Source: an uncultured Lachnospiraceae bacterium (lineage in GTDB: Bacteria > Bacillota > Clostridia > Lachnospirales > Lachnospiraceae). Taken from it: a DNA stretch of 32,049 nucleotides. The first letter of the stretch is position 1, and the number at the start of each line of letters is the position of its first letter. Under the pieces are notes generated by a model. The model had not been told where the DNA came from, did not search any database, and saw only the letters and a program-made list of their open reading frames with translations. The stretch is taken from assembly GCA_902774915.1 (NCBI GenBank), contig CACYKH010000019.1, positions 1-32,049 of the forward strand, written 5' to 3'. A program made the translations under genes and the position numbers. Positions 1 to 32,049 of the stretch are shown piece by piece.

Positions 1-16
1 CTATACCTAGTTTCAT
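1..16 (-). CDS. 5' end of a minus-strand gene (partial, five codons)
   Basis: On the minus strand an ATG at 16-14 follows a clear ribosome binding site (AGAGG, about six bases upstream) and opens a frame reading MKLGI before the window ends. A start of this form is typical of the GTPase YchF, whose proteins often begin MKLGIVG, but five residues cannot identify a family, so no function is assigned. The start codon, binding site and extended -10 behind it are what is actually seen. Confidence 0.4.
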
Positions 17-53
17 ATTTTTCCTCTTTCTCCTTTATTTATAACATTTCGTT

Positions 54-63
54 ATTCTACCAT
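54..63 (-). promoter_or_regulatory. Candidate extended -10 promoter element for the left-edge gene
   Basis: Read on the minus strand, TAGAAT at 59-54 is preceded by TG one base upstream, an extended -10 pattern. It lies about 40 bases upstream of the ATG at 16. No convincing -35 is visible. Just upstream (73-91) is an AT-rich inverted repeat, ATTATTG / CAATAAT with a five-base loop, which could be a weak terminator for the preceding gene or a protein site, although no T-run follows it. Confidence 0.3.
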
Positions 64-114
64 ATCCATATTATTATTGCTATACAATAATCATCTTCTC
101 TACGGCTGAGTTAT

Positions 115-732
115 TTAATCTCCGTCATACGGAATAGTGCCAGCCTCATAGACTTTCTTGCCATCCCGCTCCACCATAATATACTGAATTCCAACACAGT
201 CTTCATTCCAATATTTATAAATATATTCAACCTGAATTCTGTAGTCGCCATCATCACCATCATCAGGTCTTACAATAACGCCAGCAAACGAATCGCCATT
301 AGTAACATGGAATGTATTCGTTCTAACCTTCGCGTTCGTAATATCATTACCCAGGCGGTCGAATATTTCTTCGGCATCATCCTTAGTCAGAGGATCACCC
401 TTAACACTCTTCTTCGCAAATAAATCTGCCAGTTCATCCGAATCGTTCGACTCAAATGCTTTCTCAATATTTTTATCAAAAGTTTTAACCTCTTCAGATG
501 ACATCTCATCACCAACTGTTAACTTCAGTATTCCAAATATAAAAGCAACGAAGAACAGTCCAAAAGATGCAATTATACCAAAAACACCAAGTATCACTTT
601 AGTGACACTTGTCTTCCCATCCTTTTTCCTAACTGCCGCAGAGATCAAAAGAATTATTCCGACTACCAGAGCGATGACCCCAAGTAGTCCCGCAACTATT
701 GCGACATATTTCATTATTCCACTTGCATCCAT
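115..732 (-). CDS. Small two-TM membrane protein with C-terminal soluble domain, function unknown
   Basis: This is a 205-residue protein. The start is taken at the ATG at 732 (MDASGIM) because GAGAGG lies just upstream; the longer open frame to 840 would run deep into the preceding gene. Two hydrophobic helices (about residues 7-30 and 43-66) are separated by a short basic loop. A polar, acidic domain of about 135 residues follows. Its opening, with a helix ending in SDELADLFAKKSV and then an EEIFDRL helix, resembles the DUF5104/NTF2-like lipoprotein domains of Firmicutes; this is a weak pattern resemblance. It is the last gene of the probable operon, seven bases after the UPF0340 gene. No enzymatic motif is visible. 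Confidence 0.7.
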   Translation of the reverse strand: MDASGIMKYVAIVAGLLGVIALVVGIILLISAAVRKKDGKTSVTKVILGVFGIIASFGLFFVAFIFGILKLTVGDEMSSEEVKTFDKNIEKAFESNDSDELADLFAKKSVKGDPLTKDDAEEIFDRLGNDITNAKVRTNTFHVTNGDSFAGVIVRPDDGDDGDYRIQVEYIYKYWNEDCVGIQYIMVERDGKKVYEAGTIPYDGD

Positions 733-739
733 TTTCCTC

Positions 740-1306
740 TCACTCCAATTCTGTATTATATACCGCTCTTTCACCACCAACATACTTTGGACGATGTCTG
801 GCAGCAAGAACAAACGCTTTACCAATATGTCTATTTTCAAGCCTTATAGGAACAACAACCGGATGCACATGCATTCCGATCATAACTCCTCCTATGTCCA
901 GTCCAGCTGAGGCTTTCTGTGCAATATCTTCAACCACCACCGGATCATTTAAACTTCCATAATGTTTAACAGCAAATGCACCACCAGCGTGAGGCATTGG
1001 CACAACATTTACTTCTTCAAATCCAAACTTCTCAGCAACACTTCTGTCACATACTATGGCACGGTTAAGATGCTCACAACACTGAACAACAAGATGAATG
1101 TTCCTCTCACTTAGCTTTCCAGAAATAACATTGTAGACCGTTTCAACCGCTATGTCTGTTTCTCCGTCCTTGGATGTCCCCATCAGATTTCCTACTATCT
1201 CACTTGAGGAGCATCCGACCACGAATATATCACCGGACCTAATCTTTGATTTATCCAGAATCTCATCCATGATAAGATTTGTTTGTTGTTTTATCACTTC
1301 CTCCAT
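740..1306 (-). CDS. ywlG: UPF0340 / TIGR01440 family protein (YwlG-like)
   Basis: This 188-residue protein is recognised as the UPF0340 (TIGR01440, B. subtilis YwlG) family by its full length and conserved blocks. These are an N-terminal helix, VVGCSSSEIVG near residue 30, QCCEHLNRA near residue 75, MPHAGGAFAV near 104, GMHVHPVVVPIR near 143, and a C-terminal RPKYVGG. The biochemical function of the family is not established; the fold is thought to be nucleoside-deoxyribosyltransferase-like. It starts four bases after the YunG-like gene ends and probably shares its transcript. The frame is intact, with a normal start and stop. Confidence 0.88.
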   Translation of the reverse strand: MEEVIKQQTNLIMDEILDKSKIRSGDIFVVGCSSSEIVGNLMGTSKDGETDIAVETVYNVISGKLSERNIHLVVQCCEHLNRAIVCDRSVAEKFGFEEVNVVPMPHAGGAFAVKHYGSLNDPVVVEDIAQKASAGLDIGGVMIGMHVHPVVVPIRLENRHIGKAFVLAARHRPKYVGGERAVYNTELE

Positions 1307-1310
1307 CTTT

Positions 1311-1769
1311 CTAGTTAGTTCCTTTCAGCTTTTTTAGTTCTTCTTTCAGATATTCGTATCTGAGTCTTTTTTCTTCTTTAGCAAAATGCACTTCACGGAA
1401 TTGTTCCGGATTATTCTCATAACTCAGAATTTCATCCCCAAACTGCTCGCTGGTCAGGTCGAAAACATGGCCATCTACATCATTATAACAATGATAATTC
1501 CCGCCAGGTCTTAGCACCCCATAAACCTTTCCACCAAATATATCCTGAACAAGGAAAGCAGTTATGGAACACTGCCCCAGCGTCTGATTATCCATGCTCC
1601 ACTCTCCCCTAAGTCTTGGGGCACAGGTATATTCGCACCAAACTGATGTAAGTGCGTCATAAAGATCCAGAGGAGTATCGATTCCTCCATACTCCTCTGT
1701 CTTAGCATTAATATTCGCATCCTGCCAGCCATAGAATTTATATTCTCTAGCCTTATTTATATTACTCAT
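1311..1769 (-). CDS. YunG-like protein
   Basis: This is a 152-residue soluble protein. The central segment resembles YunG-family hypotheticals: a tryptophan/cysteine region, NQTLGQCSITAFLVQDIFGG at about residues 61-80, a HCYN motif near 93, and then a DGHVFDLT..QF block. The ordered Cys, His and Asp/Asn suggest a papain- or transglutaminase-like arrangement, but this is inference and no activity is known. The start codon overlaps the stop of the polyphosphate:AMP phosphotransferase gene as ATGA, implying translational coupling. The C-terminal 30 residues are a charged, probably helical tail. Confidence 0.72.
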   Translation of the reverse strand: MSNINKAREYKFYGWQDANINAKTEEYGGIDTPLDLYDALTSVWCEYTCAPRLRGEWSMDNQTLGQCSITAFLVQDIFGGKVYGVLRPGGNYHCYNDVDGHVFDLTSEQFGDEILSYENNPEQFREVHFAKEEKRLRYEYLKEELKKLKGTN

Positions 1770-3250
1770 TTCTTACTCTCCAGCTTCTTCTCGATAGCTT
1801 TGATAACTATCTTGAGAGCTTTAATTCTAGCATACTTTTTATCATTTGACTCCAGAATGTACCAAGGAGCAAACTTAGTACTTGTCTTCTGAATCATCTC
1901 ATCAATAGCTTCCTCATACAGATCCCATTTTTCTCTGTTACGCCAGTCTTCATCAGTTATCTTCCACTGTTTCTCAGGCGTATTCTGTCTATCAGTAAAT
2001 CTGGCAAGCTGAGTATCCTTATCAATCTGAACCCAGAACTTAATTACAACTGCATCCCAGTCTACAAGTTCTTTCTCAAATTCATTTATCTCATTATAAG
2101 CACGCTGCCAGTCATTCTCTGAACAGAATCCCTCAAGACGCTCAACCATAACACGTCCATACCAGGTTCTATCAAATATGGCAATGTGTCCGTCCTTAGG
2201 AAGTCGGTTCCAGAATCTCCACAGATAATGCCTAGCTTTTTCAGCAGGTTCAGGACTTGCAATAGGATGAACCTCGTAACCTCTTGGATCAAGAGCACCA
2301 GCTATACGCTTGATGTTTCCACCCTTACCAGCTGCGTCCCAGCCTTCATAAGCAATGATAACAGGTATTCTCTTATGATAAAGCTTGTTATGAAGTTCTC
2401 TCAGTCTCTTCTGAAGAGCATCCAGCTCCTTCTTATATTCCTCATCAGTTATAGTCTTATCCAGCTTAATCTCAGAAAGCTTTGGAGTATTCTTTAATGG
2501 GAATGTATTCTGCAGAAGTGGCGCATTCTGCTTTGACTTCGCATTTGCAAGAGCTGTATCAATACTTGAGATAAGAATCTCAGTAACCTGAAGCTCTGCC
2601 CACTTCTTTTCAGACGAATCAATAAAATACCAAGGAGCAACAAATTGATTTGTAGCCTCTATATATTCATCAAATACATCCAGGCATTCATCATAATGTT
2701 TGTTCTGCCAAAGATCCTTCTTTGAAACACGCCATTTAGTATGCTCATTCTTTTCTAACTCTTTCAGACGTTTCTTCTGAATCTTCTCGCTTATATGGAA
2801 GAAGAACTTAACCACAAGATAGCCATTATCATTAAGAGTTCTTTCAAAACGTTTTATGCTTGTAAGATGCTCTTTGTATTCTTTCTTTCCAACTTCCCCC
2901 TGAAGGTAGTGCTGAGTTACTTCACCCATCCAGCTTCCATCGAAGAATGAAAAGCTTCCAGCCTTAGGAATTCTTACAAAATATCTATAAAGGAACGGTC
3001 TTCTTGTTTCCTCACTGGTTGGCTCTGTAAGAGTTTCAACCTTAAAGAATCTTGGATCCATGTTTTTGATAACACGTCCAAGGACGCTTCCCTTACCAGC
3101 CGCTCCCCAGCCATCAAACACAACCAGAACAGGAAGTCCTGCTTCCTTTACCATCATCTGGCGCACTGCCAGTTCTGCTCTGGCTTTTTCCAAATGCTCA
3201 GATAATTCTTCATCAGATAGTTTTTCTTCTTTTACCCACTCTTTTAACAT
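1766..3250 (-). CDS. pap: Polyphosphate:AMP phosphotransferase (two-domain PPK2, class II)
   Basis: This 494-residue protein consists of two tandem PPK2 domains (about residues 15-235 and 265-490), the layout of class II PPK2 enzymes, which transfer phosphate from polyphosphate to AMP giving ADP. The C-terminal domain is canonical: Walker A GWDAAGKGG (303-311), FDRTWYGRVMVERLEGF from 359, and the family lid region. The N-terminal domain is degenerate: its Walker A is GWGAAGKGS (Asp to Gly), and the Walker B region reads FDGSWM where the active copy has FDRTWY. This fits the known picture that the C-terminal half is catalytic. A strong GGAGGT site precedes the ATG. It is fourth from last in the operon and coupled to the YunG-like gene. 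Confidence 0.93.
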   Translation of the reverse strand: MLKEWVKEEKLSDEELSEHLEKARAELAVRQMMVKEAGLPVLVVFDGWGAAGKGSVLGRVIKNMDPRFFKVETLTEPTSEETRRPFLYRYFVRIPKAGSFSFFDGSWMGEVTQHYLQGEVGKKEYKEHLTSIKRFERTLNDNGYLVVKFFFHISEKIQKKRLKELEKNEHTKWRVSKKDLWQNKHYDECLDVFDEYIEATNQFVAPWYFIDSSEKKWAELQVTEILISSIDTALANAKSKQNAPLLQNTFPLKNTPKLSEIKLDKTITDEEYKKELDALQKRLRELHNKLYHKRIPVIIAYEGWDAAGKGGNIKRIAGALDPRGYEVHPIASPEPAEKARHYLWRFWNRLPKDGHIAIFDRTWYGRVMVERLEGFCSENDWQRAYNEINEFEKELVDWDAVVIKFWVQIDKDTQLARFTDRQNTPEKQWKITDEDWRNREKWDLYEEAIDEMIQKTSTKFAPWYILESNDKKYARIKALKIVIKAIEKKLESKK

Positions 3251-3285
3251 AGTACACCTCCCAAATACTTCTCCAACAAGCCACC

Positions 3286-3507
3286 TTAATACTCAGTCTT
3301 TATTTCGGTCAGACCATACATCTCCATAAATCTGTCCTCGTCCGCCTGAGTCCGGATAAGCATAACATCTACAAAATGCCCATCCACTTTGTTTTTAAAC
3401 CCCGCAACCTTTTCACCTGTGCATATGGAACTCCGTATCACCGCATACTGAGTTTCAGGATCAAAGGTGATTACATTTTTCTTTTTTCTATCTTTAAATA
3501 TACCCAT
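3286..3507 (-). CDS. Small conserved protein of unknown function (73 aa)
   Basis: This is a 73-residue soluble protein with a basic N-terminus (KDRKKKN), a TFDPETQYAVIRSSIC strand region, CTGEKVAGF near residue 29, and a predicted helix ending in EMYGL. Similar short proteins in Clostridia are often labelled 'aspartate dehydrogenase' in databases, but the length excludes that enzyme and I assign no function. The start lies only two bases after the stop of the hybrid kinase gene and has no good ribosome binding site, so it is probably translated by coupling. The neighbours are a sensor kinase upstream and the polyphosphate enzyme 35 bases downstream. Confidence 0.75.
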   Translation of the reverse strand: MGIFKDRKKKNVITFDPETQYAVIRSSICTGEKVAGFKNKVDGHFVDVMLIRTQADEDRFMEMYGLTEIKTEY

Positions 3508-3509
3508 AT

Positions 3510-6086
3510 CTATTTAGATTCCAAAGCTTCAACCAGATTCTTATACTCTGATACAACACTTCTGTGATTAGTCTTTACATAGTCAATGTTTCCACTAGCC
3601 GCAGCCGCCTCCAGGTCTCTAGCCTTTTCAAACAGGGACATGCATCCGATAGTCTTCGAAGAACTCTTAACAGAATGAATGAGAACCTTGTACTCCTTCA
3701 TATCCCCTTCTTCCAGAAGAGCATCAAGCTGTTCAATCTTTTCCGGCGCCGCCTTAATGTAATCATTAACTATCTCAATATAGAACTCCTCGTCATCTCC
3801 GCAATAGGAAATGCCCTCTTCAACGTTTATGTCCAGGCTCCTTAGCTTGTCCATCATACCGAGTCCATCTAAATTCAGAGACTTAATCTTATTATCTTCC
3901 GGAGCAATTGGAGCCTCAACTTTTTCTTCAGAAAGATACTTATTGAAAATCTTATCCATTTCCGAAAGCTCTATAGGCTTGGAAATATAATCATCAAAGC
4001 CCGCATCCAGATATTGTTCTCTTGCACCAACTACCGCATTAGCTGTAAGAGCCACAACCTTTGTATTATCAACCAGGCCCAGCTCCTTCAATATCTTAAG
4101 AGTCTCAATACCGTCCATCTCAGGCATCATATGATCAAGGAAAAGCATGTCATAATGCTTTTTCTTCATGGACTCAATAGTCTCAGCTCCGGACTTACAA
4201 AGGTCCGGTGTAATGCCAAAGAGTCTCATAAGATTAGAAGCAACCTTACGGTTCATTTCATTATCATCAGTAATAAGAATGTTCGCCTTTGGAGCACTGA
4301 TAAGAACATCACTGGCCGCTCCAGTATCCACAAGTCTCTTTCTTCCTGCCTCGTACTGACCAATAGGTGTGCCATCAACTACCTTGATTGGAAGTTCAAA
4401 ATAGAATTCTGAACCAACTCCGTATTCACTCTTTATCTTAAGCTCACTATTCATCATATCAAGGAGCTTTGTAACTATGGAAATTCCAAGTCCGGTACCC
4501 TCTATATGACGATTCTTTTCTTCATCAACACGTTCAAAGGAAATAGATAGCTTGTCTATATCCCCTTTCTTTATTCCTATACCAGTATCTTTAACAGAAA
4601 CCAGAAGTCTGGAGTAATCACTGGTTGTTCCAAGATTTGATATCTTAAACTGTACATATCCCTTCTCAGTATACTTAACCGCATTGGTAAGCAGGTTCAT
4701 TATTACCTGGCTTATCCTTACATCATCTCCATAAAGAACCGAAGGAACTGTGTCATCAATATCGAGCTTCAGCTCCAGCCCTTTAGTTCTTGCTCTTTCA
4801 CTTATGGAATTCACCAAACCATTTACCATCACAGAGGTTTCAAACTCTACTGGTACCAGGCTCATTCTTCCATCTTCTATCTTGGAGAAATCCAGGATAG
4901 TATTAATTATGGCAAGAAGAGTTTTTCCGGCGCCTTTAATGTTAGATGCATACTCCACCGTTTCTTCTTCCTTGGACTGATGAAGGATCATCTCATTCAT
5001 ACCCAGGATAGCATTTATAGGCGTCCTAATTTCGTGACTCATATCCGCAAGGAAATCACTTTTCGCCTTATTAGCACTATCCGCGGCTGTCTTCTCAAGC
5101 TTCAGTACCTTTGCCTCATAATCCTTCTGTCTCTCAATCTCTTTCATCTCTTCAAGTCTTTGATAGGACTTTCTCTCACTTCTATAACCCAGAACATAGA
5201 ATGTAGAAGTAAGTCCAAATACAAAGAGGGAAATGATAATACTAACGATCATCAATGACATCGGTGCATTATATAGTTCGGAATTCTTTGTTACAATAAC
5301 CAGATACCATTGATCCATAACAGTATCTACGAATACCGTACATTTATCACCATCAATATCTGTAACGAAGCTTCCCTTTCCCACTTCAGAGACTTTTTGG
5401 AATAGCTCCTTCTGTTCAGATATTTCGTTATAATTTTTACCTTTTTCATTTTGATCTGGATGGGCAATTACCATACCATCATTATTGACGATATATCCAT
5501 AGCCGTATCCATTTATCTGTATATCCTCAACAATCTCCTGCACTCCATCAAGAGTAAGATCAAGGGCGAGTGCATTTTCATTATTTGACAGAGACCTGCC
5601 AATGGAGATAATAACTTTTCCCGTCTGGGCATCTACATAAGGAGAAACAATAACAACATCTCCCTTACCTGCTACTGTAGTCTTATACCAGTCTCTTACA
5701 GTAGGATCATAATCAACAGGCGGAACCCAGCCAACACCATCAACATAATTGCCATTTATATATCCATAAATGCCTGTATAGCTTTCATCAAACTGAGCCT
5801 CTGTATTAGTTGACTCACGTGTAATGTATTCAACTATCTCTTCATCAGTTGCTCCATTTGCAACCATATGATCAACAGTATCAGCCGCAACCCATAGAAC
5901 ACTTTTTGCCGTATCCATATAATTCTCGAGTTCAGCTGTTATTGCTGTTGTTTTATCAACTCCCAGTTCTTCAACAGATCTAAAGGCTGTTCTATAAATA
6001 ACCCTGGTTGTATATGTAACCATCAATGCCATCAATATAAAAGTACACAGCAAAATTCCGGCCACATTTTTCTTACTACTTATCAT
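3510..6086 (-). CDS. Hybrid sensor histidine kinase: dCache, HisKA, HATPase, REC, HPt
   Basis: This is an 858-residue membrane kinase. TM1 lies at about 8-30, an extracellular dCache_1 domain at about 31-272 and TM2 at about 275-298, followed by a short coiled coil. HisKA has His351 in SHEIRTP, and the ATPase domain has N box 464-472, DTGIGI near 500 and GTGLGI near 530. The receiver has Asp651 and the HPt domain His804 in HSVKSSS, so a whole phosphorelay sits in one chain. In the sensor, Tyr126, Arg131, Trp133, Tyr134 and Asp176 match the spacing of the amino-acid-binding dCache_1AA motif, so an amino-acid ligand is likely. The start is ATG 6086 because GGGGGA sits just upstream; a TTG at 6113 has no such site. 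It is the first gene of the operon, behind a good promoter. Confidence 0.92.
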   Translation of the reverse strand: MISSKKNVAGILLCTFILMALMVTYTTRVIYRTAFRSVEELGVDKTTAITAELENYMDTAKSVLWVAADTVDHMVANGATDEEIVEYITRESTNTEAQFDESYTGIYGYINGNYVDGVGWVPPVDYDPTVRDWYKTTVAGKGDVVIVSPYVDAQTGKVIISIGRSLSNNENALALDLTLDGVQEIVEDIQINGYGYGYIVNNDGMVIAHPDQNEKGKNYNEISEQKELFQKVSEVGKGSFVTDIDGDKCTVFVDTVMDQWYLVIVTKNSELYNAPMSLMIVSIIISLFVFGLTSTFYVLGYRSERKSYQRLEEMKEIERQKDYEAKVLKLEKTAADSANKAKSDFLADMSHEIRTPINAILGMNEMILHQSKEEETVEYASNIKGAGKTLLAIINTILDFSKIEDGRMSLVPVEFETSVMVNGLVNSISERARTKGLELKLDIDDTVPSVLYGDDVRISQVIMNLLTNAVKYTEKGYVQFKISNLGTTSDYSRLLVSVKDTGIGIKKGDIDKLSISFERVDEEKNRHIEGTGLGISIVTKLLDMMNSELKIKSEYGVGSEFYFELPIKVVDGTPIGQYEAGRKRLVDTGAASDVLISAPKANILITDDNEMNRKVASNLMRLFGITPDLCKSGAETIESMKKKHYDMLFLDHMMPEMDGIETLKILKELGLVDNTKVVALTANAVVGAREQYLDAGFDDYISKPIELSEMDKIFNKYLSEEKVEAPIAPEDNKIKSLNLDGLGMMDKLRSLDINVEEGISYCGDDEEFYIEIVNDYIKAAPEKIEQLDALLEEGDMKEYKVLIHSVKSSSKTIGCMSLFEKARDLEAAAASGNIDYVKTNHRSVVSEYKNLVEALESK

Positions 6087-6138
6087 GAGATTTCCCCCAA
6101 AAATACGTTCCAAAAAAAACGAAAGACACTATATGTAC

Positions 6139-6167
6139 AGTATAATTGTAAAAAAACATCATTTCAA
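6139..6167 (-). promoter_or_regulatory. Sigma-A-type promoter of the hybrid kinase / polyphosphate operon
   Basis: On the minus strand TTGAAA (6167-6162) and TATACT (6144-6139) are separated by exactly 17 bases. Transcription would start near 6132, about 45 bases before the ATG at 6086. This is the best sigma-A match seen in the window and supports treating the six downstream genes as one unit. Confidence 0.6.
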
Positions 6168-6188
6168 GTTTCTTATCGCCCATTTTTT

Positions 6189-6197
6189 TGGTAAAAT
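6189..6197 (+). promoter_or_regulatory. Extended -10 element for the REC-GGDEF-HD-GYP gene
   Basis: TG at 6189-6190 followed after one base by TAAAAT (6192-6197) forms an extended -10. The -35 region (TTTCTT, near 6169-6174) is weak. Transcription would begin near 6204, leaving a leader of about 50 bases before the ATG at 6255, whose ribosome binding site is AAAGG. The element lies 22 bases from the divergent operon's promoter, so both could respond to the same regulator. Confidence 0.4.
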
Positions 6198-6254
6198 ACG
6201 GGATGAAGCAACTCAAAAAAATGATCAATAATAAATCATGAAAGGTAACACAAA

Positions 6255-8615
6255 ATGTCCAACCATATCGCTGTAGTCGACGACGATAAATTCAATTTAA
6301 AAATAGCCACTAATATCTTAGAAAAAAACAGCATTAAGGTTAATGCTTTTAGTTCCGGAGCAGAGCTCATCAGTTATCTGGAAAACAATACTCCGGATAT
6401 GATACTGTTAGATATTATTATGCCAGAAATGGACGGCTTTGAAACTCTGACCAAGATCAGAGCTATGGAGAAGGAACGTGGTTCTGAAGAAATTCCTGTT
6501 ATATTCCTGACATCAGACGATACAAACGAATCCGAGACACGTGGTTTTGAGATGGGTATTTCCGACTACATTCATAAGCCTTTCAAATCCGATATACTAA
6601 TCAAGAGAATAGAAAATGTACTTAACAGACAAAAGCTTATCAATCGCTTCCAGGAAGAAGCGACTACTGACAGCTTAACTGGTCTGCTCAATAAAAGCGC
6701 CACAAACAACAAACTGGAAATGATATGTAAGAGAAAGCCAGGTTACCTTATGATGATCGACCTGGATTCTTTTAAGCTTATAAATGATATCCATGGACAC
6801 GATGCCGGCGACAAGATACTTGAAAGTTTTTCCGCAGCTCTTAAGGAATATCTTGGTAACGAAGATATTATAGGAAGAATGGGCGGCGATGAATTCACTG
6901 CATTCTCCTCTTCTTTCAGCACCGAAAACGATATTAAGGAATTCGCCGAAAAACTAAATGAAGCCATTACTACAGAAGCAAAGAATCTTCTCGGAGAAGA
7001 CATGGATATTCCTCTTGGTGTTTCTATAGGAGCCGTACAATTAAAAGGACACGGTGAGGATTATAACGAAGCTCTGAAGGACGCTGACAAAGCTCTTTAT
7101 CAGGTTAAGAATAATGGCAAACATAGCTATGCAATTTATACCGAGGAAGAAACCGACGATGATGCTACTATCATGGATCTTCAGACCCTGACAAAGATTA
7201 TGTCAGAGCGTACGGTCACATCTTCCGCTCTTAAACTGGATAAAACATCTTTTATCGGCGTTTACAGATTTGTAATGCGCTATGTTATGCGTTATCACAG
7301 AAATGCCTGCAAGCTTCTCATAACACTCTCTCCAGCTGAGGGAATCAGCGAGGAAAAGGCAAACGAGAAGTATGAACTTTTCGGAGAGCATATTGGTAAT
7401 ATCCTGAGACGAAGCGACCTTCTGATGCAGGTAAGAAAGAACATGTACTTTATTGTACTTACTGATATCAAAGCCGAGGCTGTTGAGCAGGTTACTGGTA
7501 ACATTCTTAGAAACTGGCGTTCAAAGCATGGAGATGTACTCGATATATCATACGAAACAGAATTCCTTGAATCCGAGTTTCTCTACACTGGTGGCGGAGA
7601 CAAGCTCTGGGTTGCAATTGTTGATGACGATGAAATGAACCTGAAACTTGCAGAAAGAATTCTCAGTAAGAATGATATTAACGTATCCAAGCTTAGTTCA
7701 GGAGAACAGCTTCTCCTATTCCTGAAGGATCATCGTCCGGACCTCATACTGCTGGATGTAAATATGCCGGGAATGGACGGTTTTGAAACTCTGACAAAGC
7801 TTCGTGAAGAAGAAACAGAAATAGCTGATATCCCTGTTGTCTTCCTTACCGCAGAAAATGATACTGAAACAGAAAAAAGAGCCCTTAAGCTGGGCGCCAA
7901 GGACTTTATAAAGAAACCATTTATTCCTGAGATTCTTACTCTGAGAGTTAAACAGATTGCCGAGCTTCTGAGACTTCAGAAAAGACTTTCAGACGAGGTT
8001 GCCAAGAAGACTAAAGAAAATGAACAGCTGTTCCTCAATGTCGTTAGCTCTCTGGCTGGTGCTATCGATGCAAAAGATACCTATACGAATGGTCATTCCA
8101 GTCGTGTGGCTGAATATGCAAAAGAAATAGCCCGTCGTTATGGCTACAACCTGAAAGAACAAAGTGATATTTATATCATCGGTCTTCTACATGACGTTGG
8201 TAAGATTGGCGTTCCGGATTCCATCATCAACAAACCAGGAAGACTTACTGACGAAGAGTTCGATGTCATCAAACGTCACCCAGTTATAGGTTCTCAGATT
8301 CTTAAGAACATCAATGAAATGCCTAAGCTGTCTATCGGAGCAAGATGGCATCATGAAAGATATGACGGAACTGGTTATCCTGATGGACTTGCCGGCGAAG
8401 AGATTCCTGAAGAGGCAAGGATCATAGCTGTAGCCGATTCCTACGACGCTATGTCCAGTAACCGAAGTTACAGAAATATCATTTCACAGGACAAGATAAG
8501 ACAAGAAATAATAAACGGAAGTGGAACTCAGTTCGATCCTCGTTTCGCAGAGATAATGCTAAAGATGATCGATGAAGATACTGACTATACAATGAGAGAA
8601 GGCGGCAAAGACTGA
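6255..8615 (+). CDS. Response regulator with GGDEF, degenerate GGDEF, second REC and HD-GYP domains
   Basis: This is a 786-residue cytoplasmic protein. REC1 has Asp53 and Lys108. An active-looking GGDEF domain has GGDEF at 210-214 after DSLTGLLN at 139; its I-site position reads GNED, so product inhibition is probably absent. Residues about 300-440 form a second, degenerate GGDEF-like domain with RKNMY (394-398) at the signature but an RxxD (RRSD, 385-388) exactly five residues upstream. REC2 has Asp501. The HD-GYP domain has HD at 646-647, Lys650, His675, HHERYDGTGYP at 699-709 and Asp728, all the metal and signature residues. It can therefore in principle both synthesise and hydrolyse c-di-GMP under two receivers. 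No DNA-binding or membrane segment is present. It is divergent from the hybrid kinase operon, a plausible phosphodonor. Confidence 0.93.
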   Translation: MSNHIAVVDDDKFNLKIATNILEKNSIKVNAFSSGAELISYLENNTPDMILLDIIMPEMDGFETLTKIRAMEKERGSEEIPVIFLTSDDTNESETRGFEMGISDYIHKPFKSDILIKRIENVLNRQKLINRFQEEATTDSLTGLLNKSATNNKLEMICKRKPGYLMMIDLDSFKLINDIHGHDAGDKILESFSAALKEYLGNEDIIGRMGGDEFTAFSSSFSTENDIKEFAEKLNEAITTEAKNLLGEDMDIPLGVSIGAVQLKGHGEDYNEALKDADKALYQVKNNGKHSYAIYTEEETDDDATIMDLQTLTKIMSERTVTSSALKLDKTSFIGVYRFVMRYVMRYHRNACKLLITLSPAEGISEEKANEKYELFGEHIGNILRRSDLLMQVRKNMYFIVLTDIKAEAVEQVTGNILRNWRSKHGDVLDISYETEFLESEFLYTGGGDKLWVAIVDDDEMNLKLAERILSKNDINVSKLSSGEQLLLFLKDHRPDLILLDVNMPGMDGFETLTKLREEETEIADIPVVFLTAENDTETEKRALKLGAKDFIKKPFIPEILTLRVKQIAELLRLQKRLSDEVAKKTKENEQLFLNVVSSLAGAIDAKDTYTNGHSSRVAEYAKEIARRYGYNLKEQSDIYIIGLLHDVGKIGVPDSIINKPGRLTDEEFDVIKRHPVIGSQILKNINEMPKLSIGARWHHERYDGTGYPDGLAGEEIPEEARIIAVADSYDAMSSNRSYRNIISQDKIRQEIINGSGTQFDPRFAEIMLKMIDEDTDYTMREGGKD

Positions 8616-8636
8616 TGTCTTGCCACCTTCTTTTTT
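8597..8636 (+). terminator. Rho-independent terminator after the HD-GYP gene
   Basis: The arm AGAAGG..GGCAA.GAC (8597-8612) pairs with GTCTTGCC.CCTTCT (8617-8631) around a four-base loop, with one mismatch and one bulge, and is followed by six T residues (8631-8636). The stem covers the stop codon of the HD-GYP gene and the T-run overlaps the convergent YitT-family stop codon. Read from the other strand it has no T-run downstream, so it should act mainly in the plus direction. Confidence 0.75.
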
Positions 8637-9594
8637 ACGTTATCTTTTTAAGGAAGTTTCCATCTATTCTAACCCCCTCATCTTCTACTATAAATGCTCT
8701 CTCATCATAACTCTTAACAATAGCCTTTAATCTTCCCACTTCATATTTACTAAGATATATGATGAATATTCTGACAGGTTCTCCGGTGAAGATTCCCTTG
8801 GCATGTATCTCCGTCATACCTCGGTGAAGTCTTCCCATAACCTCTACTTCCATAGGCTTCGTATCTTCAAGTTTCGTGATTATCGTAACCTGAGTAAATA
8901 TATTCTGTGTATGAATCTTATCAGCCGCTATGGAACAGAATACCGAATATATAAGTGAATAAATAACCGTAGGAACATCAAAGAGGAAAAGCATTATCGT
9001 ATATAAGACTGCATTTGTCGCAATATTTATATGACCAACACTGCCCTTACCTCTGATATTGATAAGGATCATCCCGATTATGCTCATTCCTCCATCACAG
9101 GCACCGGTCCATAGCATTATTCCAACACCCGCTCCACAAATAAGGCCTGCCATAATAGTATTAGTCAGGCTATCTTCCATAATAGGCGAATTAGGAATAG
9201 GTATAATCGACAGAAGCACAGTAACAGCAGTAACTGCCAGAAGTGTTTTTAAAATAAACCTTCTTCTCATCTTCTTAGCCGCTATAATGAGCCCTGGTGC
9301 ATTCAGAATATAATACAAAACACCAGATATATTGAAATTATGTAAGTTCACTCCGGCTCTCGTCATAAGATCCTGTATCAGCTGTGCGAATCCCATAAGA
9401 CCACCAGAGTAAAGATGCAGCGGTCTCAGGAACAGGTTCATTCCCACAGAATAAATGAGCGCGCCAAGAATAATCACAGGAACCTTAAGGCTTTCCTTCT
9501 TGGCAGCCTTAACACCTGTATCATCACGAGCCATCTGTTCCTCTTCCTGAACTACCAGCTCTTCTACAGATTTATCCATCATTTTATCAGACAT
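8635..9594 (-). CDS. YitT-family membrane protein (DUF161 and DUF2179)
   Basis: This is a 319-residue protein. A cytoplasmic tail of about 35 residues is followed by a YitT membrane domain of about six helices, with LYSGGLMGFAQLI near residue 61 and the glycine-rich CGAGVGIMLWTGACDGGM segment near residue 150. A C-terminal DUF2179 domain (about residues 235-315) contains HRGMTEIHAKG and ends in DGNFLKKI. The family is widespread in Firmicutes; its transported substrate is unknown. The start is placed at ATG 9594 because GGGGTGAG lies directly upstream; a GTG three codons earlier is itself part of that site. It is monocistronic, convergent with the HD-GYP gene and divergent from surE. Confidence 0.88.
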   Translation of the reverse strand: MSDKMMDKSVEELVVQEEEQMARDDTGVKAAKKESLKVPVIILGALIYSVGMNLFLRPLHLYSGGLMGFAQLIQDLMTRAGVNLHNFNISGVLYYILNAPGLIIAAKKMRRRFILKTLLAVTAVTVLLSIIPIPNSPIMEDSLTNTIMAGLICGAGVGIMLWTGACDGGMSIIGMILINIRGKGSVGHINIATNAVLYTIMLFLFDVPTVIYSLIYSVFCSIAADKIHTQNIFTQVTIITKLEDTKPMEVEVMGRLHRGMTEIHAKGIFTGEPVRIFIIYLSKYEVGRLKAIVKSYDERAFIVEDEGVRIDGNFLKKIT

Positions 9595-9670
9595 AAAACT
9601 CACCCCATACAGTGACTTTATATAATGATTATATTAACAATAACATTTAATTAAGTTTTGGTCCATTGTT

Positions 9671-9689
9671 ATTATCATTAATTGATAAT
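9671..9689. repeat. AT-rich inverted repeat in the yitT-surE divergent region
   Basis: Perfect seven-base arms ATTATCA (9671-9677) and TGATAAT (9683-9689) are separated by TTAAT. It lies immediately beside the longer inverted repeat at 9690-9733. It could be a regulator site, but AT-rich DNA generates such repeats easily. Confidence 0.35.
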
Positions 9690-9733
9690 TATTCGCATAA
9701 AACTCTATACTTTTTGCCCCATTTATGCGAATA
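9690..9733. promoter_or_regulatory. Candidate operator: 12-bp perfect inverted repeat with 20-bp spacer
   Basis: TATTCGCATAAA (9690-9701) and its exact reverse complement TTTATGCGAATA (9722-9733) are separated by 20 bases in the 192-base region between the divergent YitT-family gene and surE. The right arm lies between the possible -35 TTGCCC (9714-9719) and -10 TATAGT (9736-9741) of the surE operon. A protein bound across both arms would therefore contact that promoter. The arms are centred about 32 bases, three helical turns, apart. The rest of the intergenic region is AT-rich with no other clear element. Confidence 0.5.
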
Positions 9734-9741
9734 TATATAGT
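9714..9741 (+). promoter_or_regulatory. Possible promoter of the surE operon
   Basis: TTGCCC (9714-9719) and TATAGT (9736-9741) are separated by 16 bases. The start would be near 9748, about 39 bases before the surE ATG. The match is moderate, and the surrounding TATATATAGTATAAAT tract allows other -10 positions. Confidence 0.35.
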
Positions 9742-9786
9742 ATAAATCTCGGTTAATTTAGAGATTTAACGGGAAAGGTATGGAAA

Positions 9787-10497
9787 ATGAGAATATTAAT
9801 ATCTAATGACGACGGAATTGATGCACCAGGACTCCGACTTCTTGTAGATACAGCAAGAAAATACGGAGAGGTCTGGGTTGTAGCACCAGATGGTCAAAGA
9901 AGTGCAACATCTCACTGTTTCACTTATGACAAACCTCTAATCGTCAAGGATTATGATTTTAGAATGGAGGGCGTTAAGGCCTTCGCCTGCAGCGGTTCTC
10001 CTGCAGATTGTGTGAGAGTCGGAATAATAAGTATAATGCCGAAAAAACCGGATTATGTTTTCGCAGGAATTAACAACGGTTACAATATGTGCTGGGACAT
10101 CCAGTATTCTGGTACAGTTGGCGCCGTTATGGAAGCCGCATTCCACGGCATTCATTCAATTGCTTTTTCTCAGGGATCTTTGGATTACACTGACGTAACA
10201 AAAAAGTTTATCTATGATCTTATGGGAGAATATATGAAAAAGCCTTTGAAACCAGGTCAGATTTGGAATATAAATTTTCCAGCCTGCTCGCTTGAGGATT
10301 GTAAAGGAGTACTCCGAGATCAGGTAGTTTCCACAGATCCATTCTATGCTGATTCCTATGATATAGAGGAATTGGAAGATGGTTCAAAGAGCTATATGAT
10401 CTCTGTCAGCAGAGTTTGGGAAGCCACAGAAGGTACTGACCTTAAGGCCATAATGGATAATTATGTTTCAGTAGGTATTGTAAATAACTTAGGATAA
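9787..10497 (+). CDS. surE: 5'/3'-nucleotidase SurE
   Basis: This 236-residue protein has the complete SurE signature. Asp8 and Asp9 (NDDG), Ser39 in PDGQRSA and Asn96 in GINNG are the metal-binding residues; GSPADCVRVG near 70 and the SGTVGAVMEA block near 118 are also present. SurE removes phosphate from nucleoside monophosphates and, in some species, short polyphosphate. The length is slightly below the usual 250 residues, and the C-terminus is intact. The ribosome binding site is GGGAAAGG eight bases before the ATG. It is the first gene of a three-gene operon with a REC-EAL protein (14 bases downstream) and an HPt protein. An ATG at 9780 is out of frame. Confidence 0.94.
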   Translation: MRILISNDDGIDAPGLRLLVDTARKYGEVWVVAPDGQRSATSHCFTYDKPLIVKDYDFRMEGVKAFACSGSPADCVRVGIISIMPKKPDYVFAGINNGYNMCWDIQYSGTVGAVMEAAFHGIHSIAFSQGSLDYTDVTKKFIYDLMGEYMKKPLKPGQIWNINFPACSLEDCKGVLRDQVVSTDPFYADSYDIEELEDGSKSYMISVSRVWEATEGTDLKAIMDNYVSVGIVNNLG

Positions 10498-10511
10498 GGA
10501 GTTATGGGGTT

Positions 10512-12200
10512 ATGCATGGTTATAGGAAAACTAACGGTCTCAGAAGACATATTCTTATAGTCGATGACGAAATGATAAACCGCGAAATACTTGGTAATCT
10601 TCTAAGCAAGGATTACGAAGTACATTTTGCCGAGAACGGAAAAGAAGCTCTCGACACTCTTCTTCTCCGCGAGCACATCTATTCACTTATACTCTTAGAT
10701 CTTTTAATGCCTGTCATGGACGGGTTCGAACTTCTGGATAACATCAAAAAGGATGAAAAACTAAGAAGCATTCCTATTATTGTAATGACTTCGGAAAAGG
10801 ATGCAGAGGTAACAAGTATTAAACTTGGTGCCGCCGATTTCATCACAAAGCCTTATGACATGCCAGAGGTCATTCTTGCCAGATGCCAGAGAATCATCGA
10901 GCTCCAGGAAGATAAGAGCTTAATTCATGCAGCTGAAAAGGATCATCTTACAGGTCTTTACACAAAAGACTTCTTCACAGAATACATTAAACAGATAGAA
11001 AAATATAATCCTGACAGAAAGATGGATGTTTCAGTTATAAATATAGAGCACTTCCATCTCATTAACGAGCTGTACGGACGTAAGGAAGGTGACAAAGCAC
11101 TTATATGCATCGCCGATACCCTCTCCGAACTGCTGGATGAAATGCATGGTATAGGCTCCAGAACTGAAGCAGATTATTTTTACATATATAACGAAAATAA
11201 TGATGACTATGATAAAGTCCTTCACAGGCTTTTGGATTCATTATCAAAGGAAATGCCTTCTGCCCATGTCCGTCTTCGTATGGGCGTCTACAAAGAAGTC
11301 GACAAAGAGCTTACAGCTGAGAACTGGATTGATAGAGCAAAGACAGCTTGTGACCGCATCAGAGGCGATTACAGCAGGCATATAGCTTACTATAATAATG
11401 AGTTCTATGAAAAATCCAAATATCAGGAAAAACTTATATCTGATATTGAAGGTGCTATCACTAATAAAGATCTGGTAGTCTACTATCAGCCAAAATATAA
11501 TATCCAGGGTGATGAACCACATCTACGAAGTGCTGAGGCACTTATCAGATGGAACCACCCAGAATTTGGAATGATAAGTCCAGGAGATTTTATACCTCTC
11601 TTCGAGAGTAATGGTCTGATACAAAAACTCGACCGTTATGTATGGAGAGAAGCCGCTGAGCAGGTTGGCAAATGGAAGAAAAAATACGGAATGTCAATTC
11701 CGGTTTCGGTTAATGTATCCAGAATGGACATTTATTATCCAAAGCTTAGAGATGATTTCAAAGCTTTGCTAAAGGAAAACGGTCTGGATAATAACGAACT
11801 GATGCTAGAGATAACTGAATCCGCATATGCTGATAATGCCGATCAATTAGTAAATGTTATTGATCAGCTCAGGAATGATGGATTCATGATTGAAATGGAT
11901 GACTTTGGTTCCGGCTATTCATCACTGAATATGCTCACCACCATTCCAATTGACGCGCTTAAGATGGATATGAAATTTATCCGTAATATGCAAAAGGATG
12001 AAAAGAGCATGAAGCTTGTGGAGCTCATCCTTGATATTGCAAAGTTCCTTCAGGTCCCAGTTATTGCAGAGGGTGTTGAAACTGAGGAACAGCTGCTACT
12101 TCTTAAGGAACGTGGATGTGATATTATCCAGGGCTATTACTTCTCAAAGCCAGTTCCACCTGAAGAATTTACTACATTTATTGAAAGGGAATTACAATGA
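10512..12200 (+). CDS. Response regulator with degenerate GGDEF and EAL phosphodiesterase domain
   Basis: This is a 562-residue cytoplasmic protein. The receiver (about 12-130) has Asp63 as phosphoacceptor. A GGDEF-fold domain (about 140-295) reads EADYF (219-223) at the signature and cannot be catalytic. The EAL domain (about 305-560) keeps the catalytic set: EALIRW at 342, NVS near 401, EITES at 433, DDFGSGYS at 463, the Lys of DALKMD near 484, AEGVETEEQ and QGYYFSKP. It should hydrolyse c-di-GMP to pGpG when signalled through the receiver. AGGAG lies about ten bases before the ATG. It is cotranscribed with surE and overlaps the HPt gene by four bases. Confidence 0.93.
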   Translation: MHGYRKTNGLRRHILIVDDEMINREILGNLLSKDYEVHFAENGKEALDTLLLREHIYSLILLDLLMPVMDGFELLDNIKKDEKLRSIPIIVMTSEKDAEVTSIKLGAADFITKPYDMPEVILARCQRIIELQEDKSLIHAAEKDHLTGLYTKDFFTEYIKQIEKYNPDRKMDVSVINIEHFHLINELYGRKEGDKALICIADTLSELLDEMHGIGSRTEADYFYIYNENNDDYDKVLHRLLDSLSKEMPSAHVRLRMGVYKEVDKELTAENWIDRAKTACDRIRGDYSRHIAYYNNEFYEKSKYQEKLISDIEGAITNKDLVVYYQPKYNIQGDEPHLRSAEALIRWNHPEFGMISPGDFIPLFESNGLIQKLDRYVWREAAEQVGKWKKKYGMSIPVSVNVSRMDIYYPKLRDDFKALLKENGLDNNELMLEITESAYADNADQLVNVIDQLRNDGFMIEMDDFGSGYSSLNMLTTIPIDALKMDMKFIRNMQKDEKSMKLVELILDIAKFLQVPVIAEGVETEEQLLLLKERGCDIIQGYYFSKPVPPEEFTTFIERELQ

Positions 12201-12538
12201 TTACAATAGACGCATTAAAAGAATATGGAGCAAATGTTGATGAAGGATTAGGACGCTGCATGGGAAATGAAGCCCTCTACCTGAAACTTGTATCAACCAT
12301 TCCAAACGAAGAAAAATTTAGTAAACTTATGGAAAGCCTGGAAGCCAACGATTTAGATTCAGCTTTTGAAAATGCTCACGCATTAAAAGGTGTAACTGGA
12401 AACCTGGCTCTCACACCACTCTATGATCCACTTGTAGAAGTTACAGAGCTTCTTAGAAGCCGTACAGAAATGGACTATACAAATCTAAAAGAGCTTATTA
12501 ATTCCAAGAAAGAAGAACTCGAAGAGCTTTGCAAATAA
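12197..12538 (+). CDS. Stand-alone HPt phosphotransfer protein
   Basis: This is a 113-residue, all-helical protein. His61 in the HALKGVTGNLAL motif is the expected phosphoacceptor of an HPt domain, which fills the whole chain (about 15-105). It overlaps the REC-EAL gene as ATGA, with AAAGGGAA as ribosome binding site, so it is probably made in step with that response regulator and could phosphorylate it. The convergent hybrid kinase at 12572-15667 has two receivers but no HPt, and this protein could complete that relay; the pairing is inferred from position only. Confidence 0.9.
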   Translation: MITIDALKEYGANVDEGLGRCMGNEALYLKLVSTIPNEEKFSKLMESLEANDLDSAFENAHALKGVTGNLALTPLYDPLVEVTELLRSRTEMDYTNLKELINSKKEELEELCK

Positions 12539-12542
12539 AAAA

Positions 12543-12573
12543 TGTGCCGCTTTTTAAGCGGCACAATTTTTTT
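12543..12573. terminator. Bidirectional terminator between the HPt gene and the signalling operon
   Basis: A perfect ten-base stem, TGTGCCGCTT (12543-12552) with AAGCGGCACA (12556-12565), has a three-base loop. On the plus strand seven T residues follow (12567-12573); on the minus strand the A-run at 12537-12542 gives a T-run. It therefore terminates both converging operons. Confidence 0.9.
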
Positions 12574-15500
12574 ATTCTCTGGTTGCTTCCCAAATGAATT
12601 CTTCCAGTGTCTGATAGAGTCTCTCTGGCTCAACCGGTTTTGAAAGGTGAGCATTCAATCCTACCTGGAGCGAACGCTGTACATCTTCATCGAATGCATT
12701 TGCTGTTAACGCAATAATTGGAACCTTCTTGGCATCTTCTCTTTCGAGTGCCCTGATTCTTCTTGTAGCCTCAAGTCCGTCCATTTCAGGCATTCGCATA
12801 TCCATAAGAATAGCATCATAGAAACCAATTTCACTGGATTCAAACTTATCCAAAGCGATTTTTCCATTCTCAGCTATTTCAACCTGCATGTCCTTCATTT
12901 CAAGAACCATTACCATTATTTCAGCATTTACCTGCATATCTTCTGCAAGGAGTATTTTCTTTCCAGCAAGATCAATCTTCTCATCTTCAGATCTTCCCTG
13001 CATAGTCTTTTTCTTAAATGCAGTCTTAAATTCTTCAATAACTACAGTTGCAAATAGTGGTTTAGGAATGAAGCTGTCAACTCCAGCCTGGAGGGCATCT
13101 TCAAGGACATCATCCCATTTATATGCTGTAAGGATTATTATAGCTGATTCATTTCCAACAATTTCTCTTATTCTCCTTGTGGTTTCCACGCCGTCCATTT
13201 CAGGCATCTTAAGATCCACAAGAATAAGATTATAAGGCGTTCTTCTGGCATGTTTTAACTTCACCATTTCAATGGCCTCAGCACCAGACGTTGCCACCTC
13301 TGCAGAAATGCCCGCCTTCTCAAGAACGATGGTTGCATGATCACAGGCAACCTTGTCGTCATCTATTATAAGAACGCTCATCTGTTCAGGTGTTATTTCT
13401 ACATCAAACCTTCTGTCATCATCTTTATCTACATCTGTAAGAGTAACAGAAATAAAGAATGTAGTACCTTCGCCCTTTTTACTTTCAACCTTTATTTCGC
13501 CATTCATCATCTCCACAATATTCTTTGTAATGGCCATACCAAGACCCGAGCTGCCATACTTTCTTGTGGTTGATTCATCTTCCTGAGCAAATGTATCAAA
13601 GAGATGAGGAAGAAACTCATCGCTTATTCCAATACCTGTATCTGCTATTTCAAAGAGAAGCGTTGACTTGCCATCATAACTCGCTGTTCTCTTTACGTCT
13701 AAATGAACGCCACCCTTATCCGTAAACTTAACAGCATTACCAATAACATTTATAAGCACCTGACGAATTTTTAGACCGTCACCTATATAATAATCATCCA
13801 CATCACTGCTTACATGACATTGATAATCTATTCCCTTATCCTGACACTGTCCACTGAACATAGTATTAATAGATTCAAGCAGCTGCGGGAAGGAAAACTC
13901 TTCACTCTTGATTATCATTCTACCCGACTCTATTCGAGACATATCCAGAATATCATTTATGAGACTGAGCAAATGGTCCGCAGAGTCTCCAATCTTACTA
14001 AGATAACCCTTTGTTTTTTCAGGAGTTTCCGGATCATTAAGGGCTATACTGTCCAGACCTATTATCGCATTCATAGGAGTTCTAATTTCATGACTCATAT
14101 TTGAAAGGAATGCAGTCTTGGCTTTATTTGCCTGCTCTGCAGATGCAAGCGCCTCGCTGAGGATTTCATTTCGTGACATCTCCTCACGCATTTCTTTATC
14201 AATAATAGTAAAGCCCACACCAACACTATGAACAATTCCATCATCTCTATTTTCAGCAAGTCGAACGCCTGCCATACGGAGCATTTCATAATACTCTATA
14301 TCCCCGTAACGAACCAGATATCTATATGTTATAAGACGGCTTTCAGTAAGCGAATTTCTAATATTATCTAAATCTATAAACTTAAGAAATCCCTCTCTGT
14401 ATTCTTCTGCAACATGATTCTCTGCATAATACTTGAATCTCTCAGTAAATTTGAAATGCTGTCCCTCTGGACTTTGATCCTCATCTAAAGGATCCTCTCT
14501 ATAGCAGACTGCATCATCCTCATCAAGATTTGCATAATAAACACTTCGATAATCTGATGCCATAGCAGTAATGAGATTATCCTGAAGAGCTCTCTTTTTC
14601 TCTTCTTCAATAAGCTTTTCCTGAAGATCAATTTTTTCCTGCATCTCCTGCTGTTTAACTCTGTTTTCTGCATCAGCAGTTTCTTTTTCAAGAAGAACTT
14701 TAGAGTTCCTTCTCATCTGATAAATAATAAATGCAAACAAAGCTATCAGACATATACTAAGGAGTATGGATTGCAAAATGCTTCTGACGATAATGCCGTT
14801 AGTGATAGAGCCTATCTCATCGCTAATAACACTTTCTCTGACAAGATATGTCAGCTGCCAGTCTGTTCCTTCAACAGGCTCAAAGCTCAGGATTTCACGG
14901 ATGCCATTATAGGTAAATGAAACTGCGCCACTTTTCCCCTCTGAAAATTCAGAAATAAATAGATCATAGGAATAATCAGGCGCATAATCCGCGGTCTTCA
15001 TAGCAGAAACAAGATTATCTTCTACTGCAAGACCTCCAAGAATAGTATTACTTAATGCCACACCATCCCGAGTGTAGATATTACAAAAAGTAGCATCATC
15101 CTCACCTGATTCCATGGATACACCAGAAAGCATTTCATCCATATCTTTTTCCATAAAGCAAACCTTAAGTGTATCTCCATTAAATGGAATATCTACTGGA
15201 ATAGCTATAACGACCTTTTTATCAAGACTGTCAATATTGAGTATTGAAATATCTGGTTCAGTTAAATTTTTATAATCAAAAGAATAATCATCAATATTAT
15301 CCTGAGGACCAAGCGCAGTATAAATAACGCCAGTCGTATCAACGAAAGCAAACTTCTCCAGCTTGTAGATTTTCTTCATTCTCGCCTGATACTCCTGAAG
15401 ATGCTCAACACTGTTTGTGTCATCATCTGTCATCAGGTTAACCGCAATCTCTATATCCTCAATACTATTTTGCAGATTATTCTCAACAACCTGCTCGCGT

Positions 15501-15667
15501 CTTCCAGCAAGCTCATCAAGATAAAGCAGACTGACCTTATGAACAGCATCCTCCGTATCTGCACTTGCGCGTCGACCCATTATCAGAGTTCCAATGACCA
15601 TGATTGCCAGAAATACTAACGCCCCAATTATATAAGTAGATGTTGTCTTTTTTTGTTGATTTTTCAA
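12572..15667 (-). CDS. Hybrid sensor histidine kinase with PAS-like domain and two receivers
   Basis: This is a 1031-residue protein starting at TTG 15667, chosen because a G7 tract lies six bases upstream and no ATG occurs before the first membrane helix. TM1 lies at about 14-32, an extracellular Cache-like sensor at about 35-285 and TM2 at about 293-318. A coiled coil leads to a PAS-like domain with SDYRSVYYANLDED near 371. HisKA has His526 (SHEIRTP), and the ATPase domain has N box near 643, DTGIGI near 676 and SSGLGM near 706. REC1 has Asp818 and REC2 Asp956. There is no HPt, so phosphate must leave through a separate HPt. It is the last gene of the operon, 49 bases after the lipoprotein gene with no terminator between. 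The extracellular ligand is unknown. Confidence 0.9.
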   Translation of the reverse strand: MKNQQKKTTSTYIIGALVFLAIMVIGTLIMGRRASADTEDAVHKVSLLYLDELAGRREQVVENNLQNSIEDIEIAVNLMTDDDTNSVEHLQEYQARMKKIYKLEKFAFVDTTGVIYTALGPQDNIDDYSFDYKNLTEPDISILNIDSLDKKVVIAIPVDIPFNGDTLKVCFMEKDMDEMLSGVSMESGEDDATFCNIYTRDGVALSNTILGGLAVEDNLVSAMKTADYAPDYSYDLFISEFSEGKSGAVSFTYNGIREILSFEPVEGTDWQLTYLVRESVISDEIGSITNGIIVRSILQSILLSICLIALFAFIIYQMRRNSKVLLEKETADAENRVKQQEMQEKIDLQEKLIEEEKKRALQDNLITAMASDYRSVYYANLDEDDAVCYREDPLDEDQSPEGQHFKFTERFKYYAENHVAEEYREGFLKFIDLDNIRNSLTESRLITYRYLVRYGDIEYYEMLRMAGVRLAENRDDGIVHSVGVGFTIIDKEMREEMSRNEILSEALASAEQANKAKTAFLSNMSHEIRTPMNAIIGLDSIALNDPETPEKTKGYLSKIGDSADHLLSLINDILDMSRIESGRMIIKSEEFSFPQLLESINTMFSGQCQDKGIDYQCHVSSDVDDYYIGDGLKIRQVLINVIGNAVKFTDKGGVHLDVKRTASYDGKSTLLFEIADTGIGISDEFLPHLFDTFAQEDESTTRKYGSSGLGMAITKNIVEMMNGEIKVESKKGEGTTFFISVTLTDVDKDDDRRFDVEITPEQMSVLIIDDDKVACDHATIVLEKAGISAEVATSGAEAIEMVKLKHARRTPYNLILVDLKMPEMDGVETTRRIREIVGNESAIIILTAYKWDDVLEDALQAGVDSFIPKPLFATVVIEEFKTAFKKKTMQGRSEDEKIDLAGKKILLAEDMQVNAEIMVMVLEMKDMQVEIAENGKIALDKFESSEIGFYDAILMDMRMPEMDGLEATRRIRALEREDAKKVPIIALTANAFDEDVQRSLQVGLNAHLSKPVEPERLYQTLEEFIWEATRE

Positions 15668-15716
15668 GACAATCCCCCCCAAAACATTCCACTTTTATGT
15701 TATAAATCTTATCACT

Positions 15717-17255
15717 CTACTCTTCTACAGAATCACTACTTACAGGGAATGTAAAGTATGTATCTGGATAAGGTTCATCTTCAAGTGTAAAGTGCCACCA
15801 CTCCTCATCCAGTGGTTTGAATCCATGCTTCATCATAGCATTTCTAAGAATCATTCTATTCTCATACTGTTCATCAGTGATTCCAGTATAGTCAGGGTGA
15901 GAAAGTTCTCCAAAATAATCAAAGGTTCCGCCCATATCCACCTCTTTCTCTGTTTCCATATCAAAGAGAGTAAGATCGACAGTACTACCTCTGCTATGAC
16001 CAGAGTGCTCTGCTATATAACCCTGATCGAAAAGCACTGATTTATCAAGTTCAGGATAGAAGTAATCCTTCATTTTTGTATCATCAACATCTTCAGCCCA
16101 TTCAACAAAATTATCTACAGCCATCTGAGGTCTATAGGCATCAAATATCTTAAGTCTGTAGCCCTGTTCTTCAAGATCATCACTAACCTCTTTGAGGGCA
16201 TCTGCTGCTTCCTTGGTAAGTAAAGCAACTGGTTCTTCATATCCATCTATTCTGTCACCAACAAAGTTATATGTTGAATAATATCTGATTTCAAGAATAG
16301 CATCCGGAACCGCCTCACTTAAAAGAACAAAATCAGATGAATCCTCCTCCGGAGTGGCTGCCTCCTTAGGCTCATCTTCCTTATCCTCTTCTTCATCCTC
16401 GTCAGTAGTATCCTTCTCAACCTTTTCAATATCCTCAGATTGATCTATAGTAAGGTCAAAGTCCGCGAACATCTCATCATCCGGAAGTGCCATCTCAAAA
16501 CCATCTGTAACATCCATTCCCAGATCCGCTTTACCTATCTTAAGACCAAGTACATGACCACCCTGAGTTTTATTTGAAGAAACAAAATGCATATGCCATC
16601 CTGTCGCATTTAGATCTGACATATATGGTGGGCAATATAGGCCAACTACAGTTCCTTCAATATCTTCATAGTGGAAGAATGTCTGATCTGTCTCCAGAAC
16701 CTCTGCAAGAGGTTTATATGGTTCCTCTTGTGCATATTCACTTCTGACATTCATTTCATCGAATGTTCCATCTATACGAATAAAGTAGAATTTATTCTCT
16801 CCAAGCTCAGATACTTTTTGATTCAGTTTATCTTGTAGCGCATTAATATCATTCACTCCATTAAGTATATCTTTTACATCCTCATCAAAGAATGTAACAT
16901 TTGAAAATGGAATCATGGTATCATCCGAAACCTCTTCCACACTACCGTCACCTGCTGCACGGTAAACCTTACCATCAACGGCAATCAGCTCTCCATTCAG
17001 CCCATCGAATGTTCCTATACCAATATCGCCTCTCTTTTTCAGATCAGCCACAGAAACACTACCATGGTAATCACCAAAAGTAAGCCCTTGCAGAAGTGAA
17101 ACCTGATAAACTGTATCCCTGTCATACTCAGCTGCTGCGCTTGTATTAGTAGCAACTTCCTCTGTGTTATCCTTCGCCTGCTCCTTAGCACCACATCCCG
17201 TCAGACAAAGTGATATCGCTGTAACCAGTGCTACTAACTTTCCAAACTTTTTCAT
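15717..17255 (-). CDS. Lipoprotein fusing acetolactate decarboxylase and VanX-type D-Ala-D-Ala dipeptidase
   Basis: This is a 512-residue secreted lipoprotein with signal peptide and lipobox LTGC (Cys21). Residues 48-280 are a full acetolactate decarboxylase (AlsD/BudA) domain. It has YQVSLLQGL, GDIGIGTF, Glu89 in GEL, Arg171, and the zinc ligands His221, His223 and His234 in WHMHF..GGHVLGL; this enzyme converts acetolactate to acetoin. A very acidic linker (about 272-306) leads to a peptidase M15D domain (310-505) with Arg375 (AYRP), His420 and Asp427 (SGHSRGSTVD), and Glu485 and His488 (EWWHF), matching VanX. Both active sites look intact. The ATG overlaps the upstream kinase stop as ATGA, with AAAGGAG nine bases before. 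The single open frame argues against an assembly artefact. Confidence 0.9.
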   Translation of the reverse strand: MKKFGKLVALVTAISLCLTGCGAKEQAKDNTEEVATNTSAAAEYDRDTVYQVSLLQGLTFGDYHGSVSVADLKKRGDIGIGTFDGLNGELIAVDGKVYRAAGDGSVEEVSDDTMIPFSNVTFFDEDVKDILNGVNDINALQDKLNQKVSELGENKFYFIRIDGTFDEMNVRSEYAQEEPYKPLAEVLETDQTFFHYEDIEGTVVGLYCPPYMSDLNATGWHMHFVSSNKTQGGHVLGLKIGKADLGMDVTDGFEMALPDDEMFADFDLTIDQSEDIEKVEKDTTDEDEEEDKEDEPKEAATPEEDSSDFVLLSEAVPDAILEIRYYSTYNFVGDRIDGYEEPVALLTKEAADALKEVSDDLEEQGYRLKIFDAYRPQMAVDNFVEWAEDVDDTKMKDYFYPELDKSVLFDQGYIAEHSGHSRGSTVDLTLFDMETEKEVDMGGTFDYFGELSHPDYTGITDEQYENRMILRNAMMKHGFKPLDEEWWHFTLEDEPYPDTYFTFPVSSDSVEE

Positions 17256-19969
17256 AAGCTTGAACTCCTTTCGCCAAGTTTTTTACATATTTCTATATAT
17301 TCATTGATAAATGAATCTGCCTCTCCATAGATAAAAGCTATATCATTATCTCTTGCTGCAAATTCATGTTTTTTAGCTCTTTCACTGAATTCTTTCAAGC
17401 CAATAGTTGCCATTGAACTCTTTATAGAATGAGCATCTATCTTATATGCCTTTATATCTTTTTCTTCAAGGCTCTTTCTCATCCTCTCCGAACGTTCTGG
17501 CCACTCTCTTGCAATATCTCCTATAATCTCCAGGAGCATATCCTCTTCTCCGCCACAATAGCTGAGAGCCTCATCATAATCTAAGCCTTCAATATAGGAC
17601 AGCCTGTTCTTTAGTGTTCCTGTATCCTCTGATAAAACTTCCGCAGATGATTCTATTACCTTTTCCTTAGGAAGCATGTTCTTCACCATGTCTTCAAGGA
17701 CACTCGAATCTATAGGCTTTGTAAGATATTCATCAAAGCCTTCTTCAAGATACATCTTACGGCTTCCAGCTACAGCATTGGCTGTCAGAACTATTATCTT
17801 CGTTTTTTTATTAACAGATGCCTCATCCTTTCTGATGATGTGAAGAGCTTCAATTCCATCCGGTTCTGGCATCATATGATCCATGAGAATCAGATCGTAT
17901 TTCTTTTCCTTGCAAAGCTCTATAGCCTTTTCACCTGAACTGCAGAGATCTGGAACAATACCATTTCTCTTAAGGAATAGCTTTACAATTGTAAGGTTAG
18001 ACTGATTATCATCCACTGCAAGAATCTTAGCATCTGGCGCAGCAAAACTGCTTGATGGAGTTACAGTTGTCTGCTCGACTTTCTTCTCCATAAAGTCTTT
18101 TTCCAGGATTTCTCCCTCTTCAAATCTTACCGGAAGCTTAACCCAGAACTCAGAACCACTTCCGTATTCACTCTCTACTCCAACCTCTCCATTCATGGAA
18201 TCAACTATACTTTTAACAATCGCCAACCCGAGTCCTGTACCTTCAATATTAGCATTTGTCTTAACATCAGCTCTTGAAAATGCATCAAACAAGAATTCCT
18301 GATCTTCTTTTCGAATACCCTTTCCTGTGTCTTTAACGAGCAGACTAAGTCTGTATTTATCATCCAAACTCTCCCCGTCAACTCTTAATGTTACAGAACC
18401 CTTTTCTGTATATTTAACAGCATTATTTAAAAGATTGATTATAATCTGTCTGATTCTAAATTCATCACTTATAAGCTTGTTAGGCACGTCTTCACCTATT
18501 TCAACTTTAAGCTCAAGATTCTTTTCTTCCACTCTTTCATTTATGAGGGAAATGACATCATAAAGCATATCAGACATAAGGAAATCCGAATCCTTGATCT
18601 CCATCTTTCCAGATTCAATCTTAGTGAAATCCAGAACATCATTAACCAGCATAAGAAGCATATTTCCCGAGGTTTTGATGTTTCTCGAGTATTCCTCAAC
18701 CACTTTATCATTATTCTCTCTAAGGATCATCTCATTCATACCGAGAATGGCATTGATAGGAGTTCTTATCTCATGAGACATGCTGGCAAGGAATCTGGTC
18801 TTTGCTTCCGATATATCTATTGCATGCTGTTTTTCCTTATTTATCATTCTAAGATCATGAACTTGCTGGATTACAATAAACGTAAGAAGAAAAGCCAGGC
18901 CCGCCACCATGAAAATATATTCTTTAACGAATGAAACTTCCAGTATGACACACGTAAGCTCTATAAGACATCCAACAAGGAAACCAATAAAACCAATAAA
19001 TGTATAGTGGTAAGAAACTGTGTTTCCTCTAACAGCATCAATTATCAAAACAGCAAGGCCAGCTATTGCTAAAAAGACGAGGACTGCATTGGCCAAATCA
19101 ATCATATTGTAATATGGCACAATTCCTGTAAAGTGAAGTAATGGCCAGATTATCGCATTGATTATCGAAACAATCATTATGATGGACATGCTTTTGCCAT
19201 ATCTTCCACGCTGTATGGATGTAAGGTATTCGATCAGAGGTAGAGGAATAGTCAGACAAAGCATAAAACTTATGAGACCATTCACATGGTATACCCCAAA
19301 GACAAATGGAAATAGCATTGAATCTGTAATAAGCCAGGCCGCTATAACAAATATACTTAGTGCTCCATACATCATATCAATCTTCGTTCTGAACATTAAT
19401 CTGAGAACTATGCTCACAACAAATGATACAAAGGAAAAAATAAGAACAATGAAGGACAAAACAAACATATGACCCATCTTGTCAAACAAGTAATCAAATG
19501 AAGCAGAAGGAGTTCCAATAAAAATCTCCGGAACTTCCCTGTCTATATCAGCAACTGAGTGCCTTACTATCATGATCTCAGAACCCGAATCCTCTCGTTT
19601 AAGAGGGACCATCACATAGAATCTCCTAAATACACCTCCCGGCATATTTACATCTCTATTTTCTATAAAATCCTTACGAAGCTCACCATTAATATAAACA
19701 GTAACATCTCTTCTTGTATCAAAGTATAGATACTCATTGTCAGTTATATTCTGAGGTAGAGTAGAACTAATAGTTATCTCGCTATTCTCCCCTTCCTGCT
19801 CGTCCCAATCTTTCATGAGACGAACTTTTTCTTTTGGAATAACATCTCCTTTATTAATAAATCCATAATAAATAAAAACAAAGGCATTAAAGACAAGCAA
19901 AGCCAACAGCAAAATCTTTACTGCTGCATTGCATATATCTGATAGCCTTTGTTTCTTATTATTTTTCAT
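17252..19969 (-). CDS. Hybrid histidine kinase: 7TMR-DISM sensor, HisKA, HATPase, REC, HPt
   Basis: This is a 905-residue protein. The start is ATG 19969 (MKNNKKQ) because GGTGGGA precedes it and a longer frame would enter the upstream gene. One N-terminal helix and an extracellular beta-rich domain (about 40-160, DISMED2-like) are followed by seven membrane helices (about 165-370), the 7TMR-DISM layout. HisKA has His399, and the ATPase domain has a normal N box, DTGKGI and GTGLGL. The receiver has Asp697 (motif MPEPDG) and the HPt His847 (HSIKSSMATIG). It shares the REC-HPt tail of the kinase at 3510-6086 and is probably a paralogue. It lies 22 bases after the pseudo-kinase gene and four bases into the lipoprotein gene. 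The ligand is unknown; carbohydrates are suggested for DISM sensors in general. Confidence 0.92.
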   Translation of the reverse strand: MKNNKKQRLSDICNAAVKILLLALLVFNAFVFIYYGFINKGDVIPKEKVRLMKDWDEQEGENSEITISSTLPQNITDNEYLYFDTRRDVTVYINGELRKDFIENRDVNMPGGVFRRFYVMVPLKREDSGSEIMIVRHSVADIDREVPEIFIGTPSASFDYLFDKMGHMFVLSFIVLIFSFVSFVVSIVLRLMFRTKIDMMYGALSIFVIAAWLITDSMLFPFVFGVYHVNGLISFMLCLTIPLPLIEYLTSIQRGRYGKSMSIIMIVSIINAIIWPLLHFTGIVPYYNMIDLANAVLVFLAIAGLAVLIIDAVRGNTVSYHYTFIGFIGFLVGCLIELTCVILEVSFVKEYIFMVAGLAFLLTFIVIQQVHDLRMINKEKQHAIDISEAKTRFLASMSHEIRTPINAILGMNEMILRENNDKVVEEYSRNIKTSGNMLLMLVNDVLDFTKIESGKMEIKDSDFLMSDMLYDVISLINERVEEKNLELKVEIGEDVPNKLISDEFRIRQIIINLLNNAVKYTEKGSVTLRVDGESLDDKYRLSLLVKDTGKGIRKEDQEFLFDAFSRADVKTNANIEGTGLGLAIVKSIVDSMNGEVGVESEYGSGSEFWVKLPVRFEEGEILEKDFMEKKVEQTTVTPSSSFAAPDAKILAVDDNQSNLTIVKLFLKRNGIVPDLCSSGEKAIELCKEKKYDLILMDHMMPEPDGIEALHIIRKDEASVNKKTKIIVLTANAVAGSRKMYLEEGFDEYLTKPIDSSVLEDMVKNMLPKEKVIESSAEVLSEDTGTLKNRLSYIEGLDYDEALSYCGGEEDMLLEIIGDIAREWPERSERMRKSLEEKDIKAYKIDAHSIKSSMATIGLKEFSERAKKHEFAARDNDIAFIYGEADSFINEYIEICKKLGERSSSL

Positions 19970-19991
19970 TAAAATCCCACCAATTTTTTTG

Positions 19992-21716
19992 TTATAATAT
20001 CCAGTTCTTTTCATGGAAGTCATTTATTATATCAACAAGTTTTTTAGAGTTTTCTTCAATATTCTCTAAATAATTTCTTGTCTCATCATCCATTTTCTCG
20101 TCCTTGAGTGCTTTTTTATTCAGCTCAACAATATTATTAATAGAGGACAGTAATTCGTCTCCCTTATCAGAGAGGAAAGCTTCTCTTCCCTGAATAGCCA
20201 GAGTCTCTCGCACCTCATCATCAACATTTTCAATACCCAGGATGATATAGTTATTATCCTGCATACGGGATATTTTCATACTGACATAGAATGGACCGTT
20301 ATTCCCAATCTGTCTATATGTCATTACAAAAGTATCTTTCTGCTCTAAGGCATTCATAAGTGTCTTTCTTTTCATTGCCGAAAGGAAAGCATCTCTATCG
20401 TCAACAAACACCTTTTCAGAAAGCTCCATTTTACAATCACTAAAGAAATGCCATCCACGGCGAACCTCTGAGATTGTTTCATCCTCATCACCCTTGCGAT
20501 ACTGAATATATTCCTCCGTATCCGCATTGACATAGTAAAGATCCATATAGTCTCGAGCTAGTGTCTGTGCGATATTAGTGTACATCAGTCCCGAACTAAC
20601 AGCCTTTTCATAGGCTTCCTGTGTCATAGCCTGCTCATGCTGAATACGAATCATATCAGTAACATCCTGACCCATACCAAGAATGCAAAGCCTGCCCTCT
20701 GTATCTCTATATTTTATTTTTGTTGTCTGAATCTGCTTTTGATTGCCGGCCGCATCCGGAACATCCTCAAAATAAACATAAGGCTTTGAAAGCGAAAGAG
20801 CTATTTTGTCGTCTTTCACAAAAAGAGCCGCTGTTTCAGCATCAAATAAATCAGCATCTGTAAGCCCTATAACACCATCTGAATTCTTCTTTTGAGCATA
20901 CTCTGCAAAAGCCTGATTGCACGCCAGGTAAACACCTGTTTTCGCATCTTTTGTAAAAGTCATTCCAGGCATATTGTCAATGATAGAAATAAACCTGTTC
21001 TTTAATTCTGTGATTTTCTTTGTCTCTTCCCTTCCACGCCTAATTTCTTCTTTTTCTTCACTTGCAACAAAAGAATGAAGCATACAGGTTCCAAGCATAT
21101 AAGCTATAGAATAAATTGGAAGCAAAGGATAGAACAGCTGAATTAAAAGACAAACAGCCATAATAATACCGAATGAAGCAAGAATTCTAAACCTGGAACG
21201 TATTTCCTGCACTTTAGGAAACCTTATCATGGAATATATACAATATACCGAAATAGTAATAAGGAGAATAATCTGACAGACCAAACTGATATCTCGAACA
21301 GTCAGATCATGATAAACACAGTTTTTATCAACCACGAATAATACAGGAAAAAAAATGTTTAAAATAACAAGACATGTAATCACTCCCGCAAATGTATTTC
21401 CTGCAAATATTAAAAAGTAACCAAATCTATTATTCTCATCTAAGTAAGCCACTGTATACTGCGCCCAAAAGGCTATGCCCACAGCCATCGCAACAAAATA
21501 AATAGTAGTATCAATAAACAAAGCTGTTGAAAGCTTTTTACTATCGATTATCCCCCACAAAATATCTGTAATATAGTATACAAGAACAGCAAACAAAAAC
21601 CTCCTGTATACTTTCCATGCAGGTTTATTATATGAAACCTTCGGGTCAAGAAGGATATCCTGATTTACAATTAATAATACCAGGACCGCAAGCAGTCCTA
21701 TCACAGAATAATACAT
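19992..21716 (-). CDS. 7-TM PAS sensor ending in a DHp domain without the phosphoacceptor histidine
   Basis: This is a 574-residue protein. Seven membrane helices (about 1-220) precede a PAS domain (about 245-355, NMPGMTFTKD) and a second PAS-like domain (about 375-495, DYMDLYYVNADTEEY). The C-terminal 65 residues align with HisKA domains: AFLSDKGDELLSSINNIV lines up with the usual AFLSNMSHEIRTPMNAII, with Asp520 in place of the histidine, then two long helices ending in IINDFHEKN. No ATPase domain follows. It therefore cannot be a kinase, but it may dimerise or regulate the kinase encoded 22 bases downstream. The PAS pair is closely related to that of the upstream gene. AGGATAGGA precedes the ATG. 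Confidence 0.85.
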   Translation of the reverse strand: MYYSVIGLLAVLVLLIVNQDILLDPKVSYNKPAWKVYRRFLFAVLVYYITDILWGIIDSKKLSTALFIDTTIYFVAMAVGIAFWAQYTVAYLDENNRFGYFLIFAGNTFAGVITCLVILNIFFPVLFVVDKNCVYHDLTVRDISLVCQIILLITISVYCIYSMIRFPKVQEIRSRFRILASFGIIMAVCLLIQLFYPLLPIYSIAYMLGTCMLHSFVASEEKEEIRRGREETKKITELKNRFISIIDNMPGMTFTKDAKTGVYLACNQAFAEYAQKKNSDGVIGLTDADLFDAETAALFVKDDKIALSLSKPYVYFEDVPDAAGNQKQIQTTKIKYRDTEGRLCILGMGQDVTDMIRIQHEQAMTQEAYEKAVSSGLMYTNIAQTLARDYMDLYYVNADTEEYIQYRKGDEDETISEVRRGWHFFSDCKMELSEKVFVDDRDAFLSAMKRKTLMNALEQKDTFVMTYRQIGNNGPFYVSMKISRMQDNNYIILGIENVDDEVRETLAIQGREAFLSDKGDELLSSINNIVELNKKALKDEKMDDETRNYLENIEENSKKLVDIINDFHEKNWIL

Positions 21717-21722
21717 ACTGTC

Positions 21723-24700
21723 CTATCCTTTTTGCTTTTTTGCCTTTAGTACACTCTTGTTTTCATACATTAACTCATCTGCACGTTCATAAACAGGTGC
21801 TACACTCGAATCATTTTCAAACCTTGACATACCTACTGCAATAACAACGCCGCCACTACGAGTAGCTTCCTCATTATGCTGATGCATCTGTTCGATAAGC
21901 TCATCAATTCTGGCATAGTCACTTCCCTGAGAAAGAACGCAGAACTCGTCACCTCCGACTCTGAATACCGGACTTCTCTTAAAAGTAGTACAGATGATTT
22001 TGCATGCATCACGAAGATACTGATCACCAGCCTTGTGTCCCTCAGTATCATTAACCTTCTTCAGATCATTAACATCTAAAATAGTAATAGAAAAATCAGC
22101 AGCACGGTTCATTTCTATCTGTGCATTAATTCTCTCTTCGTATACCTTATAAGCATTTCTATTCTTTACGCCTGTAAGAGCATCGATATTGGCTTCAATA
22201 CGAGCCTGTGCAAGGCGTCTTCCATACTCTTCTTCTTGACGAACCTGGGCATCAATATCATTCACTCCAACAATAAGTCTCTGACCTTCTTTCTCCTCTA
22301 CCATAGCAGCCTTGAGCTGAACATAGCGAGGCTCACCATCCGTTTTTAGGCGGTAGCTAAGTGTAAAAATACCATTCTGCTTAACCTCTGTCAGAACATT
22401 ATCTCTTGTAAGTAATGATACAAATCTATTCTGATCTTCCGGATAAACTATTGATGAAGCGAGTTTTCTATAAGCCGCAAAGAAGTCTGTTCCTTCACTT
22501 GGAATCTCAAAGTTGTTAAATCCTGTTGTTGCACTAAATTCACGATAACTACCATTTTCAGGTTCAACAACATAAATACAGAAGAATTCACCTGCAAGTG
22601 CAGTTATTCTATTATATGCACCCTGCTCCTCGAGAATCTTCTGAGCCGCATTACGCTCCCTAAGTTCTTCATCTACATCAGTTATTCCAAGAATGATATA
22701 ACGCTCATCATCCTGCATTCTGGTAACTCTCATACTGGCATAACATGGTTTACCACTTCTTAAAATCCTGAATGTTGTCATAAACAATTCATTTTTATCC
22801 AGCTCAGCTAAAAGAGTTTTTCGATCCATGACGTTAGTCACCATTTCTCGATCTTCTTCATATACTAATTCATTAATTTCATCCACACATTGTTCAAAGA
22901 AATGCCATCCACGACGGAGTTCACTCAGGATTCCTGTCTCATTATTTACACGATATTCAATAAACTCCTCAGAATTTACATCAATATAGTAAAGATCAAG
23001 ATATCCATAAGCCAATGCCTGAGCAATATGAGTAAAGATGATTCCACTGTTACGAGCCTTTTCATATGACTCTTTCGACTTAGCATCATTTCTATATATT
23101 TTGAAAGAATCTGATGCCTCCTGGAACATTCCGAGCACACATAGCTTTCCATTAGAATCTGTATATTTTAATTTAGTTGTCTTAATTTGTTTTGAATTAC
23201 CATCCTTATCTGTCATATTGGTGAAGAAAATATATGGTTCATCCATTGAAAGCGCAACCTTATCATCTTCAACGAAAGCTGCAGCCGTTTCTTCATCAAA
23301 TAATGCATCAGGCGTAAGTCCAACAACCTCCTCCGGACTCTTCTTATGCGCATATTCTGCAAAATCCTGATTACAAGCTAAATAAACACCTGTTTCCGCA
23401 TCCTTCGTAAAATTCATTCCAGGCATATTATCCAGAAGTGACGAAATTGTTTGCTTAAGCTCAGCAATCTCCTCAGCCTCTTCCAAAAGCTGTTTCTGCT
23501 TATTAGCCCTTCTGTCAGCTTTCATCTTCTGAACAAGCAGGAAGATGATAATTGAAAATACTAAAATAAGACTGACAAAAACTATGAGCCAGTTATCCTT
23601 TAAAAACTTAGCGAAGGTAACCTTTTGATTAACGGTCATATAAGAAGCGAGCGCCGCATCCATCTCCTCGCTCTTTGTAATTATTGCAGTTTTATTTAGA
23701 AGAAAATAAAGCTCAGTATCCCACTTGTCTACCGCAAATGAAAATGGTAAAGACTCTCCTGTTGGGAAAGAATAAAGATTGTATTTATCTAAAGCATCTT
23801 CTGCCGTAGGAATTCTATATGAACTGACAAAAACACAGTCTGCATCACCATCTGATACAGCCTTATAGCATGCATCAAGGCCTGGATACTCTTCTCTGCT
23901 GGTCTTAGGATACAAATCCTTTGTGAACGTATCAATGTTCATCATTCCTTGGTTAATCGCAAGCTTAATGGTGCTTTCTTCAGAAATAGAGCGATTATCT
24001 GTAGCACGCATTATAGCGTTGATCTCGGTTTTCATAGCTGGATCAGTAAGTCTTATCCCCATCTGATCTGCTTCATAGCTACTAACATAAACAGGGAAAA
24101 TACAATCTACTTCACCAGATTTTAGTGCATCCAAAGCATCTTTTGTTGTATCAAAAGGAATAGCCTCAAACTCTACACTTTGACTATCCAGATTATTTTC
24201 AGCATGGGCCAGATAATCCTTTAATGCTCCCACCAACTCCCCTGATTTATCATCAAAATCACAGAATGGGAGATAATTATCACGATATCCAATTTTTATA
24301 GCGCCATGACTTTTAACCCAGTCCTCCTGAATTGGTGAAAGTAGCGCTGTAGTTCTCTCACTATATAGTCTTTCTTCAGATATTTTTTGACTAAAATATG
24401 GATCCTGATCCTGAATCTCAGCAAGTGCCATATTGAGTTCAGAAAGAAGATCAGGGCGGTTCTTATTTACCGCATAATAATAATCAGATCCTCCAATTCT
24501 GCTAACAGGAATCACGCCTTCAGAATTAAAAGAATAAGTAGTGGCATATCCATCAAGTTCACCTTGAACCACCTTTTCCATTGATACATCTTCTTCATCA
24601 TTAACCTGAACAATTTCAAAAGAAAGATTATTCTCTTCTTCCCATGTTTCTAAGAATCCCTGCTGCATACTATCTTTATTAACACCAATCTTTTTACCAT

Positions 24701-25124
24701 TCAGGGATTCCAGATTTTTAGAAGTGATTTCTCTATTATCCGCACTTATGTATATATAATAAGATTCCGTTCCCATAGGGAGATCAGGGTAAAGAATTTT
24801 ACCTTCACGTTCCGGCTTATAAGAAACATCACTAAGAAGATCAATCTCACCATCTTGAAGCATCTGCAAAAGATTAGGCCAGCTATCCTCTACATACTCA
24901 TAAGTCCAACCAGTATATGCTGAGATTTTTTGCTGATATTCGTAGTCAATACCACATCTTCTTCCAAATTCATCATAATAACAAAAAGAAGAATCGTACC
25001 ATCCCACACGAACAACCTTATGTTCAGCCTCCTGGGCGATTGTATCAAACGGTATTAAATTTATTACAAACGCAAAAAACAAGATAATTACAATAAACTT
25101 TTTAATCTTCTTTCTTGATTGCAT
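21723..25124 (-). CDS. Membrane diguanylate cyclase with two periplasmic-binding domains and three PAS domains
   Basis: This is a 1133-residue protein with an N-terminal signal/anchor helix (about 8-30). Two tandem extracellular solute-binding (PBPb/SBP_bac_3) domains follow at about 35-270 and 272-520; the first opens VVRVGWYDSSFCYYDEFG. A membrane helix lies at about 524-546 and a coiled coil after it. PAS1 (NMPGMNFTKD, about 575), PAS2 (GYLDLYYIDVNSEEF, about 720) and PAS3 (about 840-960) lead to a GGDEF domain with DALTGVKNRN and GGDEF at 1057-1061. The I-site position reads FKRS, so feedback inhibition is probably lacking. It should make c-di-GMP in response to small polar ligands such as amino acids. 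It is the first gene of the five-gene operon, with AGGAG ten bases upstream. Confidence 0.93.
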   Translation of the reverse strand: MQSRKKIKKFIVIILFFAFVINLIPFDTIAQEAEHKVVRVGWYDSSFCYYDEFGRRCGIDYEYQQKISAYTGWTYEYVEDSWPNLLQMLQDGEIDLLSDVSYKPEREGKILYPDLPMGTESYYIYISADNREITSKNLESLNGKKIGVNKDSMQQGFLETWEEENNLSFEIVQVNDEEDVSMEKVVQGELDGYATTYSFNSEGVIPVSRIGGSDYYYAVNKNRPDLLSELNMALAEIQDQDPYFSQKISEERLYSERTTALLSPIQEDWVKSHGAIKIGYRDNYLPFCDFDDKSGELVGALKDYLAHAENNLDSQSVEFEAIPFDTTKDALDALKSGEVDCIFPVYVSSYEADQMGIRLTDPAMKTEINAIMRATDNRSISEESTIKLAINQGMMNIDTFTKDLYPKTSREEYPGLDACYKAVSDGDADCVFVSSYRIPTAEDALDKYNLYSFPTGESLPFSFAVDKWDTELYFLLNKTAIITKSEEMDAALASYMTVNQKVTFAKFLKDNWLIVFVSLILVFSIIIFLLVQKMKADRRANKQKQLLEEAEEIAELKQTISSLLDNMPGMNFTKDAETGVYLACNQDFAEYAHKKSPEEVVGLTPDALFDEETAAAFVEDDKVALSMDEPYIFFTNMTDKDGNSKQIKTTKLKYTDSNGKLCVLGMFQEASDSFKIYRNDAKSKESYEKARNSGIIFTHIAQALAYGYLDLYYIDVNSEEFIEYRVNNETGILSELRRGWHFFEQCVDEINELVYEEDREMVTNVMDRKTLLAELDKNELFMTTFRILRSGKPCYASMRVTRMQDDERYIILGITDVDEELRERNAAQKILEEQGAYNRITALAGEFFCIYVVEPENGSYREFSATTGFNNFEIPSEGTDFFAAYRKLASSIVYPEDQNRFVSLLTRDNVLTEVKQNGIFTLSYRLKTDGEPRYVQLKAAMVEEKEGQRLIVGVNDIDAQVRQEEEYGRRLAQARIEANIDALTGVKNRNAYKVYEERINAQIEMNRAADFSITILDVNDLKKVNDTEGHKAGDQYLRDACKIICTTFKRSPVFRVGGDEFCVLSQGSDYARIDELIEQMHQHNEEATRSGGVVIAVGMSRFENDSSVAPVYERADELMYENKSVLKAKKQKG

Positions 25125-25202
25125 ATCGTCCCATCTCCTTCCCAGAACGCTATATTTTACAGTAATATTGTTTTTTATAATTTATGACAGAATATTAATA
25201 TT

Positions 25203-25231
25203 ATTTTACCATAAAATACCAGTTTTATGAA
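25203..25231 (-). promoter_or_regulatory. Candidate promoter of the five-gene signalling operon
   Basis: On the minus strand TTCATA (25231-25226) and TAAAAT (25208-25203) are 17 bases apart, and TG one base before the -10 makes it an extended -10. Transcription would begin near 25196, leaving a leader of about 70 AT-rich bases. I see no riboswitch or hairpin of note in that leader. Confidence 0.45.
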
Positions 25232-25252
25232 CAATCTTTTATGTAAAAATAC

Positions 25253-25286
25253 AATAAAAAAGTGGATGCATTTTAATGCACCCACT
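25253..25286 (-). terminator. Terminator of the GTPase-NYN gene
   Basis: AGTGGATGCATT (25261-25272) and AATGCACCCACT (25275-25286) form a twelve-base stem with one mismatch and a two-base loop. On the minus strand it starts seven bases after the stop codon at 25294 and is followed by a T-run (A-run 25256-25261 on the plus strand). It separates the GTPase-NYN gene from the signalling operon. Confidence 0.85.
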
Positions 25287-25293
25287 CAATTTT

Positions 25294-27954
25294 TTAATAT
25301 TGAACCAATAATTGATTTTTTATATTCTTGTAGTCATTCTCCAGATCACGGGCACTTAACATCTTAGAGTCCTCTCCTCTTATGATCAGCTGTATAAGCC
25401 CATCTGACGTTGCCACCGTGATATCGAAATTCTTAGAATTCTCTACTGTGAACCTGGCAATATACTGATCGGCAGTTTCAGCCTCCTTTGTATAGACCAC
25501 ATGCACTCCCATGTAGTCCAGCTTTTCTGTAAAATGCCCTCTCACGTTATAGGCATCGAAGACAACTATTATCTCCGTATCCTTCATAGCTTTATATTCT
25601 GACATCATTTCAAGAAGCTTAAACCTCGCAGCTTCAAGACTAAGAGATTGTCTATCAGCACTTGAACTTCCATCCTCCAAAAGAGACTTAAGATCAGCCC
25701 ATGCGTGAATAATATTATATCCATCCACAAGAAGGTACTTTCTTCTTTCAGCCGCATTCTTCCTGATTGCAGCATTCTTCCTGCTTCTGTTTTCCGCCTG
25801 AACTGTACTCTTACTGAGATATACCCTCTTTGTCCTTCGGTTCTCCTTACCTGCATTTGAATGAGTGGCACTCCTGAGAATATCATCTATCTCATCCGTA
25901 CCTATAGCCTGAAGGCCTTCCTCTAATGAGCTTTGTCCTCTCTCCTTTGCAAGCCGCAGATTCTCAGCCTCGCGAAGCAATCTCTCCTCCTCGCTCTCCT
26001 CATCCACATCCAGATAATCACTTTCTTTGGAAGGAAGATGCATAAGCTCCTCACATTCATACCAAGGAACATAATAGCCCGCTCCATGAGAAATAAAAAT
26101 ACTTCCCGAAGGATTATTCTTATCACTGTCCGGATCATAGCCTTTATCCTCTATGATTTCTTCCATTATTTGTTCAGGCATATCCTGATATCCACTGAAC
26201 TTTAGCTCAATAGTTCCTTGACCGGATGTAAACTGAGTAAGCTTAGACTGATAATCCGAAATGCATCTGGCCGGAGCAGTTCCCACAAGTGAACCATCTG
26301 CAGAAACTGTACAGCTACCACCCATATCAGAAATATCTGTCATAACGCGACCAACTGACTCAGCCGGAAGATTCACTACAAAATCATATACCGGTTCGAG
26401 AAGTAAAGACTCTGTTTTCATAAGCCCCTGTCTGATTGCCCGTCGAACAGACTCACGAAAATCCTGACTGTCTGTATGCTTCAAATGTGCTTTTCCTGCA
26501 ATCAAAGTAAACCTTATATCAGTAAGCTGAGCCCCCGTCAGTACGCCAACAGGCAGATGCTCAGTTATTGTAGAGATTATGGTTTTCTGCCAGTTAATAT
26601 CCAGATCATTTACGCTGAGATTACTTGCAACTTCAATTCCATTACCCCGGGCAAGTGGTTCCATAAGAATCTGTACCTCAGAATAGTGACGAAGTGGTTC
26701 AAAATGTCCATATCCGATAACAGGATATTTTATAGTTTCTTTATAAACAAAGCTGCCTTTAACAAAGTTTACCGATACATCAAATCTCTCTTTTATAGTT
26801 TCCTTCAGGATTTCCATCTGGAACTCACCCATCACAGAAACACTTACTCTGTCATCATCCGAAACCTCAAGCCCAAGCAGCGGATCCTCCATGGCAAGTT
26901 CTTTCAGTTTAGGAAGAAAAACTCTAAGAGGTACATCTATCGGTAACTCCAAATCGTATCTTAGTACCGGCTGACAAAGAGGTTGTTCCTCATCAAACTC
27001 TCCTCCAAGTCCCATTCCGGCATATGCACTCTCCAGGCCAACAAATGTAACAACATCTCCAGCTTCTGCCATATCCACATTTTCATATTTGCCACCACTG
27101 TAGCAACGTATCTGAGTTATCTTTTCACCTTCAAGACGTTCGTCGTCAATTTCATTTCTGACAGAGATACTTCCACCAGTTATCTTAGCGAAAGCAAGTT
27201 TATGTCCATCCTCATAACCCACCTTGAATATCTTAGCAAAAAAATCCTTTCTGTATTCACAGTCTGGGATGTACTGGGTAATTGTTTTAATAAGAAAGTC
27301 TACGCCAGTATTCTTTAGTGCCGAACCAAATATTACTGGATGGAACCTTCTACCGAAAATGAGATTTTCTATATCTTCATTAGAAAGATCCCCTTCCTCC
27401 AGATATTTTTCTATAGTGCTTTCAGATAACGCTGCTATATCTTCTTTGCTAGCACCTTCATACTTTAGGAATCCTTCGCCAAGTATGTCACTTAACTCTG
27501 CTGTTATCTCATCTTCCGACCTCTGACACATATCCATCTTGTTTACAAAAACAAAGTATGGAACCTTATAGCTTTTCAGCATGCCAGCAAGACGTTTTGT
27601 AGATGCCGTCACCCCATCCGGACCACTAACCAGAAGAACAGCGATATCAAGTATACCCAGCACTCTCTCCGCTTCACCTATAAAGTCTGTATGACCAGGA
27701 GTATCAATAATAGTAATCTTAATATCATCTCCCGAATCATTAAGCTCATCATCTTTATTTAACTTACAGATTGCCTGCTTAGAAAGTATAGTAACCCCTC
27801 TTTTCTTTTCTAGTGTTTCTGTATCCAAAAAGGCATCACCATTATCAACTCTGCCAGCACTTCTAATCATGCCTGTGTCAAACAGAAGACTTTCTGTAAG
27901 TGTTGTCTTACCAGCATCTACGTGTGCTAGGATTCCAAGACTCAGCTTCTTCAT
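25294..27954 (-). CDS. TetM-like translational GTPase fused to a C-terminal NYN (YacP/Rae1-like) nuclease domain
   Basis: This is an 886-residue protein. The GTPase has AHVDAGKTT (10-18), RGVTI near 52, DTPGH at 84-88, NKMD at 138-141 and GSALK as its fifth motif. EF-G-like domains II to V follow, with EPLRHYSE, a short domain IV and PARCISDYQSKLTQFTSGQG near 585. A charged linker (about 645-738) leads to a NYN domain (739-886) with acidic residues Asp744 (VDGYN), Asp800 (FDAY), Asp829 (ETADQYI) and Asp851 (TSDG), the metal-binding set of Rae1/YacP nucleases. TetM-class factors bind the ribosomal A site, and B. subtilis Rae1 cuts mRNA there. The fusion therefore suggests ribosome-directed mRNA cleavage, which is inference. 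It lies after a terminator and may have its own promoter. It should not be called tetracycline resistance on this evidence. Confidence 0.9.
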   Translation of the reverse strand: MKKLSLGILAHVDAGKTTLTESLLFDTGMIRSAGRVDNGDAFLDTETLEKKRGVTILSKQAICKLNKDDELNDSGDDIKITIIDTPGHTDFIGEAERVLGILDIAVLLVSGPDGVTASTKRLAGMLKSYKVPYFVFVNKMDMCQRSEDEITAELSDILGEGFLKYEGASKEDIAALSESTIEKYLEEGDLSNEDIENLIFGRRFHPVIFGSALKNTGVDFLIKTITQYIPDCEYRKDFFAKIFKVGYEDGHKLAFAKITGGSISVRNEIDDERLEGEKITQIRCYSGGKYENVDMAEAGDVVTFVGLESAYAGMGLGGEFDEEQPLCQPVLRYDLELPIDVPLRVFLPKLKELAMEDPLLGLEVSDDDRVSVSVMGEFQMEILKETIKERFDVSVNFVKGSFVYKETIKYPVIGYGHFEPLRHYSEVQILMEPLARGNGIEVASNLSVNDLDINWQKTIISTITEHLPVGVLTGAQLTDIRFTLIAGKAHLKHTDSQDFRESVRRAIRQGLMKTESLLLEPVYDFVVNLPAESVGRVMTDISDMGGSCTVSADGSLVGTAPARCISDYQSKLTQFTSGQGTIELKFSGYQDMPEQIMEEIIEDKGYDPDSDKNNPSGSIFISHGAGYYVPWYECEELMHLPSKESDYLDVDEESEEERLLREAENLRLAKERGQSSLEEGLQAIGTDEIDDILRSATHSNAGKENRRTKRVYLSKSTVQAENRSRKNAAIRKNAAERRKYLLVDGYNIIHAWADLKSLLEDGSSSADRQSLSLEAARFKLLEMMSEYKAMKDTEIIVVFDAYNVRGHFTEKLDYMGVHVVYTKEAETADQYIARFTVENSKNFDITVATSDGLIQLIIRGEDSKMLSARDLENDYKNIKNQLLVQY

Positions 27955-28001
27955 CTAAATAAATACCTCTTAATCTATAAACAAAGTTATTTTTTTCCTC
28001 T

Positions 28002-28031
28002 AAAAAGAGGAAGTGAATATCACTTCCTCTT
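28002..28031 (-). terminator. Terminator of the symporter gene
   Basis: AAGAGGAAGTGA (28005-28016) and TCACTTCCTCTT (28020-28031) form a perfect twelve-base stem with a three-base loop; on the minus strand five T residues follow. A further AGAGG copy on the RNA (27997-28001 on the plus strand reads CCTCT) could compete for the right arm, but it is transcribed too late to matter much. The remaining 47 bases before the GTPase-NYN start contain only its AAGAGGT binding site. Confidence 0.82.
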
Positions 28032-28067
28032 AATGACATAATATCATATATTTAACAATTTGTAGAA

Positions 28068-29615
28068 TTATTCTTCTGTATCTTCCCAAACATCCTCATC
28101 AGGAGTGTAGCCCTTTTTAGCCATGATCTTCTCAATGATTTTTACAATGAATCCACTGAAGAAGCAAATTGCCAGAATGAGCCATCCACCAATTATATTA
28201 GATGCAAGTGAATATCCTGATTCAGCACCATATATTCCACCGGCTTTAAACAGAGCATAAATGTTCCAAACAAAGAAACCAGTAAGCGCAAGTGGTGCAA
28301 GGAACTTGATAGAAGTTACAAACCACCATGAAGGCATTTTGAAACCTTCTGTATTGCGGTTAACTTCCTTAAGAACCTTCTTTGGATCAAACAGCCATCC
28401 TATTGTAATAGCCTCAAGAATACCAACCATAATAAGGCTGAATGCATTACACCAGTTATCAACGATATCCAGCCATGCAAGTCCTGCACCAGTTACAAAC
28501 CAGATTGATAAAATGCTGGCCACAATACAAAGCACAAGAGTTGTCTTCTTGTGTGACAGATGGAACTTATCTGAAATCGCTGTAGATACACCTTCGATGA
28601 TAGAGAATGCACTATCAATAGCCAGTGTACACAGGCAGAAATAGAAAACAAATGCAAATATAGCATTTGCAACACCATTATTAGTTAAAAGAACTATAGA
28701 CTGTGGATATACAATAAATGCAGTTCCAATACCTGAAGCAGTCATATTCTCTAACTGACCTGTTCCGCTCATTGTTGTAAAGAGCACGATACCAGAAAGA
28801 ACACTGATAGCAAAATCAGAGAATGCAATTATAACTGCGTCTTTTGCTACGTTACTATCCTCTGTAAGGAAAGAACCATAAGCTACCATGATAGCCATCA
28901 TTATTGACAATGAATAGAATACCTGTCCGATAGCATCAATCCAAATGTCCGCACTTGACAGAGATGAAAAATCAGGAACAAAGAACTTTGTTAAACCTTC
29001 CATTGCTCCAGACATTAACATACCTTTTATTGCAAGAATGAGAAGACAAATGATTGGAAGGAATACTGTATACTTTACAACCTTTCCAACTGTTCCTGGG
29101 CCATTACGAATACATGTATAAATAAGTACCCATGCTATAACAAGACATCCGAGAACTGGTAATGATATTGTTCCATAACCAGATGTAGTTCCTGTAGTTT
29201 TGATCATCGCAGCCCAAATGCCGGAAGCTGATTCAGAATCACCTGTAAGTCCAGCAAACTTGTAGCTGGCAAATGCCATCATGATTACCCAAGCAAATAC
29301 AACAGCGTAATAAACAGAAATGACGAATGCATTTGATACGGCAAACCATCCAATTGGTTCGGTTGGTTTGTTGATTGCACGAAGTGCTCCAGGAACTCCA
29401 CGGTGCATCTTACGACCAATAGATATTTCCATCATAAGGAATGGAATACCAATCGCAAGCATAGCAATTAGGTATACCAGAAGAAATGCTCCACCACCAT
29501 GCTTTGCAGCAAGTCCTGGAAAGCGCCATGCATTTCCGAGTCCAACTGCAGATCCAATCGATGCAAGAATAAACTGGGACCTGGAACCCCAGCTATCACG
29601 TTTTTCGTTACTCAT
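28068..29615 (-). CDS. Neurotransmitter:sodium symporter (NSS/SNF) family transporter
   Basis: This is a 515-residue membrane protein. The family's first unwound helix is clear (SAVGLGNAWRFPGLAAKHGGGAF region, residues 17-39), with the conserved GIPFLMMEISIGR block after it. About twelve hydrophobic helices follow, and the cytoplasmic C-terminus is acidic. Bacterial members such as LeuT and TnaT import amino acids with sodium; the exact substrate cannot be read from the sequence. The start follows GAGGGAT. It is 38 bases downstream of the diguanylate cyclase gene in the same direction and ends at a strong terminator, so it may be the last gene of the thiD-cytX transcript, though the gap could hold its own -10 (TTATAA). 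Confidence 0.93.
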   Translation of the reverse strand: MSNEKRDSWGSRSQFILASIGSAVGLGNAWRFPGLAAKHGGGAFLLVYLIAMLAIGIPFLMMEISIGRKMHRGVPGALRAINKPTEPIGWFAVSNAFVISVYYAVVFAWVIMMAFASYKFAGLTGDSESASGIWAAMIKTTGTTSGYGTISLPVLGCLVIAWVLIYTCIRNGPGTVGKVVKYTVFLPIICLLILAIKGMLMSGAMEGLTKFFVPDFSSLSSADIWIDAIGQVFYSLSIMMAIMVAYGSFLTEDSNVAKDAVIIAFSDFAISVLSGIVLFTTMSGTGQLENMTASGIGTAFIVYPQSIVLLTNNGVANAIFAFVFYFCLCTLAIDSAFSIIEGVSTAISDKFHLSHKKTTLVLCIVASILSIWFVTGAGLAWLDIVDNWCNAFSLIMVGILEAITIGWLFDPKKVLKEVNRNTEGFKMPSWWFVTSIKFLAPLALTGFFVWNIYALFKAGGIYGAESGYSLASNIIGGWLILAICFFSGFIVKIIEKIMAKKGYTPDEDVWEDTEE

Positions 29616-29653
29616 AACTATCCCTCTTTCTTTTTTATAATAAACAAACAGTA

Positions 29654-30730
29654 CTAGTCTATCACACTTTTACTTTTTTTTGAATAGTACTCTTTTTTAT
29701 TCTTATACATCATCTCATCAGACACCTTTTGCATCTCTTCAATATCCATTTCCCCATCAGGGCTGTAGCTATATCCTATAGCGCAGCTGTAACGGGTTTC
29801 AGATACCCTGTTCTGAATACGTTCAATAAGTTTTTGTACGTCTTCTTCAGATGAACGCCTGCATACTATTAAGAATTCATCACCGCCGATTCTGAATACA
29901 GAATCCTTTGAAGTAGATGCCTTCATAAAACAGGATGCAAGAGTTGCCAGAGCAGTATCTCCCGCCAGATGTCCCTCCTGATCATTTATAACCTTAAGGC
30001 CATTCATATCAATTGTAACGATTGCATTTATTTCTTTTTCATCGTTACTAGTTGCGGAATAAAATGACTGACGATTTAACAGACCAGTAAGAGCATCCTT
30101 CTCTGTAAGCTGAAGGATTAAGAATACATAGTAAACAAATAAGGCAATAGTTATGGTCACGCAGAATAATTTCGAATAATCCTTACCCAGTACAAATGGA
30201 AGAACCAGTCCTGAAGTAAATGCAAGACATAAAAATGCAATAGGAAAGATTTCCGAAGCACGCTTGTTGCTTCGTTTTATCAACTGATAAACCAAAAGCA
30301 CGGAGTAAAAACCGACCATAATATATGGCAGATACCCCAACGGACCACGTTTAAGAGTTCCTTCATCACTTATACAGAAAACTATTCCTGTAAAGACAGA
30401 AATAAAGTCAAGGATTGAAAGAATAATAGCCGGAACAAACACCGTCCAGGTCTCATGTTTTGCAAGAGTATATATAATAAAAGCTATTATAATAGGGGTT
30501 GCACTATACCGGATGGCCATGAGAACAAGGCGAGCATCTGCATACTCGCCCATTCCCTCCAAATAGAACTCCGCATATACTAAAAGAGAAAAGATAAATA
30601 GTAAAAGAATAAGTGCATATAAGCGGAGAATGGTTCGTTTATCCAAAAAGACTGTTGAACTGAGCAGAATCGCAAATGCCAACAAAATAAGTACATTTGC
30701 CCAGTTTTGTATAATTAATTCTTTAAACAT
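29654..30730 (-). CDS. Membrane diguanylate cyclase (7-8 TM, GGDEF)
   Basis: This is a 358-residue protein. The N-terminal about 205 residues contain seven or eight membrane helices with short loops and no extracellular domain, an uncharacterised membrane sensor. The GGDEF domain begins at LTEKDALTGLLNRQSF and has IDMNGLKVINDQEGHLAGD and GGDEF at 282-286. The I-site position reads TSKD, so the arginine is missing. The chain ends shortly after the domain. The enzyme would make c-di-GMP at the membrane in response to an unknown signal. AAGGT lies about nine bases upstream of the ATG. It sits 26 bases after cytX and 38 before the symporter gene, an unexpected companion for thiamine-precursor transport. 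Confidence 0.9.
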   Translation of the reverse strand: MFKELIIQNWANVLILLAFAILLSSTVFLDKRTILRLYALILLLFIFSLLVYAEFYLEGMGEYADARLVLMAIRYSATPIIIAFIIYTLAKHETWTVFVPAIILSILDFISVFTGIVFCISDEGTLKRGPLGYLPYIMVGFYSVLLVYQLIKRSNKRASEIFPIAFLCLAFTSGLVLPFVLGKDYSKLFCVTITIALFVYYVFLILQLTEKDALTGLLNRQSFYSATSNDEKEINAIVTIDMNGLKVINDQEGHLAGDTALATLASCFMKASTSKDSVFRIGGDEFLIVCRRSSEEDVQKLIERIQNRVSETRYSCAIGYSYSPDGEMDIEEMQKVSDEMMYKNKKEYYSKKSKSVID

Positions 30731-30756
30731 TCTGACAGTACCTTATGATACATAGT

Positions 30757-31953
30757 TTACTTCTGCTTATTTTTGAGTAAAACTTTTCCAGTCAATACAC
30801 ATATTATAACAGTTATTATCATATCTGGTAGTGTATTTCCTACTATTATATCAAACTTCATAAGAATTCTATAGAGAATAAATCCAATGACCCAAATAAT
30901 TATATTAGCTATACCCAGTTTCTTCTCTTCCTTTGAGTCAGCCTTTAAAATGAAATAGTCAGCAATCTGAATTGCAATCATAGGTGCAAATACTGAACCT
31001 ATAAGATATAAGAAATCAGTTATATCATCCATTGGGAAAATGCATGCGGCTGCAGTTCCGATAACTGTAACAATTATAGCTGCCCATTTCTCGTTTATCT
31101 TCTTCCAGATAGAGACGCTGGAAACACCAGCTGAATAAGCATCCAGGAATGTAGTTGTAACAGTTGAGAAAATGATAATGAGAAGACCTGCTATTCCAAG
31201 TCCTGCCTTAACCATGATTGATGCTATATCATATTCTCCTGTATAGATAACTGCACCCATACCAATAATATACATGAATATACTTACAAGATTATAAACA
31301 ACTACTGAAGCTGCTGTAGCTTTGGCAGGTTTCTCTGCTTCTCTTGTGTAATCACTTATAAGTGGCAGCCAGGAAAGAGGCATTGCCACACTAAGTTCAA
31401 CTGCCGCACCGAATGTAAGACCATCGCTAGGTACTGCATTTGCTGAGCCCTTTCCAAAGAATATAACCTTGAAAAGTATTAAACTCAGGATAAACAGAGC
31501 TGCCATGGCAACTGTATTTATCTTGCCGAGATTTGTAATACCTACAAGGATCCAAAGAATAATAAGAACTCCAATTACTAACGCCCAAATCCATGCGCCT
31601 GTAGAAAAAATGCCATCAGCTGCAAGAGAGCCATCATAGATCATTATGGCTGTCCAGCCTACAAGCTGAAGAACATTTAATAGCGAAAAGAATTTTCCAC
31701 CATACTCACCGAAACTCATCTTTACGGTTTCCATGGCACTTTTGCCAGTACTACCGCCTATCATACCAGCAGCGAACATCATAAGCCCGCCGATTATATG
31801 ACCTAAAACTATAGCTGCTATACCCTTGGCAAAGCCAAGTGATGCCAGGTATGTACCTGTAAGAATCTCAGCAATGGACACACCCGCTCCAAACCAGATA
31901 AGGCTATTACTGAGGACCGATGTCTTCTTAACTTCTTTTTCCTGATTAGACAT
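30757..31953 (-). CDS. cytX: Hydroxymethylpyrimidine transporter CytX (NCS1 family)
   Basis: This is a 398-residue membrane protein of about twelve helices. It has the CytX-type opening WFGAGVSIAEILTGTYLASLGF near residue 20, GEYGGKFFSLLNVLQLVGWTA near 82 and PLSWLPLISDYTR near 195, all typical of the cytosine/purine NCS1 permeases. The CytX branch is assigned from this sequence style and from the preceding thiD gene; CytX proteins are found with thiamine genes and are predicted to import hydroxymethylpyrimidine. The start overlaps the thiD stop as TAATG, with GGGAGG seven bases upstream. Any TPP riboswitch would lie upstream of the window edge. Confidence 0.87.
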   Translation of the reverse strand: MSNQEKEVKKTSVLSNSLIWFGAGVSIAEILTGTYLASLGFAKGIAAIVLGHIIGGLMMFAAGMIGGSTGKSAMETVKMSFGEYGGKFFSLLNVLQLVGWTAIMIYDGSLAADGIFSTGAWIWALVIGVLIILWILVGITNLGKINTVAMAALFILSLILFKVIFFGKGSANAVPSDGLTFGAAVELSVAMPLSWLPLISDYTREAEKPAKATAASVVVYNLVSIFMYIIGMGAVIYTGEYDIASIMVKAGLGIAGLLIIIFSTVTTTFLDAYSAGVSSVSIWKKINEKWAAIIVTVIGTAAACIFPMDDITDFLYLIGSVFAPMIAIQIADYFILKADSKEEKKLGIANIIIWVIGFILYRILMKFDIIVGNTLPDMIITVIICVLTGKVLLKNKQK

Positions 31954-32049
31954 TACTGCACCTCCCTATAATCTGCATCTATCTTAAATGCGTGATTCAT
32001 AGGGCCGCTGCCCTTACCCAGATCAAGCATAGCTCCAAGAGCTCCTGAT
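31953..32049 (-). CDS. thiD: 3' end of thiD (hydroxymethylpyrimidine/phosphomethylpyrimidine kinase), partial
   Basis: A minus-strand frame enters from the right edge and gives 31 residues ending in TAA at 31953. The segment AMLDLGKGSGPMNHAF is characteristic of the ThiD C-terminus, the kinase that phosphorylates hydroxymethylpyrimidine and its monophosphate in thiamine synthesis. The stop overlaps the cytX start by one base, so the kinase and the transporter of its substrate are translationally coupled. The rest of the gene, including its N-terminus, lies beyond the window. Confidence 0.75.
   Translation of the reverse strand, partial: SGALGAMLDLGKGSGPMNHAFKIDADYREVQ

Follow-up and report, generated by a model that had tools for sequence, protein, structure and literature searches.

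Acetolactate decarboxylases (ALDC) and VanX-type dipeptidases of the M15D family are both known enzyme families. The two structures that serve for comparison here are PDB entry 4bt2, which we take to be the ALDC of Bacillus brevis, an exported enzyme, and PDB entry 1r44, which we take to be VanX. A further relative, PcgL of Salmonella, is presumably periplasmic. PcgL is described as a D-Ala-D-Ala dipeptidase in two reports (PMC7933661, PMC3335776). The window analysed here, a stretch of 32,049 nucleotides from an uncultured Lachnospiraceae bacterium, encodes one putative lipoprotein in which an ALDC domain is followed by an M15D dipeptidase domain, and it is this domain architecture that is new. 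The initial annotation knew of no described protein with the pairing, and in the PMC literature, which leaves most subscription papers outside its coverage, no description of an ALDC joined to a dipeptidase was found.

The fusion gene occupies positions 15717..17255 of the minus strand as a single uninterrupted frame of 512 amino acids. It opens with a signal peptide (17193..17255, minus strand) bearing the lipobox LTGC with Cys21, read by eye and by motif, from which we infer secretion and lipidation; the protein is probably anchored at the cell surface. The ALDC domain (residues 49-280; 16416..17111, minus strand) is delimited by PF03306, TIGR01252 and the alignment to 4bt2, and the VanX-like M15D domain (residues 304-505; 15741..16346, minus strand) by PF01427 and the alignment to 1r44. 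Between them lies an acidic linker (residues 281-303; 16347..16415, minus strand) whose length and sequence vary among fusions, Asp and Glu making up 17 of the 30 residues in the region 280-309. In Pfam, AAL_decarboxy matches residues 49-269 (E = 6.6e-71, 238 bits against a cut-off of 25) and Peptidase_M15 matches residues 306-505 (E = 1.3e-39). The single frame, the lipobox, the highly acidic linker and the completeness of both domains had all been proposed in the initial annotation and are borne out, the last by Pfam, NCBIfam and phmmer comparison with the PDB.

Every catalytic residue named in that annotation is likewise present, with Glu280 and Arg375 as additions. The ALDC head matches 4bt2 with an E-value of 5.6e-45 (phmmer), placing Glu89, Arg171, His221, His223 and His234 opposite Glu65, Arg145, His194, His196 and His207, and Glu280 opposite Glu253, positions that presumably form the ALDC active site. 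The M15D head aligns with 1r44 over 197 residues without gaps (E = 1e-46, phmmer), so that His420, Asp427, Glu485 and His488 correspond to His116, Asp123, Glu181 and His184, and Arg375 to Arg71, which we take to be the His/Asp/His zinc ligands, the catalytic Glu and Arg71. These five residues are invariant in 36 sequences, and the head carries the full residue set of the M15D family PF01427 (zinc ligands, catalytic Glu and the Arg71 equivalent). Among NCBIfam models, the ALDC equivalog TIGR01252 (acetolactate decarboxylase) scores 213 bits, over its cut-off of 181. The VanX equivalog NF033115 (dipept_VanX) scores 213.8 bits, under its curated cut-off of 320, and the DdpX equivalog NF007557 scores 106.9 bits, under its curated cut-off of 176, which leaves the dipeptide specificity of the M15D head uncertain. 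A Pfam scan of 15 proteins of the window showed no vanH- or vanA-type domain, and the gene does not lie in a resistance cluster.

The initial annotation would have been refuted by absence of the fusion from related genomes; instead, of 61 genomes of the genus that were searched, counting the window's own, 15 contain the full fusion at 73-100% identity. Completeness in this set ranges from 58 to 100%, and absences are therefore soft; the remaining genomes carry M15 only or neither domain, and in two of the genus (G003 and G011) an ALDC lipoprotein occurs separately from any M15. All 15 fusions retain the 12 positions checked, which comprise the catalytic set and the lipobox Cys. Both domains are under purifying selection: in six pairs dN/dS is 0.04-0.10 for ALDC, 0.03-0.05 for M15D and 0.13-0.62 for the linker, values that are rough because dS exceeds 1 in several pairs. 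An assembly chimera was considered and rejected, since the full frame recurs in these 15 genomes. The eight fusion loci L001-L008, among 80 related loci, correspond to eight of the 15 genomes and are not independent of them; one, L006, appears to be the record titled Lachnospiraceae bacterium YSB2008, which is not labelled as a MAG. Beyond the genus, no further fusion was found in the order sample (392 genomes including the window's own; other ALDC frames of 232-316 aa, the shortest, at 232 aa, ending at a contig edge) or in the phylum sample (398 genomes including the window's own, with at most three candidates scored per genome; other ALDC frames of 276-305 aa). Mutual exclusion with a cytosol-type ALDC was also entertained and dropped: an ALDC matching at 34-41% lies elsewhere in 3 of the 15 fusion genomes and in 14 of the 46 others, a tally counted by hand on incomplete genomes that gives no clear pattern.

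We put at about even the prospect that the fusion works outside the cell, on a lipid anchor, as a two-headed enzyme, one head removing acetolactate and the other splitting D-Ala-D-Ala; its activity, substrates, coupling and role are predicted from the sequence. The ALDC head would convert extracellular acetolactate to acetoin and the M15D head would cleave free extracellular D-Ala-D-Ala to D-Ala, with the two heads folding separately, held by the flexible acidic linker and operating without channelling. The most likely role would be surface salvage or clean-up of small molecules, supplied by cell leakage, lysed neighbours and peptidoglycan turnover. In this genome an anabolic acetolactate synthase and IlvC score over cut-off and no second ALDC was found. 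With an anabolic synthase and no second ALDC, intracellular acetolactate would go to valine synthesis, which would leave only leaked or foreign acetolactate for the fusion to meet.

In gut bacteria the M15D module recurs in fusions with other secreted enzymes. A non-random set of 130 ORFs was gathered by similarity to the window's M15D, from which 8 duplicates and 22 ORFs whose best stretch fell short of 180 residues were removed before tree building (among the removed L018, a YkuD fusion whose M15 is split, and L073, a PAP2 fusion), leaving 100. Longer proteins with another domain account for 36 of the 100, the partner being ALDC in 12, PAP2 in 11, YkuD in 5, S66 in 4, HAD in 2 and an unknown lipoprotein in 2; one of the five YkuD fusions has a C-terminal YkuD and one an SBP_bac_3, and one of the two HAD partners is C-terminal. 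ALDC partners were assigned by phmmer with the window's domain and the others by sequence clustering, with Pfam confirming PAP2 in L043, L065 and L073, the S66 LD-carboxypeptidase in L042, L051 and L077, YkuD in L017, L018, L126, L133 and L135, and HAD, in both orders and barely over cut-off, in L019 and L134. YkuD comes first in L017, L126, L135 and L018 (in the last of which M15 is split over two frames) and M15D comes first in L133, L247 and L248, the latter two from the phylum sample; the YkuD match of L021 is under cut-off. L135 has the order YkuD-M15D-SBP3, the amino-acid-binding SBP_bac_3 domain being attached as well. Stand-alone M15D proteins with a lipobox are common and, together with the stand-alone ALDC lipoproteins listed further on, count in favour of the two-headed surface enzyme. 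Many titles of M15D-bearing records name ruminant gut sites and several phyla are represented, with the proviso that binning errors may underlie the phylum labels of MAGs, Methanobrevibacter in particular. M15D genes sit on two Methanobrevibacter-titled contigs (L031, L033), by either bin contamination or an odd transfer.

Such promiscuity is the main argument for the best surviving alternative, in which M15D joins many secreted proteins and the ALDC is a functionally unrelated partner with which it shares anchor and expression only. At least six partner families for M15D are consistent with this reading, as are a linker that is not conserved and the interchange of solo and fused forms within the genus. 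In the M15D tree (46 rows) the fusions fall into at least three groups interspersed with solo lipoproteins of the same genus. Several independent fusion events were considered on the strength of this split and set aside, the topology test being compatible with one origin (p-AU 0.135, or 0.41 with the solo protein L092 added). L092, a solo M15D lipoprotein from G023, is sister to the G428 fusion (L190) with support of 100/91; its nesting among fusions calls for at least one event of ALDC loss or M15D exchange, so that joint action of both heads is not essential. In the ALDC tree (30 rows) the fusions group with the genus's two ALDC-only lipoproteins (94/98), and ALDCs without a signal peptide fall apart from the fusion and lipoprotein group.

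Three observations weigh against an unrelated partner, which we consider unlikely on the whole. Firstly, the fusion is maintained in 15 genomes with both heads constrained. Secondly, ALDC and M15D are also adjacent as unfused genes in two other genomes: in G326, of another family, an M15D gene comes 41 bp after an ALDC gene that the contig end truncates, and in G077 an ALDC gene comes 51 bp after an M15D gene (longest frames). These are two of the 9 genomes besides the window's that carry both genes separately; none of the 13 congeners with ALDC and M15D apart has them adjacent, so that the genes are not adjacent in 20 of the 22. By a post hoc estimate about 0.02 adjacencies would be expected in 22 genomes (2 of ~2500 genes flank any gene) against 2 seen, and the adjacency makes a chance join of the pairing unlikely. 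An ALDC-like protein, L240, was left out of this count because its catalytic residues were not seen in the alignment, being misaligned or divergent. The earlier statement that the two activities have no known link needs softening in the light of these pairs. No signal peptide can be seen by eye in the G326 M15D or in either G077 protein, so these pairs would act inside the cell, which argues against a purely extracellular rationale for the pairing. Thirdly, on Selenomonas ruminantium plasmid pSRC2 about 2.6 kb separate an exported ALDC (47%) from a partial M15 match (42%).

The surrounding pSRC2 cluster (L153 8300-18575) also holds a second ALDC match, absent from the gene table, together with NlpC/P60, alpha/beta hydrolases and HAD. 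On plasmid pSRC1 a YkuD gene and amino-acid ABC transporter genes are each ~2.5 kb away from an M15 gene, and two Selenomonas ruminantium plasmids bear an M15 gene and an ALDC gene. Carriage of the fusion itself on plasmids was rejected, none of 624 matching records having a single place that covers 80% of the query, as was phage carriage, each of 13 phage records matching one domain only at 29-47% identity; IMG/VR yielded two M15 relatives at 45%.

The two-headed surface enzyme may also be set in a wider scheme. YkuD and S66 enzymes target the bond preceding D-Ala, and a cut of the pentapeptide there would free D-Ala-D-Ala, the presumed M15D substrate. D-Ala-D-Ala outside the cell could come from lysed cells or from such L,D-cleavage of pentapeptides, which would fit the YkuD and S66 partners, and several M15D partners would be families acting on the peptidoglycan stem peptide. 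As a tentative and rather doubtful extension, M15D would be a plug-in module passed horizontally among gut bacteria, those of the rumen above all: YkuD and S66 would free D-Ala-D-Ala, M15D would cut it and SBP3 would pass D-Ala to uptake, and the ALDC fusion would be the metabolic arm, tying D-Ala salvage to acetolactate in a way so far unrecognised. No paper on a D-Ala-D-Ala dipeptidase joined to YkuD was found in PMC, whose coverage mostly omits subscription papers.

An improbable alternative is that one head has been repurposed to another substrate, such as another 2-hydroxy-3-oxo acid or a competitor's D-amino-acid-containing peptide. The VanX score under cut-off is in keeping with this, as is the recurrence of stand-alone lipobox ALDCs, for which an acetolactate source is not obvious; these occur in G003 and G011 of the genus, in G278 and G423 of another genus of the family, and in G172, G287, G196 and G156 of family f11. 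Conservation of the checked catalytic residues and an ALDC score over the equivalog cut-off argue against it. In the order sample, stand-alone lipobox ALDCs are found in six genomes (L232, L234-L238) against one fusion, the window's own.

Metabolic coupling, in which D-Ala freed by M15D would be converted to pyruvate and on to acetolactate, and ALDC would yield neutral acetoin and so limit acid, is less probable still. Gene adjacency in both orders, including the G077 pair without signal peptides, would suit such a pathway, but the fusion's ALDC is outside and acetolactate synthesis inside, and in this genome neither AlsS nor the TIGR01121 D-amino acid transaminase was found over cut-off. The pyruvate-overflow idea of the initial annotation, faced with an anabolic acetolactate synthase only, finds little support.

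Finally, the fusion lies between two kinase genes on the same strand. HK1 (17252..20023, minus strand), a hybrid histidine kinase with receiver and Hpt, has a stop that overlaps the fusion ATG (ATGA); HK2 (12572..15682, minus strand; longest frame, TTG start), a hybrid histidine kinase with two receiver domains, begins 34 bp downstream of the fusion. HK2 is convergent with Hpt and RR-GGDEF-EAL genes (10512-15682), a cluster that recurs in the genus (L167, L168, L170, L178, L179). The window further encodes a 1133-aa protein (21723-25124, minus strand) with SBP_bac_3, PAS and GGDEF domains, one of several GGDEF proteins, and an 886-aa protein (25294-27954, minus strand) with EF-G-like GTPase domains and a C-terminal YacP-type NYN domain.

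In G016 and G444 the HK1 and HK2 orthologues stand together without the fusion (L197, L199), an ORF with a prepilin N-methyl motif lying between them in the former and a 917-aa ORF in the latter. Other congeners hold ten full-length HK2 matches at 72-81% identity between them, and in G034 and G028 HK2 and the fusion are on different contigs. Relatives of the window's kinase region are near the fusion in 3 of the 14 other fusion loci: G013 (an HK2-like neighbour at 54% and Hpt), G428 (an HK1 relative at 63%) and G451 (an SBP-GGDEF relative at 65% and an HK2-like fragment). The other 11 show no kinase-region neighbour in the available flanks, some of which are short, three fusion contigs spanning just 3.7-6 kb. 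A 56% relative of the 886-aa protein (TetM/YacP; L006 7623-10304 in YSB2008) adjoins the fusion in G009, where a remote HK2 relative (40%) lies ~6 kb away, and in G430 a PPK2 relative (84%) lies ~6 kb from the fusion. These arrangements suggest a region that is shared only loosely and has been rearranged, and not a fixed operon. The initial annotation had asked whether the fusion is conserved and always near kinases; conservation within the genus holds, but the association with kinases is not conserved. That the fusion produces or clears an extracellular signal read by the kinases on either side, as also proposed there, is therefore very improbable despite the ATGA overlap, the 34-bp spacing and the three loci with kinase-region relatives close by, because HK1 and HK2 are paired without the fusion in G016 and G444, no such neighbour is seen in the available, partly short flanks of the other 11 loci and hybrid kinases are abundant in the genus (32-116 first-look candidates per genome).

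Textbooks offer no link between the two enzymes, yet a group of related species carries them in a single putative surface protein and two other genomes carry their genes side by side; this suggests that selection lies behind the ALDC-M15D pairing. Also new here is the recurrence of the M15D domain as a fusion partner across gut bacteria; one dipeptidase module with at least six kinds of partner offers a way into how gut bacteria use the D-Ala of cell walls and lysates. Gut sequences annotated as 'VanX-like' should be read with caution, as many of these proteins carry an export signal and the window's lies outside any resistance cluster.

Compared with the described systems, the ALDC head belongs to the same family as 4bt2 and matches it at six active-site residues, whereas the 4bt2 enzyme (chain of 257 aa) is not known to have a lipid anchor or a dipeptidase domain. 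The M15D head shares its zinc and catalytic residues with VanX and DdpX (1r44) but differs in its lipobox and its ALDC partner and scores under both cut-offs; VanX is cytoplasmic and serves vancomycin resistance. PcgL, too, is a VanX-type dipeptidase, presumed to work outside the cytoplasm, but a single-domain protein of a Gram-negative. Also comparable are the other M15D fusions, in which an M15D 61-85% identical to the window's is joined to another apparently exported domain; they differ in the partner, which in the case of YkuD and S66 belongs to a peptidoglycan family.
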